Origin: an uncultured Monoglobus sp.
GTDB taxonomy: Bacteria; Bacillota; Clostridia; Monoglobales; Monoglobaceae
DNA length: 64,000 bases
Direction: 5' to 3'
NCBI GenBank assembly: GCA_947628795.1
Contig: CANRBF010000024.1
Coordinates: forward strand, 53,048-117,047
Below are positions 1 to 64,000 of this stretch, in pieces (the stretch's first letter is position 1; each line of letters begins with the position of its first letter). A program made the translations under genes and the position numbers. The notes under the pieces are model-generated. The model made no database searches. It was given only the letters and a program-made list of their open reading frames with translations, and was not told the origin of the DNA.

Positions 1-111
1 ATCGACCCCGAAGAAATATCCTCCGCGGAGCGCAAGGTCATCATGGCGTACCGCAGCAAATCTCATTTGCAGCAAGCCGTAAATATTCTGCTCGGAATAG
101 ATGATGAATAA
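1..111 (+). CDS. C-terminal end of a probable HTH (XRE-type) regulator, truncated by window edge
   Basis: The frame is open from base 1 and ends at TAA 109-111, giving 36 residues that end in ILLGIDDE. The pattern of a charged helix, an AYR element and a short amphipathic helix ending in LLG is common at the C-terminus of small XRE-family regulators, after the DNA-binding domain. The DNA-binding part lies outside the window, so the family is an inference from the tail only. It is followed 28 bp later by a co-oriented small gene. Confidence 0.45.
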   Translation: MDPEEISSAERKVIMAYRSKSHLQQAVNILLGIDDE

Positions 112-139
112 ATAATTTTAAAATTCGGGAGGCACAATT

Positions 140-457
140 ATGTCAAATTCTTTTGATGAAGAACTTAAAGATGAATTTCGTGACGAATTATATAAGCTGT
201 ATAAAAAGACCGCCAAGGAGCTTTATTATTCCGCTACCTTCTGGGTGGCTCTCGGACAGGAAAATTGGTTTGGCTATATTAAAAATTTTATAAGCAATCC
301 TCACTCGGACGGTATAGAAAAACTAATTAAAGCAAATCGACCCGATCTGTCAATCGAATATATAATCATAAACAACAAAAAATACCATCCTTTGTTTACT
401 GATGAAGAACTCGAAATATGCAAAGAAACTTTAAATTATCTTATGTCAAGCAAGTAA
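140..457 (+). CDS. Small hypothetical protein (105 aa)
   Basis: I do not recognise this family. ATG 140 has a good ribosome site (GGGAGG at 128-133). The 105-aa product is soluble, acidic and rich in Asp, Glu, Lys and Tyr, with no membrane segment, signal peptide or metal-binding motif. The N-terminal third is a charged amphipathic helix; the C-terminus (DEELEICKETLNYL) is also helical. It probably shares a transcript with the regulator remnant upstream and is followed by an inverted repeat at 461-502. It could be an accessory gene of a mobile element, given the debris downstream. Confidence 0.65.
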   Translation: MSNSFDEELKDEFRDELYKLYKKTAKELYYSATFWVALGQENWFGYIKNFISNPHSDGIEKLIKANRPDLSIEYIIINNKKYHPLFTDEELEICKETLNYLMSSK

Positions 458-460
458 AAC

Positions 461-502
461 AAAGTGCTGCCTACTGTTTAATAGAATAGTGCGCAGCACT
501 TT
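461..502 (+). terminator. Inverted repeat after the 105-aa gene
   Basis: AAAGTGCTGC (461-470) pairs perfectly with GCAGCACTTT (493-502) around a 22-nt loop. The loop is long and the trailing T-run is weak, so termination is likely but not certain. Confidence 0.5.
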
Positions 503-807
503 ATGCTTAACCTGCTTTTGATACAGTATTATCCTTCTTAACTTTAGTATTATAATTCGATAATTCTTGTATATCTGAGCAAATAAATATTAAATATTTT
601 TTCAAAATATTTATATACTCCGTTTTAGCTTTTTATTAATTCCCCTTTCAATCCGTCAAATCTTTTCATCTCACGGTGTTGTTAACTTATCATTATCAGC
701 TATACCATATATTGTTTAAATTTCATATAACCAAATAATTATATGTATAATAAGGTTAAATTATTTTTAAAAAAGTTGTTTTAAAAATACATACTTTACA
801 TACTATA
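503..807. other. A+T-rich intergenic stretch, no gene seen
   Basis: About 300 bp of very A+T-rich DNA between the small gene and the primase relic. I see no start codon with a ribosome site, no RNA gene and no convincing repeat on either strand. Confidence 0.55.
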
Positions 808-1490
808 CTAAAATATATCATTACGACCGTTAAAATAATCTTCTTCTGATTCATTAATTCTTGACGGTCTCGATGAATTATTATACTCTTTATTTTGATA
901 TTCTTGTTTTAAGGAATAACCTATGATAACATTTTTAATGGTATTACCTCTAACAGTACCTTTATCTGAAAGTATTCCCTTTTTCTCTAAAGCGCTTTTA
1001 AATTTTAATTTACCTTCATACGCATAGCCGTTGTCAGATACCCATATTTTATAAGCATCATATACTTCTTTCATAGTAATATTTTCTTTTGACCGTTCTA
1101 AACATTCATTGATAAAACAACCTATTTTATCACATTCCTCACGAAAACGATTCGTAGACTCAATTACAGACATCGGAGGATTCATACCTTCCTCGTTTGC
1201 CTTTTCCACCCTAATAAAAACCAATTTAAAATACCGCTTAAATTATCGGGTTCTCTTAATTTGCTTTTTAAGGTTTTATCTTGTTCTTCCTCAGAAAAAT
1301 GTTTATTAAATTCTATAACATTTATTCTGTTGCTTGCAAATATTGTATCGTCAATAATGCGTGGCAGATAATTCGTATTGATATATAGTTTGAATTGAGG
1401 TACAAACTCAAATTCTTTACCATATAGCATACGTGCGGTTATTTTATCTCTGCCTGTTAAGCTCTTAATGAGTTCCGTGTTTATTAACAT
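808..1490 (-). pseudogene. Broken phage/plasmid primase-helicase (D5/P4 family), C-terminal part
   Basis: Two minus-strand reading frames, 1182-1490 and 808-1224, together carry the C-terminal part of a D5/P4-type primase-helicase. The first holds the run from ELIKSLTGRDKITARMLYG through FKLYINTNYLP to GILNWFL. The second resumes at EEGMNPP, as expected of the next stretch of the same protein. The join lies around 1205-1225, so there is a frameshift there. The N-terminal primase half and Walker A are missing: homology stops near 1490, where IS256 sequence begins. This is a dead remnant of a phage, satellite or integrative plasmid. Confidence 0.75.
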
Positions 1491-1528
1491 AAACCCATGA
1501 TTTTCGCCATGTCGATGTCTGTCGTTTA

Positions 1529-2010
1529 CTACCTACACATCTTTTCCGCAGAGCCCATACCGCGAGAATATAGGGATAATATCTTATTTTCCAAGCTGTC
1601 AGCGTTGCGCTGATACTTATCTATGATCTTAGGCTCATACTCGCCGTTTCTGTCGCGTGGAACGGAAATCTCGACCTCTCCGAGCTGAGTTTTCATTCTG
1701 CGCTTGGTAGAGCCGTTTCTGTAGTTTTTCTTTTCGCTGCCCGGATCTGTGCGCTCATGTTTTTCATAGCCGAGCTGTTCGTCAAGCTCGCACTGAAGCA
1801 CCTCGTTCAGAACATCAGCAAACATAGATTTAATGCTTTCCATGATGTCGGCAGTGTTTGTAAATTTCTCGCTTTTTACATATTCCTTGATAACTTCTTT
1901 TGGTATTTTCATGTCGAAAAACCTCCTTGATAAAAATTATTTTTACCATAATTTTCACCAAAGAGGCCTTCTTTTATACCTTTTTACACATCTTTTCCCG
2001 CGGTGTCTAT
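1529..2010 (-). mobile_element. IS256-family insertion sequence remnant: N-terminal transposase fragment and left end
   Basis: The frame 1529-1912 (127 aa) matches the N-terminus of IS256/Mutator-type transposases: a helical start, QLGYEKHERTDPGSEKKNYRNG, then ISVPRDRNGEYEPKIIDKYQ and ILSLYSRGM. It then departs from the family and stops; a full transposase is about 400 aa, so the DDE domain is gone. Upstream of its start, at 1982-2010, is a terminal-repeat-like stretch with TTTTTACACATCTTTTCCCG. A near-copy of the core (TACACATCTTTTCCGC) recurs in the same orientation at 1535-1550, at the point where the transposase reading frame ends, which suggests a deletion between short repeats. Confidence 0.8.
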
Positions 2011-2318
2011 GGCGGTCTGATATTTCATACCGACAGAGGCTCTCAATTTCCTCTGTGGCTTTCAGGCAGTATCTTGATACAATGAATATTGTGCAGTCAT
2101 TTTCCGCAAAAGGACACCCTTATGACAATGCTGTTATGGAGTGTTTCTTCAAATACTTGAAGAAAGAGGAAACCGATAGAAGAACATATCGTAGCATTAC
2201 TGAACTTAAACAAAGCTTGTTCACTTACATAAATGGATTCTACAATTCTGTCAGACCGCACTCTTACAATGACGGTCTGACACCAAATCAGAAAGAGACG
2301 ATGTTTATGCGTGTATAA
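2011..2318 (+). pseudogene. IS3-family transposase (rve integrase domain) C-terminal remnant, frameshifted
   Basis: Plus-strand translation gives GGLIFHTDRGSQ and then, after a frame change near 2045-2052, FRQYLDTMNIVQSFSAKG, NAVMECFFKYLKKEE and FYNSVRPHSYNDGLTPNQ with stop TAA at 2316-2318. These are the last two catalytic blocks of the DDE/rve domain of IS3-group OrfB. The N-terminal part is absent because the IS256 end abuts at about 2010. The element is inactive. Confidence 0.85.
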
Positions 2319-2477
2319 TTCTTCGCTTTTTTCTGTCTACTTTATTGACATTAATCCATTTTTCCCTTCACTCATTATTTCTCTTTTTTTCTTGCCGTAA
2401 AAAATTCCTCTTATGATTTATTTTATTCTATCATAGAAGGAATTATTTACAGACTTTTTTCGCACGCTCTAGAATGT

Positions 2478-5447
2478 TTAAACTGCATATTCAATAAGTA
2501 TTTTAATCAACTGTTGTTTATCATTTTCTTCTAAATCTGTATTTTTTAAAACTTGTTTTATAGATTGCCTTATCTGCACTTTTGAACTTTCATTTTTAAA
2601 TATTGTTTCATATGTTTGAGGATAGAGATTCATTAACCATGAAACATCAAATTTCTTATAATCAAATTCATCTGGATTAAAATAAAAATCAAATTTATCC
2701 GCTATTCCATAAAATTGATCAAAATCTTTATGTTTTAAATAACCTAATGCACACCAATAACCCACATTGATTAAGTCTTCATACGGATCATGGTAAGGAA
2801 AAGAATATATACCCTCATTATTATTGGCATTATTAATCACAGAGTTTAGATGATTTATAAGTTTATTAATTATATTTTGTTTAAAATTAACACCATTTGT
2901 TAACAAATCGGCAAATACATCAAAACTAAATGATTCTTCCAAACTTTTAGACATATGGTTCATCAACTTTGTTTTTGTTTTTTTATATATAATATTACTA
3001 CACTTAAATAGAGAACTCAATGAGAATTTAAGATTATTTTCAATTATATAGGTTATTCTATCCGAAATATACTTTGAAATATATTTTGTATTGTTAAAAC
3101 ATAGAATATTTGCTAAATCCCAATATTCAATACTAGAATTTGTGCAAAGCATTTCAAACTTTTCTCCATTTTTAATACATTTTATATTTTCATCAATATA
3201 TTTCAAAAAAGTCGTATGTACATATTTTGAAATTCTTTTTACTTCAACCTTACCTTTACTTATTTGACTATAAATAAATGTTATTTTATCATTAATATAA
3301 ATTTCTCTAAATTCATATTTTAATAAAACACCACAAATAAACTCTACAACTTTGGGAGAAATTGTTATATATTTTAATAGTTTTAGACAATTTTTCAATT
3401 TTAGTTGGTAAGATATTTTTTCTAATGGATTTTCTACTTTTGACAATACAGCATCATAGTATTTAAATAAATTATATATTGACATATTAACCATTTCAAT
3501 ATTCTCTAAAGGCAAATCTTCTATGTTGTTTTTAATCATAAGATTTGTGATTTCCTTTTCTTTAAAAAACTCTATAAAACAATATATATCAATTTCATCA
3601 AAGTAAATTGGTTTATTGCCAGATCCCATAGAAAATTCGGCACTTATTGTTTTCTGTTTATTTACTGCATACTTGGCAATTATTAATTCCATAGTTTTCT
3701 TTATAGTGATTTTAAATTCAATAAACTCATCAATAAATAGGCCATTGCCTAGAATAAAATGTAAATTATTATTTATTCTACTAATAGCCCTATCTGTTGA
3801 AGTAATTCCCGCTTCAATTATATTTTTATTAATAGTTCCACTCAGCTTGTCATTTTCAATAAACGTGTCATAAACATTTTTATATAAAAAATTTACTGTA
3901 TATAGATTTGAAAATGTATCATATTGTTCTTTAAATTCAATTGGTAAATTTTCGAAAATATTTGCATGTACAATTTGGTCATGCTCTAATTTTTGCTGTT
4001 TATCAAACTTGAATGTGTTGTAATAAAACAAAGAACGATTTACACTTTCCATAGCAAACGCAAGACTACGCATATTTATTTGTGACAAATAACATAAAAC
4101 ATAATTCTTATCTTTAAATGCCTCGGTAGCAACCTCAGTAAAAAGATTTAGAGATTCTTCATACCTTTTTAATTTTGCCAAATAAAAAGCCTTAGTGTAC
4201 CTACGGTATATATTCTTAGGATTACTGTTTATTATTTTTTCCATTTTTAGATAATTAAATGTAATGCAATTTAAGTCAGCAAAATCACTATCATCAAATG
4301 CCAATAAAATTTTATTATCATTATTTATTATGGCTCTAATTCTTGCTTTTAAAAATACACAATCTATAACCCTAAATTTTTCTTGGATAGGCTTTTCAGT
4401 GGTGATAAATTCTTTGTTTTTTAACCCAATATAATATGTCATTATTTCATAACTATTTTTGCGTAATTTAACCACTCCATCTTCGTTTATAAATATGTAA
4501 TTGCCCAATATCTTTTTAATATCTATGATGCGCAATGTTTTAAATGAGTTTAATGGTTTCACCAATTCATACAATAAATCAAAAGCAGCATATTTATCTT
4601 TGCTTGCAAAAGAAACTTTGCCATATGAAATGATTTTGTCCAATACGTTTTTATATCTTTCTTCATACCCTGTTTCCAAATAATTATCACACTTTGAACA
4701 AAGTCTAAAATCAACAACTTCTAGTCCACGAGATTGTTGATATAATAAATCATTATTATCAAGTTCTGCATCATCAGTATATATAAAAATAGGTTTATTA
4801 AAGCTATCTTTTAATAAAGATTTAGTCCAATTTAATATTAATTTTACATTGTAATCGTTAAGACCATATCCAATAAAAACTACAGTATTTGTTGAAAAAA
4901 TTGATTTAAGCATTGTTTCAATCAATTTGAAATTTTCGCTATAATTCAGATAATCTTCCTCTTTTAAAACTATATTTTTATGTTCTAAATCTCCATGTAA
5001 CTTTAAAATATATCTATCACCATTAATATTTGAGACTTCTGAATCTTGAGCAACAGACTTAAAAGACAAACAAAATTGAATGACTGCTTTCTCTAATAAA
5101 TCATCAAAATTTGTTGTGATAAAACTTTTAGGATTTAAATGACACATTAGTTTATGTATCAAATTAGGCTTTAAGGATGCACAATCAAAACAATTATTTA
5201 TAAATTCATAGTATTTTTTTTCATCTTGATTTATTGAATAATAGTATTTTTGAGGAATAGATAATAAATCGTCATTAGAATAGTAATCTTTTTTCGGTAT
5301 TTTTAGTTCATCACAAAAGGAATCAACTAACTCTGACCATTTTGGTGCATGTGATAATTTGGATATACCTGCACCCACAAAGAATGATAAAGTATTATTT
5401 TTAGATGCGTTCATAATTCTTCTAAGCGTATTATCTATATTATTCAT
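2478..5447 (-). CDS. dsr2: DSR2-like defence-associated sirtuin (SIR2 NADase, 989 aa)
   Basis: Large anti-phage effector. Residues about 15-210 form a SIR2 domain with the nucleotide-binding GAGIS at 25-29, ITTNFDDL around Asn113, KLHGD with His151 and FIGYGLNDYN at 191-200. Asn113 and His151 occupy the catalytic positions of SIR2 NADases. The rest (about 260-989) is helical and repeat-like, with no second enzyme motif. Length (about 1000 aa), the block KEEDYLNY, and the C-terminal DEFDYKKFDVSWLMN agree with the DSR2 family as I remember it. In that family the C-terminal part senses a phage tail-tube protein and the SIR2 domain depletes NAD+; that activity is inferred here. GGAGG lies 9 nt before ATG 5447. 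The gene is the last of the leftward set ATPase-FRG-DSR2. Confidence 0.9.
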   Translation of the reverse strand: MNNIDNTLRRIMNASKNNTLSFFVGAGISKLSHAPKWSELVDSFCDELKIPKKDYYSNDDLLSIPQKYYYSINQDEKKYYEFINNCFDCASLKPNLIHKLMCHLNPKSFITTNFDDLLEKAVIQFCLSFKSVAQDSEVSNINGDRYILKLHGDLEHKNIVLKEEDYLNYSENFKLIETMLKSIFSTNTVVFIGYGLNDYNVKLILNWTKSLLKDSFNKPIFIYTDDAELDNNDLLYQQSRGLEVVDFRLCSKCDNYLETGYEERYKNVLDKIISYGKVSFASKDKYAAFDLLYELVKPLNSFKTLRIIDIKKILGNYIFINEDGVVKLRKNSYEIMTYYIGLKNKEFITTEKPIQEKFRVIDCVFLKARIRAIINNDNKILLAFDDSDFADLNCITFNYLKMEKIINSNPKNIYRRYTKAFYLAKLKRYEESLNLFTEVATEAFKDKNYVLCYLSQINMRSLAFAMESVNRSLFYYNTFKFDKQQKLEHDQIVHANIFENLPIEFKEQYDTFSNLYTVNFLYKNVYDTFIENDKLSGTINKNIIEAGITSTDRAISRINNNLHFILGNGLFIDEFIEFKITIKKTMELIIAKYAVNKQKTISAEFSMGSGNKPIYFDEIDIYCFIEFFKEKEITNLMIKNNIEDLPLENIEMVNMSIYNLFKYYDAVLSKVENPLEKISYQLKLKNCLKLLKYITISPKVVEFICGVLLKYEFREIYINDKITFIYSQISKGKVEVKRISKYVHTTFLKYIDENIKCIKNGEKFEMLCTNSSIEYWDLANILCFNNTKYISKYISDRITYIIENNLKFSLSSLFKCSNIIYKKTKTKLMNHMSKSLEESFSFDVFADLLTNGVNFKQNIINKLINHLNSVINNANNNEGIYSFPYHDPYEDLINVGYWCALGYLKHKDFDQFYGIADKFDFYFNPDEFDYKKFDVSWLMNLYPQTYETIFKNESSKVQIRQSIKQVLKNTDLEENDKQQLIKILIEYAV

Positions 5448-5483
5448 AAAATATAACCTCCAAATATGAGAACACTTTACATA

Positions 5484-5511
5484 ATTATATTATAATTCTA
5501 TTTTATATCAA
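5484..5511 (-). promoter_or_regulatory. Probable sigmaA promoter of the DSR2-like gene
   Basis: On the minus strand TTGATA (5506-5511) and TATAAT (5484-5489) are separated by 16 bp, about 40 bp before the start codon. This suggests that the gene can be transcribed on its own as well as with its upstream neighbours. Confidence 0.5.
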
Positions 5512-5644
5512 TAAATTCACATAAGTTTATATTATTAAAAATCATAAGCTTTATCATAAGACACGGCTTGTCAAGGATGAATTTATTTTTTTGTATGAGA
5601 AAAAGCGATTAATCGTTCACGAATCACTTTTGGTATTTTTTCTT

Positions 5645-6391
5645 TTAGCTTAATTTGTATTTTATAAATTCTTTTAACAGCGCCGTTTCAGCACATCCCT
5701 GAAGCCCCGGAAATAGCCGCATGTGATTTATTCCCATCATATCCAAATCATTTAAAGCAATATTTTGCTCTGCATGTGGAATTATTATTTGCGTTAAAGC
5801 TCCATCTATATCGCATCTTGAAGAACATGCTTGTACAAAACCTTCTATTCCTATGTGAGGGCTCTGATTAAATGTAAATATACCTTCTTGATATTTTTGA
5901 TGTTCATTCTCATTTAATCTGGTAGTAACGATTTTCACGCCATAATCTTCTTTCCATATTTCATTTTCAGTATCAATCGCCCAAATAGAGATATAGTCAC
6001 TATCAGCATTTCGACTTTGAATAAAAGCAAAGAACGCTGCAACATATACACTATAAGACCAATCTAATAACCTTGTTGGTAATCCATAATGTTGTCCTAA
6101 TGATAGAATTTGAATATCACTATATTCCGAAAATTTATCACTACCCAAAAAATCTCTGCATCTATTTCTAAATTCCTGCACCAATGATTTTTCAATCGCC
6201 TTTCTATTTCCGAATTCTAAATTGCCAAACATTCTATCAAAGCTAGTTAATAATGACCATTCATGGCTACCTTGTCCTCTAAAAAGATATTGCTTTTCGC
6301 CAAAAAATAGTTGTCCACACAAATCATTTGTTATTTTACTTTTAAACTCATTCCACGAATCATACGTCAATGTACTATACCCTTTTGTCAT
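5645..6391 (-). CDS. FRG-domain protein (248 aa)
   Basis: FRG-domain protein of unknown biochemical activity. Visible motifs are the name-giving FRGQG (residues 37-41) followed by HEWSLLTSFDRM, and the second conserved block QHYGLPTRLLDWS (100-112), with a hydrophobic AAFFAF helix just after. The length is usual for a single FRG domain with a short C-terminal extension. There is no signal peptide or membrane segment. The start ATG 6391 has AAGGA close by. The family occurs often in defence islands and prophages; the conserved Arg, His and Asp residues suggest an enzyme, but no reaction is assigned. It lies 215 bp downstream of the ATPase gene and 197 bp upstream of the SIR2 gene, on the same strand. 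Confidence 0.88.
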   Translation of the reverse strand: MTKGYSTLTYDSWNEFKSKITNDLCGQLFFGEKQYLFRGQGSHEWSLLTSFDRMFGNLEFGNRKAIEKSLVQEFRNRCRDFLGSDKFSEYSDIQILSLGQHYGLPTRLLDWSYSVYVAAFFAFIQSRNADSDYISIWAIDTENEIWKEDYGVKIVTTRLNENEHQKYQEGIFTFNQSPHIGIEGFVQACSSRCDIDGALTQIIIPHAEQNIALNDLDMMGINHMRLFPGLQGCAETALLKEFIKYKLS

Positions 6392-6606
6392 ATTTCCTTA
6401 TGCAATATAATCCTTCCCCCAAATGAGGATAAAATACTGCTCTCCTTTCTCAAAAATGTATTTGTATTTAAAAATGATTAGGTTTTAGGTGAAATTAATA
6501 TACTGATTTATAAGTATCATTTATACTCAAATATTTTTACTTTCTATATTGAACTCGTATTACTCAAAATCTTTTGTGGTAGGGGATTATCAATTAGCTT
6601 ATATAC

Positions 6607-8178
6607 TCATTTTACCCCACCTATAACAGGTTTTTTATCCCACATTCTTCCAGCCATTCCTAATGCGTCAATTATGCAGGACCGTAGTACATATTGATAC
6701 TTATTTTTTGGTAGCAAAAACTCCAAATATTCACTATCGGCAAAGAATATCTCTTCTTGCCCATTTGCTCCATCTTCTATATAGCCTAGTCCTCCGTTTT
6801 GCCACATAATGTCAAACATTTTATTGTCTCTGCCTAATAAAGCGTCTGACTCCTTTTCTAATTGTTGCAACTCTTGAAATGAAAATTTATCGTTTTGTAA
6901 TTTCAACAACAGTTCTTTCATCTTTTCAACAATTGTAGTATTATATTCTTTAATACTTGTGTATACTTCTGAAAATCCTTTTTGAGCTGCTCCTTTTGGC
7001 ATTTCATTATTTATAATTTGATTTGCACATATCTGCAAAAGTTCATTTCCGAATCCTTTTGCCGCCGTTGAAACCTTTTTTCGTATGGTTTTTTCTACAT
7101 CAAAGTCAGAAGAAGATGTTTCTTTAATATTGCGAATTTCTGACAAGGAATTACCAATTATTATAATATCCCTAGGCAAAAGTCGTGTATGTCTTAAAAT
7201 ATATTGTTCTATTGGTTCCTCAATACCTCTCTGAATGTTTGTTATGTTAGATATTCCTAACCAACTTTCAATATTTTTCTGCCCATCATTATTGAGAAAA
7301 TAACATTTCTTCAGTACAGATATCTTGGCTTCAAAAAAATATTTTATTGTTGAATAATTCCAGTCTAATAATTTAATATGTTCTTCATTAATATATCTAG
7401 TTTGATGCTCGCTCCTATATATAGATGCCAATACATTATCCCTAATGCTTATAACAACGTGTAATTTATTACCGTATGTATCGTTTCTAAACAACCGCAT
7501 GACTCTATAAAATAATCCTTTTTGACATCTTAGCCAATACATTGGTGCATGGGCATACTCCTCATCAACCGAATCAACAAAAAAGTATATTGGAGACAAA
7601 TCTTTTAATGCTTTATTTAACAGTATATCCAGCTCATCCCATTCAGGTTTTTCGATATATTTATTAAACAGATTATTAGTATTAAATTCTGTTAAAATAT
7701 GTCGTGCCTCTGCATAAATTCCCATTGCTACAGTATACTTTGGAAATAATTTTTTTTCATAGTTTTTTATTTGCTCTTTTAATTCATCCGGAACCCCTTC
7801 ATTCCACTCATCATTACAAAGTATATGAGAAACTAATGCGCGCATAATTGCTACTTTCCATAGATACATCCATTTTTCAGTAACTTGATTTTCGGGAAAA
7901 TTTTGCCCAAACTTTATAATTAAATCAGTTGATGGTAACTCTTGTTCCATTTCACAAATATAAACTGACTTATTTAATTTCAAGTTCGCTCTCATTCTTC
8001 TCAAGTATACTGTTTTTCCAGAACCTTTTGCACCAACAATGACTCTAGTTTTCATATCATCCGGAGAAGCGACTCCAGACGAAAAATATCTCTCATCAAA
8101 AGCGACAAATTGCGCCATCATATCGTCTATATCTGTTCTAGAACCATCAGGATTGCCGAATGCGTTTTTTTTATACAT
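6607..8178 (-). CDS. P-loop ATPase of a defence island (523 aa)
   Basis: An ATPase with Walker A GAKGSGKT (residues 49-56) and Walker B IYFFVDSVDEEY (197-208), followed by CQKGLFYRVMRLF and a probable sensor strand VVISIRDNVLASIYRSEHQ. The N-terminus FGNPDGSRTD precedes the P-loop domain directly; after about residue 330 comes a helical region with TRLLPRDIIIIGNSL, reminiscent of the lid and winged-helix part of STAND/AAA ATPases. No nuclease, TIR, membrane or peptidase motif is visible, so an effector would have to be a partner, probably the FRG protein next door. Start ATG 8178 lacks a strong ribosome site. A good promoter lies about 90 bp upstream. Confidence 0.82.
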   Translation of the reverse strand: MYKKNAFGNPDGSRTDIDDMMAQFVAFDERYFSSGVASPDDMKTRVIVGAKGSGKTVYLRRMRANLKLNKSVYICEMEQELPSTDLIIKFGQNFPENQVTEKWMYLWKVAIMRALVSHILCNDEWNEGVPDELKEQIKNYEKKLFPKYTVAMGIYAEARHILTEFNTNNLFNKYIEKPEWDELDILLNKALKDLSPIYFFVDSVDEEYAHAPMYWLRCQKGLFYRVMRLFRNDTYGNKLHVVISIRDNVLASIYRSEHQTRYINEEHIKLLDWNYSTIKYFFEAKISVLKKCYFLNNDGQKNIESWLGISNITNIQRGIEEPIEQYILRHTRLLPRDIIIIGNSLSEIRNIKETSSSDFDVEKTIRKKVSTAAKGFGNELLQICANQIINNEMPKGAAQKGFSEVYTSIKEYNTTIVEKMKELLLKLQNDKFSFQELQQLEKESDALLGRDNKMFDIMWQNGGLGYIEDGANGQEEIFFADSEYLEFLLPKNKYQYVLRSCIIDALGMAGRMWDKKPVIGGVK

Positions 8179-8267
8179 AAAATCACTTACTTTTCTTCAT
8201 AGTGTAATAAATATTATTTTAAATAATTTTAGCTGTTAATATCTGTATCAACCATATATTTTATAAT

Positions 8268-8296
8268 ATAATATCATATTTTGTCTTAAATGTCAA
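8268..8296 (-). promoter_or_regulatory. sigmaA promoter for the ATPase-FRG-DSR2 set
   Basis: Minus-strand TTGACA (8291-8296) and TATTAT (8268-8273) with a 17-bp spacer. It leaves a leader of about 85 nt before ATG 8178 and is the strongest promoter-like signal in front of the three-gene set. Confidence 0.6.
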
Positions 8297-8316
8297 GTGC
8301 GATTTGTTTAATATTT

Positions 8317-8496
8317 TTATGCCACATAAAATAATCCACTTAAATTTTCAAAATATCTAATAGTATCATATGTACGCATTTTGGGGATAAATATCTCTTT
8401 TAAAAGCATATAAATCTTATGTTTTGCTATTTCAAAATCTTGAAAACCAGCGTATGCAATATAATTAACATTCGAAAATGAGTTTTTAAATGTCCA
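8317..8496 (-). pseudogene. Unidentified protein tail (gene remnant)
   Basis: An open minus-strand frame of 60 codons ends at TAA 8317-8319 and contains NYIAYAGFQDFEIAKHKIYM and later KMRTYDTIRYFENLSGLFYV. It has no start codon with a ribosome site and follows directly, in the same frame, the stop of the relaxase-like remnant. Composition looks like protein coding, but I do not recognise the family. Confidence 0.45.
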
Positions 8497-8873
8497 CTAT
8501 TGCTCCAATTCATGCTGCTTAAGTTTGTTTCTTGATTGCGCGTCGGCTTGCTGACGCTTTCGCTCTAAATTCTTACGAACAGATTTTTCCGTTGTGGTAT
8601 TGTTTCACAAAGAACTTTGTCAATATCACTCTCTGCTGATTGCATTAACTCATATTTATACTTGCGACCATATCTTTCTTGAAGCCGTTTCCATAGTGAT
8701 TTCTCGTTGCTGTTACGAATATTACGGCATTCCTCACGAACAGCGGTAATATCTTCAGGTGCAATACTATTGGAAATTTCCTTGTGCTTGGCTATATCCG
8801 TTTCATTTTGCTCGGCAAGTTGAGCGTTGAGCGCTTCAATATTTTTAAGTAAAATATTATTATTTTTATTCTA
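8497..8873 (-). pseudogene. MobA/MobL-type relaxase, degraded C-terminal tail
   Basis: Reading the minus strand gives IEALNAQLAEQNETDIAKH, ISNSIAPEDITAVREECR, SLWKRLQERYGRKYKYELM and, after a frameshift near 8605, KNLERKRQQADAQSRNKLK followed by stop TAG 8497-8499. The highly charged helical tail resembles the end of MobA/MobL mobilisation proteins of Gram-positive plasmids and conjugative elements. The relaxase domain itself is absent, so the assignment is moderate. A stop (TAG near 8876) closes the frame upstream. Confidence 0.5.
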
Positions 8874-8899
8874 CTGTTTCACTTTCGGTATATCGTCCT

Positions 8900-9580
8900 C
8901 AGAGTTACAGTGCATATCACCAAGAAGTATACGCTTACAAGAGACGCCGTATACATAGTTATAGGTATACGTATGGACGGGTTAAAATAGGTACTTGGTA
9001 TATGGGCAGGCGAGAATGAGAGCGCAAAGTTTTGGTTATCGGTAATGAACGGACTGAAGAACCGAGGAGTTGAGGATATCTTAATTGTCTGCGTAGATGG
9101 CTTAACAGGCTTTCTGGCAGCAATAAAATCGGTATATCCGAAAACAGAGATACAGCAAATGCATTATCCATCAAATCAGGAATACCACAAAATATGTATC
9201 CTACAAGGATATTAAGGAGCTAATGGCGTATCTGAAGTGAGTATATGCGATGGTGGACAGGCCTACAGCGCTTGATGGTTTTGATGAAAATGGAGTGTGA
9301 AATATCCGAAAATAGCTATATTTTGGCGAAAGAATTGGGCAAATTTATCGACATATTTCAAATATCCGCAAGCGGTGAGAACGCTGATTTACACAACGAA
9401 TACCAAGGGTTTACGCGGCAAGCCGCTCCAATGAACGTCCTGCGAGTGTCCTTGACAAGCCCGGCCGTTTATGCTACAGTATATTTAAGGCAGAAATTGA
9501 GCAAGTCAATTTCTGCCTCGGTAAAACAGATTATATTACTGTTTTGGAGTTTACACAAAATTTGGGATAGTGCCGTGGAT
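8900..9580 (+). mobile_element. IS256-family transposase remnant (DDE region and C-terminus), multiply disrupted
   Basis: Plus-strand pieces in shifting frames give AVYIVIGIRMDG, VLGIWAGENESAKFWLSVM, VEDILIVCVDGLTGFLAAI, then YVSYKDIKELMAYLK, KYPKIA, WRKNWANLSTYFKYPQAVR and LIYTTNTKG. In this order they are the catalytic core and C-terminus of IS256/Mutator-type transposases. There are at least four frame breaks or stops. The N-terminal third is not present here; a minus-strand N-terminal fragment survives about 7 kb away, but the two need not come from one copy. Confidence 0.82.
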
Positions 9581-9630
9581 TGATATGTAAAAAGGACTTA
9601 TTTTACACATCTTTCTTCGTAGTGTCTATG
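9549..9630. repeat. Two IS256-type terminal ends side by side
   Basis: TTTACACAAAATTTGGGATA (about 9550-9569) and TTTTACACATCTTTCTTCGT (about 9601-9620) both have the TTTACACA core typical of IS256-family ends. The second closely resembles the end at 1982-2010, including the trailing GTGTCTATG. It lies against the 3' end of the STAND gene. Confidence 0.5.
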
Positions 9631-9636
9631 CTTGAC

Positions 9637-12600
9637 TCAAATATCTATTATTTTATTTGTCAGTTTTATTGCTTCCTTAACTTGATATTTATACATAAGA
9701 TCCCAAATATCGAGACAACGATTAGCCAGTTGCTTATTATCATCAATATCTGATCCTGTTAGTTCATCATATAACGCAATGATCAGTTTAGCGATTTCTC
9801 TTGAAATATATCTAACGAAATCACCATCTCTTCTATTAGAGCCAATCAGCTTCTCACTTATATGCAGTATAATATTACTGCAAGAAATTAAAGAAACATT
9901 GTGATCATTTAAGTATTGTATGAATGAGTAGATAACTCGCCTACTTACATTTGAAACAAGCATTTTTTCAAGAAATTGCTGATCGCGCCTTAAATCAATT
10001 CTCTCATCTTCAAATAAGGATATCCAAGGCCCATCTATATCATACTTGTTATCAAAAAAATTACATAAAAAGTCTTTAGCTTTTTTATTATACTTGGGTA
10101 TTCCTACATAGTATGCAGCTGCGGTAATTAATGCTTCGGTTTGCAAAGAATTGATTTTGTCAAATTCGTCAATTACATTTGAAAAATCCCCTCTTTCCAT
10201 ATATAATTTGAAAATAGAATATGCACCGACTTCGACAAGTGTTTTATCGTTTGAAAAATAGCATTTCAATAATATATCACTTATGACATTTATATAGTTA
10301 GAAATCATTTCAATAATCATATCTTTACCATAGCGAATACCTGCAACACGGTAATCATTTTTCAGTAATGAAACAAATTGCTTTTTCGACCAGTTTATGT
10401 TAAAGTCGTGAGTTACGACTAATATTAATGCGCTCATATACCTAACAGACGGATGTTTGTCATGAATGAGCGTTTCTATTGATTCTCGAAAAAAATCAAA
10501 TAATGTGCTATTCTTTAATAATACATTAGCTATTGTATGTGCTGCTGCACCTCGTACACAGTTAATAGCATCGGTTTCCAAATCCAAAACTGTTTTAGAT
10601 GTGATAGCATTTGATGCAGCTGCTGTATCAGGTTGCGGATCAATATGATTCTGAGCAAGATTTTTAAGCGTCTCCAGAGTAACCATGCTCCAAGACGCAT
10701 TTTTCTTTTTGAGAATTATCTCACAAAACTCTAATGCTCTTGACGAATTGTTATTGTCGCAGGGATATTTTTTAAATACCTTTTCTATTAAATCTGTATC
10801 TATATCATCCAAAGTATTACTATATGATATACCTTTATAAAGAGCATCTATATACAACTCATCAACGTCAAAATCCAGTTCTAACATAAATTTAATCATT
10901 TTGATTGTATTTTTTGAAACGGTTTCATAAAAGACATTAGAAAAACTTCTAATATTATTTTCTATAATATTAGTGCCGATTTCACGCCGTCTGTTGTTAT
11001 TCTTAAGCTTTGTGCTTTTAAAAATGCTTTTCCAATTATTGAATGACAGACATTTATTTGTTATTGAGGTGATTGTGCTGCCAAACTGCGGTGATGACAA
11101 AAAATATATTGTGTTATTGTCTTTAATTTTTCTGTTCAAGACACGCTCTAAATCTTTGACTTTATGACTTTTCCTATTTGGGGGTAAAATCGGCAGCAAC
11201 TCTTTTTGCAAGTCTCCCCAGAATCTCCAGAAAACATGTATGCCGTTTTCTTTATAATAGTCAATTCTATTTTTATATATACGTCGCATACGTTCAACAT
11301 TACTGTATATATTTATTTTGTATTCAAATGTATTATAGACACTGTCTGAGCAATATACTGAATACTTTCCTATGACACGTTTAGCCATTTCTAATCTGTT
11401 TTCGTTGCCGCTTGTTCCTTCTAACAAAGTCATATCAAAATCATCGTACAAATATGTTATAATGAAATCTGCGTATTTTTCGCTTGCCGGGAAATACATA
11501 AAAGCATCTAATATAATTTCGTTATATAATATATTTCCTTGTGAAAAAAATGGTCTATATGTATTAATAAATTCGTCCGGATTATCTTTAACAAAGTTTT
11601 TATTAGCACTTTTAAGCACCTTTATGCAAGCGCGTTCTGGGCTATCAGTATGCATATACCTATTTTCCCAATTGCTGTATTTTATATCAGTATTGCTTTT
11701 GGGAAGAAGCGGTTTAATAATTTTTATAACGTCGGAATAGTTTTTTATATTACATTCAACATAAAAATCTATAGAACTCTTTAGCGGGTTCCAATTTTTT
11801 GACGTATATTGTTTATTCTCTACCCACAATGCTAACATACGGACTGCCCTAAGCTCGCAAATATTTATCATTTCGCTTAAATCAAAAAAGTAATCAAATA
11901 AATTAGGGTGCAGTCTATAGAAATTTATTCTCAATTCGAAGAATTCATCACTGTCATAGCAAATACTTTGATAAAAACAATGATTCCAATAGACAGCTTC
12001 ATTCTCGTCATCGGGATTGGCAAAAATACTATTACTTATCCAAGTAATATCTTCATTTGTATATTTGCCGGAAATGCTTGCCATCAACTCAATTGCATTA
12101 AGCCTTTTTTCTCCATTCATCCACTCGTCAAATATGCTATTTTCTCTCAATATATGAATATAGTATGGATTTCCCGATACAACATTATCACATATATGGT
12201 TTTCCCATTCTTCTTTTGCAATGTATTTTAATATAAAATCTTTAACTGAACTGGAATTTTTATTAACCGATTTTAGGAGTTCAAGAAAAATATATTTTAT
12301 ATTGAATCTTATGTTGTCAGCCTCTAATATTTGGATGCCTGCATTTACAAAATCACTATAATTATCATCCATCAAGCTTTGCATAAACATCTGCACTTGA
12401 TAACGCTTGCCCGGCGTTTGACTTTCAATATCACCTATAATATTATCAATGCTGTCTCCATTGATGTATTTTAACATCATATTATTGGCCATAAAATGAT
12501 CTAATATAGATTGATGAGCAAATGACAGTTTGCTACCATTCAAAATAGTGAAACCGTTAGAGTTCAAAAAATTTATACACTTTGTATCAATATCAATAAT

Positions 12601-14193
12601 CTGGATGGGAACATATGTTCTGTTTTTATTTTGACAATAATTTACTATTTTGTTTTTAATCTTGTTTAAAGAACCTGATTCTATGGTTAAATCAGATGCT
12701 TTTTCATTTAATTGTTTCCACCATTCATTAATAAGCTCACGCGTTGTTGTAATGGAATCATATTTTCTATCAAAATCTAACTTTTCGAAAATATAAAGAT
12801 TGCTTGGTATTGTTATTATTTCACGCAGCTTTTTATTTAAGCGATTAAATATATTTTTTCCTATAATACTCTGTATTTTTTCTTCGCTCAAGTTATTGAT
12901 GCAAATTCTTTTCCAATCTATTTTATGAACATCTTTATCATCTGTCTTAAATAGACTTGCTATATTTCGGTCGTTTTCGTAATCATAACTGCGACAAACC
13001 ATGACAATAGAAATCTTTTCTTTTCGATCAATATTTAAACATTTTATTTCGTCAATAATTTGAAAACATACATCCAATGCATTTGTTGAATGAGCTTGGG
13101 TCCATCTAAGTGCATCTAATTGGTCTAAAATAAGAACTGCGTGTTGGTTTTTAGAGATGGAATGCAAGCAACTGGATATGGATGCAGGTAAATTCATCGA
13201 ATTTGCCCATGATTCAGTAGTAGAAGTAGGTATGCGTTTATCCAGCTTTATTGCCAGATAAGGCATAGAATTTTCTTCACAGTAATCTATTATATTTTCG
13301 GCACAACCACTTTTGCCTATACCCGCTTTGCCATGAATTATAACGGATTTGCCTGCTAATATTGCCCGCCAACATTCAGAAGATTCATCTCGTATAATAA
13401 GTCCGTTTTCGAAATAAGAATAGTTTCTTCTAAATTCTTTATTTAGTCTGTTTATTGTTGGCATTATTCGTTCATCTCTGTCTAGGTTTCGATACATTAT
13501 CCCCTTTTGAGTTATGAAATTATTAAGTTCTGATATACTCAGTTCGCGTCCTAATATACTGCCGTCTAGTAAATAGTTGATAAATTCAGCATATATTGTT
13601 TCCGGCTCACCCAAAAACAATAATCTTATATTATTTAAAATCATATTTTTAAGTTCAGAATTCGGAACCTGTCGATAAGATATTCTGGATAAATAATTAA
13701 TTATTTTAATTAAATCACTATCTTTTGCATGTGGGTTTAAGCCAAAATCATTGCAAATATTTTGAAATAGCTTTTTAGTTTTTGAACCGGAAGCATTGAT
13801 TTGATATTCTAAGAAATCTTTTGGGTTTATACTTGTGGTAGCTCTATAGATTAAATCTTCTAAAAGCGTAAATGCTAATGGAGACACTAAAGAAACCCTA
13901 TTATTCTCATGACGTTCAAGCTGCATTTTCCATGTATTTATGACCCCTCTTGCTTTTATTGAATTATAATCCCATTTCTCATTACTTGCGTTGCGGGCTT
14001 TGCATTGTTGACCTTCTCGTGTGCCATCTTTATTCCCAATCCACAAATCAACTCCGCGTTCATCAGCGCCAATAGCTTCTATAGTTACATATTCAATTTT
14101 TTCAAATAAAACATCAAGTAAATTTAAAACAATCCATTTATATTCGAAACTATTACCTAATTTATCCGCTCGTCCACCTGTTTCAAATGCCAT
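9637..14193 (-). CDS. Avs-like defence protein: nuclease - STAND NTPase - helical repeats (1518 aa)
   Basis: Three-part architecture. Residues about 1-120 carry a PD-(D/E)XK-like nuclease: GVDLWI with Asp49, then REGQQCK with Glu60, Gln62 and Lys65. Residues about 260-560 form a STAND P-loop NTPase with Walker A GKAGIGKS (288-295), Walker B VLILDQLDAL (353-362) and the sensor VMVCRSYDYEND (397-408). The remaining 900 residues are helical; around AAAHTIANVL and KHPSVRYMSALIL they look like HEAT repeats, a typical ligand sensor. This matches the design of Avs/AVAST immune receptors, where binding of a conserved phage protein drives oligomerisation and nuclease activity. The target is unknown. 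ATG 14193 has GAGGAGG upstream. It follows fic by 69 bp on the same strand. Confidence 0.85.
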   Translation of the reverse strand: MAFETGGRADKLGNSFEYKWIVLNLLDVLFEKIEYVTIEAIGADERGVDLWIGNKDGTREGQQCKARNASNEKWDYNSIKARGVINTWKMQLERHENNRVSLVSPLAFTLLEDLIYRATTSINPKDFLEYQINASGSKTKKLFQNICNDFGLNPHAKDSDLIKIINYLSRISYRQVPNSELKNMILNNIRLLFLGEPETIYAEFINYLLDGSILGRELSISELNNFITQKGIMYRNLDRDERIMPTINRLNKEFRRNYSYFENGLIIRDESSECWRAILAGKSVIIHGKAGIGKSGCAENIIDYCEENSMPYLAIKLDKRIPTSTTESWANSMNLPASISSCLHSISKNQHAVLILDQLDALRWTQAHSTNALDVCFQIIDEIKCLNIDRKEKISIVMVCRSYDYENDRNIASLFKTDDKDVHKIDWKRICINNLSEEKIQSIIGKNIFNRLNKKLREIITIPSNLYIFEKLDFDRKYDSITTTRELINEWWKQLNEKASDLTIESGSLNKIKNKIVNYCQNKNRTYVPIQIIDIDTKCINFLNSNGFTILNGSKLSFAHQSILDHFMANNMMLKYINGDSIDNIIGDIESQTPGKRYQVQMFMQSLMDDNYSDFVNAGIQILEADNIRFNIKYIFLELLKSVNKNSSSVKDFILKYIAKEEWENHICDNVVSGNPYYIHILRENSIFDEWMNGEKRLNAIELMASISGKYTNEDITWISNSIFANPDDENEAVYWNHCFYQSICYDSDEFFELRINFYRLHPNLFDYFFDLSEMINICELRAVRMLALWVENKQYTSKNWNPLKSSIDFYVECNIKNYSDVIKIIKPLLPKSNTDIKYSNWENRYMHTDSPERACIKVLKSANKNFVKDNPDEFINTYRPFFSQGNILYNEIILDAFMYFPASEKYADFIITYLYDDFDMTLLEGTSGNENRLEMAKRVIGKYSVYCSDSVYNTFEYKINIYSNVERMRRIYKNRIDYYKENGIHVFWRFWGDLQKELLPILPPNRKSHKVKDLERVLNRKIKDNNTIYFLSSPQFGSTITSITNKCLSFNNWKSIFKSTKLKNNNRRREIGTNIIENNIRSFSNVFYETVSKNTIKMIKFMLELDFDVDELYIDALYKGISYSNTLDDIDTDLIEKVFKKYPCDNNNSSRALEFCEIILKKKNASWSMVTLETLKNLAQNHIDPQPDTAAASNAITSKTVLDLETDAINCVRGAAAHTIANVLLKNSTLFDFFRESIETLIHDKHPSVRYMSALILVVTHDFNINWSKKQFVSLLKNDYRVAGIRYGKDMIIEMISNYINVISDILLKCYFSNDKTLVEVGAYSIFKLYMERGDFSNVIDEFDKINSLQTEALITAAAYYVGIPKYNKKAKDFLCNFFDNKYDIDGPWISLFEDERIDLRRDQQFLEKMLVSNVSRRVIYSFIQYLNDHNVSLISCSNIILHISEKLIGSNRRDGDFVRYISREIAKLIIALYDELTGSDIDDNKQLANRCLDIWDLMYKYQVKEAIKLTNKIIDI

Positions 14194-14262
14194 AGTTTAT
14201 CCTCCTCTGTGTCAGAAATATTACTTAAATAAAATACATTGGAATATCCGTTCATCTATGAA

Positions 14263-15240
14263 TTACTTTTTTCTGTATTTTTGATTTCGGCTGTTCGGCT
14301 TATTCGGGATTGTCATTTCTATAAGACCGGCTTCAAGTGCCGGGCGCAGATAATTTTTTCTGAATGTGGGACGGTGGGAGAGGTTAAGGCGTTCCATCAA
14401 CTGAACTGCGGACAGTTCTTCGCTGCCCAAGCAGTCGAGCAGTGCTTTAACTTGGTCGCTTACTTGGTCGCTATCTTGGTCGGTATTGTTAAGATCCAGT
14501 AAAGCATCACGGATGACTTTCATCATCATTTCGACAAAGTCGGCGCAATCGGCGCTTTTGTCCGATGCCGCCAAAGCGTCGTAGTAATCCTTTTGGCGCT
14601 CCTTAATAAGCTCCTCGATCGGGAGCCATTCAAATATCTTGTTCCAGCGGCTGAGCAGCAGAGTGTGCCACATTCTGCCCATTCGGCCGTTGCCGTCGGA
14701 AAACGGATGTATAAACTCAAATTCATAATGGAATATACAGCTTTTTATCAGTATGTGTATCTCGGACTCCGCGTACCACCTAAAAAGGTCAGAAACAAGC
14801 TGCGGCACAAGGTCTGCCGGAGGCGCGGCGTGAACAAGCTTTTCGCCGTCAAAAATTCCTACTCCGCCTGTCCTGAAACAGCCGCTTTCGTTTACAAGCT
14901 CGTTCATCATTATGCCGTGCGCCTTGAGCAGATCCTCGATTTTGAAAGGGTCAAATTCGCGTATTACTTCATAAGCGTCACAGGCGTTTTGAACCTCGCG
15001 AATCTCTCGAGGCTCACCAAGAACACGCTTGCCATTTATCACGGCGGTGACCTGATCAAGCGACAGCATGTTGTGCTCTATAGCCAATGACGAGTGGATC
15101 GTTTTTATTCTATTGTCGCGGCGCAGTCTCGGGCTTATATTATTCTTGTGCGTAACGCCAATTTGACCGACCAGCTCGCTGATCTCGGCAAGCAGATTTA
15201 TTATATTTTCATTAATGGTGAACGGAGGTTTGTATTCCAT
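14263..15240 (-). CDS. fic: Fic-family AMP transferase with C-terminal winged helix (325 aa)
   Basis: Fic/DOC protein predicted to transfer AMP (or a related nucleotide moiety) to a target protein. The catalytic loop HPFSDGNGRMGR (178-189) is complete, including the essential His178. The N-terminal inhibitory-helix position reads SSLAIEHN (50-57); the usual Gly/Asn after Glu55 is His. The C-terminal 60 residues form a winged-helix domain (AVQLMERLNLSHRPTFRKN), preceded by an Asp/Gln-rich linker. ATG 15240 is chosen because AAGGAGCG precedes it; the open frame extends 21 codons further without a ribosome site. In this subgroup Fic proteins often act alone as regulated enzymes rather than as classical toxin-antitoxin pairs. 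Its neighbour downstream is the STAND gene. Confidence 0.93.
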   Translation of the reverse strand: MEYKPPFTINENIINLLAEISELVGQIGVTHKNNISPRLRRDNRIKTIHSSLAIEHNMLSLDQVTAVINGKRVLGEPREIREVQNACDAYEVIREFDPFKIEDLLKAHGIMMNELVNESGCFRTGGVGIFDGEKLVHAAPPADLVPQLVSDLFRWYAESEIHILIKSCIFHYEFEFIHPFSDGNGRMGRMWHTLLLSRWNKIFEWLPIEELIKERQKDYYDALAASDKSADCADFVEMMMKVIRDALLDLNNTDQDSDQVSDQVKALLDCLGSEELSAVQLMERLNLSHRPTFRKNYLRPALEAGLIEMTIPNKPNSRNQKYRKK

Positions 15241-15274
15241 TTCTCGCTCCTTAAATATTGATTTGCATGATAAT

Positions 15275-15303
15275 ATTATATCATAATCACAAAAATAAAT
15301 CAA
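15275..15303 (-). promoter_or_regulatory. sigmaA promoter of fic (and possibly the STAND gene)
   Basis: Minus-strand TTGATT (15298-15303), 17-bp spacer, TATAAT (15275-15280), about 35 bp before ATG 15240. Confidence 0.6.
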
Positions 15304-15472
15304 TACTCAAGGGAAATAAACGCCGTATAGCTAAATGACACAAATTTCTAAATAACTAATTCAAACAACATTGGCATATAATTTTACAATAACTCCGAAA
15401 TTTTGTCCTGCATATATGATCTCGCCTTTGTGGGTGTTTGGTCCACCACGTCGCGGTACGCGGCGTTTTTAC

Positions 15473-15710
15473 GAAGTCACTGCTTGCAGTGACTTCTTTT
15501 TTGCGCCGCAACCGCTCCTTTTTCCACAAAGTGCACTTCGTTGGCGCTTTGTGGGAACCCTTATTGTCACTTAGTCCACGAAACTCACTTTGTTGGCATT
15601 CCGTGGGAGTTCTAATTGGCGGGTTTTTTCGAAGACCTTGCTTTGTAAGGTATTCTTCTTTGACCGCCTGTTTCGGCACTTTTCCCGAAAATTCCTTCGG
15701 ACTTTTCGGG
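15473..15710. repeat. Array of intergenic hairpins (structured repeat, copy 1)
   Basis: This 528-bp gap between fic and rsmA has no convincing gene. It holds successive inverted repeats: 15473-15496 (perfect 11-bp arms, GAAGTCACTGC, then a T-run), 15524-15554 (CCACAAAG arms), about 15575-15607, 15631-15658 nested inside GGCGG/CCGCC arms, and 15684-15710 (CCCGAAAA arms). The first two modules occur in the same order and with the same flanks beside tRNA-Arg at 22.6 kb, so this looks like a dispersed structured element rather than simple terminators. Short open frames across it are by-products of the palindromes. Confidence 0.65.
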
Positions 15711-15726
15711 AGTCCTACATAATATT

Positions 15727-15758
15727 AGCCTCGCCCTCCTTTAGGAGGGAGAGGGAGG
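15727..15758. repeat. GGAGGG-type palindromic motif
   Basis: CGCCCTCCTTTAGGAGGGAG forms a small G-rich hairpin. A related but not identical motif (CCTCCTCCCGGGAGGAGG) lies at about 60386-60403; both sit in gene-free spacers. Confidence 0.45.
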
Positions 15759-15771
15759 ATTTATTTTTCTC

Positions 15772-15800
15772 TTGTATATATCTATCTTTTGTGTTATAAT
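15772..15800 (+). promoter_or_regulatory. sigmaA promoter of rsmA-rdgB
   Basis: TTGTAT (15772-15777), 17 bp, TATAAT (15795-15800), 31 bp before the rsmA start codon. Confidence 0.6.
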
Positions 15801-15831
15801 CATTTAAAATTATTTATTGAGGTAAAATATT

Positions 15832-16689
15832 ATGAAACTTTATAATAAATCGGAGCTTATGCCGCTGCTCGAAAGTTTCGGCTTTAATTTTTCCAAAACA
15901 TTGGGTCAAAATTTTTTGATTGATAAGAATATACTTGATAAAATTATTGATAATTCGAATATTAATAAAAATACTAACGTTTTGGAAATCGGACCGGGCG
16001 CGGGAACTTTAACTTACGAATTATGCAAGCGTGCAAAAAAAATTGTCTCTATAGAAATTGACAACGCACTTATTCCTATACTTCAACATAATTTATCCGA
16101 ATTTAATAATTTTACCTTAATAAATGATGATATTATGAAAATTGATTTGAAAAAAGTTATTTCGGATAATTTTGGTTCCGAAAAATTCATATTGGCCGCC
16201 AATCTGCCTTATTATATAACCACGCCTATCATTATGAATATATTTGAGGGCGGTTTTAATGTTGAGTCTATGATACTCATGATACAAAAGGAGGTTGCCG
16301 ATCGCATATACGCGAGTCCCGGCACAAAGAATTACGGCGCTTTGACCGTCGGCGTCGGATTTTACGCGCGGCCCGAAATAATTTGTCAAGCGCCGCCGCA
16401 TTGCTTCACACCGCAGCCAAAGGTAAGTTCTGTCGTTATAAAACTTAATGTGTATGAAAAACCGCCGTATTATGTTAATAATAAAGAAATGTTTTTTAAA
16501 ACGGTCAAATCGGTTTTTTCGCAGCGCAGAAAAACTTTGGTTAATTCATTGTCGGGAAGTCCTTTTATAAACTGCGATAAGGTTAAAATTGAAAAAAACC
16601 TTAAAAATATGGATCTTGATTTAAAAATACGCGGCGAAAAACTTAGTATTGAACAACTCGCGGAACTTTCAAATCAATTATTTAAATAA
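15832..16689 (+). CDS. rsmA: 16S rRNA (adenine-N6,N6)-dimethyltransferase RsmA/KsgA (285 aa)
   Basis: Dimethylates two adjacent adenosines in helix 45 of 16S rRNA, using S-adenosylmethionine, late in small-subunit assembly. Visible motifs: KTLGQNFLID (22-31), the SAM-binding LEIGPGAGTLTYEL (51-64), the acidic IEID after strand 2, and the catalytic NLPYYIT (124-130). The C-terminal part has the usual SVFSQRRKTLVNSL. Length is normal for the family. Start ATG 15832 follows TTGAGGT. It is followed 20 bp later by rdgB; the two appear to form an operon. Confidence 0.97.
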   Translation: MKLYNKSELMPLLESFGFNFSKTLGQNFLIDKNILDKIIDNSNINKNTNVLEIGPGAGTLTYELCKRAKKIVSIEIDNALIPILQHNLSEFNNFTLINDDIMKIDLKKVISDNFGSEKFILAANLPYYITTPIIMNIFEGGFNVESMILMIQKEVADRIYASPGTKNYGALTVGVGFYARPEIICQAPPHCFTPQPKVSSVVIKLNVYEKPPYYVNNKEMFFKTVKSVFSQRRKTLVNSLSGSPFINCDKVKIEKNLKNMDLDLKIRGEKLSIEQLAELSNQLFK

Positions 16690-16709
16690 ATAACGGGAGA
16701 TAAAAAATT

Positions 16710-17297
16710 ATGAGAACATTTGTGCTTGCAAGTCAAAATAAACATAAAGCCGAGGAAATAAAACAAATTCTCGGTCCCGGCTTTGAAATCAAAACCATGG
16801 AAGAAGTAGGACTATCAAATTTTGAGATCATTGAGGACGGAAATACTTTTGAGGAAAATGCCGCAAAAAAAGCCGCTGCTGTTTTTAATAAGATCAATAT
16901 GCCGGTTATAGCCGATGACAGCGGTCTTTGCGTGGACTTTTTAGGCGGCGCGCCGGGAATTCATACCGCCAGATTTGCGGGTGAAAACGCTTCGGACAAT
17001 GATAATATAAATAAATTATTATATGAGCTTAAAAATGTTTCTTTTGAAAAGAGAACAGCAAAATTTGTGTGCGTTATTGCTTTTATTGAAAATTCACTCG
17101 ACAATTTAAAATATTTCAGAGGTGAATGTTCGGGTTTTATATTAAATGAAAGAAGAGGATGTTCGGGCTTCGGATATGATCCTGTATTTTATTATAAAAA
17201 ATATGATAAGACCCTTGCTGAGCTTGGAGAAGATATAAAAAATACCGTCAGTCACAGATATAAGGCTCTTAAAGCATTTTCCGATTTTTTAAAATAA
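16710..17297 (+). CDS. rdgB: XTP/dITP diphosphatase, RdgB/HAM1 family (195 aa)
   Basis: Hydrolyses non-canonical purine nucleoside triphosphates (XTP, dITP, ITP) to monophosphates and pyrophosphate, which keeps them out of DNA and RNA. The substrate loop ASQNKHKAEEI (7-17), the Mg-binding block IADDSGLCVDFLGGAPGIHTAR (67-88) and the C-terminal GFGYDPVF with SHRYKAL are all present. Length is typical. GGGAG lies 9 nt before ATG 16710. The gene is separated from parA by about 100 bp with a parS-like site and a promoter. Confidence 0.97.
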   Translation: MRTFVLASQNKHKAEEIKQILGPGFEIKTMEEVGLSNFEIIEDGNTFEENAAKKAAAVFNKINMPVIADDSGLCVDFLGGAPGIHTARFAGENASDNDNINKLLYELKNVSFEKRTAKFVCVIAFIENSLDNLKYFRGECSGFILNERRGCSGFGYDPVFYYKKYDKTLAELGEDIKNTVSHRYKALKAFSDFLK

Positions 17298-17308
17298 TTG
17301 TCAATTAA

Positions 17309-17324
17309 TGTTTCATATGAAACA
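17309..17324. promoter_or_regulatory. parS-like site 1
   Basis: TGTTTCATATGAAACA is a perfect 16-bp palindrome that differs from the consensus parS TGTTTCACGTGAAACA only at the central two bases. It lies just upstream of the parA promoter. Confidence 0.75.
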
Positions 17325-17340
17325 AATTTTAAAAAAACTA

Positions 17341-17368
17341 TTGAAAATACTTTAAAATGTGTTATAAT
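17341..17368 (+). promoter_or_regulatory. sigmaA promoter of parA-parB
   Basis: TTGAAA (17341-17346), 16 bp, TATAAT (17363-17368), 30 bp before parA. Its -35 box is 16 bp from parS-like site 1, so ParB bound there could influence transcription. Confidence 0.65.
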
Positions 17369-17397
17369 GGTAATATTGAAAAGGACGGTATATAAAT

Positions 17398-18162
17398 ATG
17401 GGTAAAATTATAGCTATAGCAAATCAAAAAGGCGGCGTGGGAAAAACAACCACGGCGATTAATTTATGCGCCTGTTTGGGATTAAAAAATAAAAAAACGC
17501 TGCTGATCGATATAGATCCGCAGGCAAATGCTACCAGCGGGCTCGGCGTAAACGGTAAGGATGCCGAATATACAAGCTATGATTTTATCGTGGGTGACGA
17601 GCCTGTCGAAAAGGCCGTTGTTAAGACCGAATATAAAAATCTTTGGATAACTCCCGGTGATTTGAATCTCGCCGGCACGGATATCGAACTAAGTAATAAA
17701 GAAAGGCGCGAATTTAGATTAAAAGAACAGCTTTCTAAAATAAAAGATAATTATGATTTTATAATTATAGATTGTCCGCCTTCTCTCGGTCTTATAACTT
17801 TGAACGCGTTCGCCGCCTGTGACAGCGTTATAATGCCGATACAATGCGAATATTACGCCCTTGAGGGACTTTCTCAGCTGACAAAAACAATTAAAAATGT
17901 TAAAAGGACGATAAATAAAAACCTTATGATCGAAGGCGTTTTGTTGACAATGTTTGATAAGCGCACAAATCTCGCAATCCAGGTAGTGGATGAAGTTAGA
18001 AAATATTTTTCATCCACTGTATTTAAAACGGTGATACCCAGAAATGTGCGTCTTTCCGAGGCACCGAGCTTCGGAATGCCTGCGGTCGAATATGATAAAA
18101 ATTCAAAAGGCGCGGAAAGCTATAAAAAACTCGCGGCGGAAATAATAAAGAAAAATAAATGA
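17398..18162 (+). CDS. parA: Chromosome-partition ATPase ParA/Soj (254 aa)
   Basis: Walker-type ATPase that binds DNA non-specifically as an ATP dimer and is stimulated by ParB to drive origin segregation; in sporulating Firmicutes Soj also modulates DnaA. The deviant Walker A KGGVGKTT (11-18) has the signature lysine, and LLIDIDPQANAT (36-47) and IIIDCPPSLGLITLNA are the further motifs. The ending SEAPSFGMPAVEYD is typical of chromosomal Soj. AAAGGACGG precedes ATG 17398. The stop codon abuts parS-like site 2, and parB starts 37 bp on. Confidence 0.97.
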   Translation: MGKIIAIANQKGGVGKTTTAINLCACLGLKNKKTLLIDIDPQANATSGLGVNGKDAEYTSYDFIVGDEPVEKAVVKTEYKNLWITPGDLNLAGTDIELSNKERREFRLKEQLSKIKDNYDFIIIDCPPSLGLITLNAFAACDSVIMPIQCEYYALEGLSQLTKTIKNVKRTINKNLMIEGVLLTMFDKRTNLAIQVVDEVRKYFSSTVFKTVIPRNVRLSEAPSFGMPAVEYDKNSKGAESYKKLAAEIIKKNK

Positions 18163-18178
18163 TGTTTTACGTGAAACA
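18163..18178. promoter_or_regulatory. parS site 2
   Basis: TGTTTTACGTGAAACA differs from the consensus parS by one base. It starts at the base after the parA stop codon and lies 21 bp before parB. Confidence 0.85.
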
Positions 18179-18199
18179 TTAAATTAAGGAAGTGAAACA

Positions 18200-19102
18200 A
18201 TGGCATCGAGAAAAGTAATGGGAAAAGGTATCGGTGCGCTGTTTTCCGATATGGATTTTAATGATAACGGCGATAATATTGATATTTTTAAGGATTTAAA
18301 CGAAGAATTTGATGAAAACAGCATTAAAAATATAAGAATACGCGATATTGAACCGAATAAAAATCAGCCCAGAAAAAATTTTGATAAGGAAAAGCTTGAA
18401 ATTTTAAGCAATTCGATAAAAAATCACGGGATAGTTCAGCCGATTCTTGTTAAGCAAAAAGAAAATTCGACATATATGATCGTGGCGGGAGAAAGACGCT
18501 GGAGAGCGGCAAAAATGGCGGGACTTAAAGAAATTCCATGCATTGTAAAAGATTTTGAAAATGACGCCGTGATGGAAATAGCGCTGATAGAAAATCTGCA
18601 GCGTGAAAATCTTAATCCGATAGAAGAAGCGGAAGGCTATAAAAGTCTTATGAAAGCTTTTGGCCTCACTCAGGAAGAAGTTGCCGAGCGGGTAGGAAAA
18701 AGCCGCAGCGCGGTTGCGAACTCGCTGCGCCTTAATAATCTGTGTGATGAGGTAAAAAAATTTGTGATCGACGGAAAAATAAGTCAGGGTCACGCCAGAG
18801 CGATACTTTCAATAACCGAGCCTGAAAAGCAGACCGAAATTGCCAATATAATAATTGAAAAAGGACTTAATGTGCGTCAGATTGAAAAAATGGTTTCCGA
18901 ATTAGGAAAAACGAAACCTAAAAAGCCGGTCAAAAAAGTGTCGGGAATGATGAAAAAGTATTTTGAAGAAGTTGAAACATCACTCGGGTCAAAATTCGGA
19001 ACCAAAGTTAAAATTTCCGAAGGCGCCGGCAAAGGAAAAATTGAGATCGAATATTATTCAAAAGAAGATCTCGAAAGAATATTATTTGAATTAAAAAAAT
19101 AA
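18200..19102 (+). CDS. parB: Chromosome-partition protein ParB/Spo0J (300 aa)
   Basis: CTP-dependent DNA clamp that loads at parS, spreads, recruits SMC and stimulates ParA. The N-terminal ParB/sulfiredoxin fold carries NQPRKNF (55-61) and the nucleotide-binding GERRWRAAK (97-105). The HTH (LTQEEVAERVGKSRSAVANS) recognises parS; the C-terminal dimerisation region ends the protein. The first residues (KVMGKGIGALF) correspond to the conserved ParA-contacting tail. RBS AAGGAAG. Two parS-like sites are adjacent. Confidence 0.97.
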   Translation: MASRKVMGKGIGALFSDMDFNDNGDNIDIFKDLNEEFDENSIKNIRIRDIEPNKNQPRKNFDKEKLEILSNSIKNHGIVQPILVKQKENSTYMIVAGERRWRAAKMAGLKEIPCIVKDFENDAVMEIALIENLQRENLNPIEEAEGYKSLMKAFGLTQEEVAERVGKSRSAVANSLRLNNLCDEVKKFVIDGKISQGHARAILSITEPEKQTEIANIIIEKGLNVRQIEKMVSELGKTKPKKPVKKVSGMMKKYFEEVETSLGSKFGTKVKISEGAGKGKIEIEYYSKEDLERILFELKK

Positions 19103-19278
19103 AATACATTATATTTAGTATATTTTATAAAAAACAGCATCTTTAAAAATGGGTTAATTTAAGTAATTCAAGCTGTCTGCTATGATAGTATATTAAAATA
19201 GCATTAAATTAATTCTAAGGCTGTTTTTAAAGCTTGTGAAGAAAATGACTTTTTTATAAAAATAAAGAAGGTGAAAAA

Positions 19279-19704
19279 TTGAGCGACGATAATAAAAAAA
19301 CAGATAAAAAGCAAAGAAATATTTTCAGCTATGCCGTAATTATGATCATATGTGTAATTATAATTATCTTATTCGCGGCTATGGCTGATAATCGTGAAAA
19401 TGAGATAGATGACAAGATAACTGAGACTCAAAGAACAAATGAGACGATTCAAAACGAGCTTGTCAGACTTCAAGACGAAAATTATAATTTGAACAAACAA
19501 ATACAGCAAAATGAAACGGCGGTTTCGGCTTACGCCGTGCTGACCGAGCAGCAAAATCAGTTGACTGAAATTATGAATATTATAAAAACCGGAAATACGG
19601 AGGAAGCCAAAACAAAAATTCAAGCGGTCGACACATCAGCGTTTGATGAAAATACTTTGGCCTATTATTCGGCGCTGTGTGAGATATTGAATATCGGTCA
19701 ATAA
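19279..19704 (+). CDS. Single-pass membrane protein with coiled coil (141 aa)
   Basis: I do not recognise a named family. TTG 19279 is chosen as start because GAAGGTG lies 7 nt upstream. A basic cytoplasmic stretch of about 14 residues is followed by one membrane segment (about 16-38, SYAVIMIICVIIIILF), and then an acidic, Gln/Asn-rich coiled coil (about 45-85: EIDDKITETQRTNETIQNE and following). The C-terminal part is helical. Topology suggests that the coiled coil is outside the cell. It sits between parB and serS on the same strand, 34 bp before serS; no function follows from that. Confidence 0.75.
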   Translation: MSDDNKKTDKKQRNIFSYAVIMIICVIIIILFAAMADNRENEIDDKITETQRTNETIQNELVRLQDENYNLNKQIQQNETAVSAYAVLTEQQNQLTEIMNIIKTGNTEEAKTKIQAVDTSAFDENTLAYYSALCEILNIGQ

Positions 19705-19738
19705 AAAATAAGCATTATAAAATTATGGAGGAAATATT

Positions 19739-21010
19739 ATGATTGATATGAAAATAATAAGAAATGAGACAGAAAGAGTAAAGGAAGCGCTCAAAAACAG
19801 AAACTCGAAAGATATAGATATAGACGGGCTTCTTGAGCTTGACGCCGAGCGCCGCTCGTTATTGTTTAACGTGGAACAAAAAAAAGCGCAGCAAAATTCG
19901 GTTTCAAAGCAGATACCCGTGTATAAAAAAGAGGGAAAGGATACTACCGAGATTTTCGCTCAGATGAGAGAGCTTTCGGATAGTATAAAAGCGGATGATG
20001 AAAAGGTTAGACAAATCAACGAAAAAATTAAGGATATTGTGCTGACAATACCGAATATACCCGACTCGAGTGTGCCGATCGGAGAGAGCGACGAGCAAAA
20101 CGTTGAGGTGCGCAGATATTCGACGCCGAGAGAATTTGATTTTGAACCGAAGTCACATTGGGATATAGGTAAAGATCTGGATATTCTCGATCCCGAGACC
20201 GCGGCTAAGATAACCGGCGCCAGGTTCCATGTTTATAAAAATATGGGAGCGCGCCTTGAGAGAGCGATAATTAATTATTATCTCGACACTCACGGCAAAA
20301 ACGGCTACAGCGAGGTTTTCACGCCGTTTATGGTCAGCAGAAAGAGCATGGTCGGAACGGGTCAGCTTCCGAAATTTGAAGAGGACGCTTTTAAGGTAAA
20401 AGACACCGATTATTTCTTGGTACCGACGGCCGAGGTACCCGTGACAAATATGTACAGCGGCGAAATAATTGACGGCGACAAGCTGCCGCTCAAATACTGC
20501 GCCTACACCGCCTGCTTCAGAGCGGAGGCGGGAAGCGCCGGACGCGACACACGAGGCCTTATTCGTCAGCATCAGTTTAATAAAGTCGAACTTGTAAAAT
20601 TTTCAAAGCCGGAAACGTCGTTTGACGAGCTTGAGGAAATGACAAACGAGGCCGAAAAGGTTTTGCAAGGTCTCGGTCTCCCGTACAGAGTAGTATGTCT
20701 GTCAACGGGAGATATGGGATTTTCATCCGCAAAGACCTATGATATAGAGGTTTGGATGCCCAGCTACGGCAGATACGTTGAGATCTCGTCTTGCTCAAAC
20801 TGCATAGACTTCCAGGCGCGCCGCGCGAATATAAAATTCAAAAATTCGCCCAAAGATAAGGCGCAGTACGTTCACACGTTAAACGGCAGCGGAGTGGCGA
20901 TTGGCAGAACGACCGCGGCGATCCTCGAAAATTATCAGAACGCCGACGGCACCGTGACGGTCCCCGAAGCGCTTGTTCCCTACATGGGAGGAGAAACGAT
21001 AATAAAATAA
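19739..21010 (+). CDS. serS: Seryl-tRNA synthetase (423 aa)
   Basis: Class II aminoacyl-tRNA synthetase that charges tRNA-Ser (and tRNA-Sec where present). An N-terminal long coiled-coil arm (about 30-105) is followed by the catalytic core with motif 2 [18 protein letters not shown] and motif 3 [16 protein letters not shown]. Serine-site elements TAEVPVTN and EISSCSNC are present. The length is standard. GGAGG at 19726-19730 precedes ATG 19739. No T-box leader fits in the 34-bp gap upstream. Confidence 0.98.
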
Positions 21011-21029
21011 AATGTAATAATAATGTAAT

Positions 21030-21057
21030 TTGAAAAATTATAAAATTATGTTATTAT
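21030..21057 (+). promoter_or_regulatory. Promoter of the 21.1-kb small-peptide element
   Basis: TTGAAA (21030-21035), 16 bp, TATTAT (21052-21057). A transcript would begin about 35 nt before the left arm of the inverted repeat at 21099. Confidence 0.5.
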
Positions 21058-21098
21058 ATTACCGATGTTTGATAAGTTAATAAAAAGGCAAAGTAGAG

Positions 21099-21322
21099 CG
21101 GTTACAGCCATCCCTATCTTTTTATAGAAGGGAGGTGACTTCCCAAATATAAATTTGATTTATTTCAAGAGTTTATATAAAGGAGGTTGTGCGCTGTGAA
21201 ACAATTTTTAAGAATAATATTTTTAACAATATTGTTTCTCGTGATGTTCACGATAAAAGCAGTGTAGCCGCCCTGCGCCAAGGACGGCTACATAAAATGT
21301 AAAAAACTTTGGCTGTAACCGC
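21099..21322. repeat. 224-bp element bounded by 13-bp inverted repeats
   Basis: GCGGTTACAGCCA (21099-21111) is the exact reverse complement of TGGCTGTAACCGC (21310-21322). Between them lie GGGAGGTGACTTCCC, a strong ribosome site and a 23-codon hydrophobic peptide gene, then a hairpin with GTAGCCG/CGGCTAC arms (21264-21291). ACCGC-GTTT-GCGGT followed by GCCTTTTATT at the right edge can act as a terminator. In RNA the two ends would pair, as in several type I toxin messages. Confidence 0.6.
21196..21267 (+). CDS. 23-residue hydrophobic peptide, candidate type I toxin
   Basis: GTG 21196 follows AAGGAGGT by 8 nt. The peptide has a short basic start (MKQFLR), a hydrophobic segment long enough to span a membrane (IIFLTILFLVMFTI) and the end KAV, then TAG. 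Such peptides are typical of type I toxins (TxpA, Fst, holin-like families), although a leader peptide or a membrane-modulating microprotein is also possible. No antisense promoter was clear to me, which weakens the toxin reading. It is too short for ordinary gene callers. Confidence 0.55.
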   Translation: MKQFLRIIFLTILFLVMFTIKAV

Positions 21323-21364
21323 GTTTGCGGTGCCTTTTATTAAATTTATTATAACATTAATTTT

Positions 21365-21388
21365 TCCCTTTGTCAACCGACAAAGGGA
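21365..21388. terminator. Hairpin between the small-peptide element and queH
   Basis: TCCCTTTGTC-AACC-GACAAAGGGA, a perfect 10-bp stem between convergent units. Flanks are A+T-rich; the U-run is weak on both sides. Confidence 0.5.
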
Positions 21389-21392
21389 AATT

Positions 21393-21995
21393 TTACTTTT
21401 GATTTTTTGAGTAGACGCAGCCGCAGTAATTTTGGCGGTAGAGGTTGTATTTTTTGGAAAGCTCGATCGACTGTTTAAAGCCCTCTTTCTTTTTAAAATC
21501 CGAGGGCAGAAATCTCACGCCGTATTTTTTAGAAATCTCGTTTCCTATCTCATTGATTTTTTGCGCGTTTTTAAGCGGGCTTATCGAAAGAGTGGTGCAA
21601 AACCAATCAAAGTCATATTTTTTAGCAAGCTTTGCCGCTTTTTCGAGCCTCAATTCATAGCAATTAAAGCAGCGTTCGCCGCCCTCGGGACAATCTTCGA
21701 GACCTTTTGCAATTTCAAAAAATTTATCCGGCTCATAATCGCAGTCGATGATCTCTATCGGATTCTCCGCCGGAAGCTCGGATATCAGTCTTATCTGTTC
21801 GGCTTTGCGTTTATTATACTCTTTTTCGTCGGTTATATTAGGATTATAATATAATATAGTTATTTTAAAATACTTATTGAGATAACTCAAAACATAGCTG
21901 CTGCATGGCGCGCAGCAGCTATGTAATAAAAGCGTTTGTCCGTTCGCGTTTAAAAGTATTTTATCAAGCTCTTTCTGATAGTTAATTTTGTTCAA
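21393..21995 (-). CDS. queH: Epoxyqueuosine reductase QueH (200 aa)
   Basis: Last step of queuosine synthesis: reduces epoxyqueuosine in the wobble position of tRNAs to queuosine. It is the non-cobalamin alternative to QueG. Conserved cysteines are visible: HSCCAPC (26-31), CFNCYELR in the middle and QNYCGC near the C-terminus; these bind the Fe-S cluster and a second metal. CTTLSISPLKN is another family signature. Start is TTG 21995 with GAGG upstream. No other queuosine gene is in the window. Confidence 0.93.
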   Translation of the reverse strand: MNKINYQKELDKILLNANGQTLLLHSCCAPCSSYVLSYLNKYFKITILYYNPNITDEKEYNKRKAEQIRLISELPAENPIEIIDCDYEPDKFFEIAKGLEDCPEGGERCFNCYELRLEKAAKLAKKYDFDWFCTTLSISPLKNAQKINEIGNEISKKYGVRFLPSDFKKKEGFKQSIELSKKYNLYRQNYCGCVYSKNQK

Positions 21996-22026
21996 TTTAT
22001 TTCCTCTTATTTATATTAAATATTTT

Positions 22027-22281
22027 TTAGCCGTTAACCGTTTGTTTGAAAAACTCGTACGCGTAATCGGGTGTTATTTCTTTGTTATTGACCAAAACTC
22101 TGAGTTTTGATATGATATTGGTTTTGAAAAACGCGTTAAACTCGTCGAGCTTTCCGTAATAATCGGCAACCTGCGCCGGGTTGATTCCGTTCATAAGCAT
22201 TTTTTCTATATCCGTTTCATTTTGCTCGGTAAGTATCGCCAAAAGCTTGGTGATATTGCCGCTTTCAACGTCGCAAAGCAT
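22027..22281 (-). CDS. Small hypothetical protein (84 aa)
   Basis: Unrecognised helical protein without membrane or metal motifs. I choose ATG 22281, with AAAGGAG about 12 nt upstream; GTG 22293 in the same frame lies immediately at the ribosome site and is less likely. The centre reads EQNETDIEKMLMNG, followed by DYYGKLDEFNAFF. A 24-bp stretch coding for EQNETDI is identical to one in the relaxase-like remnant at 8.8 kb. It is probably co-transcribed with queH (31 bp gap). Confidence 0.65.
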   Translation of the reverse strand: MLCDVESGNITKLLAILTEQNETDIEKMLMNGINPAQVADYYGKLDEFNAFFKTNIISKLRVLVNNKEITPDYAYEFFKQTVNG

Positions 22282-22500
22282 GATTTTTATCACTCCTTTC
22301 AGTTTGAAATTTAGGTTGCCTTGTAAAGAAAAAGAGTTATCTTTAACTTACGATATTATAATAACACACCATTGTTAAAAATTCATGAACAAAAGATTAA
22401 TTTTAAATAAAAAATTGTATAATTTATAAAAAGAGATTTTTATAATTTGTGCTTGATTTAATTTTAAAAAAATGGTATAATAATTTAGTTCGAAAAATTC

Positions 22501-22577
22501 GCGCCTGTAGCTCAGCTGGATAGAGTGAACGGCTACGAACCGTTAGGTCGGGGGTTCGAATCCCTCCAGGCGCGCCA
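22501..22577 (+). tRNA. tRNA-Arg (anticodon ACG)
   Basis: A full cloverleaf can be drawn: acceptor GCGCCTG/CAGGCGC, D arm with AGCTCAGCTGGATAGAG, anticodon stem AACGG/CCGTT around CTACGAA, T arm with GGTTCGAATCC, discriminator G and an encoded CCA at 22575-22577. A34 is expected to be deaminated to inosine by TadA. The structured repeat begins at its last base. Confidence 0.97.
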
Positions 22578-22687
22578 GCGGAAAATTAACCGCTTCTTTG
22601 CGAAAGTCATGCGAAGCATGACTTTCTTTTTTGAGCGGTTAATTTTCCGCTTATCCCAAAAAGCGCGCTGCGCTGACGCTTTTTGGG
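22577..22687. repeat. Nested cruciform plus hairpin (structured repeat, copy 2)
   Basis: Outer arms AGCGGAAAATTAACCGCT (22577-22594) and their perfect complement (22634-22651) enclose a perfect 11-bp hairpin GAAAGTCATGC/GCATGACTTTC (22602-22626) with a T-run after it. A second perfect 11-bp hairpin CCCAAAAAGCG/CGCTTTTTGGG follows at 22655-22687. The outer arm starts at the last A of the tRNA CCA. The remaining spacer to 22877 holds a partial repeat of TTGACCGCTTCTTTGCGAAA and no gene. Confidence 0.7.
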
Positions 22688-22877
22688 AGCCCTGATTTGA
22701 CCGCTTCTTTGCGAAAATAATGAGAAGCGCGATTTCTAAAGAAAGAGAAGGCAAAACGAGCGGCAGATTATCGTCGGCCGGATGCTTATTTTCTTTAGAT
22801 TAAAACTACAAAATGATGCGCGTGTGAGATTGATTTGAAAATTTATATTCATATTTAATAACAATTAATTACAAAAA

Positions 22878-23549
22878 TTATGTGCTGAATATTTTGTTTA
22901 GGAGTTGTTCGGGCGGATCATTGCGCAGGCCGTCGCGATCCGGTGCGGCGGTGCCCGAAAAGCGAAACGAAGACACATTTTTCATGTATTCGCCGCCGCG
23001 GACGCAAATCCCGAATTTTTTGTGCCAATCAATATAGTATTTTTTTACGTATTTTTTAACAATAGCCGCCGCCTCGCTTTTTTCGCCCAAGTCAGACGCC
23101 GCGCAAAGCTGAACGCCCGGCGGGCTGGAATGAAGCAGGATCAAACTTTTGTCGGCACATTCAGAAACTGCAATATAAACGTGTCCGTTTCCGGAGACTA
23201 TGTCGCCCGCTGAGAATACGGACGGATCTTTTATATATTCGCCAAGACCGAGCTTTGCGAAAAGCGCCGCTTGAGTATCGGCGGACGCGGCGTATTTTCC
23301 TCCGCTTAAAAAGTTGGTCATGACCCAGCCGACGTAGCCGCTGCAGTCAAGACCTTTTTCTTTTTCATATTTGTGTTTTTTAAAGTCGTAATCCTCGGCG
23401 CAGTCTCGATAAAAAATTTCCCATTTCGGGTTAAGGCCTAGCCTGCCGAGGTCGCCGCTGTTCTCCCAGCCTCCGCCCCAGATGTACATGACGCGGTGAG
23501 CCGGGATAAGCGCGGTTTTTAAAAAATCGGTCAAAGTTTTTTCGCGCAC
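22878..23549 (-). CDS. NlpC/P60-like peptidase or amidase (223 aa)
   Basis: A cysteine hydrolase of the NlpC/P60 superfamily, expected to cut peptidoglycan peptides or a related amide. The nucleophile motif is GLDCSGYVGWV; GNGHVYIAVS supplies the histidine. The extended N-terminus has YIWGGGW, which lines the substrate groove in this superfamily. No signal peptide is visible with the chosen start, so export is uncertain. GTG 23549 is preferred: GGGAG lies 8 nt before it, whereas the longer frame (TTG 23564) has no ribosome site. It is transcribed in the same direction as queH, with the tRNA between them on the other strand. Confidence 0.8.
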   Translation of the reverse strand: MREKTLTDFLKTALIPAHRVMYIWGGGWENSGDLGRLGLNPKWEIFYRDCAEDYDFKKHKYEKEKGLDCSGYVGWVMTNFLSGGKYAASADTQAALFAKLGLGEYIKDPSVFSAGDIVSGNGHVYIAVSECADKSLILLHSSPPGVQLCAASDLGEKSEAAAIVKKYVKKYYIDWHKKFGICVRGGEYMKNVSSFRFSGTAAPDRDGLRNDPPEQLLNKIFST

Positions 23550-23602
23550 AAAAATCACTCCCAATCTTGATATTATTAGGAATCGCGTTATTTTATGCGT
23601 GA

Positions 23603-24046
23603 TTATTTTTGTCTGTTTTCGATAGCCATAATTTTGTCAACGCGTCGGCCGTGTCTGCCGCCAAGGTGCTCGGCCTCCAGATATGCTTTGACGATCTCAA
23701 GCGCGAGACCCGGGCCGGTGATGCGCTCGCCCAGGCAGATTATATGGGCGTCGTTGTGCTCCTTCGCCATTTTGGCCGAAAACACGTCGGTGGCGTGGGC
23801 GGCTCTGATGCCCTTTACTTTGTTCGCCGCGATCGAGACACCGATTCCGGTGCCGCAGACCAGTATTCCCTTTTCGCACTCTCCCGACACAATGCTGTTC
23901 GCCACGGTCTCCGCGATGTCGGGATAATCCATCGGCTCTCCCGGCTTGGTGCCGAAGTCTTTAAACTCATAGCCGTTTTGTTTCAAAAACTCTTTTATTG
24001 ATTCTTTAAGCACAACTCCGCCGTGGTCGCTGCCGATTGCTATCAT
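23603..24046 (-). CDS. rpiB: Ribose-5-phosphate isomerase B (147 aa)
   Basis: Interconverts ribose 5-phosphate and ribulose 5-phosphate (some members act on allose or galactose phosphates). MIAIGSDHGG with Asp and His at the phosphate site, the catalytic Cys64 in LVCGTGIGVSIAANK, and HNDAHIICLGER are all present. The start is set at ATG 24046 after AAGGAGG; the same frame is open far upstream but that part is a shadow of the next gene. Confidence 0.95.
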   Translation of the reverse strand: MIAIGSDHGGVVLKESIKEFLKQNGYEFKDFGTKPGEPMDYPDIAETVANSIVSGECEKGILVCGTGIGVSIAANKVKGIRAAHATDVFSAKMAKEHNDAHIICLGERITGPGLALEIVKAYLEAEHLGGRHGRRVDKIMAIENRQK

Positions 24047-24102
24047 AGTAATTCCTCCTTGTGGCGCGGTGTGTTTATCGCCGCTTTGTGATGTGTGCAG
24101 GT

Positions 24103-24507
24103 TTATCTTGAGATATAGCGGTCGATCTTCGCGCGTACGTCCGCGAGCTGCTTCACGAGGTCCAGAATGTTGTCGTAATCCTCGCGGCCCATTCTGAGCT
24201 TTCTGGCGACGGTGCGCATAAAGCGCTGCTCGCTCTCGTCGTAAACGTTGTCCGACAGCATGAGCGCCACGGTCTCGAGAATAACGATCTTGATCTCGCT
24301 TTCGGAGCAGCTTTCGTAAAGCTCGCCGCAAACCTCGTCAAAACCCTTATTCGGCGCGTATCTCGGCTTTTCGATCCCCATCTCTCTGCAATAACTGTTA
24401 ATGATCTCTCTTTCCGCGCGGTCGAATTCCTCGTTTGTCATCGCCGCGTGTATGCACAGGTCAAGAAACAATTCCTTCTGCTTCTCGTCAAGTCTGTTTA
24501 AATACAT
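24103..24507 (-). CDS. TerB-like helical protein (134 aa)
   Basis: All-helical protein resembling the TerB/tellurite-resistance fold: LFLDLCIHAAMTNEEFDRAE in the first helices, a central acidic region, and SDNVYDESEQRFMRTVARKL with the paired acidic residues that bind metal in TerB. The identity is by pattern only. GGAGG precedes ATG 24507. It lies 56 bp upstream of rpiB on the same strand. Confidence 0.6.
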   Translation of the reverse strand: MYLNRLDEKQKELFLDLCIHAAMTNEEFDRAEREIINSYCREMGIEKPRYAPNKGFDEVCGELYESCSESEIKIVILETVALMLSDNVYDESEQRFMRTVARKLRMGREDYDNILDLVKQLADVRAKIDRYISR

Positions 24508-24642
24508 AAATTTCCTCCGCCTTTCTGATAATTTCGATATTGCCGTACAAATAATCGCTGTTATTAATTATAACATATCGGGCGCTTAAAATCAATAATT
24601 AATTGTTAAATTTAGATAAATATTTGCGTCCGAATTTAAAAA

Positions 24643-24669
24643 CCTCCGCGGGAACTGTTCCCGCGGAGG
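24643..24669 (-). terminator. Terminator of the stalk-domain gene
   Basis: On the minus strand CCTCCGCGGGAAC pairs around its centre with GTTCCCGCGGAGG, followed by TTTTTAAA; it lies 18 bp after the stop codon of the gene at 24688. Confidence 0.85.
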
Positions 24670-24687
24670 CAAATAAGTTTTTGTTTT

Positions 24688-25476
24688 CTATCTGTAAAAA
24701 TAATAGGTTTCGGATGTTCCGTCGGTATAACTCATATCCATTCTGATATTGCTGCCGCCGAAGGTGAACGTGTACCGAACCGGAACGGACGAACCCATTG
24801 CCGCAAAATCAAACGAACCGTTCGCGACCGCTGTGTTTGAGTTTATAAACGAGGCGGTGCCGATATTGTATACCGCTCCCTTGCCGTGCATGCGCTCGCC
24901 GTAGAGGTTGACAGTGGACGAATTGGCGCCGGAAACGGAAAGCTCGATCAGAGGACGGCTGTCTCCGTCCGGAGTGTAACGCCATGTGCCATTATATATT
25001 GACGGATTTGCCGCCGCTTTATATTCGGGCGTCGTCACCAGCCACGCGTACACATCGTTCGAGTTCATAAATATTGTGTTGGTGACAGAGTCCCAGAAAT
25101 ACGGCATGTTAAACGCGTTTGTGAAAAACGTCGAAGGTACCATAAATTTTCCATTTATAAAGCGCGGAGTGACCGAAAGCTGATACGCTGCCGAATTGCT
25201 GTAAACCGTGGGGTCACCGATGGTGAAAAGGTAGTAAAGCCCGTTCCAAGATGACAAAATCACGCTCATGCCCCCGCCGTCCATCGAGGCGGAAAAGCCC
25301 ATTTCACCTGCTATATCCATTATCGGCAGCATGTCAACGCCGTCAACGCTTACCACATCGCGCGCAACAAATTGATTGTTCACGTACATGCTCATGTTTT
25401 GCGCGCTGACTGCGGCGGGCGCCGTAAGCAGCGCCGCGGCGGACAAGACGCATATTATTTTTTTCTTAAAACTCAT
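24688..25476 (-). CDS. Secreted protein with copper-amine-oxidase-N-like (stalk) domain (262 aa)
   Basis: A signal peptide (KKKIICVLSAAALLTAPAAVSA, cleavage near residue 25) is followed by a repeat-like domain: MYVNNQFVARDVVSVDGVDM, a hallmark of the copper amine oxidase N-terminal fold, which many clostridial surface proteins use as a stalk or wall-binding module without any oxidase. The C-terminal half is a beta-rich region (NGTWRYTPDGDSRPLIELSV) with no catalytic motif. RBS GGAGG. It heads a leftward series of envelope genes (24.7-28.9 kb). Confidence 0.8.
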   Translation of the reverse strand: MSFKKKIICVLSAAALLTAPAAVSAQNMSMYVNNQFVARDVVSVDGVDMLPIMDIAGEMGFSASMDGGGMSVILSSWNGLYYLFTIGDPTVYSNSAAYQLSVTPRFINGKFMVPSTFFTNAFNMPYFWDSVTNTIFMNSNDVYAWLVTTPEYKAAANPSIYNGTWRYTPDGDSRPLIELSVSGANSSTVNLYGERMHGKGAVYNIGTASFINSNTAVANGSFDFAAMGSSVPVRYTFTFGGSNIRMDMSYTDGTSETYYFYR

Positions 25477-25526
25477 TGCAGATCCTCCTGTTTTTATATA
25501 TTCTTTTGGATTTTTTATAAGCAGTG

Positions 25527-26192
25527 TTACTCAATATTAACCGCGCCGCTGTACTTATTAACGCGATATATTGCAACTCCGGTGGTCACAAATCCCATGC
25601 TGTCGGTATAACCGAAATAATAGTTTTCCGAATCGCTGGCGATCAACCAACAATCGGATTCCATACCCGCCGCAACCGCCAGATCATGCGCGCGGCTTTC
25701 GGATATCGCGGTTTTTTGATTGCTGCCGTCCGAAAGATACTCTGACAAGATCCAACCGGTCATGTCGTAATACACGACTTGATTGAAGCCGTTTTCCCAA
25801 CCTATGCTTTCGACCCATTCTCCCAAAGGAACCGTTGTTATTGCCGGAGCCGATGTGTCGGGATAACTTCTGAGAGATACCCACTCATTACAGTTTGACA
25901 CTTGAAGAAAATTATCCGTTTTTGTGAACGGAACACCATAACCGAGATATTCCGTTAATATCCAGCCGGTCATTCCGTTGTACACGACTTGGTTAAATCC
26001 GTTTGACCATCCGATGCTTTCGACCGGTGAGCCCAACGGAACGGTTGACAGCCTCTCTGCGGATGTTGACGGCTGCGCTCTGAGCGAAACCCAATCGTTG
26101 CAGTTTAACACTATCATTTGCTCCGCAAACGCGCTCGCGGACGGCACAAGCATCAAAGCCGCCAAAGCACATACAAACAATTTCTTTTTCAT
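25527..26192 (-). CDS. Secreted protein with two bacterial SH3 domains (221 aa)
   Basis: Signal peptide (KKKLFVCALAALMLVPSASA) followed by two SH3b repeats, about 25-85 and 93-155. Each repeat has a WVSLR motif and GWxNGFNQVVY-xMTGWILxEYL; the repeats are nearly identical in the last 25 residues, a sign of recent duplication. The remaining 65 residues form a small unassigned domain (ESDCWLIASDSENYYFGYTD). SH3b domains typically bind peptidoglycan or mediate protein contacts. RBS AAAGGTGG. Confidence 0.85.
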   Translation of the reverse strand: MKKKLFVCALAALMLVPSASAFAEQMIVLNCNDWVSLRAQPSTSAERLSTVPLGSPVESIGWSNGFNQVVYNGMTGWILTEYLGYGVPFTKTDNFLQVSNCNEWVSLRSYPDTSAPAITTVPLGEWVESIGWENGFNQVVYYDMTGWILSEYLSDGSNQKTAISESRAHDLAVAAGMESDCWLIASDSENYYFGYTDSMGFVTTGVAIYRVNKYSGAVNIE

Positions 26193-26231
26193 TTACAAAA
26201 CCACCTTTTATATAATTTATTTTTTTCTTGA

Positions 26232-27980
26232 TCAGTATGAACTAAAAACAGTATCCAAGAGAACGGAAAGCACAAATTGGGTCTGCGGCACGCCGTTGAA
26301 GTCGAGATATTCCGCAACAAAGTAGCCCTCATATATTACAAATTGAATACACGCTGTCACGTCCTGACCCGCATAGGAGCATCCTCCCTTAAATTGAACA
26401 ATGTCTTGTCCGGCCGTGCTCTCAAAATATGTCCATCGGCCTAACGAGAAGAAGTTGTCAAAGGCATCTCCGTATGTAACATTATAGCCTTCCGGTTTTG
26501 CGCTCTTAACGCCGCCGACATAATCGGAATAATTGGACAAATAGCCTTTTATACCGTCAATTAAATCACCCGATGAGCTGTCTGATGAATTGCCCGAGGA
26601 TCCGCCCGACTTGCTTCCGGACGATCCGCCCGATGAGCTGCCCGAGGATCCGGCGCTACCCGCCGAACCTCCAGAAGAGCTGCCGATATATTGGTTCTGC
26701 CAGCTCGTGTATTCCGCGTTTCCGAATTCACCGTCATGAGTGGTTTTCCCCTCATCGATCCATCTTATCATGGTGTTATCCCAGAAATACAGACGATTTT
26801 CTCTGCTGCCGCTGTAGGCAAACACAAAATAAAGCTGACCGTTTCTGTAATACTGCTCCGAGGTATATGATGTTCCGTTATGTGTCACTGTCGCCGTAGT
26901 TTTGGTCAAGCCCTCGTTTGCGGCCGCTGTCGGGCTGTCATTGGTCTTGTTGTACCAACCCCTGATTGTAAGGATTTTATCCTCCACGCTTGTCGCGGCA
27001 GACTGTTCGGAATTGTTCGCGGCCGGCGCGGGAGTATTGTTCACCGTTGGCTCGGGAGGCTTTTCGGTAGGCGGCGGAACATTAAACGCTTCCAATGCCG
27101 CAGCCTCAAGCTGAGCCAGCTTAGCGTTTTGATCCGGGAACTCACTCGCCGGATACTCGGCCTTTGTGCTTTCGAGCAAGGAATAAAAAGCGTCGCTCTG
27201 TCCCGTGTCTATGTACTTTTGAAGCTGATTGACCTTGTTTGTAAAATTACTTATCAGAAAGGCATGTAATCCGTCCTTTTCCGAAAGAGAGGTCATTACA
27301 ATTTTTTCAACTTCCCGGTTGCCGTACACAACTTTACCGTTTTTTTGATTCAGCTGAGCTTTAACCGTGACAGCGGAATCCTTCACGATGCCGGTCTGCG
27401 CTTCTGCGCTGAGCGTTCCGAGAATATTGCCGCCGCTGTCCTCGAGAGACCATTCCACAACGGCTATTCCCCGCCACGGCTCAAGCGATGTTTTTGTAAG
27501 ATCGACGCTTATTTCGGCGCGGCGCGGATCTTCCGTGTCGCCGCCGTAATTGTATTGGCCGTTGTTGACGCACTGTATGGTCGTCTCGCCGAGCAAAAAC
27601 GGTTCTTTTGCGTTAACAAATTTTTCAGTGTCAATGTATATGTATGAAAAGTCATATTTTTCATTCAGTTTTTTAAATTTGTTCTGTGAATGAACTCTTG
27701 AGGCGGCAGTGAAAATGATAATTAAAATCAAAGCCGAAACCGCGGCGATTATCATGGCGCTTTTGGGATGCTCCGTTATACAAGCCTTGATTTGAGCGGT
27801 TCTTTTTCCGATCAAATTAAAGATATCTTTTTTTGAGAACGATCTTGTTTTTATGCCGGCCGGATTGATTTCTGCCGTGTCGGACACATTTTGAGTCATA
27901 TTTATATCATCCAGTGAACGGCCGCAATTTACACAAAATTTATTGCCCTCGTTTTCGGTTCCGCAATTTGGACAAAACAT
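26232..27980 (-). CDS. Zinc-ribbon membrane protein with Ser/Gly-rich linker (582 aa)
   Basis: The N-terminus has a zinc ribbon (FCPNCGTENEGNKFCVNCG, 2-20), then a linker and one membrane segment (about 75-97, SAMIIAAVSALILIIIFTAA). The outside part holds a beta-rich domain (about 110-240), a helical and Pro-rich region, a small domain with YYRNGQLYFVFAYS, a 50-residue Ser/Gly repeat (about 440-490) and a final domain with FFSLGRWTYFES. The layout, cytoplasmic zinc ribbon plus TM plus external sensor-like domains, is widespread in Clostridia with unknown role. RBS GAGGAGGG. It is followed by the SH3 gene. Confidence 0.75.
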   Translation of the reverse strand: MFCPNCGTENEGNKFCVNCGRSLDDINMTQNVSDTAEINPAGIKTRSFSKKDIFNLIGKRTAQIKACITEHPKSAMIIAAVSALILIIIFTAASRVHSQNKFKKLNEKYDFSYIYIDTEKFVNAKEPFLLGETTIQCVNNGQYNYGGDTEDPRRAEISVDLTKTSLEPWRGIAVVEWSLEDSGGNILGTLSAEAQTGIVKDSAVTVKAQLNQKNGKVVYGNREVEKIVMTSLSEKDGLHAFLISNFTNKVNQLQKYIDTGQSDAFYSLLESTKAEYPASEFPDQNAKLAQLEAAALEAFNVPPPTEKPPEPTVNNTPAPAANNSEQSAATSVEDKILTIRGWYNKTNDSPTAAANEGLTKTTATVTHNGTSYTSEQYYRNGQLYFVFAYSGSRENRLYFWDNTMIRWIDEGKTTHDGEFGNAEYTSWQNQYIGSSSGGSAGSAGSSGSSSGGSSGSKSGGSSGNSSDSSSGDLIDGIKGYLSNYSDYVGGVKSAKPEGYNVTYGDAFDNFFSLGRWTYFESTAGQDIVQFKGGCSYAGQDVTACIQFVIYEGYFVAEYLDFNGVPQTQFVLSVLLDTVFSSY

Positions 27981-28001
27981 AGTTTCCCTCCTCTTTCTTT
28001 G

Positions 28002-28544
28002 TTATAAAATAAATTTTTCTTTCAGATAAAACAAATACGCGAACGAGGCAATAAACCACTGTCCCAAACGCAGATCCAGCTTTCCGGACATACGCACATA
28101 ATTAAGCTTATGGGTGAATGCGGATATTATTTCCGAAGGCATACTTTTCCGAATTTTGCAGGCCGCGTAAAGATCACCGTCAAGATAAATGTTATTTCCT
28201 TTGATTATGATGTTTCCGTACTCGCATAATCCGGTATACGCGCCGAACGGCAGGTCGATCAGCGGGATCAGAGGTTTGCTTAAAAATCTCGGACCAAGAC
28301 CTATCTCAAACGATTTGTCTCGGGTGGCGAAAAATACCGGATCATCTTTATCATGGGTTTCCGATATGACAAATCCGTAATTATCTATAAATATGCTGAA
28401 TATATAATTATTATCATTGTCGATCAAATAAAATTCTTTACTTAAAAACCCGTTTCTCTTTATTCGGTATAATCGAGCACCGTTTTGATTTAAAATCTCT
28501 GAGCCGCTCATGTAAAACCGTAATTCTGACACATTTCTCACCAT
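28002..28544 (-). CDS. Hypothetical protein (180 aa), possible LURP-one-related fold
   Basis: Not firmly recognised. The first 120 residues are predicted beta strands with the sequence GARLYRIKRNGFLSKEFYL followed by DNDNNYIFSIFIDN, which is like the tubby/LURP-one-related barrel of cytosolic proteins. No signal peptide; the C-terminus (GQWFIASFAYLFYLKEKF) is hydrophobic. ATG 28544 is next to its AAGAGG site, so an internal GTG could be the real start. It is 21 bp from the zinc-ribbon gene and 8 bp after the membrane protein, so an operon is likely. Confidence 0.55.
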   Translation of the reverse strand: MVRNVSELRFYMSGSEILNQNGARLYRIKRNGFLSKEFYLIDNDNNYIFSIFIDNYGFVISETHDKDDPVFFATRDKSFEIGLGPRFLSKPLIPLIDLPFGAYTGLCEYGNIIIKGNNIYLDGDLYAACKIRKSMPSEIISAFTHKLNYVRMSGKLDLRLGQWFIASFAYLFYLKEKFIL

Positions 28545-28552
28545 CCTCTTAA

Positions 28553-28858
28553 TTATTGCTTAAACTTGCTTGCCAGCCACAGTGTGATCAATATTATGAT
28601 ATACGGAGCGGCGATCCACACAATGATAGGAATCAAAACGCTAAATCCCAGCGCTCCGATAAACATACTCGCAATGTCGTATCTGCCGATAAGCATAAAC
28701 AGAAATAAGTAAGCACAAACAATAAACGTATACATGCTCGCATCCGTTTTTTTGACAATCATATATACCACTGTTGCCGCCAGAATAACAAGCCATAATA
28801 TAATCGGTATTTTCTCAAGAAGATTGGATATAGCGATCAAAAAACCGAAAACTGTCAT
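28553..28858 (-). CDS. Small membrane protein (101 aa)
   Basis: A hydrophobic protein with about three membrane segments (IIWLVILAATVVYMIV-like after residue 18, then TFIVCAYLFLFMLIG and IPIIVWIAAPYIIILITLW) and a short basic C-terminus (ASKFKQ). No family recognised. Good ribosome site AAAGGTGG. First gene of the leftward run that ends with the stalk-domain gene. Confidence 0.65.
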   Translation of the reverse strand: MTVFGFLIAISNLLEKIPIILWLVILAATVVYMIVKKTDASMYTFIVCAYLFLFMLIGRYDIASMFIGALGFSVLIPIIVWIAAPYIIILITLWLASKFKQ

Positions 28859-29046
28859 AATTTTACCACCTTTCTTTTATAACGTTTTAACATCCGTTTT
28901 ATTTATCTTTATCAATCTTTTCATAGAACGTAATTTTTTAATATAATTTTAGCATATTCATTAGTAAAAGTCAACTGTGAATCGTTAATGTTTTTTCACG
29001 GCATATTATACAATAAAAAGATAAATAACAGAAACGGGGGATGCGT

Positions 29047-29289
29047 ATGAACAGCGGAGACGCGGTTGCGAAAAGGATCGTCGCTTTGTGTGAACAAAAC
29101 GGAATAACTCCCAACAAGCTTTGCACCATAGCCGGAATAACCCAATCAACGATAAACAGCATAATAAACACAGGCAGCAACAATCCGACCGTTTCAACGA
29201 TAAAAAAGATATGCGACGGACTCGGCATAACGCTTGCGGATTTTTTCGATGATGCGGTTTTCACCGATCTCGAGCAAGAGGTAGAGTAG
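29047..29289 (+). CDS. Small XRE-family HTH regulator (80 aa)
   Basis: A single helix-turn-helix domain fills the protein: VAKRIVALCEQNGITPNKLC, AGITQSTINSIINTGSNNPT (recognition helix) and STIKKICDGLGITLADFFDD. ATG 29047 is preferred to ATG 29041 because GGGGG ends at 29040. It stands alone on the plus strand, upstream of and divergent from the 28.9-24.7 kb envelope run, and could be its regulator; this is an inference from location. Confidence 0.88.
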   Translation: MNSGDAVAKRIVALCEQNGITPNKLCTIAGITQSTINSIINTGSNNPTVSTIKKICDGLGITLADFFDDAVFTDLEQEVE

Positions 29290-29293
29290 CGGA

Positions 29294-29323
29294 GCCGCGG
29301 AGGGGTTTTTATGCCTCCGCGGC
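29294..29323. terminator. G+C-rich hairpin after the HTH gene
   Basis: GCCGCGGAGG pairs with CCTCCGCGGC around a 10-nt loop. No T-run follows on the plus strand, so function is uncertain. Confidence 0.4.
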
Positions 29324-29351
29324 AAAAGCGTTATTCGGATTTGGATTTTTA

Positions 29352-29437
29352 ATCCGTTTCGTCCGAGCCGCTTTGTTCCTCATCATCCAAGCCGGTCAGG
29401 TTGTCAAGGTCATAACCGTCGTGTTTTTCCTTTCCGT
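29352..29437 (-). other. Coding-like tail fragment after the DUF4190-type gene
   Basis: The minus strand reads SINGKEKHDGYDLDNL and TGLDDEEQSGSDETD to a TAA, an acidic tail that looks like real coding sequence. It is in a different frame from the gene above and has no start codon with a ribosome site. It may be a frame-shifted end of that gene or leftover of another. Confidence 0.35.
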
Positions 29438-29445
29438 TGATTGAT

Positions 29446-29769
29446 CTAAACCGTTAAACCTATAGCCGTCATAATGATCGCGAGCGGTATGGCGCAGGCT
29501 GACATCACAATTCCCGCGACAGCTTTGCCACCCGCTCCTTTAACCTTGCCGACGATTCCGAGCACCAGCCCGACTATGCCCATGATGATCGCCGCCAGAG
29601 GGAACCAGAAGGTCGCGAGCGAAATGATGCCGAGCACCATGGACGCGGTTCCTCCGGGCTTTTTTGACGGCGCGCTCGGATAACCGCTTTGCCCGGACGC
29701 AAGCGGTGCGCCGCAGTTTTGGCACATGGGTCCGGGACCGCCTTCTTTTCCGCATTTTGAACAATACAT
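29446..29769 (-). CDS. Zinc-ribbon membrane protein, DUF4190-like (107 aa)
   Basis: An N-terminal zinc ribbon (YCSKCGKEGGPGPMCQNCG, 2-20), a Gly/Pro/Ser linker, and a hairpin of two membrane segments with TASMVLGIISLATFW and MGIVGLVLGIVGKVKGAGGK, followed by a third stretch. The alternation of Gly and hydrophobic residues is characteristic of DUF4190 proteins; role unknown. An acidic coding-like stretch follows the stop in another frame. RBS GGAGG. Confidence 0.75.
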   Translation of the reverse strand: MYCSKCGKEGGPGPMCQNCGAPLASGQSGYPSAPSKKPGGTASMVLGIISLATFWFPLAAIIMGIVGLVLGIVGKVKGAGGKAVAGIVMSACAIPLAIIMTAIGLTV

Positions 29770-29794
29770 TTTAAATACCTCCGTTTTAATATAT

Positions 29795-30064
29795 TTAGTT
29801 TTTATTTTTTCCGTCTTTAAGCATTTGGCGGATCCATTTTTCGGAGTATTCGTATTCGCGGGCCAATTGTTTTACGTTGTGGCCGTTGTATTTTTTCGAG
29901 ACCTGCTCCTTCACGTAGCCGCCGGAAAAAAGCCGTCGGGGAAAGGTGATTTGACAGCCCTTCATGCGTTTGTATATTTTCAGCATGTTTTCAAAGCCGA
30001 CGCAGTCGCACAACTCTTTATACACATCGTTAAGACCGTCTTTTTCGATAGGTTCGCCGTTCAA
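29795..30064 (-). CDS. Mor-type transcription activator-like HTH protein (89 aa)
   Basis: Resembles the Mor transcription activator family (phage Mu middle operon regulator) widespread in Clostridia. The N-terminal part (DVYKELCDCVGFENMLKIYK) is the helical dimerisation region; the C-terminal part (KYNGHNVKQLAREYEYSEKW) is a helix-turn-helix. TTG 30064 is the start, with GGAGG about 11 nt upstream. It may control the adjacent DUF4190-like gene, 25 bp downstream. No phage genes accompany it here. Confidence 0.75.
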   Translation of the reverse strand: MNGEPIEKDGLNDVYKELCDCVGFENMLKIYKRMKGCQITFPRRLFSGGYVKEQVSKKYNGHNVKQLAREYEYSEKWIRQMLKDGKNKN

Positions 30065-30158
30065 AACCTCAGCCCTCCCCGCTTCTGTGTTATCAAAAAT
30101 TTACCATATTTTTACATGGTTATCAAATCTGTAATTCCTTGAATTATTCCATTGCAAA

Positions 30159-30189
30159 AGCCATGCTGTAATGATATTATAGCATGGCT
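30159..30189 (-). terminator. Terminator of the 413-aa kinase gene
   Basis: AGCCATGCT/AGCATGGCT arms around a 13-nt loop; on the minus strand it is followed by TTTTGC, about 50 bp after the kinase stop codon. Confidence 0.6.
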
Positions 30190-30237
30190 TATCATAATAT
30201 TTGCGTGCAGCGTGCACGATCGTGAAAAATTTTTAAA

Positions 30238-31479
30238 TTAATATTGAGCGGGTTCCTCAAGAATGGATGTCAGTTTGATCTTCGCCAGTTTTCCGCCGCT
30301 TACATAGAACGCGCCGTCTTTGTATTTCGCGGAAGTGAAGGGCTTGTTTATAACGTCAAAGCCTCCGCACACAAGCGTGTAGCTTATCGTTTCGGTGCCG
30401 AGCGAAGCGCCGCTTTCGTCCAGCAATTCAAAGAAAAGCGTTATTTTGGCTTTTTCGATATCAAAGCTGTTTTTCTTTACTTTAACAAAAATTTCAAGAC
30501 AGCGTTCCGAGTAGTAAACATACGGTTCGGCTCTGAGCGACGACGCGCCTATCGGATAAGTGTCATCGGAATATCCCGACGCGTCTATCTGCACGGCGTC
30601 CGCGGCTGCGTCCATGCCGTCGGTGTCCGATGCTTTGTCTGCCGCGGTGCTTGAGTTATCGCCCGCGCCGCTGCGCGTACTCAAAGATCCGAACACCGCT
30701 GCCAAGCACGCGAAGATCACAACAGCCGCCGCGACTGCCAAGGCAATAATGGAGATGTTTTTATATTTCCGCGGCGGGACGGCGCTTTCCGTAGGGTTTC
30801 CCTCGAGCGCCCGTTTTGCATCCTCGGCCGATGAATAGCGCATGGCGGGGTCGAGGCTCACGCATTTTTGTATTATCGGTTTAAGTCTGCCGCTGTATCC
30901 GCTCAGCTTGTCTATGGATTCGCCGCCGGTGAGCAATTCAAACAGAGTAACTCCGGCGGCGTATATGTCGCTGCGGAAATCCGTCTGAGCAAAGCCGAAC
31001 TGCTCGGGCGGCGCGTAGCCGCGGGTGCCGAAATTTACCGTGTCGGAGGTTCCGCCCGGCTTAAATGTTCTCGAAATTCCGTAATCGATGATCTTCACGA
31101 TCCCGTCTTTTGTCAGCATTATGTTAGATGGTTTTATATCCTTATGTATTATATTATTTTGGTGAAGCTCATTAAGGGCGGAAAACAGGCTTATGCCTAT
31201 CATCCTGACCTCGCTCTCGGGCATCGGCCGCTCGGCGCTTAAAACCCCGCCCTCGACATATTCTGTGACAACGGCGTTCTCTTCGGGGATCACGCGATAC
31301 ACTCGGCACAGATTGGGATGCTTTACGCCGATCAACGGCAGATATGAGTCAATGCTACCGTTTTTGATTTTTTTGATCACGCACAGCCGACGTTTTTCTG
31401 TGTCGTAAGCCAGGTCGATTCTTGAGTTTACGGTTTCGGCTATTTTTTCAAGTATTGTGTATTCTTCCAAAAATTTCAC
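30238..31479 (-). CDS. Membrane Ser/Thr protein kinase with degenerate glycine loop (413 aa)
   Basis: Hanks-type kinase domain (about 1-230): catalytic loop IIHKDIKPSN (111-119), DYG in place of DFG (132-134), the activation segment with GTRGYAPPEQ and SDIYAAGVTLFELLTGG. The glycine-rich loop reads KIAETVNSRI, without its glycines, and VIKKI supplies the probable lysine, so activity may be low or unusual. A membrane segment at about 241-263 leads to an external domain (about 320-413) without PASTA repeats. The start is GTG 31479. A divergent small gene starts 65 bp away. There is no phosphatase next to it. Confidence 0.88.
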   Translation of the reverse strand: MKFLEEYTILEKIAETVNSRIDLAYDTEKRRLCVIKKIKNGSIDSYLPLIGVKHPNLCRVYRVIPEENAVVTEYVEGGVLSAERPMPESEVRMIGISLFSALNELHQNNIIHKDIKPSNIMLTKDGIVKIIDYGISRTFKPGGTSDTVNFGTRGYAPPEQFGFAQTDFRSDIYAAGVTLFELLTGGESIDKLSGYSGRLKPIIQKCVSLDPAMRYSSAEDAKRALEGNPTESAVPPRKYKNISIIALAVAAAVVIFACLAAVFGSLSTRSGAGDNSSTAADKASDTDGMDAAADAVQIDASGYSDDTYPIGASSLRAEPYVYYSERCLEIFVKVKKNSFDIEKAKITLFFELLDESGASLGTETISYTLVCGGFDVINKPFTSAKYKDGAFYVSGGKLAKIKLTSILEEPAQY

Positions 31480-31544
31480 ATCCGTTGTAATTATTTAAAA
31501 TATATGTTATCATATAATTAATATTTACGCAAGGGGTGACTGAT

Positions 31545-31985
31545 GTGATAGCAAAATCAAAATCAAAAACAACCGAAAATCTGCTCGGTGAGATAAAAAA
31601 CACAAAAAACACCGAGGATCTTGGAAAATATCTGGGTGAGAACAACGGCGACATGCTTGTCAGTTTGAAATACCGTCTGTCAAATCTGCTTTCTCAAAAA
31701 GATAAGTCGAGAAAAGATGTCAAGGAAAGAGGCGGGCTCACCGATTACAACGACCAAATATTCAACGGATGGCGGAATCCGAATCGCGACAAGCTCATTC
31801 GCGTTATATTGGGGCTTGAGGCCAATATTGATGAGGCGCAGGAATTGCTGAGGCTCGCGGTGCTCAAGGAACTTGACCCGCGCGATCCCCGCGACGCGGT
31901 GATCATCTCGTGCATAAACAGTCGAATGAACGGTATCGATACCGACCTGAGACTTGACAAGCTGGGCTTTAAGCCGCTTAAATAA
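31545..31985 (+). CDS. HTH-like protein next to the kinase (146 aa)
   Basis: Unnamed family. A disordered basic N-terminus (SKSKTTENLLGEIKNTKNTE) is followed by a helical domain with SQKDKSRKDVKERGGLTDY and IFNGWRNPNRDKLIRVILGL, which reads like a degenerate XRE helix-turn-helix followed by a helical bundle. GTG 31545 fits the ribosome site AAGGGG (31531-31536) better than GTG 31536. It is divergent from the kinase gene and separated by only 65 bp, so the two may be co-regulated; the protein might be a kinase substrate, but nothing in the sequence proves it. Confidence 0.65.
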   Translation: MIAKSKSKTTENLLGEIKNTKNTEDLGKYLGENNGDMLVSLKYRLSNLLSQKDKSRKDVKERGGLTDYNDQIFNGWRNPNRDKLIRVILGLEANIDEAQELLRLAVLKELDPRDPRDAVIISCINSRMNGIDTDLRLDKLGFKPLK

Positions 31986-32119
31986 GCATCTGACAGACCA
32001 AGATCAAAGGAAATGTTTACAAATATTTAATAAATTCGGAAAACGCCGCAGACACGCGGTTTTCGGGCACGAAAATCTTCGTGATCACAGCCGAATATAG
32101 GATTTTGTTCCGCGGCGGC

Positions 32120-32148
32120 TTGACAAATTCGGGAAAATGCTGTATACT
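32120..32148 (+). promoter_or_regulatory. sigmaA promoter of the carboxypeptidase gene
   Basis: TTGACA (32120-32125), 17 bp, TATACT (32143-32148). The strongest promoter in this part of the window. Confidence 0.7.
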
Positions 32149-32166
32149 GATTAGAGTTATGTTACA

Positions 32167-32181
32167 ATTGTGTTACACAAT
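32167..32181. promoter_or_regulatory. Palindromic operator candidate
   Basis: ATTGTGTTACACAAT is a perfect 7-1-7 palindrome, about 12-26 bp downstream of the predicted transcription start, flanked by further TTACAAT elements on both sides. A repressor bound here would block elongation or initiation. Confidence 0.45.
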
Positions 32182-32219
32182 TATTACAATTTGATACAGC
32201 ATAAGGAGTGTTTGTAACA

Positions 32220-33581
32220 TTGAATAATAAAACCGGCGGACGCAAGGTCTCGCGTCTGTTTAAAATGATAACGGTGTTCGCCGTCACCGCGGCGCTGCTT
32301 TGCGGCTCGCTTTCGGCTTACGCCGTGAGCATATCCGCCAAAGGCGGAATAGTTCTCGACCAATCGACGGGAGAGGCGCTCTATGAGTACAACGCCGACA
32401 CGGCGGTCGTTCCCGCCAGCATGACAAAGCTTGTTGCGCTCTATGTTATATACAGCCACATCGCAAACGGCAGCCTCAGCAAGGACACGCTGATCCCTGT
32501 GGGCAGCGCGCTGGCCGCGTATTCCCGTGATCCGGGATACTCGAACGTTTATCTGACGGCCGGCGAGAGCTACACGCTTGATGAGCTTTTGGGCGCGATA
32601 TGCGTGGTTTCGGCCAACGCCGCGGTCATGGCCGTGGGCGACTACATATGCGGCAGCGAGGCGGGTCTTGTGAACGAGATGAACGCGCTTATCGCGAACT
32701 GGGGCGTCAACGGCTATTTTGTTGACTGCACCGGCGTTTCGAGCAAAAACAGAATATCTCCCCGAGGCATGGCGACAGTCGCCAACAGGCTGATAACCGA
32801 CTATCCCGACATACTCAACTACTCGTCGCTGACCTCGATCAATTTCAGAGGCACAAGATACTATCCCACAAACAAGATGCTGCCCGGCGGCGCCTACGAA
32901 TATTTCGGAGCCGACGGCCTCAAGACCGGAACGACTTCGGCGGCGGGCTGCTGTTTCACCGGAACGGCGTCAAGAGACGGCAAGCGCCTGATCTCGGTCG
33001 TTATGGGCTCAAGCTCGACCAACATGAGATATGTGGACACGATAAAGATGATGGATTATTCCTGGGATGTTCTGGCGAAAAGAGCGGCGAGCGGCGGACA
33101 GCAGGCGCCGGCCTACACCGAAAAGACCGACAAGCCCAAGGATTATATAGTAGCTACCGATCTCCGCTGCTTCATAAACGACTGGGAGATACCCACGTTT
33201 ATCCACTACGGCAACGAGCAGAACGGATATCAGGACTGCGCGGTCGTAATGCTTGATGATCTTAAGGACTACGGCTTTGACGTTTCCTATGATCTCGCCA
33301 CCGACACGGCGACGGTCATCAATAATACCGACAAAGATCTGACAGCCGGTCCCAACTACGGTGAGCAGTACACCTACGGCGAGAATGAGAAGCTTGCGAT
33401 CAGCGACTGGGAGGCCGCCAAGGTATTGCTCAAGAACGGCCCGAACGACCCGGGCGTGTACGCGCAGAACACATTTGACATCAACGGCCGCGGCGCGATC
33501 TCGATCGATGAGCTGTGGCACATGGGCACGGTCGTCTGGAACGAAAAATACAACCTGACCGTGGTCGTAACAAGATATTAA
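32220..33581 (+). CDS. D-alanyl-D-alanine carboxypeptidase, S11 family (453 aa)
   Basis: Penicillin-binding DD-carboxypeptidase that trims the terminal D-Ala from peptidoglycan stem peptides. The three active-site motifs are present: SMTK with nucleophile Ser67, SAN at 131-133 and KTGT at 235-238. A signal peptide (about 1-36, ending SLSAYA) directs export. After the enzyme domain (to about 290) comes a region with YIVATDLRCFINDWEIPTF, which resembles a copper-amine-oxidase-N stalk instead of the PBP5 C-terminal domain. TTG 32220 is 11 nt after AAGGAG; GTG 32208 lies inside the ribosome site. Confidence 0.93.
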   Translation: MNNKTGGRKVSRLFKMITVFAVTAALLCGSLSAYAVSISAKGGIVLDQSTGEALYEYNADTAVVPASMTKLVALYVIYSHIANGSLSKDTLIPVGSALAAYSRDPGYSNVYLTAGESYTLDELLGAICVVSANAAVMAVGDYICGSEAGLVNEMNALIANWGVNGYFVDCTGVSSKNRISPRGMATVANRLITDYPDILNYSSLTSINFRGTRYYPTNKMLPGGAYEYFGADGLKTGTTSAAGCCFTGTASRDGKRLISVVMGSSSTNMRYVDTIKMMDYSWDVLAKRAASGGQQAPAYTEKTDKPKDYIVATDLRCFINDWEIPTFIHYGNEQNGYQDCAVVMLDDLKDYGFDVSYDLATDTATVINNTDKDLTAGPNYGEQYTYGENEKLAISDWEAAKVLLKNGPNDPGVYAQNTFDINGRGAISIDELWHMGTVVWNEKYNLTVVVTRY

Positions 33582-33588
33582 AAAATAA

Positions 33589-33626
33589 AAGGCATATCAC
33601 GAATCATCAAGTGATATGCCTTTTTT
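33589..33626 (+). terminator. Terminator of the carboxypeptidase gene
   Basis: AAGGCATATCAC/GTGATATGCCTT with a 10-nt loop, followed by six T. Confidence 0.92.
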
Positions 33627-33702
33627 GCGACCGCTCGGAGTATATAAATATATTGACTGTTTCGCAAAAATAGGATATAATATAAATATCAAAACATAGG
33701 AA

Positions 33703-34593
33703 GTGCTTAAAATGTCGACGGATAAAAAGATAGTAAAGCGCAACGTCAAAGACAGCGTGTTTACCAGTTTGTTTCAGGACACAAAGTATATAGTGGAGCT
33801 CTACAAAGCCCTCCACCCCGAGGCCGACTATGTGACCGAGGACATGATCGAGATAGTCACCCTCAAAAACATACTGACCGACAGTCTGTATAACGATCTC
33901 GGCTTTATGATGGACAAAAGGCTGATAGTCTTAGTCGAGGCGCAGTCCACCTGGACGGTGAATATAATAATCAGAGGCCTTATGTACCTTGTGCAGACGT
34001 ATCAGGACTATATCGAAAAAGAGGAGCTTAACATTTACAGCTCAAAGAAGCTCGAGATCCCGAAGCCGGAGCTTTACGTAATCTACACGGGCGACAAAAA
34101 GGTAGAGGAAAAAGAAATAAGCCTGAGCGAGGAATATTTTTCGGGAGAGAAAACGGCATTAGACGTCAGAGTCAAAGTGATAACCGAAAGCCGAGAAGGC
34201 GACATAATCAACCAATACGTGATGTTCACGCATATCTTAAACGATCGGGTAAAGGAATACGGCAGAACGAAAAAGGCGATAGACGAAACGATAAAAATAT
34301 GCAAAGACAGAAATATCCTGAAAGAATACCTGTCAAACCACGAAAGCGAGGTGCATGATATAATGTTTTCACTGTACGACGATGAGCAAATACAAAAAGC
34401 CATGATGAGAGACGCCCGCAAAGAAGGCCGCATGGAAGGCCGAATGGAAGGCATAAAAGAAGGCGAAATGCGAGGCCGCACAGAAGGCCGTATGGAAGGA
34501 ATAGATGCTATGATAGCGAACATGCGCAAAGCGGGAATAAGTGACGAGATGATACAAAATGTCGCAAACATGACGCAGCGTCCGATTTCCTAA
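33703..34593 (+). CDS. Rpn/PDDEXK-family transposase-like nuclease (296 aa)
   Basis: PD-(D/E)XK nuclease of the Rpn (recombination-promoting) and PDDEXK_2 transposase group. VKDSVFTSLFQDTKYIVELY starts the domain; the catalytic strand pair is LGFMMDKRLIVLVEAQS with Asp and the ExQ motif. ELYVIYTGDK closes the core. The C-terminal tail has Arg-Met-Glu-Gly repeats (EGRMEGRMEGIKEGEMRGRT), a common ending of these proteins, and the end MIQNVANMT. The 3' end is partly duplicated 40 bp downstream. RBS AGGAAG. Confidence 0.9.
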   Translation: MLKMSTDKKIVKRNVKDSVFTSLFQDTKYIVELYKALHPEADYVTEDMIEIVTLKNILTDSLYNDLGFMMDKRLIVLVEAQSTWTVNIIIRGLMYLVQTYQDYIEKEELNIYSSKKLEIPKPELYVIYTGDKKVEEKEISLSEEYFSGEKTALDVRVKVITESREGDIINQYVMFTHILNDRVKEYGRTKKAIDETIKICKDRNILKEYLSNHESEVHDIMFSLYDDEQIQKAMMRDARKEGRMEGRMEGIKEGEMRGRTEGRMEGIDAMIANMRKAGISDEMIQNVANMTQRPIS

Positions 34594-34634
34594 TCGCTAG
34601 TCGCTAATCACTAATCACTAATCACTACGTTGGG

Positions 34635-34840
34635 GTGCATGATATAATGTTTTCACTGTACGACGATGAGCAGATACAAAAGGCCATGATGAGAGACGCC
34701 CGCAAAGAAGGCCGAATGGAAGGCCGAATGGAAGGCCGCATGGAAGGCATAGATGCGATGATAGCGAACTTAAGAACATGGGTGTGAGCGAGGAGATGCT
34801 GCGAAACGCGGCGAATATGTCGCAGTCGCAGCGTTCCTAA
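34635..34840 (+). pseudogene. Duplicated 3' end of the Rpn-type gene
   Basis: The sequence from VHDIMFSLYDDEQIQKAMM to the tail repeats of the previous gene recurs here with near-identical codons, one fewer complex repeat block (three RMEG units), then a one-base change of frame after DAMIANL; the alternative frame continues as NMGVSEEMLRNAANMSQSQ to TAA 34838-34840. A short tandem array of TAATCAC (about 34600-34627) separates the two copies. Confidence 0.85.
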
Positions 34841-34845
34841 TCACC

Positions 34846-34881
34846 AAAGCCACCCCTCGGGAGATTCCGAGGGGTGGCTTT
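34846..34881. terminator. Bidirectional terminator between the Rpn-type and amylase genes
   Basis: AAAGCCACCCCTCGG and its perfect complement around GAGATT; a T-rich stretch follows on the plus strand. It lies 10 bp from the amylase stop codon. Confidence 0.85.
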
Positions 34882-34891
34882 CGTATCTTTT

Positions 34892-36883
34892 TTATATCTC
34901 GTCGGAATTAATGTAGATCCGGCAGCCGAGGGGGTCGAGGTTCACCTCGAGTATGTTTCCGCGGCAGGGGGTTATGTCAGGATTTTTGATCCCCTTGGCG
35001 AAATACTTGAAGTCGCCCAGCACCGATATGTCGAGATCGACGCGCCTGCGCTCAAAGCTGCGGTTCACCGCGCACACCGCCACGCTGTTCTTGGCTTTTT
35101 TTCCGAACGAGTCTTTGCCGTCCGAGGTATAGCGGGCGTAGATGTATATGTCGCCCGAGGCGTACAGCGTTTTGTATCTGCCGGTTTTCAGGCAGTCTAG
35201 CTTGTTTCTCAGAGCGCCCAGGTCGGCGTACCACTGCCGAAGATCGGGATCGACCGCCCGCCAGGGATAGGTGCCGCGGTTAAACGGATCGCCGCCGCCC
35301 TGCATTCCCACTTCGTCGCCGTAGTATATGCATGGAACGCCCACATAGGTCATCTGAATGAATGACAGAAGCTTTAGGCGGTATGTCGCCAGTTCCTCAT
35401 TGCCAGAGCTGAGCCTTCTGGTTCCGCAGTCATGCGAAAGCCCGCCCAGCAGGGTTTTTATCCTCATGGTGTCGTGGGTGCCGACTATGTTCATCAAAGC
35501 GTGGACGGTCTCTTTGGGATAGTTTTCGAATATTGACATCATGCGCGCGTTCAGGGTGGCGGCGTCTATGCTGCCCATCAAAAATGCCAGCATGTTGTCT
35601 TTGAACGGATAATTCATCACCGAGTCGAGCTCCTCGCCAAACAGATATTCCCTCGGAATATCGTATGAGACCTTGTTTGACGCGTCTTCCCATACCTCGC
35701 CGATTATCACGGCGTTTTTGTTTTGGCTCTTGACCTCGCGGCGCAGGATCTTTATAAATTCGTCGGGCAGCTCATCCGCCACATCGAGTCTCCAGCCCGA
35801 GGCGCCGCGCCTCAGCCAGGTCTTTATAACCGAGTCCTCGCCGCGCAGGATGTAGTCAAGGTACGACGGGGTCATCTCATTAACGTTCGGCAGATTGCTG
35901 CAGCCCCACCAGCTTTCGTATTCCGGGTAGTTGGTGAACTGGTACCATTCGCGGTACGGGCTGTCGGGATTTTTGTATGCGCCGACGTCGCTGCCGTAGC
36001 TGCCGTATTTGTTGAAATATACGCTGTCCGAGCCGGTGTGGCTGAACACGCCGTCGAGTATTATCCTTATATCGCGTTTTTTCGCTTCCTCGCAAAGCTG
36101 CGTAAAAACCTCGTTGGTTCCGAACATCGGATCGACGTTCATATAATCGGCGGTATCGTATTTGTGGTTGGAATACGCGTCGAATATGGGGTTTAAGTAA
36201 ATAACGCCCACACCCAGGTTCTTTAAGTAGTCGAGCTTTTCGATTATGCCCTTTAGGTTTCCGCCGTAGAAGTCATTGCAGGCGGGGCCCATCTCGAACG
36301 GGTGCGAGTTGAACGAGATCTGCTCGTACCAATCGTTGTGTATCACGTACTCGTTTCGCTTTTTGGGTATGGCGCCGCCGGTCTCGCTGTGATCCCCAAA
36401 AAAGCGGTCGGTGAATATCTGATACATGACGCGTCCCTTGAACCAGTCGGGCGTTTTGTAGTTTTTATCATAAATCGTTATCTGATAGCTGTTGTCCCGC
36501 GGCTCAGTGTCGACCCGGCCTACGCCGCCCAGTTTTTCGCGGTTGTTGGTGTAGTATATCGTTTCGCTGCCGATCTCGACAACAAAATAGTACCAAATAA
36601 GCTGTCCGGTCTCGGGGGTCGGGATCTTGGCGGTGTACATAACACTGTTATCGTTCCCTTGCGCCAAAGTCAGATCAGGATAGTGGGGCGTGGTTTTAAC
36701 GGCTTTTTTTGCCGGGTTCATTTCGAAAAAGACCTCGTTGTCGTCGACCCAAAAACGCGCGCGAACTCTGTCCGGTTTTATCTCCGAGTCGATTTTTATT
36801 CCCAGACGCACAAAGCTGTCTGTGGGCGCCGCGCCGAACGGGGATCGGTACGCCGTGTCGTGAGAGTTATGAAACAGCTGCAT
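34892..36883 (-). CDS. GH13 alpha-amylase family enzyme, neopullulanase/cyclomaltodextrinase-like (663 aa)
   Basis: Cytoplasmic (no signal peptide) alpha-glucan hydrolase. Residues about 1-135 are an N-terminal beta domain; the (beta/alpha)8 barrel starts at WFKGRVMYQIFTDRF. Conserved GH13 regions are visible: DGVFSHTG (278-284), GWRLDVADE with nucleophile Asp367, IIGEVWED with acid/base Glu396 and NIVGTHDTMR with Asp471. The C-terminal beta domain ends with EVNLDPLGCRIYI. This type degrades maltodextrins or cyclodextrins taken up by the cell. RBS GGAGGG. The tRNA pair lies upstream on the same strand. Confidence 0.93.
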   Translation of the reverse strand: MQLFHNSHDTAYRSPFGAAPTDSFVRLGIKIDSEIKPDRVRARFWVDDNEVFFEMNPAKKAVKTTPHYPDLTLAQGNDNSVMYTAKIPTPETGQLIWYYFVVEIGSETIYYTNNREKLGGVGRVDTEPRDNSYQITIYDKNYKTPDWFKGRVMYQIFTDRFFGDHSETGGAIPKKRNEYVIHNDWYEQISFNSHPFEMGPACNDFYGGNLKGIIEKLDYLKNLGVGVIYLNPIFDAYSNHKYDTADYMNVDPMFGTNEVFTQLCEEAKKRDIRIILDGVFSHTGSDSVYFNKYGSYGSDVGAYKNPDSPYREWYQFTNYPEYESWWGCSNLPNVNEMTPSYLDYILRGEDSVIKTWLRRGASGWRLDVADELPDEFIKILRREVKSQNKNAVIIGEVWEDASNKVSYDIPREYLFGEELDSVMNYPFKDNMLAFLMGSIDAATLNARMMSIFENYPKETVHALMNIVGTHDTMRIKTLLGGLSHDCGTRRLSSGNEELATYRLKLLSFIQMTYVGVPCIYYGDEVGMQGGGDPFNRGTYPWRAVDPDLRQWYADLGALRNKLDCLKTGRYKTLYASGDIYIYARYTSDGKDSFGKKAKNSVAVCAVNRSFERRRVDLDISVLGDFKYFAKGIKNPDITPCRGNILEVNLDPLGCRIYINSDEI

Positions 36884-36960
36884 GTCTTTCCCTCCAAAAT
36901 AAATTTATTATTAACATACGACTATGGTTTAAAAGGCGCCGCGCGTTTGCGCGGCGCCTT

Positions 36961-37036
36961 TGGAGCTGCCTAGCAGATTCGAACTGCCGACCTCTTCCTT
37001 ACCAAGGAAGTGCTCTGCCTGCTGAGCTAAGGCAGC
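36961..37036 (-). tRNA. tRNA-Thr (anticodon GGT)
   Basis: Reverse-strand cloverleaf: acceptor GCTGCCT/AGGCAGC, D arm TAGCTCAGCAGGCAGAGC, anticodon loop TTGGTAA in stem TTCC/GGAA, T arm GTTCGAATC, encoded CCA at 36961-36963. Confidence 0.96.
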
Positions 37037-37038
37037 GT

Positions 37039-37115
37039 TGGCGATCCGGATGGGGTTCGAACCCACGACCTCCAGCGTGACAGGCTGGCATTCTAACCAA
37101 CTGAACTACCGGACC
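37039..37115 (-). tRNA. tRNA-Asp (anticodon GTC)
   Basis: Reverse-strand cloverleaf: acceptor GGTCCGG/CCGGATC with one G-U pair, anticodon loop CTGTCAC, T arm GGGTTCGAACCCC, discriminator G and encoded CCA at 37039-37041. It is 2 bp upstream of tRNA-Thr in the same transcription unit. Confidence 0.96.
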
Positions 37116-37195
37116 ATGAACAGCTATACTATAATAGCACATCAAAGCCCGTATTGTCAATAGTTTTTTGAAAAATTTTTGTTTCCGACTTTATA

Positions 37196-38407
37196 CTATT
37201 TAAGGCTTTTCGGAACAGGCATTATTGATGCCAAGAATGCGGAGGCGAGTATATAAATAAGATTGCTCGCGGGGAAACACAGCAGCAACAGCAGCGCAAC
37301 CGCCAGCGGTTTTCGCATAATGGTGGTCATAACCGCTGCGGCCGATATTGAGACCGCGAAAACAGGGTCTATGCCGAACGCGGCCGAGCAGGCGTAGCCT
37401 AAGCAGACTCCGGCAAATATTGACGGAAAAAAGCTTCCGCCGCGCCAACCGAAACGTATGCACATATTTATTAAAAAGACCTTTATAACAGGTATTATAA
37501 ACAGCAGATACACCGGATATTGAGTGTATGTCTCGGTGAGTTTTTGGATCTCCTCCTCGCCGGAGAACATTGCGATCGGGAACACAGCGCCGATTATTCC
37601 CAGAACAAGCGCCGCAATAACCGACATTATAAAATATCTTCCTCCGAGCTTTTCCGCCGCCGCTTGTGTCAATTTGTCAAAAATCATGTACACATAGCCA
37701 AGGACAACGCTGATCGCCAGCACAGGCACGGCAAACAACAGCTCGCCTCTCTCTATCGACACTTTTTCAAAACGCGGCATTCCGGCGCCTGAACCTAGAA
37801 ATTTGCTTAGCATCATGAATATACCGAAACCCGCCAATACGGCGCAGAATATCGCGGTTGTTTTTGATGCTTTTGGGAGGACGAATTCATCATCATTCTC
37901 AATCGGTTCTATAAATCCAAAAAGCGGGGAACGGAACACAATACCAAGAGTTGCTGAAATTCCTATTTCCGGCAGCTCGGACATATACTTGCCCGCATAT
38001 TTAAAATTATCTCCCGCCCAGCAGCACAGTCCCACAATAACTCCCGTAAGGCCTGCCTCGGGGCCTATCGCTCCGCCGAATATCAGCGGCATCAGCGCGG
38101 CGATCAGCATGGTCAAAACGTTATGATACGGATACCTGCCGTCTCGCTTGTACTTTGCCATGACCTGATGAAGGTCATCGGGACACGGGCCGTACTTCTT
38201 TTGTATAATTCCGATCACAATGCCGCCCAGCAAGCACAGCAGCACCGTGTAGCCCGGAATATGCACAACACCCGGAATATAGTCCCAAAGCAATTCAATG
38301 AGCAGGTGCATAACGCGCATGAACGCCCAGATTATTCCGCCGATAACCGCGCCTGCCGCGGCGCCGAGCAATATAAAAACAATCCTGTTATCGTTCTTTG
38401 CTTTCAT
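37196..38407 (-). CDS. ClC-family chloride channel/antiporter (403 aa)
   Basis: Integral membrane protein of the ClC family with about ten membrane segments, moving Cl- or F-. The first selectivity region reads GGAIGPEAGLTG (a variant of GREGP), the later one RGGSFFPSIFAG (GxFxP). The true start is ATG 38407 after AAAGGAG; it overlaps the rsmG stop as ATGA, so both are translated from one message. No CBS domain follows. The conserved gating glutamate corresponds to the Glu of GPEAG. Confidence 0.9.
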   Translation of the reverse strand: MKAKNDNRIVFILLGAAAGAVIGGIIWAFMRVMHLLIELLWDYIPGVVHIPGYTVLLCLLGGIVIGIIQKKYGPCPDDLHQVMAKYKRDGRYPYHNVLTMLIAALMPLIFGGAIGPEAGLTGVIVGLCCWAGDNFKYAGKYMSELPEIGISATLGIVFRSPLFGFIEPIENDDEFVLPKASKTTAIFCAVLAGFGIFMMLSKFLGSGAGMPRFEKVSIERGELLFAVPVLAISVVLGYVYMIFDKLTQAAAEKLGGRYFIMSVIAALVLGIIGAVFPIAMFSGEEEIQKLTETYTQYPVYLLFIIPVIKVFLINMCIRFGWRGGSFFPSIFAGVCLGYACSAAFGIDPVFAVSISAAAVMTTIMRKPLAVALLLLLCFPASNLIYILASAFLASIMPVPKSLK

Positions 38408-39105
38408 TTTTTGTCTCCTTTTATTTTTTTCGCCGACCGCGGAAAGGCTTTGGGCGTCGGCTTGATCTTTTCTACCACAACGATCTTGCGCACTATATCG
38501 CTTTCGGGCAGCGGAGCGGTTATGATCTCCGAGATCCTGCCGCCCAAAGTTCCGATGGCCGGCCGCGCTGATTCGATCTCGGCATCCGCGTCCTTGGATT
38601 TCAGAGCGATGAATTTTCCGCCTACCTTCACAAAGGGCAGGCAGTATTCCGACAGAGCGGTCATGTTCGCCACCGCGCGCGACAGCGCAAGATCGAATTT
38701 CTCGCGGTATTCTTTGCGCGCCAGCTCCTCGGCTCTGCCGTGAACGCATTCGGCGCCGAGATCGAGCTCGTCTGAGACGGCTTTCAGAAAATTTACTCTT
38801 TTGTTCAGCGAGTCTATGAGCGTCAGTTTTATATCGGGCCGCATCAGCTTTATCGGAATGCCCGGAAAGCCCGCGCCGGTCCCTATGTCCGCCGCGGAGC
38901 CGCGTACCTCGATGTATTTGAGGGGCAGCAGCGAGTCCAGAAAATGCTTGACCGCGATCCCGTCGTCGTCTGTGATGGCGGTCAGATTGACTTTCTCGTT
39001 ATATTCTTTAAGTATTTCGGAGTACCGCGCAAATTTTGAAATCGTTTCCGTGTCCGCCTTGAGACCGAGCGCGCTGAGCCCTTTTGTAAAAATTTCTCTG
39101 TTCAT
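38404..39105 (-). CDS. rsmG: 16S rRNA (guanine527-N7)-methyltransferase RsmG (233 aa)
   Basis: Methylates G527 of 16S rRNA; loss of this enzyme gives low-level streptomycin resistance. SAM-binding loop AADIGTGAGFPGIPIKL (71-87), preceded by NLTAITD and followed by NFLKAV. C-terminal SDIVRKIVVVEKIKPTP is usual. It overlaps murC by 4 bp upstream and the ClC gene by 4 bp downstream, a three-gene translationally coupled operon. In many Bacillota rsmG is beside mnmG and parAB; here it is with murC instead. Confidence 0.96.
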   Translation of the reverse strand: MNREIFTKGLSALGLKADTETISKFARYSEILKEYNEKVNLTAITDDDGIAVKHFLDSLLPLKYIEVRGSAADIGTGAGFPGIPIKLMRPDIKLTLIDSLNKRVNFLKAVSDELDLGAECVHGRAEELARKEYREKFDLALSRAVANMTALSEYCLPFVKVGGKFIALKSKDADAEIESARPAIGTLGGRISEIITAPLPESDIVRKIVVVEKIKPTPKAFPRSAKKIKGDKK

Positions 39106-40499
39106 ATTAGGTTTTCCTTGGAGCTGTCGGTCAGCGCGTAACCCAGATTGCAGATGTTTCCGGCGCCCATGGTGATTATCAGATCGTTTTTGCCCGCGTT
39201 TTCAAGCAGGTAGCGCTTTATCGCCCGCATGTCGTTCATGTAGACCGCGCCCTTGATCCTTCTCGCCAGGTCGCAGGAATGGACGGTGCCGTCGTATTTC
39301 TCTCTGGCGGGATATATGTCGGCTATCATAACTCTGTCGGCTCCGCCGAGGGCCTCGGCGAAATCGTCTAAAAACGCCGCCGTTCTGCTGTAGGTGTGGG
39401 GCTGGAACACGACCCACACGTTGTCGTATCCCATTTTTTTGGCGGCGCCCAAAGTGGCTCTGATCTCGGTCGGATGGTGGGCGTAATCGTCGACCACGTC
39501 GGAACCGCAGTCGGCCTTGCCGAGTTTTTCGAATCTTCTGTGGGTGCCGGTGAATTCCTCGAGACCTTTTTTGATATATTCGGGGGCTATTCCGAGAAAA
39601 TCACAGGCCGCCGCGACGCCCACCGCGTTGCAGATATTATGCTCGCCCACAATGTTTAAGTCAATATGGCATATTAATCTATCTTTATTATAAATATCAA
39701 AACCGGGATAACCTTTATCTCGCAGAGATATATTTTTTGCCGTATAGTCCGCTTTTTCATTTTTCAGACCATATGTCAAGATATTTTTTTCGACATTTTG
39801 CACAATATTTTGGGTGCTATTTTCGTCAATACAAACAATATTACACCCATTATCATCAGTTAGTCTTGTAAATTTTATAAAAGATGATATAATGTGATTA
39901 AGGTCTTTAAAATAATCAAGGTGATCCTCTTCTATGTTCGTGACTATCGATACAAACGGGTTAAAGCTGAGAAAGCTGTCCACGTATTCGCAGGCCTCAA
40001 ACGGCAGATATTCGGAGCCGCCGATACGGTAATTTCCGCCTATTTGACGCAGTTCTCCGCCTATCAGGATCGTCGGATCTTTTTCCGCGGCAAGAAGCAC
40101 CAATGACAGCATGGATGATGTTGTGGTTTTTCCGTGAGTGCCCGCGACCGCCACAGGGTACTTATACAGCTTGAGCAGCGCGCCGAGCATTTCCGCGCGC
40201 TCCAAAACAGGAACGCCGAGCGCTCGCGCGGCGGCAAGTTCGGGGTTATCGTCGCTTATCGCGGCGGTATAGCACACAACATCGGGACTTTTTATATTCT
40301 CGGCGCATTGACCGATATAGATCTCCGCGCCGTTTTGCTTCAATCGGTCGGTCAGACCGGAAGACTTTGTATCACTGCCGGACACCTTGTATCCAAAGCT
40401 CAGCAGCATTTCCGCAATGCCGCTCATGCTTATTCCGCCGATACCGATCATGTGCACGTGCGCGCCTTTCGGTATGTCGGCGATTGAGAAATTACTCAT
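39102..40499 (-). CDS. murC: UDP-N-acetylmuramate--L-alanine ligase MurC (465 aa)
   Basis: Adds L-alanine to UDP-MurNAc, the first peptide step of cytoplasmic peptidoglycan synthesis. N-terminal Rossmann motif HMIGIGGISMSGIAEML (16-32), ATP-binding AGTHGKTTTSSM (119-130), EACEYVDSFL and NIEEDHLDYF in the central domain, and the C-terminal DDYAHHPTEIRATL. I place the start at ATG 40499, after AGAGGG; a TTG seven codons upstream is also in frame. The promoter at 40538-40566 drives murC-rsmG-ClC. Confidence 0.97.
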   Translation of the reverse strand: MSNFSIADIPKGAHVHMIGIGGISMSGIAEMLLSFGYKVSGSDTKSSGLTDRLKQNGAEIYIGQCAENIKSPDVVCYTAAISDDNPELAAARALGVPVLERAEMLGALLKLYKYPVAVAGTHGKTTTSSMLSLVLLAAEKDPTILIGGELRQIGGNYRIGGSEYLPFEACEYVDSFLSFNPFVSIVTNIEEDHLDYFKDLNHIISSFIKFTRLTDDNGCNIVCIDENSTQNIVQNVEKNILTYGLKNEKADYTAKNISLRDKGYPGFDIYNKDRLICHIDLNIVGEHNICNAVGVAAACDFLGIAPEYIKKGLEEFTGTHRRFEKLGKADCGSDVVDDYAHHPTEIRATLGAAKKMGYDNVWVVFQPHTYSRTAAFLDDFAEALGGADRVMIADIYPAREKYDGTVHSCDLARRIKGAVYMNDMRAIKRYLLENAGKNDLIITMGAGNICNLGYALTDSSKENLI

Positions 40500-40537
40500 A
40501 TTAACGTTACCCTCTTTCAATAGTGGTTCTTTAGTGT

Positions 40538-40566
40538 AGTATACTATATATTTGAAAATATTTCAA
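40538..40566 (-). promoter_or_regulatory. sigmaA promoter of murC-rsmG-ClC
   Basis: Minus strand TTGAAA (40561-40566), 17 bp, TATACT (40538-40543). The divergent spoVG gene starts 112 bp away. Confidence 0.6.
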
Positions 40567-40677
40567 GAATATATACGCACAAAGTTGAAATTTTTGAAAG
40601 AGAAAGAAAGGATTGAGGTTATATAAGGTTAGAAAGGTTAAAAATATGCGGAGAAATCCGGGAAAGGATGGAGTAGT

Positions 40678-40965
40678 ATGCTGATTACAGATATCAGAGT
40701 CAGAAGGATTAACGCTGACGGAAGAATGAAGGCAGTTGTTTCAGTAACTTTTGATGACGCATTCGTGGTTCATGACATAAAAATCATCGAAGGCCAGGAA
40801 GGCAGACTGTTTACGGCTATGCCCAGCAGAAAGACACCGGACGGAGAATACAAGGACATAGCGCATCCGATTAATTCTACTACAAGAACAATGCTTAACG
40901 AGCAGATACTCGCGAAGTATCAGGAAGTATTGGATGAAGAGGCACCGCAGGAACAAGAATTATAG
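40678..40965 (+). CDS. spoVG: Septation/regulatory protein SpoVG (95 aa)
   Basis: Small nucleic-acid-binding regulator; in Bacillus it affects septation and cortex formation, in other Firmicutes virulence and stress genes. [29 protein letters not shown] and [24 protein letters not shown] match the family along its whole length. AAGGATGGAG precedes ATG 40678. I looked for a sigmaH-type promoter as in Bacillus and did not find a good one. A strong terminator follows. Confidence 0.96.
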
Positions 40966-40975
40966 GAAATTTAAC

Positions 40976-41002
40976 GGGCCGCGCAGACGCGCGGCCCTTT
41001 TT
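40976..41002 (+). terminator. Terminator of spoVG
   Basis: GGGCCGCGC-AGAC-GCGCGGCCC, followed by TTTTT. Confidence 0.92.
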
Positions 41003-41069
41003 GAGTGCTTGCCGTTATTATAATTCGATGACGCCGATCGAGCGGTATGATTTGTTTTGCCGCCGCCTT

Positions 41070-41717
41070 TTATTTCATCAGTATGGTCAAAAGCTCGTCG
41101 GTGTTGTCCGCGATATAGTCCGCGCCGGCGGCCTCCAGCTCGCCATCGAGCGCGTATCCGTACCGCACGCCGCAGGAGGCGATGCCGCATTTTTTGGCGC
41201 CGAGTATGTCGTTTTCGCGGTCGCCCACCATTATTATTTTTTCTCTCGGACAGCCGGACTTTTCTATAGCGTACTCTATGACCTCGCTCTTGGCATTCCT
41301 TGTGCCGTCAAGCTCAGAGCCGCAAAGCAGCCTGAAAAACGGACGAAGCCGAAATTTTGTCATTATCCGCTCGGCGTACACCCTCGGTTTCGAGGTCGCC
41401 AGGACCGGAACGCGGCCGCCGTTCACAAGCGCCCGGAGCAGATCATATATCCCGTCGTACACCTTGTTTTCAAATATGCCGATGTCCGAAAACCGCTCGC
41501 GGTATTTAACGAGCGCCAATTCCGCGCTGTCGCGGCTGAGACCGCAAAATTTTCGGAACGAGTCCACAAGCGGCGGGCCGAGAAATTTTTGCAGCGTTTT
41601 TTCATCGGGCAGCGGTTCTCCGAGACAGTCGAGCGCGTATTTTATCGAGTTTATTATTCCCTCTTTCGAGTCGGTCAGCGTGCCGTCCAGATCGAAAAAT
41701 ATGTATTTGTATCTCAC
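41070..41717 (-). CDS. HAD-family phosphatase, phosphoglycolate-phosphatase type (215 aa)
   Basis: HAD hydrolase with FFDLDGTLTDSKEGI (7-21), the Thr/Ser motif VLATSKPRVYAERI, the lysine in NAKSEVIEYAIE and MVGDRENDILGAKKCGI. The helical cap domain (about 16-85) is of the PGP/PgmB kind. Substrate is not deducible; phosphoglycolate or a nucleotide monophosphate are usual. It begins 2 bp after guaB, so it is co-transcribed with it and could serve nucleotide turnover. Confidence 0.9.
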   Translation of the reverse strand: MRYKYIFFDLDGTLTDSKEGIINSIKYALDCLGEPLPDEKTLQKFLGPPLVDSFRKFCGLSRDSAELALVKYRERFSDIGIFENKVYDGIYDLLRALVNGGRVPVLATSKPRVYAERIMTKFRLRPFFRLLCGSELDGTRNAKSEVIEYAIEKSGCPREKIIMVGDRENDILGAKKCGIASCGVRYGYALDGELEAAGADYIADNTDELLTILMK

Positions 41718-41719
41718 TT

Positions 41720-43225
41720 TTATTCGTGGTTCACGTTGTCTTTTACCACAACGTCATGGGCGCCGCCCTCGATTATCGAAACGCTGCTCACCAGCGTCAG
41801 TTTGGCCTTGCTCTGAAATTCGGGAATACTGAGCGCCCCGCAGTTGCACATGGTCGAGCGCACCTTGCTGAGGGTCGTCACCATATTGTCATGCAGGGAG
41901 CCGGCGTAGGGAACGTAGCAGTCGACGCCCTCGACGAACGACAGCTTTTTGTCGCCGCCCAGGTCGTAGCGCTGCCAGTTTCTGGCTCTGGCGCTGCCCT
42001 CGCCCCAGTATTCCTTCATATAGCTGCCGTTTACCATGACCTTGTTTGTGGGGCTCTCGTCGAATCTGGCGAAATACCTGCCCAGCATACAGAAGTCGCA
42101 GCCCATGGCCAGCGCCAGAGTGATGTGGTGGTCAAGAACTATGCCGCCGTCGGAGCAGATGGGAACATAAACTCCGGTCTCCTTGAAATACTCGTCGCGC
42201 GCCTCTGCCACCTCAATAACGGCGGTGGCCTGTCCGCGGCCGATGCCCTTGGTCTCGCGGGTGATGCATATACTGCCGCCGCCTATGCCGACTTTGACGA
42301 AATCGGCGCCCGCCTCGGCCAGGAACCTGAATCCGTCGCGGTCGACCACGTTGCCCGCTCCGACCTTGACGCTGTCGCCGTAGGTTTTTCTGATATAGTC
42401 TATCGTCAGCTTCTGCCACTCGGTGTAGCCCTCGCTGGAGTCTATGCACAGCACGTCGGCGCCCGCCTCGACCAGAGCCGGAACGCGCTCCTCGTAGTCG
42501 CGGGTGTTGATTCCCGCGCCCACCACATAGCGCTTGTGCGAGTCGAGCAGCTCGTGGGGATTCTCCTTGTGCTGCTCATAATCCTTTCTGAAAACGAACG
42601 CCACCAGTCTGCCGCTGTCGTTCACGATCGGCAGCGAGTTGAGCTTGTGCTCCCAAAGAATGTCGTTGGCTTTTTTTAGCGTCGTGCCCTCGGGCGCGGT
42701 TATAAGCTTGTCAAGGGGCGTCATAAAGTTTTTGACCTTCTCGTCGGGCGACATGCGCGTCACCCTGTAGTCTCTGCCCGTGACGATGCCGAGCAGCCGT
42801 CCGTTTTTGGTGCCGTCCTCGGTAACGGCGATCGTGTCGTGGCCCCTCTCCTCTTTGAGCGCGACCACGTCTGCCATGGTCTTGTCGGGCGCTATATTGG
42901 AGTCTGACTCAACAAAGCCTGCCTTGTAAGCTTTCACTTTTCGAATCATATCCGCTTGTTTCTCTATGGGCTGCGAGCCGTAAATAAACGATATGCCGCC
43001 CTCTTTGGCGAGGCCTATCGCCATGTCAACGCCCGACACCGACTGCATAATAGCGGAGACCAGTGGTGTGTTCATTGAGAGTGCGGGCTCTTCTTCTCCC
43101 TTGCGGTACTTTACCAAAGGAGTTTTGAGGGACACGTTGGCGGGAATGCAGTTTGAATCGGAATACCCCGGAACGAGCAGGTATTCGCTGAAAGTGTGTG
43201 ATGGTTCTTTGTAGTAGTACGCCAT
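41720..43225 (-). CDS. guaB: IMP dehydrogenase with CBS domains (501 aa)
   Basis: Oxidises IMP to XMP, the committed step to [17 protein letters not shown] and [15 protein letters not shown] belong to the barrel; two CBS domains are inserted at about 105-225. The catalytic loop is [20 protein letters not shown] with Cys320, and the flap is [12 protein letters not shown]. This loop (GGG, ITRE-KGIGRGQ) and the ending [19 protein letters not shown] differ from the common bacterial type (GPGSICTTR) and closely follow my recollection of the Tritrichomonas foetus enzyme. RBS AAAGGAGG. It forms an operon with the HAD gene. Confidence 0.96.
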
Positions 43226-43346
43226 AAGTTTTCCTCCTTTTAAAATTTTGTGTTAAACCGCTCTGAAAGCGGCAATAATATCCGTAAATTATATTCGGCG
43301 AAAAGCGCGGATGCCGCCGCCGACAAACTCTATTAATTAACTTATA

Positions 43347-43375
43347 ATTTTAACATAAGTTGATTTAAATGTCAA
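43347..43375 (-). promoter_or_regulatory. sigmaA promoter of guaB-HAD
   Basis: Minus strand TTGACA (43370-43375), 17 bp, TAAAAT (43347-43352). It implies a leader of about 115 nt before guaB, with no riboswitch that I recognise. Confidence 0.7.
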
Positions 43376-43393
43376 AGAATTATTGCGGGCAGG

Positions 43394-43468
43394 CGGTAAA
43401 ATATTTATATCGCGGCAAGATGTCGTTTTGTGTATATTCACAAGACGGAACATCGTCGTATTTTACCG
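43394..43468. repeat. Long imperfect inverted repeat between guaB and hup
   Basis: Outer arms CGGTAAAATA/TATTTTACCG (perfect, 10 bp), inner arms CGTTTTGTG/CACAAGACG around loop TATATT, with an asymmetric bulge between. It lies 19 bp upstream of the guaB -35 box. The rest of this 529-bp spacer up to hup (43755) is A+T-rich, with a CCGAG/CTCGG hairpin at about 43631-43667, and shows no gene. Confidence 0.55.
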
Positions 43469-43754
43469 TATAATATATATAGTTTTAGTGGGAAAATGAC
43501 GGAAATTTTGTTATGTTTTACAAAATTTTTAAAAAGATAAAAATAATTGTAGCATTTTGTCGCATGTTGTAGTAAAATATTAGAGTATTATTTAATATGG
43601 ATTAATGCACAATATAATCAATCTTTTCAAACCGAGTATAAAGTATATCTCACAGATATAAAGCTCGGAAATGGAACATATTTGCGCGCGGCGCTTGAAA
43701 GACAATTAGAAAAACAATAAAAAATTTATTATAAAATAATCAGGAGGACAAAAC

Positions 43755-44033
43755 ATGAATAAGCAAGAGTTACTTTCAGCTATTTCCGAAAAGTCGGGAT
43801 TGACAAAGAAAGATTCCGAAGCAGCGTTGGCCGCTTTCATTGAGACAGTTCAGGAATCTTTGAAGAAAGGCGATAAGGTTCAGCTTATCGGCTTTGGCAG
43901 CTTCGAAGTAAGAGAGAGAGCCGCAAGATCCGGCAAGAATCCCCTCACGGGCGAGCCTATGGACATTCCCGCGGCAAAGGTTCCCGCGTTCAAAGCGGGC
44001 CGCGCTCTCAAGGACCTGGTAAATAATAAATAA
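43755..44033 (+). CDS. hup: DNA-binding protein HU (92 aa)
   Basis: Histone-like nucleoid protein. [20 protein letters not shown] starts the helical dimer part; [20 protein letters not shown] and [20 protein letters not shown] form the beta arms that insert in the DNA minor groove, with the conserved proline; the end [11 protein letters not shown] is standard. AGGAGG precedes ATG 43755. The gene is divergent from guaB and is followed by a terminator. Confidence 0.97.
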
Positions 44034-44047
44034 GCATTTCTTGCTTG

Positions 44048-44077
44048 CGCAGCTTCTTCGGGGGGCTGCGTTTTTTT
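44048..44077 (+). terminator. Terminator of hup
   Basis: CGCAGC/GCTGCG arms with a 10-11-nt loop, followed by seven T. Confidence 0.9.
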
Positions 44078-44238
44078 ATTGCCTTGTTTGCGTTTACTCT
44101 TTTTCAAAACTCCCCAAAAGCCCGTTCTTAACACAATTGTAACAAAAATTTTACATAAACCCACCAAATCGGTATATTTTGAATAAATACTGCTAAAAAT
44201 CACTTTTGGCGCGCGAATTTAATTGGATAAAATGAAGA

Positions 44239-44267
44239 TTGACATTTTTGCCAAAATGTTGTTTAAT
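44239..44267 (+). promoter_or_regulatory. sigmaA promoter of the HPr-like gene
   Basis: TTGACA (44239-44244), 17 bp, TTTAAT (44262-44267). Transcription would start near 44274, just at the beginning of a G+C-rich structured leader. Confidence 0.65.
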
Positions 44268-44273
44268 ATATAT

Positions 44274-44380
44274 GCGGAGGTTAAGCGGAACCGCACGCGG
44301 GTGCCGCTTAAACGGAACAATGCGGCGCGCCGCCTCCCGATAAGGCGCGTTCCGATTTTGATTTGTGATATTTAGGAGGG
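44274..44380 (+). ncRNA. Structured 5' leader, candidate cis-regulatory RNA
   Basis: The leader is far more G+C-rich than its surroundings. TTAAGCGG (44281-44288) pairs with CCGCTTAA (44304-44311). GGAGG (44276-44280) can pair with CCTCC (44333-44337), while CGGAAC (44313-44318) can pair with GTTCCG (44349-44354); the latter helix encloses the CCTCC strand and a GGCGCGCC palindrome. The ribosome site AGGAGGGG lies about 20 nt further and could compete for the same CCTCC. It does not match a riboswitch class I know. Confidence 0.5.
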
Positions 44381-44387
44381 GATTTAT

Positions 44388-44645
44388 ATGAGAGAATTTT
44401 CGCACACTGTCACAAACAAATATGAATTGGCTGCAAAACCGGCAATGGACATTATAAGACTGGCAGGTGAACACAATTGCCGCACGTACGTTGAAAGCCG
44501 CGACTATGTTACGGATATCGGCAAGCTGTTTATTCTGCTCAGCAGCGGTATTAAAACCGGCGATAAGATCAAGTTTATTACGGAGGGCGCCGACGAAAAG
44601 CGCGCCATAGATAAAATCGGAAAATACGTCACAAGCAATATGTGA
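44388..44645 (+). CDS. HPr-like protein without the phospho-histidine (85 aa)
   Basis: The whole length fits the HPr fold: MREFSHTVTNKYELAAKPAM at the start, KLFILLSSGIKTGDKIKF in the middle and a C-terminal helix. In genuine HPr the active-site segment is LHARP with His15; here it is LAAKP, with Ala15. The Ser46 position, phosphorylated by HPr kinase, is Lys46. So neither sugar transport nor catabolite signalling through phosphorylation is expected, and the protein may have kept only the regulatory binding surface. AGGAGGGG lies 8 nt before ATG 44388. The gene has its own promoter and structured leader. Confidence 0.82.
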   Translation: MREFSHTVTNKYELAAKPAMDIIRLAGEHNCRTYVESRDYVTDIGKLFILLSSGIKTGDKIKFITEGADEKRAIDKIGKYVTSNM

Positions 44646-44680
44646 CGGACATATATAGTAATTGCCGATTTGTGCAAGCC

Positions 44681-44708
44681 GAGCGCGGGATTTCCGCGCT
44701 CTTTTTTT
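44681..44708 (+). terminator. Terminator of the HPr-like gene
   Basis: GAGCGCGG/CCGCGCTC arms around a 5-nt loop, followed by seven T. Confidence 0.92.
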
Positions 44709-44728
44709 GCAATTTTTTGTATCCGAGC

Positions 44729-44757
44729 TTTACAAGAGCGCAAAATCCAAGTATAAT
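44729..44757 (+). promoter_or_regulatory. sigmaA promoter of HAD-addB
   Basis: TTTACA (44729-44734), 17 bp, TATAAT (44752-44757), 32 bp before the HAD gene. Confidence 0.62.
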
Positions 44758-44789
44758 ATATATATCTGAAGATTTAAACGGGTGATAAA

Positions 44790-45431
44790 ATGAAATACGT
44801 TATTTTTGACATGGACGGCGTTATCGTGAACTCCGAGCCTGTGATCATGAAAGCCGCGCTAAACGCTCTCAGAGAAGGCGGCGTTCCCGCGTCTCTCGAC
44901 GATTTCACCGAGTTCATAGGCGCGGGCGAGGAGCACTTTATAATCGGCCCCTGCAACCGAGCGGGACGCGGCGACCTGATCGGCCCGATAACCGAGCAAA
45001 TGTTTTTGAATTTCGAAAGCTCGATCGGCGAAATGGAGGTCTTTCCGTCGGCGAAACCGCTTATTGAGGAGCTTGCCCGGCGCGGCCTGATAATAGCGCT
45101 TGTGAGCAGCGCGGCCGAGAGGAAGCTCGCGGCGTCGCTTAAAGCCGCGGGGATAGACCCCAAGAGCTTCCGAGTGATACTCTCGGGCTCGGACGTGACC
45201 GAGAAAAAGCCCTCCCCCGCGCCGTATCTTCTGGCTGCGGAGCGGCTCGGCGCCGACCCGAGCGACTGTCTGGTGATCGAGGATGCGCTCAGCGGCGTTA
45301 AATCCGCCAAAAGCGCGGGCATGCGCTGCGCCGCGGTGACGACATCTTTTGAAGAAGCCGAGCTTAAATCGGCGGGAGCCGACTTTATATGCGGCGACAT
45401 TATAGAAATCCTTGATACTATAAACCGGTAA
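44790..45431 (+). CDS. HAD-family hydrolase, beta-phosphoglucomutase/PGP-like (213 aa)
   Basis: HAD motif I FDMDGVIVNSEPVIMKAAL (6-24), motif II ALVSSAAERKLAASL, motif III in VTEKKPSPAPYLLAAERLG and motif IV LVIEDALSGVKSAKSAGMR. The cap domain is helical, of the beta-phosphoglucomutase/HAD-IA type. Both phosphatase and phosphomutase activities occur in this subgroup; the substrate is not visible. Its stop is 12 bp before addB, so the two are co-transcribed, though no functional link is known to me. Confidence 0.9.
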   Translation: MKYVIFDMDGVIVNSEPVIMKAALNALREGGVPASLDDFTEFIGAGEEHFIIGPCNRAGRGDLIGPITEQMFLNFESSIGEMEVFPSAKPLIEELARRGLIIALVSSAAERKLAASLKAAGIDPKSFRVILSGSDVTEKKPSPAPYLLAAERLGADPSDCLVIEDALSGVKSAKSAGMRCAAVTTSFEEAELKSAGADFICGDIIEILDTINR

Positions 45432-45443
45432 GAGAGTGATATT

Positions 45444-48400
45444 ATGTTTAAAGCTGTTTACGGTACCGCCGAGCATGACAGCGGTGTCTACTTATTTAAA
45501 AAAATTAAAGAAAACATAAGCGGCGGCATCAGATCCTATATATTGGTCCCCGAGCAATTTTCGGTTTACACCGAGCGCAGGATCATCTCGGTTCTGGGCG
45601 TTTCGGCGCAGAAAAACACTGAGGTGCTGACGTTTTCGCGGCTCTCGAACCTTGTGATGTCGGAGCTGGGTCCTCTGCGCCTTAAATACATCGACGGCGC
45701 GGGAAAGCAGATCCTGGCATCGAGAACCATGCAGCTGATCGAAAAAAAGCTGGACTACTTCCGCCCGAATGTTCATCAGAGCGGATTCTCGGGGCTGATG
45801 GCGGAGCTTGTGTCGGAATTCAAGCGCTACGGCCACACGCCCGACGCTCTGCTCTCCGCCGCCGAAAAGATAGCGGACAAGGACAAAACCGAGCTCGGCC
45901 GCAAGCTGGCCGACACGGCGCTGTTTTACGAGCGGTACGACGAGCTTATCGCCGAGAGCGGCGCTGACGCCGAGGACAACCTCGCCTTGATCCTGCCAAG
46001 GATAAAAGACTGTGATTTTCCGAAAAATTCGCGTCTTTATGTGACCGAGTTCCGCAGCTTCACGCCTCTTGAGACCGCCGCGCTGACGGAGTTTGCCCAA
46101 AAAACGGCCGATACCGAGCTGATACTCTGCTGCGACGATCCCGAAAGGCCTTCCGACCTGTTTATAAAGACAGCCGAGACCTATAACGACATAAAAGCCG
46201 CGGCCGAAAGCCGGGGCATAAGGATCGGCCGGCCCGAGCCGATAAAATTAAAAAAACAGCTCGCGCCGGACATAGAGCATATGATAAAAAACTATTTCGC
46301 GCCGCGCCCGCGTAAATACGGGAAACCCGAGCATGTGCATTTTATGCGCCCCGAAAACTCGTTTGAGGAGATCGAGGCGGCCGCCGAGATAATACACAGG
46401 CTGTGCCGCGAAAAGGGATATAAGCAGAGCGACTTTTTGATCCTGGCGCGTAACGCCGAGGAATACGCCTCGATAATGCCCCACGTGTTTGAGGAGCGGG
46501 GAATAAACGTGTTTCTCGACAAGCGGCGCGGACTGACCGAAAACCCGTACCTGCTCTACATATCCGCGGTGCTGGACGTTCTGGCCTCGGGCTTTTCGTA
46601 TGAGCGTATCATGACGATGGCAAAAAGCGGCTTTTGCCCCGGCCTCAAAACAAACGAGCGCGACATATTCGAGAACTATCTGCTCGCCGCGTGCCCCGGG
46701 CGCTCCGTGCTGAACTCGCCCGACGAGTGGACATATAATCCGGGAAGGGCGCGCTATGACATGACCCTTATAAACCGAGTGAAAAAAATCGTGCTTGATC
46801 CCGTGACCGAGCTCAAAAAGTCGATCAAGGGCAGAAAAACCGCGGCGGACATTGCTGAGGCGATGCTCAAATTTATCGAAAGGCAAAGCAGCCTCGATAC
46901 TATGCGAAACATATGCGGAGAGTTTTCAAAAAAAGGCATGATATACCTGGCCGAGGAATACCGAATGGCGTGGAACAGCGTGATCTCGGTGCTGGCCGAG
47001 ATACGGGACATAACCGGCGAAACCAAAATGACCTACGAAAAATTCCGCGAGCTGTTTATTTCCGCCTGCGGCGGAGTGAAGATCGGCGTGTCGCCCCAGA
47101 CCGTGGACGGCACGACGCTTGGCCGCATAGACATGTTCCGCAGCGCCGATATCAAGATCGCCATTGTTCTGGGCATGACCGACGGCGTGTTTCCAAAGAG
47201 CCACGGCGGCGAAGGCCTGATCTCCGACTCGGAACGCCTGCTGCTGAGAGACGCGGGTCTTCCGCTGGCGATGACCGCCTCGGAGCGTTCGATAGATGAA
47301 AACATGCTGATATACAAGGTGCTGTCCGCCGCCTCGGACGAGATATATTTCTTATCCCCCGCGGCTTCGGGAGTCGAGACGCTAGACCCGTCGCCCGTGA
47401 TTACCAAGCTGAAAAACGATATTTTTGACGCGGAGTACGAGCCGGCGCGGGGAGCGATCCCCGAAACGCGCGCCGCCGCGCTGAAGCTGCTCAAATCAAA
47501 GATCGCCGCGGGAGCGTCGGACGGCGACGCGCGGACACTGATGAAAATATTCGAGGGCGGCGAAAACCTGAAAAAATACATAGATCGCCTAAGCGCCGCG
47601 GAAAACGGATACGAGCTTCTTTCTAAAGAGGCGGTCGACAAGCTGTACGGCCGAGACATAATGCTCAGCGCGTCGAAGCTTGAGAGGTTCAACGAGTGCG
47701 CGTTTAAATACTTTATGAGGTACGGGCTCGCGGCGCTGCCGAGAGATATTGCGCGGTTCGACCCGCTGAATATGGGAAATGTGCTCCACGGAACGCTCGA
47801 GCGGTATTTTTCAAAAAAGCGGGATTATAATAAAATAACAAAGGCAGAGTGCCGCAAAGAAATATCAAAAATCGTGAACGAGCTGGCGATAGGCGACAGC
47901 GACATAATGTACCAAAGCTCAGCTTACTACAAATACTTAATAACCAGAATGAGCGGCATCGCGTCTGTCACCGCCTGGGAGACGATCAAATTTTTCAGGG
48001 AGTCGGAGTTTCGGCCGATAGGGTTTGAGGTCAGGATAGGAAACGACGGAGCCGTGCCTCCGGTCAGAGTTCACACCGAGCTCGGAGACGCCTCGGTCGA
48101 GGGTTTTATAGACCGCGTGGACGGCGCTGTGATCGACGGAAAGCAATATATATCCGTGGTCGACTACAAATCTTCCGAAACCGGACTGACAAAGCCTTTG
48201 GCCGAGGCGGGCGTCAAGTTTCAGCCGCTTGTGTACGCGGGCGCGCTGTGCCGAGACGGCAGCCGAGAGCCCGCGGCAATGCTGTACCAGCAGATGAACG
48301 ACCCGCTGATCGACGGAGCCGACGATATTTCCGAGGAGGCCTACGACAAAAAAATACACGACAAGGTCGCGGTGAACGGCTGGATAATTAACGACCCCAA

Positions 48401-48638
48401 AACGATGGACGCGTTTGACAAAAGCCGAACCTTTATAGGCTCAAGGTCAGCTATACCCGTTGAAGAAATGAAAAAACGGCTCGAAAACGCCGAGAAAAAA
48501 ATCGCCGAGTCCGCGGAGGGCATACTCAGCGGCGAGATATCCGTGAACCCGTTCACGGCGTATAAATACGACCCCTGTCTTTTTTGCGACTACAGCGGGA
48601 TATGCGGGCAGGAAAATATAAAAACAGACGGCGAATAA
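45444..48638 (+). CDS. addB: AddB-family helicase/exonuclease subunit with a lost Walker A motif (1064 aa)
   Basis: Double-strand-break repair: AddAB resects ends and loads RecA. The C-terminal part has the RecB-type nuclease ISVVDYKSSETG, and the four cysteines of the Fe-S staple: Cys in RFNECAFKYFM and three in DPCLFCDYSGICG. Helicase-like blocks include SYILVPEQFSVYTERR and MTDGVFPKSHGGEGLISDS. The start, however, reads YGTAEHDSGVYLFKK, where family members have a GxxGxGK(S/T) loop; the Lys and Ser/Thr are missing. The addA gene, normally directly downstream, is not in the window. Length fits the family. Confidence 0.9.
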   Translation: MFKAVYGTAEHDSGVYLFKKIKENISGGIRSYILVPEQFSVYTERRIISVLGVSAQKNTEVLTFSRLSNLVMSELGPLRLKYIDGAGKQILASRTMQLIEKKLDYFRPNVHQSGFSGLMAELVSEFKRYGHTPDALLSAAEKIADKDKTELGRKLADTALFYERYDELIAESGADAEDNLALILPRIKDCDFPKNSRLYVTEFRSFTPLETAALTEFAQKTADTELILCCDDPERPSDLFIKTAETYNDIKAAAESRGIRIGRPEPIKLKKQLAPDIEHMIKNYFAPRPRKYGKPEHVHFMRPENSFEEIEAAAEIIHRLCREKGYKQSDFLILARNAEEYASIMPHVFEERGINVFLDKRRGLTENPYLLYISAVLDVLASGFSYERIMTMAKSGFCPGLKTNERDIFENYLLAACPGRSVLNSPDEWTYNPGRARYDMTLINRVKKIVLDPVTELKKSIKGRKTAADIAEAMLKFIERQSSLDTMRNICGEFSKKGMIYLAEEYRMAWNSVISVLAEIRDITGETKMTYEKFRELFISACGGVKIGVSPQTVDGTTLGRIDMFRSADIKIAIVLGMTDGVFPKSHGGEGLISDSERLLLRDAGLPLAMTASERSIDENMLIYKVLSAASDEIYFLSPAASGVETLDPSPVITKLKNDIFDAEYEPARGAIPETRAAALKLLKSKIAAGASDGDARTLMKIFEGGENLKKYIDRLSAAENGYELLSKEAVDKLYGRDIMLSASKLERFNECAFKYFMRYGLAALPRDIARFDPLNMGNVLHGTLERYFSKKRDYNKITKAECRKEISKIVNELAIGDSDIMYQSSAYYKYLITRMSGIASVTAWETIKFFRESEFRPIGFEVRIGNDGAVPPVRVHTELGDASVEGFIDRVDGAVIDGKQYISVVDYKSSETGLTKPLAEAGVKFQPLVYAGALCRDGSREPAAMLYQQMNDPLIDGADDISEEAYDKKIHDKVAVNGWIINDPKTMDAFDKSRTFIGSRSAIPVEEMKKRLENAEKKIAESAEGILSGEISVNPFTAYKYDPCLFCDYSGICGQENIKTDGE

Positions 48639-48667
48639 CACAAATAATATGTCAAGGAGGATCAAAA

Positions 48668-49189
48668 ATGAACGTTTTGGCAGTGATCGACATGCAGAAC
48701 GACTTTATCGACGGCGCTTTGGGAACGCCCGAGGCACAAAAAATCGTGCCGCATGTTATCGAAAAAATAAAGAATTTTGACGGGACCGTTCTTGCCACGC
48801 GGGACACGCACGGCGAAAACTACCTCTCAACGCAGGAGGGCCGAAACCTTCCGGTGATCCACTGCGTCAAGGGAACCGAGGGCCACGAGCTCAGAGGCGG
48901 GATCGCCGAGCTGATAAAGACCGAGCCGATAGACAAGCCGACCTTCGGCAGCGCGGAGCTGGGCAAAAAGCTTGCCGAGATGAACAAGGCCGAAAAGATC
49001 GACGGCATAACCCTGATCGGCCTCTGCACCGACATTTGCGTTATTTCAAACGCCATGCTGATAAAAGCGTTTCTGCCCGAGGTGCCGATCACGGTTGACG
49101 CGGGCTGCTGCGCCGGCGTGACGCCCGAGAGCCACAAACAGGCTCTCGCCGCCATGAAGGTCTGCCAGATAAAAATCGAAAACGAGTAA
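48668..49189 (+). CDS. Isochorismatase/nicotinamidase-family cysteine hydrolase (173 aa)
   Basis: NVLAVIDMQNDFIDGALG (first Asp of the triad), a lysine-containing KPTFGSAELG, and LIGLCTDICVISNAM with the nucleophilic cysteine. The motif TRDTHGENYLSTQEGRNLPV is like that of nicotinamidases that bind Zn through Asp and His. Conversion of nicotinamide to nicotinate in NAD salvage is possible but not proven. AAGGAGG lies 9 nt before ATG 48668. The open frame extends upstream but only overlaps addB. Confidence 0.88.
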   Translation: MNVLAVIDMQNDFIDGALGTPEAQKIVPHVIEKIKNFDGTVLATRDTHGENYLSTQEGRNLPVIHCVKGTEGHELRGGIAELIKTEPIDKPTFGSAELGKKLAEMNKAEKIDGITLIGLCTDICVISNAMLIKAFLPEVPITVDAGCCAGVTPESHKQALAAMKVCQIKIENE

Positions 49190-49196
49190 AGAAATA

Positions 49197-49233
49197 CCCC
49201 TCCCGACGCGTTTCGGAAGGGGCTGATTTTTTA
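49197..49233 (+). terminator. Terminator of the HAD-addB-hydrolase unit
   Basis: CCCCTCCCGA/TCGGAAGGGG (one mismatch) followed by CTGATTTTTTATT; it also separates the convergent VWA-FHA gene. Confidence 0.85.
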
Positions 49234-50745
49234 TTCCACTCTGTATTCTTTTGTGCCCAGCAGTATCAGATCGCCGCGGTTTATCTCGGTTTCCTGCGAG
49301 ATCTGCGTGCCGTTTATGATAGTGCCGTTGGTGGAGCCGAGGTCCGCGGCGCGGAAGCCGCTTCCCGAGCGGGTTATTTTCATGTGGTGTCCCGATACCT
49401 GGCCGTCTTTTAAAACGATATCGTTATCGGATCTGCGTCCGACCGTGATCGAATCGGCAATCGGCGCCGAGAAAACCTCTCCGCCGCTTACCTCGGTCAT
49501 CTTAAACACCGGCCCGTTGTTTGCGCGCGCGGCGCTTTTTTGAGGCTGAGCGCCGAGAGCGACCGTTTTGTCTCCCGACGGAGACGCGGGCGCGGGCGGT
49601 CTGTACTGAGGCGGCGGCGGTACGTTTTGCGCTTTATTTTTTCCGCTCATTATTGTGATCGCCGCTATAATGCCGATCAAAGCCGCCAAAATAACAATTC
49701 CTATTATTAAAATAAGCAGCATCGTTGTTTTTGGTATTCCGTTCATATTCGAATTTTCCTCCTCCCCCGCGGCGGGTACCGCGTTGTTTGTCACGGTGGA
49801 AAACGCCGACTCTGTGGGCTTTTGCATATACAGCTCTCTTGTGTCGCTGAATTCCGTGCCGTTTTCTATTACGCTTATTTTGAGACTGTGCATCGCGCCG
49901 TCGGTTTTTGACGAGGGATACTTAAAGTCTATGACGTAAGCGTTCATAAGCCTTTCGTATGAGTAGTTATACACATCCTCAACGCTCGTCCTTGATATGT
50001 CAAAAAATAAGCCGTGAGACAGCTCGCACAGTTCGTCCATGAACCGCGCTCCGCTGCCGCTGTTTTTGTCCGACGTGCAAAGGCTGTAGATCGGTATCAT
50101 ATGCTTTTTCGTGAGGTCTGTCACGCTGTCGCGCGAGGCGCCGCCGCTCGCGTCGTTTTCACCGTCCGAAAGCAAAATAATGACCTTGCGCTTCGGTATG
50201 TCGTCGCCGCGCTTCTCCGAGGCGCTCAGGCCCTCGGCCACCGCGTCGTAGAGCCTTGTTCTGCCGTCGTTGTTTGAAAGTCCGTCGACTATGCTGTTGA
50301 TTTGATTTTTATCGCTTGAGAAATCAAGCAGCGTTTTTACCTCGTTTCCGAACGAGATAACGGCCATGCGGTCGCTCTCTCCCATTTTTGCCGCCCAGTT
50401 TTTGGTGGCGGCCTTGAGCTTTTCGAGCTGACTTCCGCTCAGCGAGCCCGAGGTGTCGACCAAAAAGATATAAGCGGTTCCCTCGCCCGTGTCGGTGAAT
50501 TTTTTGATCACCGAGATCGGCAGCAGATCGCCGTCCATCTCGCCGCGCACATATCCTATATCGGGCTGCGTCGCTCGATTTCCGCTCGCGTCGGTAAGGT
50601 CGATATATGTATGCAGCAGATCGGTGTAGATATGCGCCTGACCGATGTTCACATCGCTCAGAGCCCCCGCCGCGAAGCACGAGGGGCACGACAGCGCGAA
50701 AATCGACAAAAGCGCGCAGATAAAAGCGGCTGTTTTCCTTACCAT
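49231..50745 (-). CDS. VWA - TM - FHA membrane protein (504 aa)
   Basis: A signal peptide (FICALLSIFALSCPSCFA) is followed outside by a von Willebrand A domain (about 60-260) with the MIDAS metal site DTSGSLSGSQ and SDGENDASGG. A single membrane segment (about 340-365, MLLILIIGIVILAALIGIIA) leads to a Pro-rich linker and a cytoplasmic FHA domain (about 415-504): GRRSDNDIVLKDGQVSGHH, RAADLGSTNGTIINGTQ. The FHA reads phospho-threonine inside the cell, the VWA binds a partner outside. ATG 50745 overlaps the upstream gene's stop; a second ATG three codons earlier is also possible. Last gene of the kinase operon. Confidence 0.92.
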   Translation of the reverse strand: MVRKTAAFICALLSIFALSCPSCFAAGALSDVNIGQAHIYTDLLHTYIDLTDASGNRATQPDIGYVRGEMDGDLLPISVIKKFTDTGEGTAYIFLVDTSGSLSGSQLEKLKAATKNWAAKMGESDRMAVISFGNEVKTLLDFSSDKNQINSIVDGLSNNDGRTRLYDAVAEGLSASEKRGDDIPKRKVIILLSDGENDASGGASRDSVTDLTKKHMIPIYSLCTSDKNSGSGARFMDELCELSHGLFFDISRTSVEDVYNYSYERLMNAYVIDFKYPSSKTDGAMHSLKISVIENGTEFSDTRELYMQKPTESAFSTVTNNAVPAAGEEENSNMNGIPKTTMLLILIIGIVILAALIGIIAAITIMSGKNKAQNVPPPPQYRPPAPASPSGDKTVALGAQPQKSAARANNGPVFKMTEVSGGEVFSAPIADSITVGRRSDNDIVLKDGQVSGHHMKITRSGSGFRAADLGSTNGTIINGTQISQETEINRGDLILLGTKEYRVE

Positions 50746-51329
50746 GAGAACCACTCTCCGCAGCAGGGAATAAACATGAGTTTGGTGTCCGCAGTCTGTA
50801 TTATATCACCGCGCTTAAGCTTTATAGGCGCCTCGCCGCTGTCGCCGTTGACGTACAGCATACTGCGTCCGTCGCCCTCGCTCAGCTTGAAAACCTTGTT
50901 TTTCGGGTCGTAGCTGATAACCGCGTGGTTAACGCGGGAGATACCCGAGTCCTTTTTTATCGCTATATCCATATTAGGGGCGCGGCCTATAAAATTGCGC
51001 TCATAGTATATTCTGTAGTCGCTGCCCTTGTCGGGTCCGTCTATGCAAACCAGCCAGCCCGCAAGCGGTCTGAATCCCATCATGCTCTGAGCCTTGCCGA
51101 TCGTTTTAAGCTCGTCGTCCCGCTTTTTTATCGTTTTCATATCGTCTAAAGCCGGCGCTTTCGGCGCGGGCGGCTCCTGTGACAGCTTTACTGTGACGTC
51201 GTCGGGAGGCCCCCCGAACGCGCCGCCTCCGCGCATATCGGCGCCGCCGATCTGCACGCCGCAATACGGACAGCTGACATGCTGTGACGAGTCATAATAA
51301 TGTCCGTTGGGACATCTTTTCATTGCCAT
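50739..51329 (-). CDS. Zinc-ribbon FHA protein (196 aa)
   Basis: A zinc ribbon (CPNGHYYDSSQHVSCPYCG, 6-24), a disordered Pro-rich linker with possible phospho-Thr sites (DDVTVKLSQ, DDMKTIKKRD), and a divergent FHA domain (about 100-190): FIGRAPNMDIAIKKDSGISR, NHAVISYDPKNKVFKLSEGD. Soluble. Such adaptors may be both substrate and reader of the kinase in the same operon. The end overlaps the start of the VWA-FHA gene, and RBS GGAGAG precedes ATG 51329. Confidence 0.88.
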   Translation of the reverse strand: MAMKRCPNGHYYDSSQHVSCPYCGVQIGGADMRGGGAFGGPPDDVTVKLSQEPPAPKAPALDDMKTIKKRDDELKTIGKAQSMMGFRPLAGWLVCIDGPDKGSDYRIYYERNFIGRAPNMDIAIKKDSGISRVNHAVISYDPKNKVFKLSEGDGRSMLYVNGDSGEAPIKLKRGDIIQTADTKLMFIPCCGEWFSW

Positions 51330-51353
51330 ATAAATCTCTCCTTTAAATTAAAT

Positions 51354-52118
51354 TTAATTTACAAAAACCGTAATAGCGCTAAAATTGTCGTTGTCTTTTA
51401 TGCCTTTCGTGTTCGCGGCGTGGATCCTGACCATTTTCGCCAGCCATCTTGACGGAGTTTTTGAAGCCTTGAGCGTGCTTTCCATATCACGCTCGACGAC
51501 ATATTCCCAAAAGCCGTCGCTGCATAGCAAAAAAGCGTCGCCCGATTCTGTGTCGATAGGAGCCGCGAACTCCGGATTGTATTTTTCGCTGTCGCCCATT
51601 GACCGTATCAGTCTGTTCTGGTCGGGCGACGTGCGTATATCGTCGTATTCGATCTCGCCGCTGAGGTAAGAAAGATACGCCACCGAATGGTCGTTTGTGA
51701 CAAAATCTATTTTTCCGCCGCGCATGTGATAAACCCTGCTGTCTCCTATATTGCAGACATACGCCTTGCCGTCGCCGAGGGCCAGAAAAGCTCCCGTTGT
51801 TCTCGGAGACAGCGAGCCGGGCAGCTGATCGCCGCCGAATTTTTCCAAAAGCGTGCTCTGAGCAAAATCCGCAGCCGAGGCGACCGCTTCGGACGACACG
51901 CTCTCGGCCTCGGTTATCGACTTTAAAAACGATTCCGCGGCGGTTTTGGAGGCCTCGTCTCCTCCTCTGTGACCGCCGAGACCGTCGCACAGCGCGTAAA
52001 AACCTCTGTCTTTCGTTTCGCGGTACGCGGCATAGTCCTCGTTGCGTTCTCTGCCGCCTATGTCGCACACAAGAGCGGACTCAAAAGCCGCGCTCTCGCC
52101 ACGGCTAAATAAACTCAT
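51354..52118 (-). CDS. PP2C-family protein phosphatase, copy 2 (254 aa)
   Basis: Metal-dependent Ser/Thr phosphatase: RNEDYAAYRE (first Asp), ALCDGLGGHRGGDEASK (second metal motif), NIGDSRVYHMRGGKIDFVTND (central), LLCSDGFWEYV and DNFSAITVFV (C-terminal metal Asp). Complete and soluble. It overlaps the protease gene by 4 bp (ATGA), so the two are translationally coupled. Presumably it removes phosphate from kinase or FHA partners. Confidence 0.94.
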   Translation of the reverse strand: MSLFSRGESAAFESALVCDIGGRERNEDYAAYRETKDRGFYALCDGLGGHRGGDEASKTAAESFLKSITEAESVSSEAVASAADFAQSTLLEKFGGDQLPGSLSPRTTGAFLALGDGKAYVCNIGDSRVYHMRGGKIDFVTNDHSVAYLSYLSGEIEYDDIRTSPDQNRLIRSMGDSEKYNPEFAAPIDTESGDAFLLCSDGFWEYVVERDMESTLKASKTPSRWLAKMVRIHAANTKGIKDNDNFSAITVFVN

Positions 52119-53254
52119 ATCTCAATACCAACCTTGAATGTATTTGACTTGTCGCCCAAATAGAATTTGTCGCCGGGCTGCAGGGTCACCGGAACTCTCG
52201 CCGTCAGCTTTGTGCCCATGCCGGTGAATGTTCCGTTTGCCGACGCCAGATCGGTCAAAGAAAATGTTTTGCTCGCAGGATCGAAGCGTATGTTGCAATG
52301 GCTGCGGCTTACCGCCTGATTTTCTCTTGTCAGCACAAGATTGCACAGCGAGGAATCTCTGCCGATAGTGATGCCGCCGGGCTCAAAATAGAATTTCTGA
52401 CCCACAAACTCGCCCTGAATACAGGTGAGCACGCCCTTTGCCTTTTTGTTCTTTTTGAGCAGTATAATGATAAGAAACGCTATAGCCGCCACAAGCAGAA
52501 GCAGAGCGATGATCAAAACGATCTTGATTATCGAGACGCTCTGACCCTTTACATAAGGAATTCCGTTCTGGTCAAGCACGCGCGTAAGCTCGCGCACCTG
52601 TATAACGGCGTTTATTCCCTGAGCGTCGTTCACGCCCCAGGAATTGATTCCGATAACCTCGCCCTTTGAGTTGACAAAAGGACCGCCCGAATTGCCGCGG
52701 TTGATCGTCTCGTTTATCTGATACGCGTTGACCGGCTCAAGACCGCTTTTGTAAGGAACCGCGGTTATCGAGCTGACGATCCCGTCGGTTATGGTTATGT
52801 CCTCTTTGTTTCCCGTGAGCGTTGATGAAAGCTGCTCCGAGCCGCTGGCTTGATATCCGAGCGCGTAGCCCTTGGTGCCTTCTTTGGCTATGCTGTCGTT
52901 GATCGTGGCCGGCTTTAGATCATAGATAGGCTGGCTGACGTTCAGGATCGCCAGATCCGAAGCCTCAAGCGCCGTATGAACGCTTGCCTCGATCATATGG
53001 TCCCTTGACATAAGCACGTTGATTTTTGTCGCGCCCTCGACAGCGTGATAATTTGTGACGATCTTGGTCACCGGCGAGGACGAGCCGATAGCGAAACCGG
53101 TGTAAGACGTCGTTCCGAACGGCGTTTCCACAAGGAGCCTCACCACGCTGTCTCTCGCGTTAAGCACCGCGTCCGGCGCATCGTCGGCGAACACCGCGGC
53201 GCTTGAACAAAACAAAATCAAAACCGCGCAAATTAACGATAAAACTTTTTTCAT
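52115..53254 (-). CDS. Trypsin-like (S1C) serine protease - TM - FHA protein (379 aa)
   Basis: Signal peptide (KKVLSLICAVLILFCSSAAVFA) and an extracytoplasmic HtrA-like protease domain with the triad His70 (TNYHAVEG), Asp100 (ASDLAIL) and Ser189 (NRGNSGGP). No PDZ domain. A membrane segment at about 234-262 (IIKIVLIIALLLLVAAIAFL) is followed by a cytoplasmic FHA domain (about 290-378): GRDSSLCNLVL, SRSHCNIRFDP, LASANGTFTGMGT. The protein links external proteolysis to internal phospho-threonine recognition. Confidence 0.93.
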   Translation of the reverse strand: MKKVLSLICAVLILFCSSAAVFADDAPDAVLNARDSVVRLLVETPFGTTSYTGFAIGSSSPVTKIVTNYHAVEGATKINVLMSRDHMIEASVHTALEASDLAILNVSQPIYDLKPATINDSIAKEGTKGYALGYQASGSEQLSSTLTGNKEDITITDGIVSSITAVPYKSGLEPVNAYQINETINRGNSGGPFVNSKGEVIGINSWGVNDAQGINAVIQVRELTRVLDQNGIPYVKGQSVSIIKIVLIIALLLLVAAIAFLIIILLKKNKKAKGVLTCIQGEFVGQKFYFEPGGITIGRDSSLCNLVLTRENQAVSRSHCNIRFDPASKTFSLTDLASANGTFTGMGTKLTARVPVTLQPGDKFYLGDKSNTFKVGIEI

Positions 53255-53281
53255 TTTTCTTCCTCCCGAAATATATTTATT

Positions 53282-54133
53282 CTATATTATTTTCAATACC
53301 AATACGGTGATGTTGTCCTGGCTCGGACTGTTTTTTGACAGCGCGGCGCTCAGTATATCCGCCGCGGGATCGTTTCCGCCAATGCTTAAAACATCTGCGG
53401 TTTCATCATCGGACATCACCTTGTAAAGTCCGTCGCTGCAAATCAATATATAATCATTCGAAAAAACAGGAAAACTGCCCCGGTTCCTGTCGACCTGCTC
53501 TATTTTGGGAATTCCGAGATAGGACGTGAGAGCGAGCCTTTCGGGATCGTTTATCGCTTCCTCGTATGTTATCTCCCCGTTTCTGTATTTTTCATCCAGG
53601 ACCTTTGAGTAAACATGCTCCTCGTTAAGCTGTCTTAAAATACCGTTTCTGTAGAGGTAAAGTCTGCTGTCTCCGACCGATACCCAATGCATCATGTTTT
53701 GTTTAATGACAAGGCCTATCAAAGTGGAACCGGCGCCGCCCAGCGTGTTGACTCCGTCGTTGGCTTCCTCAAGAGCGTACATGAGCGAGTCTTCTGTTTC
53801 CATGCCGGACTCCATATAATCGCAGTACGCTTCAAGAAATACCGACACGCCGATCTTGGAGGCCTCGGAGCCGTTTCCCATGCCTCCCATACCGTCGGCC
53901 AGCACCGCCACCGAGCCGTATTTTCTCAATGAATCGGCGTCCATCAAGTCGGAGTAGGCGAAATAGTCCTGCTGCTCGTCTCTTGTTCCTATATGCTGCG
54001 CGTTGTAGGGCATAACGTATACAGTGCCGATTTTTTCCGTTATATCCTCGGTTCTTATATCATCGTTTGACTCGGTTATTATCCTTCGCCGCCCGCCGCG
54101 CGGTGAGCTGTATTTATCTCTGTTTTCGAACAT
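53282..54133 (-). CDS. PP2C-family protein phosphatase, copy 1 (283 aa)
   Basis: PP2C motifs GTRDEQQDYFAYSD, VLADGMGGMGNGSEASKIGV, WVSVGDSRLYLYRNGILRQL, LICSDGLYKVMSDDE and NITVLVLKII; all metal ligands are present. An N-terminal extension of about 35 residues is basic and then acidic (GGRRRIITESNDDIRTEDIT). Soluble. It lies between the kinase (44 bp) and the protease (27 bp) in the operon. It is clearly different from copy 2, so the pair probably has separate targets. Confidence 0.94.
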   Translation of the reverse strand: MFENRDKYSSPRGGRRRIITESNDDIRTEDITEKIGTVYVMPYNAQHIGTRDEQQDYFAYSDLMDADSLRKYGSVAVLADGMGGMGNGSEASKIGVSVFLEAYCDYMESGMETEDSLMYALEEANDGVNTLGGAGSTLIGLVIKQNMMHWVSVGDSRLYLYRNGILRQLNEEHVYSKVLDEKYRNGEITYEEAINDPERLALTSYLGIPKIEQVDRNRGSFPVFSNDYILICSDGLYKVMSDDETADVLSIGGNDPAADILSAALSKNSPSQDNITVLVLKII

Positions 54134-54177
54134 TTTCCCTCCGTTTTAAATCTAAGTCAAGCCGAAATTTTATATTT

Positions 54178-55824
54178 TTAAAGCTCGGTCAGCGCCGTGA
54201 TCTTCATTGAGCCGTCGTTGTATATATGCACGTTGTATCTGTATCTCTCGCTTATGTCCTTGACCCTGCCGTCTTTATAGTACACTCTTATGTTCGACTC
54301 GCGCACGACCGTCGCCTCGTTGTCCGACAATCTGTTAACGCTGTTGCAGTCCAAATACAAAATTTCCTCGCTGTCTACAGTTTTTGTGATCACGCTGTAT
54401 GAGTTATATTCCTCGCTTACCGCGTTTCCTCCGAAATATTCCTCAACATACGCGGAGCTTTTGTTGCTGATGCCGCGAGTAAACGCCCTGAGCGAATCCT
54501 CGGCAAATTCGGCTATGTCGCTGTTTGTGACCGCCTGAGCGCCCGTGACGGGCGTCGGCGTGGGAGCCTGAGTGGGTGCCGGAGCCTGAGTGGGCGCCGG
54601 AGCCGCGGTCACGGACGGCATTTTTCGATCTATATTATCGGATATTATATTATTATCTTTGTTGTCCGATATGTTTTTGTATATCAGGACCGCCGCCGCC
54701 GAAACAAATACCACCAAGCAGACCAAAGCCGCTATTATTATCTTCAAAAGCGTTGAGTTTGAATCATTCCCCGTCTTTTTAACTTTATTATTTTGCTTTT
54801 TTTGAGGCTTGATATCCTTGTTTGAGCGCGTGTTTTCAACGGGCGCTCGGCGCTGCTGCGGAACCTCGCTAACTTGCGCTCTGCCCAGCAGAACATTTTG
54901 CAGTTCTTCCACAGACTCGAATCTCTCGGACGGTCTCACCGCCAGGCCTTTTTCGAGCGCCGCGCGGATATTCTGCGGCAGATCATGCGATATAACCAAA
55001 GTATCCTCGATCAGTCTGTCAAGAGAGTCCGGCGGCACCGTGCCCGTTATCATTTTATACAGCGTGGCGCAAAGCGCGTACACGTCGGTCCACGGTCCCT
55101 GATTGCCGTTTGTTCTGTACTGCTCCTCCGGAGCGTATCCCGGCTTCAGCATGACCGACAAGCTCTTTCCTCCGCCCAGCGACTGTCTCGCGGCTCCGAA
55201 GTCAAGCAGCTTCACCTGATTGTTTTTGGTTATGAATATATTGTCGGGGCTTATGTCTCGGTGGATTATTCCGACTTTGTGAACGGCTCTCAGCGCGTCC
55301 ATAACCGGCATAAGTATAGACACCGCGGCTTCGGGCCGTATTCTGCCGCCCTGCCGCTTTATGTAATCCTTTAGTGTCATTCCGTCAAGATACTGCATGA
55401 TAATATACGCCGTTCCGTTGGCTTCTATGCAGTCTCTTATTCCCACTATGCCGGGATGATCCGAAAATTTTGCCAGCGTTCTGGCTTCCTCGATAAATTT
55501 TTCTTTTCCGTGGCTGTAATTTTCCGCCGAACCGCTCGAGGTATACGCCGAGACGGTGGCCGAGCCGGGCACTCTTTGGGCTATATCCGCGGGATAGTAT
55601 TCCTTTATAGCTATTTTCTGGCTCAAAAACGTGTCGTATCCGACATAAGTTATGCCGAATCCGCCTTGGCCCAAGACGCGTCCGATAACAAATCTGTCTT
55701 TAAGCAGAGTATTTTCTTTTAGATAAGCGGTAAACTGTCCGTCATCCTCGTTTTTGGAATAGCCGCAATGGGGACATTTTTCGCTGTCGCCCTTCTCTTT
55801 CATACAATTCATACATAAACTCAT
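54178..55824 (-). CDS. Membrane Ser/Thr kinase with N-terminal zinc ribbon (548 aa)
   Basis: A zinc ribbon (MSLCMNCMKEKGDSEKCPHC, 1-20) precedes a complete Hanks-type kinase domain: GQGGFGITYVG (52-62), IAIKEY with Lys74, HRDISPDN (188-195), DFGAAR (208-213), APEEQYR and WTDVYALCATLYKMITG. A basic linker, one membrane segment (about 360-383, LLKIIIAALVCLVVFVSAAA), a Pro/Thr-rich spacer (APAPTQAPAPTQAPTPTP) and an external domain of about 110 residues follow; no PASTA repeats. The spacer and outer domain differ from those of PrkC, so the signal it senses is unknown. First gene of the six-gene operon. Confidence 0.95.
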   Translation of the reverse strand: MSLCMNCMKEKGDSEKCPHCGYSKNEDDGQFTAYLKENTLLKDRFVIGRVLGQGGFGITYVGYDTFLSQKIAIKEYYPADIAQRVPGSATVSAYTSSGSAENYSHGKEKFIEEARTLAKFSDHPGIVGIRDCIEANGTAYIIMQYLDGMTLKDYIKRQGGRIRPEAAVSILMPVMDALRAVHKVGIIHRDISPDNIFITKNNQVKLLDFGAARQSLGGGKSLSVMLKPGYAPEEQYRTNGNQGPWTDVYALCATLYKMITGTVPPDSLDRLIEDTLVISHDLPQNIRAALEKGLAVRPSERFESVEELQNVLLGRAQVSEVPQQRRAPVENTRSNKDIKPQKKQNNKVKKTGNDSNSTLLKIIIAALVCLVVFVSAAAVLIYKNISDNKDNNIISDNIDRKMPSVTAAPAPTQAPAPTQAPTPTPVTGAQAVTNSDIAEFAEDSLRAFTRGISNKSSAYVEEYFGGNAVSEEYNSYSVITKTVDSEEILYLDCNSVNRLSDNEATVVRESNIRVYYKDGRVKDISERYRYNVHIYNDGSMKITALTEL

Positions 55825-55871
55825 TATTATCCCTCCGGATCATAAATCGAAAAACAAAACTCAATAAATAA

Positions 55872-55900
55872 ATTATATAATATTCGACAAAACATGTCAA
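55872..55900 (-). promoter_or_regulatory. sigmaA promoter of the kinase-FHA operon
   Basis: Minus strand TTGACA (55895-55900), 17 bp, TATAAT (55872-55877), a near-consensus promoter about 50 bp before ATG 55824. Confidence 0.75.
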
Positions 55901-55910
55901 CACAAAATTG

Positions 55911-55936
55911 CGGGAACGGATATATCCGTCCCCGCT
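55911..55936 (-). terminator. Terminator of the small clostridial gene
   Basis: GCGGGGACGGATATATCCGTTCCCGC on the minus strand, followed by AATTTTGT; it lies just upstream of the kinase promoter. Confidence 0.7.
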
Positions 55937-55943
55937 CTCTTTA

Positions 55944-56165
55944 TTAATCTATATCCGGCTGGCCGTAATCGTAAACCGCTTTCAGATTTTCCTGTTCGTC
56001 GTGGGTCATTATGGCCTGCTGCTGTATGCCGGTGCAGTCGGTCGCCGACGACGCGCCGCCCATATCGAACTTCCCGTCTATATCTTTTATTCGCTTATTA
56101 CTTTTTTTATTTTTATCTTTTATCCCGTTTTTTGTGTTGTTTATCCATGTGTTTTCGTTTTTCAA
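55944..56165 (-). CDS. Small clostridial protein with an ATDCTG motif (73 aa)
   Basis: The N-terminal half is basic and polar (NENTWINNTKNGIKDKNKKS), the C-terminal half acidic with FDMGGASSATDCTGIQQQ and the end DYGQPDID. Short proteins with an xATDCTGL element and an acidic tail are common and unstudied in Clostridia; this identification is from memory of the pattern. TTG 56165 is preferred to ATG 56183, which lies upstream of the AAAGGCGG site. It is monocistronic, with its own hairpin. Confidence 0.65.
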   Translation of the reverse strand: MKNENTWINNTKNGIKDKNKKSNKRIKDIDGKFDMGGASSATDCTGIQQQAIMTHDEQENLKAVYDYGQPDID

Positions 56166-56298
56166 AACAATACCGCCTTTCATAATTAATAGATAGTTTT
56201 TCTACATATATTATTGATTCGTTTAATATAATTAATCAGGAAAATTTTTTATTGTGTTTTTTACCAATTTTCTGACCCAAAATTTTATAAAAAAAACA

Positions 56299-56327
56299 TT
56301 GAATTATTTTTTTGAATTTGATATAAT
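56299..56327 (+). promoter_or_regulatory. sigmaA promoter of pfp
   Basis: TTGAAT (56299-56304), 17 bp, TATAAT (56322-56327). The leader of about 115 nt holds a small hairpin CCTAATTTTG/CAAAATCAGG (56385-56407). Confidence 0.6.
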
Positions 56328-56450
56328 AATTTGTGTAAAATTAATATTAATTTAAAAAGTATTTATAAAAATTTATAAAAAAAGCCTAATTTTGATTCAA
56401 AATCAGGTCTTATCCTGTTTGTAACGGGAAAATTGAAAGGAGCGATTATT

Positions 56451-57677
56451 TTGATTAAAGGAAATGTAGTTGTCGGCCAGTCGGGAGGTCCCACCTCGGT
56501 TATCAACTCCAGTCTGGTCGGCGTTTTCAAGGCCGCGAAGGACGCGGGCGTTGAAAAAATTTACGGTATGCGCAACGGTATAGAGGGATTTTTAAACAAA
56601 AAGGTTATCGACATGTCCGATTATGTTAAAAACGAGCTGGACATCGAGCTTTTAAAGAGGACCCCCTCGTCATTCCTGGGCACCTGCCGTTTTAAGCTGC
56701 CCAGCGTTGAGGAGAGCGAGTCCACATACAGCCTGCTGTTTAACAATATGAACGAGCTCAACATCAAGTATTTCTTCTATATCGGCGGAAACGACTCGAT
56801 GGACACGATCAAAAAGCTTTCAAGCTACGCCGAGCAGATCGGCAGCGACATCAAGTTCATGGGCGTTCCCAAGACGATCGACAACGACCTGGCGGTAACA
56901 GACCACACGCCGGGCTACGGCAGCGCGGCAAAGTACATAGCCTCGGCTATGAAAGAGATCATTCGCGACGTTAACACATATCCCACAGAGTCGGTAACGA
57001 TCGTTGAAATAATGGGAAGAAACGCGGGCTGGCTCACGGCTGCCGCGGCTCTCTCGAAGGCCGAGGACTGCTGCGGTCCCGACCTGATCTATCTCCCCGA
57101 GGTAGTGTTTGATTATGACAAATTTATCGAAAAGGTAAAAGAGGTCAAAAAGAAAAAGACGGCGGTTATCATCGCGGTTTCCGAGGGCATAAAGCTGGCA
57201 AACGGCAAGTATGTCTGCGAGGATAACAAGCAGGCCACCTTTGAGGATTCCTTCGGCCACAAGTCGCTGGGCGGCACCGCCCTGTACTTAGCCGACCTTA
57301 TCGGCGCGAAGCTGGGTATCAAATCAAGAGGTATCGTGTTCAGCACACTGCAGCGCTGCGCTTCCCATATCGTTTCAAGACGCGATATAACCGAGGCGTT
57401 TATGGCGGGCAGCGAGGCCGCTCAGGCCGCGTTCAACGGAGAGACCGGAAAGATGATAATCTTTACCAGAACCTCCAACGAGCCCTATAATATCACGACT
57501 TCGACCTATGACGTCAACAAGATCGCGAACATCGAGAAGGTCGTTCCGGACGAGTGGATAATAAACGACGGCACATATGTTTCCGACGAGTTTATCGCCT
57601 ACTGCCGCCCGCTGATCATCGGCGAGCTTATCCCCTTCATGGTAGACGGCCTGCCCAGACACCTGTATCTCGACTAA
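56451..57677 (+). CDS. pfp: Pyrophosphate-dependent 6-phosphofructokinase (408 aa)
   Basis: Reversible phosphorylation of fructose 6-phosphate with PPi in glycolysis. Motifs: VVVGQSGGPTSVINSSL (7-23), YIGGNDSMDTIKKL with Asp where ATP-type enzymes have Gly, and VPKTIDNDLAVTDH with the catalytic Asp and the Lys typical of PPi enzymes, then EIMGRNAGWL. TTG 56451 is the start, after GAAAGGAG; the same frame runs 6 codons further back. The size fits the clade of 400-420-aa PPi-PFKs of Clostridia and Spirochaetes. Confidence 0.95.
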   Translation: MIKGNVVVGQSGGPTSVINSSLVGVFKAAKDAGVEKIYGMRNGIEGFLNKKVIDMSDYVKNELDIELLKRTPSSFLGTCRFKLPSVEESESTYSLLFNNMNELNIKYFFYIGGNDSMDTIKKLSSYAEQIGSDIKFMGVPKTIDNDLAVTDHTPGYGSAAKYIASAMKEIIRDVNTYPTESVTIVEIMGRNAGWLTAAAALSKAEDCCGPDLIYLPEVVFDYDKFIEKVKEVKKKKTAVIIAVSEGIKLANGKYVCEDNKQATFEDSFGHKSLGGTALYLADLIGAKLGIKSRGIVFSTLQRCASHIVSRRDITEAFMAGSEAAQAAFNGETGKMIIFTRTSNEPYNITTSTYDVNKIANIEKVVPDEWIINDGTYVSDEFIAYCRPLIIGELIPFMVDGLPRHLYLD

Positions 57678-57720
57678 GCCGTTCTTTATAAACAAAGAAA
57701 CGCTTAACCAAAGAAAACAA

Positions 57721-57745
57721 GCTCCGCCTTTCGGCGGAGCTTTTT
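57721..57745. terminator. Bidirectional terminator between pfp and the hydrolase gene
   Basis: GCTCCGCC-TTTC-GGCGGAGC, TTTTT after it on the plus strand and AA before it (TT on the minus strand). It also reaches the end of the convergent gene (57744). Confidence 0.9.
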
Positions 57746-60293
57746 ATACGGATTTTTTTGCGCGGGCGGGGCGGGTATATCCGAGCTTTATGGGGCCGAG
57801 TAGGCCGGAGGGTGAAAGGGCTATAAAGCGGGAGTATTTGTCACGCTCGCGGTAAGCGGGGTTGTTTGTAACAATTATCTCAAGGCGGCTTATGCCTTTT
57901 TTTAATTCGGCGGAAAATCTGTAGGGCGGGCAGATCTCGCAGCCGATCTTTTCGCCGTTTACAAACAGCTCCGCGATCTCGCCGGCTTCGCCCAGGTCGA
58001 TCACTGCGGCGCCTCCGGGAGATAAAAGCTCGGCGCGGTATCGTATTTTGCCGCAGAACCGCGGCAGGGCGTCGGGGCCGGTTATGTTTATCGGAACACT
58101 TGATTTTCTGTAGGTCTTAAAGTCACCGCCGTTTTCGGATATGTCAATATCGAATTTAAGTTTGAGCTCGGTCATTTCGGGAAGATACGGGTCGTAGGGC
58201 TCAAGATCTTCGTGCACGTCACCGAATATGACCAAAAGCGGACGGTAAGGCTCTATCACCAGCCGCAGGCCGCCGCTCGCGTCGGCGCCTCGGAGCGTGT
58301 TTTTGGTCGGGTCGCAGACCGCGCATCTGCCGCTTTGCGAAAACGCGATACCGCCGTCAAAGACGCGGCTGACGCTCTCGTTGTTCAGCAGATATATATG
58401 CGTTCCGCCGCGGACATAATGCAGGACGCGCAGGTCCTTAAACGGAGCGGAGAGTTTTATATCCGCGTATTTCGCGGCGTATTCCGCGATCTTGTCAAGG
58501 GGAACCGACGGAATGTTAAGAGGGTTTTCGTAATTTTGGGGCGGCGCGTCGGTGAACACAACGTCGGCGCCGTTTTGTTTGAGCCGCTCGAGCCGCTCGA
58601 GACAGTCGGGCGGCAGTGTTTCGGCGTGCGGCGCGATAACGCAGGGATAGACCGTGCCGTTTATCTCAAGGCGGCCGTCTTTGATCTCTCCGTCGTCTAC
58701 GGCTTCAAACGGTATTATGTCGCAGTCGATTTGGTTTTGCAGCAATTTTTTGAGAGGCTTTTGTTCGAGCGTGTATTTCCCGCCGCACCATTCGGCCTCG
58801 GCGTGGTATATCACCGCCGCGCTCGGCGCGGTCTTGCCTCCGCTCAGCATATGGCACATTCGGTTCATGTAACCGCTTAATATTTTCAGATACTCGTATT
58901 GGGGATTTTTGCCGCCGCCGTAAAGGTGGGGCGGGCAGTCGGGGTCGTTTTCTTTTGGAGAAAACGCGTGGGGAACGAAGCGATTGATCCCCGCCGCCAG
59001 AAAGTGGTCGACCTGCCACTTCATCAGCGGCAGGCCCTCGGCCCAGCCGTAGCCGCCGAAGCACTCGCACAGGGCGCGGCCCTTTTTGTTCGGCTGAATG
59101 TGCGCCATCGAAGCGCCCAGCTTGCCGAGAGCGAAGTCGTAAAACTCGGGGTCGTTGTTGCGGGTGGAGGCGAAAACCGCGTGGCTCATATCGCCGAAAC
59201 CTGGCAGCAGCTGGTGATACACCGCGTCGATGCCCGACATGTCCTGTCCCGCCAGCGCGCGGAAGTAGTGTCCGGCGCCGGGGCCCAGACGGGAGCTGAC
59301 GTTCATGTCCTCCAGCACGTGACCGATATACATAACGCCGCGCTCGCGGCACCATTCTCCGAGCATTCGGCAAAAGTTTTCGCTGTACATTTTTGATACC
59401 GCGTCCATGTAGGCGTATCTGACCTCGGGCGTGACCGCGCCGCAGTTGTGCCAAAGCGCCGCCAGAGCGCATACAGCCGGGCGGCCCGCGGCTTTTGAAA
59501 TTATATCTTTCAGCGAGGCGTTCCAGGGCAGGGCCGCGTTTTCGGTGCCGACCGAGGTGTTATAGCCCTTTGGCAGATTGCGAAATCCCGGCTCGTCGCT
59601 GAAAAATCCGGCTATGGTTTTGCCGAATTCGGCTTTGTATCGTCTGTAGTGTGGCTCGTAGACCTCGTCGATCATCATTTTGCAGGATTCGGGATCAAGA
59701 GGGTCCAGCATATAGGCGGATCGGCCGCTTACTCCGTCGCGGGTGTCGATAAAAAAGAACACGCGCCACACGCCCTCGGGAACGTCGAACCACAGCATGC
59801 CGTCGCGGATGTGGTCGGTCAGATCTATCGCGTCGCCGGTGAGGCTTTCGCCCTCGCCGCTTCGGCGCATCGCGGCCGCTCCGACAAGGCGCTCGTCAAA
59901 CTCGGGCCGAAGCTCGGGCAGCAGGATCGCCGCGTCCTTTCGCGGGCCGAAAACGTCCGCGTTCTTTTCGATCAGGTGGCGCTTGCGCAGATCGGGGCGC
60001 CTGCTTTCAAAAACGCCGTTCGCGTAGCCGCTGGGAAAGTGCTTGTCATCAAATATCCAGACGCGCATATCAAGGCGCTTCGCCTCGGCGATTATGTTGT
60101 CCAAATTTTCCCACCACTTTTCACCGCAAAAGTCGTCAAAAGGGCGGGACTCCACGCAGAACGCGCCTATCCCCGCCTCGCGAATCTTGTTTATTTCTCG
60201 GCGGATGGTTTCCGCGTCCTCGCCGTGCTGCCAGAACAGCGGAAGTAAATAATTTTCGGTTTTGTTGTTTAGAGCGCTCAATATGCGTTTCAT
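57744..60293 (-). CDS. Large glycoside hydrolase, GH106-like family (849 aa)
   Basis: Cytoplasmic (no signal peptide) hydrolase. Barrel elements: YLLPLFWQHGEDAETIRREI, IGAFCVESRPFDDFCGEKWW, RVWIFDDKHFPSGYANGVF and IAGFFSDEPGFRNLPKG. The DEP acid in FSDEPGF and acids around YIGHVLEDMN are catalytic candidates. The C-terminal part has a beta-sandwich (RYRAELLSPGGAAVIDLG) of GH2-like type. This arrangement is like the GH106 and related alpha-L-rhamnosidase-like proteins that process plant or host polysaccharides. The exact substrate is unknown. GGGAGG precedes ATG 60293. No transporter is adjacent. Confidence 0.75.
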   Translation of the reverse strand: MKRILSALNNKTENYLLPLFWQHGEDAETIRREINKIREAGIGAFCVESRPFDDFCGEKWWENLDNIIAEAKRLDMRVWIFDDKHFPSGYANGVFESRRPDLRKRHLIEKNADVFGPRKDAAILLPELRPEFDERLVGAAAMRRSGEGESLTGDAIDLTDHIRDGMLWFDVPEGVWRVFFFIDTRDGVSGRSAYMLDPLDPESCKMMIDEVYEPHYRRYKAEFGKTIAGFFSDEPGFRNLPKGYNTSVGTENAALPWNASLKDIISKAAGRPAVCALAALWHNCGAVTPEVRYAYMDAVSKMYSENFCRMLGEWCRERGVMYIGHVLEDMNVSSRLGPGAGHYFRALAGQDMSGIDAVYHQLLPGFGDMSHAVFASTRNNDPEFYDFALGKLGASMAHIQPNKKGRALCECFGGYGWAEGLPLMKWQVDHFLAAGINRFVPHAFSPKENDPDCPPHLYGGGKNPQYEYLKILSGYMNRMCHMLSGGKTAPSAAVIYHAEAEWCGGKYTLEQKPLKKLLQNQIDCDIIPFEAVDDGEIKDGRLEINGTVYPCVIAPHAETLPPDCLERLERLKQNGADVVFTDAPPQNYENPLNIPSVPLDKIAEYAAKYADIKLSAPFKDLRVLHYVRGGTHIYLLNNESVSRVFDGGIAFSQSGRCAVCDPTKNTLRGADASGGLRLVIEPYRPLLVIFGDVHEDLEPYDPYLPEMTELKLKFDIDISENGGDFKTYRKSSVPINITGPDALPRFCGKIRYRAELLSPGGAAVIDLGEAGEIAELFVNGEKIGCEICPPYRFSAELKKGISRLEIIVTNNPAYRERDKYSRFIALSPSGLLGPIKLGYTRPARAKKSV

Positions 60294-60656
60294 TTTTCGG
60301 CCTCCCGTTTGTTTTGTTTATTATAGCACATCGGCGGAATTTTGTGAAGGGGGATTTTCCCACCTCCGTCAGGTTTCGCCCGCCACCTCCTCCCGGGAGG
60401 AGGCAGAGAGGGCGGATAATATCAACGTTTTTGGTTGTGCAACTTTCATAAATTTTAATGCGGTTTTAGTTAAAACGTGAGCGTTGTGACGATTTTGTTA
60501 TTTTCTTGTCATTTGTAATATTTTTGTAATTGTTTTTTCCCGAGTTTTAATATAAAATAGGCATACCTACTATGATAATTTATAGGCATAGGTCTTGATC
60601 CGCAAAAAATAAAATTCAAAATATAAACGCGCACATTTAAAAAGGAGGAGTTTAAA
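60294..60656. other. Spacer with GGAGGAGG palindrome and a promoter
   Basis: 363 bp without a gene. It contains CCTCCTCCCGGGAGGAGG (60386-60403), a perfect palindrome related to the motif at 15.7 kb. TTGTTT (60530-60535), 17 bp, TAAAAT (60553-60558) is a plausible promoter for the secreted protein, leaving a leader of about 90 nt. Confidence 0.5.
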
Positions 60657-63600
60657 TTGACTGCTAAATTTAAAAAATCAACAGCGCTGCTGCTGTCGAT
60701 CGCGATGCTTCTCACCATGGTCATTGCCGCGCCCGTCGTATCGGCGGCGTCCTATGACGACGGAGAAGCCGAGTCGGCGGCGATCACCCGGAGCGACGAT
60801 CATTATCTCTATTTCTATGATCAGCTGACACCCGACGCAAAAAGGTTCTATGAAGCCATGAAGATCATGTATGAGACCGGAATATTCAAAACGGGCACAG
60901 GCTCATATGATCTGGTTGCGAACAATATCGTTTCGCAGGAGCAGCTCGCTGCTTACGCGAATGGCGACAACACGCTGCTCAACACCTACGGAGCGGCGCG
61001 CGACGCGTTTTTCGCGGATTATCCCGAGGTTTTCTATGTGAACACCGACAACCTCACGATCACCGTGAAATACAACGAGGAGACCGGTTATAAGGCCGTT
61101 CTCGGCGCCGGCAGAACAGACAACTATTACAGAAAAGGCTTTGAAAGCGCGGACGCGGTAGACGCGGCTGCGGCTGAGCTGAACGCTTCGATCGACAATT
61201 ACGTGAAGATCGCTGAAGAGGCGGTCAGCGGCGGCACGGAGGATGCCGAGATCGCCGCTGACGAAGCGGCCGATGCCTCGGCGCTTCCCGACGCGTCGGG
61301 AGAGCCCGAAGCGTCCGACGGCCCCGGAGTTTACGATCTCGCGGATCTTAGACCCGGAAACGAGGATGAGGAAAAATACAGAGAAAAGACCGACGACGAG
61401 AAAAAGATCACGGCTGTTCATAACGCCATGATCAGAAACACCAGATATAAGCTGGACACCACCACGGAGACGGACCCCAAGGCGTGCCGTCCCGAGAACA
61501 TCGAGAACGTGAGGACCGCTTACGGTCCGCTGGTAGCGGGCGAGTCGCTTTGCGAAGGTTATTCAAGGGGCTTTAAGTGCATAATGGATAAGCTCGGTAT
61601 TCCCTGCGTTCTGGTTCAGGGAATTTACAAGCACGGCGACGGCGACGAGGAGCTTCACATGTGGAACATGGTTCGGATCCGTGAGGGCGAGAACGATGTT
61701 TGGTACGCGGTAGACTCAACTTTTGACGATCCTTCGGCCTGGAACGGCGTTCAGATCGACGATGTCGACAGCGGACACGAGTCTACAGAGTATCTGCTGG
61801 TCGGAGCCGATATCATGGATAAGCAGCACGTGGCGAGCGGCGAGATGTCCGAGTGCCAGTTTGTGTTCAAGTATCCCGCTCTTGAGATGAGCGGCGTCAG
61901 CTATGACACCGTGTTCTCGCTGAACGGACTTGACGTTCAGTACACCGAAGACAGCGGAATGTATTTCGGCACAGACATTCCCGCCCCGGTTTACAAGGTA
62001 AGCTACAACGGCAAGGGCTACGAGAGAGCCGCGCGCGAGGACGGAATATATATCCTCGTGAAGCAATACGCAAAAGACACAAGCAGCGTCGAGGGCGGAT
62101 TTGTCGGAAATACCGATTGGGTTTATGCCGACACCGGATTATATTTCGCCGGCTCGGACGGATTTGAAACGGAAGAATATACGCTGTTCCCGGCATGGCA
62201 GATTTATTATGCGGAGTTTGCTATTACCAAGATTCCGCCAAAGGGACATTGGTATTACGGTCAGGAAATACCGGTAAATCCCGAAATTCCGAATCCTTCA
62301 CCGGATATAAAAGAAAATTACCGTCTTGACCGGCTTGAGTATCAATATTATAAGGGCGATACCGCGGGCTTTGAGGCCGAGACGGGACTGCTCTACAACC
62401 CGGCCGAGAAATATGTTGCGCCTCCCTATATCAAGAGAGGAACTCCCTCGCAGTCGGGCAGAGTTTTAATTCAAGGCAACATGGAGATCGACTGCGAGTA
62501 TTCGTTCGATCAGCCTCTTGAGCAGTTCGCGCCCGTGACCGCCGCCGACGGCGAGGCCGAGGGCGACGTTGTGACCGAAAACGGCACACCGATCGAGCTT
62601 AAGTACGGCGAGGACTACGGAGTTTACGTTCTCGATAAGACCGAGAACAACGCTTCTCTTGACAATATCAAGGTTGAGGAGGCGGTTCCCTCGATCCACT
62701 TTGACGGCGACAGAACGGTGACGTTTAAATTTAAGCCCGATCCGACATGGGCCAGCGACTGCGTTGAGTATTTGATCGTATTCAAGACGATGCGCGGCGT
62801 TGTCAGCAAGAAGATACCGAACGAGATAGGCATGGTAACATCGTTCCCCTGCGCGGCCTGCGCCTACAGATCAAGAGGATATTTCTGGAACGTTCACGCG
62901 AAGCCGCAGCTTATCAGCGACTCCGACATTGATATTTCAGAATGGACGGACTCAAATGGTGAACCCGTTGACCCGGGTCTGTCGCACAGACTGTCTTTGG
63001 TTGTAAGCGAGACCAGCCAAGGCGAGCAGAACGCCATGAATGAGCTGCTCGAAGAAAAGGGAGTTACTCCCAAGGGGAGCAGCATGTATAATATTAATCT
63101 CACAGTCTGCAAGTGCCAGGTTCCCCAGCCGGGACAGGGCGTGAGAGTTATGATGGGCTTCCCCGCTCCCTACGGCCCGGATGACGAGGGAACTAAATTC
63201 ACGGCCTATCATTATATTAAGGACGACCGCGGCAACACGGTAGGTGTCGAGGAGATCCCTTGTGAGGTAACGCCTTACGGTCTGGTTATTTGGTGCAAGA
63301 GCTTCAGCCCCTTCGCGGTTGTCGCCACCGACAAGACCCCCGAGGAAAAGGAAGCGGACAAGAAGGAAAAGACCTTCGTTGTAACCAAGAACAACGGCGG
63401 AAGCGTTGCGTACAGCAACACGGATGATGACGGTCTTATGAAGATCACCGAGGCGGAGCCTGTTCAGAGCTTCACCGTGACACCCGATCAGGGCTATGTT
63501 ATCGAGCAGATCAGCATAGGCAGCGATGTTAAGTATACAAATCCCGACGGAACCAAGAGCGGCGCCGAGACGGTCGAGGTAAACTTTAACGATTACAAGG

Positions 63601-64000
63601 ATCTGACAGCGGCCGCTATGGTAAGCGTTAAATTCGCTCCGCAGGCAGTTCTTGAAAAAGAGGCCGCGGAAAACGAAGCGTCGGGCGACAAGACGGTCGT
63701 TCAGGTCGTTCCCAACGAGGTGCCCGATGAGGCGCCCCCGCTGCCCTCCGACATGCCGACCATTCCTCCGCCCGAGATAACGGCGACGCCCGAACAGTCA
63801 GAGGAGCCTGTTGTATCAACCGAACCCGAGCAGTCAGAGGAGCCTGTTGTATCAGCAGAGCCCGAGCAGTCAGAGGAGCCTGTTGTATCAACCGAGCCCG
63901 AACAGTCGGAGGAGCCTGCTGTATCGGCAGAGCCCGAACAGTCGGAGGAGCCTGCTGTATCGGCAGAGCCCGAGCAGTCGGAAGAGCCCGCAGTATCGGC
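60657..64000 (+). CDS. Large secreted transglutaminase-like protein, incomplete at window end (more than 1114 aa)
   Basis: TTG 60657 follows AAAGGAGGAG. A signal peptide (about 1-32: KKSTALLLSIAMLLTMVIAA) directs export. The transglutaminase/peptidase-like fold has Cys299 in GESLCEGYS, His334 in EELHMWNMV and Asp353 in WYAVDSTFDD, a complete Cys-His-Asp triad. Then follow beta-rich regions with VDSTFDDPSAWNG, KYGEDYGVYVLDKTENN and NNGGSVAYSNTDDDGLMKIT, and from base 63789 a tandem of PEQSEEPVVSTE-like 12-residue repeats up to the window end. This is a surface protein with a wall-spanning or adhesive stalk. No stop codon is in the window, so the C-terminal anchor is unseen. Confidence 0.88.
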   Translation, partial: MTAKFKKSTALLLSIAMLLTMVIAAPVVSAASYDDGEAESAAITRSDDHYLYFYDQLTPDAKRFYEAMKIMYETGIFKTGTGSYDLVANNIVSQEQLAAYANGDNTLLNTYGAARDAFFADYPEVFYVNTDNLTITVKYNEETGYKAVLGAGRTDNYYRKGFESADAVDAAAAELNASIDNYVKIAEEAVSGGTEDAEIAADEAADASALPDASGEPEASDGPGVYDLADLRPGNEDEEKYREKTDDEKKITAVHNAMIRNTRYKLDTTTETDPKACRPENIENVRTAYGPLVAGESLCEGYSRGFKCIMDKLGIPCVLVQGIYKHGDGDEELHMWNMVRIREGENDVWYAVDSTFDDPSAWNGVQIDDVDSGHESTEYLLVGADIMDKQHVASGEMSECQFVFKYPALEMSGVSYDTVFSLNGLDVQYTEDSGMYFGTDIPAPVYKVSYNGKGYERAAREDGIYILVKQYAKDTSSVEGGFVGNTDWVYADTGLYFAGSDGFETEEYTLFPAWQIYYAEFAITKIPPKGHWYYGQEIPVNPEIPNPSPDIKENYRLDRLEYQYYKGDTAGFEAETGLLYNPAEKYVAPPYIKRGTPSQSGRVLIQGNMEIDCEYSFDQPLEQFAPVTAADGEAEGDVVTENGTPIELKYGEDYGVYVLDKTENNASLDNIKVEEAVPSIHFDGDRTVTFKFKPDPTWASDCVEYLIVFKTMRGVVSKKIPNEIGMVTSFPCAACAYRSRGYFWNVHAKPQLISDSDIDISEWTDSNGEPVDPGLSHRLSLVVSETSQGEQNAMNELLEEKGVTPKGSSMYNINLTVCKCQVPQPGQGVRVMMGFPAPYGPDDEGTKFTAYHYIKDDRGNTVGVEEIPCEVTPYGLVIWCKSFSPFAVVATDKTPEEKEADKKEKTFVVTKNNGGSVAYSNTDDDGLMKITEAEPVQSFTVTPDQGYVIEQISIGSDVKYTNPDGTKSGAETVEVNFNDYKDLTAAAMVSVKFAPQAVLEKEAAENEASGDKTVVQVVPNEVPDEAPPLPSDMPTIPPPEITATPEQSEEPVVSTEPEQSEEPVVSAEPEQSEEPVVSTEPEQSEEPAVSAEPEQSEEPAVSAEPEQSEEPAVS
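63789..64000 (+). repeat. 36-bp tandem repeats coding PEQSEEP-type stalk
   Basis: Nearly six units of 36 bp, each coding for PEQSEEPVVSTE or variants (A/V and T/A exchanges). Units differ mainly at third positions and a few residues, so the array expands by slippage or recombination. It continues beyond the window. Confidence 0.93.

What the first reader, a model, noticed from the sequence alone, without database searches (positions are those of the whole stretch)
2478..8178. Three-gene leftward set: P-loop ATPase, FRG protein, DSR2-like SIR2 protein
The genes share strand and a good promoter at 8268-8296. The 989-aa SIR2 protein carries Asn113, His151 and DSR2-type blocks; DSR2 is known to work alone. 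Here it is the last gene behind an ATPase and an FRG protein, which could be an independent system or a regulatory layer. The combination is unfamiliar to me.
Basis: partly seen in the sequence, partly recalled or inferred. Interest (0 to 1): 0.72.

Follow-up and report, generated by a model that had tools for sequence, protein, structure and literature searches.

The report
ATPase-FRG pair beside separate DSR2
The three genes are most likely two neighbouring anti-phage modules rather than one: an ATPase-FRG gene pair that recurs side by side in bacteria of six phyla and would act as a sensor plus NAD+-using effector, and a DSR2-type gene that likely has its own promoter and was not found beside the pair in the other genomes examined.

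Summary
In detail: three intact leftward genes at 2478-8178 encode a DSR2-type SIR2 protein (989 aa; Asn113/His151 match DSR2 Asn133/His171), an FRG-domain protein (248 aa) and an Sll1717-family P-loop ATPase (523 aa). Comparison splits them. In 12 of 22 other genome loci encoding this ATPase, in six phyla, an FRG gene is adjacent (11 in order ATPase-FRG, -11 to +19 nt apart). In 0 of 22 is a SIR2/DSR2 protein detected in the DNA held. Eight of the other ten fuse the ATPase to a protein kinase (6) or a class III cyclase domain (2); two are cut or broken. So the ATPase looks like a reusable switch with exchangeable outputs, and ATPase-FRG like a two-gene system. DSR2 follows a terminator-like hairpin, has its own promoter-like site and lower G+C (24% against 32%), and six relatives elsewhere lie without this ATPase. 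Inferred mechanism: the AAA+/STAND-like ATPase senses infection and switches on FRG, an ADP-ribosyltransferase-like NAD+-using effector; DSR2 works alone as a tail-tube-triggered NADase. Nothing was tested in cells. The pair was not found described in the papers searched.

The parts
6607..8178 (-). P-loop ATPase (523 aa), Sll1717 family; Walker A GAKGSGKT (residues 49-56), Walker B-like YFFVDSVDEEY; predicted AAA+/STAND-like sensor and switch
5645..6391 (-). FRG-domain protein (248 aa; a TTG start 7 codons later is possible, as in P0121), predicted ADP-ribosyltransferase-like NAD+-using effector; conserved Arg38 in FRGQ
2478..5447 (-). DSR2-type SIR2 NADase (989 aa), likely a separate single-gene module
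   Evidence: full-length phmmer match to DSR2 structures, E 8e-92; SIR2_2 PF13289; catalytic Asn113/His151
8268..8296 (-). promoter-like site for the ATPase-FRG pair, TTGACA-17-TATTAT
   Evidence: 11 of 12; a site this good in 4.0% of shuffles
5484..5511 (-). promoter-like site for DSR2, TTGATA-16-TATAAT; TTTGGAGG follows just before the ATG at 5447
   Evidence: 11 of 12; a site this good in 1.0% of shuffles; sequence
5601..5631 (-). terminator-like hairpin AAAAGTGATT-(11 nt)-AATCGCTTTT followed by TCTC, between FRG and DSR2
   Evidence: (-8.5 kcal/mol, z -2.57, 4 of 200 shuffles as low); position read

Best explanation
The set is likely two defence modules side by side: an ATPase-FRG pair, in which a predicted AAA+/STAND-like ATPase would sense infection and switch on an FRG enzyme of predicted ADP-ribosyltransferase fold, and a DSR2-type NADase that would act on its own. 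Shown: the three genes and their families, the recurrence of ATPase and FRG as neighbours in six phyla, the absence of a detected DSR2 from those loci, and the fusion of the same ATPase to kinase or cyclase domains in other genomes. Inferred: that the ATPase is the sensor, that FRG consumes NAD+ or ADP-ribosylates a target after activation, that both modules act against phage by stopping the infected cell, and that DSR2 is transcribed from its own promoter and triggered by a tail-tube protein as in Bacillus subtilis.
For: FRG adjacent to the ATPase in 12 of 22 loci of genome contigs; in 11 the order is ATPase-FRG with the nearest start -11 to +19 nt from the ATPase stop, in L011 FRG comes first. 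FRG is not common background: 3 of 50 related genomes have a match, the own genome included. Over 22 pairs (12 loci, window, 9 pairs inferred from equal contig lengths) ATPase and FRG distances correlate, r 0.83, 0 of 5000 permutations as high. DSR2 profile: 0 of 22 loci. Six loci with DSR2 relatives elsewhere (L059, L060, L061, L064, L065, L067): no ATPase in any; one sits between hsdS and hsdR of a type I R-M system. Terminator-like hairpin and promoter-like site between FRG and DSR2; G+C of DSR2 24.3%, FRG 32.8%, ATPase 32.1%. Effector position: kinase fused in 6 and class III cyclase in 2 of 22. Hand-picked neighbours in ATPase loci include a type II restriction enzyme (L002), bSEFIR (L003) and an ATPase-Toprim/AriA/PtuA-like protein (L021). 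FRG as a member of the ADP-ribosyltransferase superfamily that might be a NADase: PMC9503650 (passages).
Confidence: 0.72

Rival explanations
1. One three-gene system: the ATPase-FRG pair regulates or licenses DSR2, and all three are one operon.
For: Same strand and order behind a strong promoter-like site; both FRG and sirtuin families are linked to NAD+ use in defence.
Against: 0 of 22 ATPase loci hold a detected SIR2/DSR2 protein; six loci with DSR2 relatives lack the ATPase; terminator-like hairpin and own promoter-like site before DSR2; different G+C.
Confidence: 0.1
2. The pair is a toxin-antitoxin type unit: FRG is a toxin and the ATPase its inhibitor rather than a sensor that activates it.
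For: Tight adjacency and co-divergence are also what a toxin-antitoxin pair would show.
Against: The same ATPase is fused to a kinase or cyclase domain in 8 of 22 loci, which fits a sensor-effector protein better; its predicted fold resembles AAA+/STAND switches such as Avs5 and RdrA, though equally ORC and TnsC.
Confidence: 0.15
3. FRG is not an NAD+-using enzyme; it binds a ligand or works as an adaptor, and the pair has a housekeeping or element-maintenance role.
For: Fold match to ADP-ribosyltransferases is weak; no solved relative of FRG was found by sequence, and the eight papers holding 'FRG domain' were seen mostly as a listing.
Against: Invariant Arg38 lies where the ART arginine lies by the aligned ranges; defence-gene neighbours in some loci; PADLOC lists FRG as a candidate defence family.
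Confidence: 0.15

Closest known systems
DSR2 (defence-associated sirtuin 2) of Bacillus subtilis, PDB 8k98/8wyb, PMC11087589
   Same: Full-length alignment (residues 2-987 to 24-1003), same catalytic Asn and His, SIR2_2 domain at the N-terminus.
   Different: Distant in sequence (another DSR2 relative, on a Priestia plasmid, is 27.4% identical over 98%); lies behind an ATPase-FRG pair; trigger unknown.
FRG domain family (PF08867; PADLOC PDC-S15), placed in the ART superfamily by PMC9503650
   Same: Domain above cut-off; PDC-S15 E 3.6e-64.
   Different: PADLOC treats it as a single-gene candidate (recalled, from the S in its name); here and in 12 of 22 other loci it stands beside an Sll1717-family ATPase.
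Sll1717-family P-loop ATPases (NF047389)
   Same: Above the curated cut-off.
   Different: The model's name gives no function; the FRG-paired, kinase-fused and cyclase-fused group is delimited here by alignment A1. Weak PADLOC match to mad8 of MADS (2.2e-5).
Modular ATPase-effector immune systems (Avs/STAND, RADAR RdrA, CED-4/NB-ARC)

Membership tests
DSR2 | Full-length similarity over SIR2, middle and C-terminal domains (about 1000 aa) | tested here: met
   phmmer 2-987 to 24-1003 of 8k98, E 8e-92
DSR2 | Catalytic Asn133/His171 | tested here: met
   Asn113/His151 aligned with them, invariant in 36 rows; numbering from PMC11087589 (passages)
DSR2 | Works as a single gene | tested here: inconclusive
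   Six loci with DSR2 relatives lack the ATPase; own promoter-like site; no functional test
DSR2 | Activation by phage tail-tube protein, NAD+ depletion | not testable with these tools
   needs experiment
FRG domain (PF08867) | Profile match above gathering score | tested here: met
   85.3 bits, cut-off 25
ADP-ribosyltransferase superfamily | ART fold | tested here: inconclusive
ADP-ribosyltransferase superfamily | NAD+ cleavage or transfer activity | not testable with these tools
   needs enzyme assay
Sll1717-family P-loop ATPase | NF047389 score above cut-off | tested here: met
   95.8 bits, cut-off 75
STAND/AAA+ immune ATPase | AAA+/STAND core fold | tested here: inconclusive
Three-gene ATPase-FRG-DSR2 system | Recurs as a set in other genomes | tested here: not met
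   0 of 22 ATPase loci have a detected DSR2; no ATPase in six loci with DSR2 relatives

The most novel reading that the evidence does not exclude
A previously undescribed immune switch family: one AAA+/STAND-like ATPase that bacteria of at least six phyla plug into three different outputs, a separate FRG ADP-ribosyltransferase, a fused Ser/Thr kinase or a fused class III nucleotidyl cyclase, swapped repeatedly during evolution.
Probability: 0.45. Interest if true: 0.68.

Novelty: new variant of a known kind. Interest (0 to 1): 0.5.

Why it matters
It turns an odd-looking three-gene set into two separately testable units. FRG has been proposed as an ADP-ribosyltransferase-like defence effector, with no partner named in the passages seen; a conserved ATPase partner would make its activation directly testable. 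The kinase and cyclase fusions suggest that the ATPase is the common sensor, which gives comparative leverage on what it senses. For defence annotation, it warns against reading co-directional island genes as one system.

Tried and rejected
One operon of three genes: rejected on recurrence, hairpin, promoter and composition. ATPase on plasmids or in viral contigs: no match in 72,556 plasmid records; none confirmed among 162 pattern-matching stretches of IMG/VR. More ATPase genomes near the host: only the own genome matched among 51 of the order, 391 of the class and 398 of the phylum. Solved relatives of FRG or the ATPase by sequence: none at E up to 1. Small genes hidden in the two gaps: ORFs of 20-62 aa only, the single one on the gene strand 21 aa. 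Island-border repeats: only 14-nt matches, not meaningful. P0056, listed as an ATPase with an FRG domain, lacks the end of the ATPase and the start of FRG, so it was not counted as a genuine fusion. Foldseek gave no match at E 0.001 or better for either model. Papers: searches showed no description of an ATPase-FRG pair; these were listings, with passages read in four papers. The library omits most subscription journals, and the 2015 paper that I recall as the source of the FRG proposal is not held.

Rows dropped before counts: L003 and L022 left out of the ATPase tree as partial, L023 (broken, contig end) never entered; 8 of the 21 kinase-fused hits listed were used in the tree. The first contig-length comparison left out the kinase-fused hits; one search repeats it with them and gives the same result. 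Neighbours sent to Pfam and PADLOC were picked by eye. Of the many weak SIR2-profile hits, 30 loci were returned, most with about 1.5 kb of flank; only three (L059-L061) were read with more DNA.

Full report
Observation. The window carries three intact leftward genes at the stated coordinates: DSR2-like 2478-5447, FRG 5645-6391, ATPase 6607-8178. The promoter-like site at 8296-8268 is present. The SIR2 protein matches solved DSR2 along its whole length (2-987, E 8e-92), and its Asn113 and His151 fall on Asn133 and His171, the NAD+-site residues named in PMC11087589 (passages read). FRG is PF08867. The ATPase is in NF047389, the Sll1717 P-loop ATPase family.

The genes as one unit? The gaps are 215 and 197 nt. 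Between FRG and DSR2 lies a hairpin AAAAGTGATT-(11 nt)-AATCGCTTTT followed by TCTC (fold -8.5 kcal/mol; 4 of 200 shuffles fold as well) and a promoter-like site TTGATA-16-TATAAT at 5511-5484, a score reached in 1.0% of 1000 shuffles of that gap, followed by a GGAGG before the DSR2 start. No promoter-like site of 10 or more matches and no such hairpin was found in the ATPase-FRG gap. These are consensus matches; over 12 kb promoter-like sites are at chance level (74 against 72.6), and the hairpin has few G-C pairs and was not listed by the stock scan. Composition differs: G+C 24.3% for DSR2, 32.8% for FRG, 32.1% for the ATPase; third-position G+C 17.7, 23.3 and 25.2%.

Recurrence. One scan of genome contigs (84,980 species genomes) with a 33-row ATPase alignment gave 22 loci; it needs conserved motifs and will miss distant members. 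Of the 22: 12 have an adjacent FRG gene (L002, L005, L011, L012, L013, L015-L021), 11 of them downstream of the ATPase with the nearest start codon -11 to +19 nt from its stop and one, L011, upstream. Hosts are Bacillota, Actinomycetota, Acidobacteriota, Chloroflexota, Pseudomonadota and Bacteroidota. Six fuse the ATPase to a protein kinase domain (L006-L010, L022; L022 is split over two frames with masked letters) and two to a class III cyclase domain (L004, L014); the other two are a contig that ends inside the ATPase (L003) and a broken copy at a contig end (L023). In the cyclases the FTDVEG and KTAGD stretches are present; L004 is cut by the contig end. All six kinases have HRD; L022 has DFG, the five actinobacterial ones read DFN there, so their activity is open. 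The DSR2 profile, which also picks up generic SIR2 domains in other genomes, finds nothing in the 22 loci; after FRG the DNA held ranges from 30 nt (L017) to over 9 kb. FRG is rare background: 3 of 50 related genomes. The ATPase itself is rare: only the own genome among 391 of the class and 398 of the phylum. In the protein database nine contig lengths are shared between the listed ATPase and FRG hits (115 and 120 distinct lengths); shifting the lengths by 1-10 bases gives 0 to 3 matches, so about one of the nine may be chance. ATPase and DSR2 lists share only 171330, the window's own relatives, and FRG and DSR2 share none. These lists show only the best 120 of 479, 3388 and 493 hits.

Evolution of the pair. 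A 37-row ATPase tree of chosen rows needs three changes of the FRG label and four in all for FRG, kinase and cyclase (the least possible is two; shuffled mean 12.8). Well supported branches force at least two changes for FRG and two for kinase, so the kinase output was gained twice, or gained and lost again. Long branches (L012, L018, L011, P0114) make details unsure. Distances of ATPase and FRG over 22 pairs correlate at 0.83 (0 of 5000 permutations as high, best 0.40). That shows shared history; host relatedness contributes to it.

DSR2 elsewhere. Six loci with DSR2 relatives were read with about 4-10 kb on each side: G225 (L059, a conjugative coupling-protein gene beside it), G155 (L060), G289 (L061), two viral contigs (L064, L065) and G433 (L067). 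None has the ATPase; L064 has a distant FRG protein about 6.3 kb away. L060 and L061 match the profile mainly in the SIR2 part. In L067 DSR2 lies between HsdS and HsdR genes. The other SIR2-profile loci (L029-L054, mostly weak SIR2-only hits, about 1.5 kb flanks) show neither ATPase nor FRG. The plasmid relative in Priestia has no annotated FRG gene within 8 kb; an FtsK/SpoIIIE-domain gene lies about 7.7 kb off on the other strand (that annotation is incomplete and was not profile-scanned).

Context. The region also holds a 1518-aa NTPase protein (9637-14193; weak PDC-M54A match), a Fic protein (14263-15303), transposase remnants (1529-2318) and, left of the window, an integrase and a resolvase. 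Six hand-picked neighbours of the ATPase elsewhere went to PADLOC: clear matches for three (a type II restriction enzyme in L002, bSEFIR in L003, an ATPase-Toprim/AriA/PtuA-like protein in L021), a weak one for L015, none for one gene each in L002 and L019. This fits defence islands but has no background rate, and neighbours alone do not prove function.

Verdict. The pair was not found described in the searches (listings; passages only of PMC9503650, PMC11087589, PMC7159879 and PMC13092281).

Noticed in passing
window 9637-14193: 1518-aa protein with a P-loop/NACHT-like middle below Pfam cut-offs and a weak match to PADLOC PDC-M54A (2.6e-11); its N-terminus recalls Cap4-type nucleases (recalled). 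Pfam gave nothing for a C-terminal piece.
   Followed up: partly
window 14263-15303: Fic-domain protein with Fic-like C-terminal domain next to the defence genes.
   Followed up: partly
window 808-2318: Fragments: a Pox_D5-like piece and a weak DUF5906 piece (phage primase type), a Mutator-family transposase piece and an integrase-core piece, marking decayed mobile elements at the left of DSR2.
   Followed up: partly
L063 10995-12853 (left of the window): Tyrosine integrase and serine resolvase genes, possible mobility genes of the island; no border repeat longer than 14 nt found.
   Followed up: partly
L006-L010, L022; L004, L014: The same ATPase fused to protein kinase domains (6) or class III cyclase domains (2), seven of these eight in Actinomycetota; the five actinobacterial kinases read DFN where kinases have DFG.
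   Followed up: partly
L067 8990-15236: A distant DSR2 relative lies between hsdS and hsdR of a type I R-M system.
   Followed up: partly
L002 4760-9144: Two C5 methylases, a BpuJI-like restriction enzyme and a Schlafen/AlbA_2 protein directly upstream of an ATPase-FRG pair; another AlbA_2 protein lies beside the pair in L019.
   Followed up: no
window 8300-9600: A stretch with no credible ORF before the ATPase that reads like decayed transposase and mobilisation sequence (read by eye, not tested).
   Followed up: no
window 6392-6606: 215-nt gap between ATPase and FRG, whereas 11 other loci have -11 to +19 nt; a 21-codon ORF from a TTG (6453-6388) ends overlapping the FRG start, possibly chance.
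   Followed up: partly
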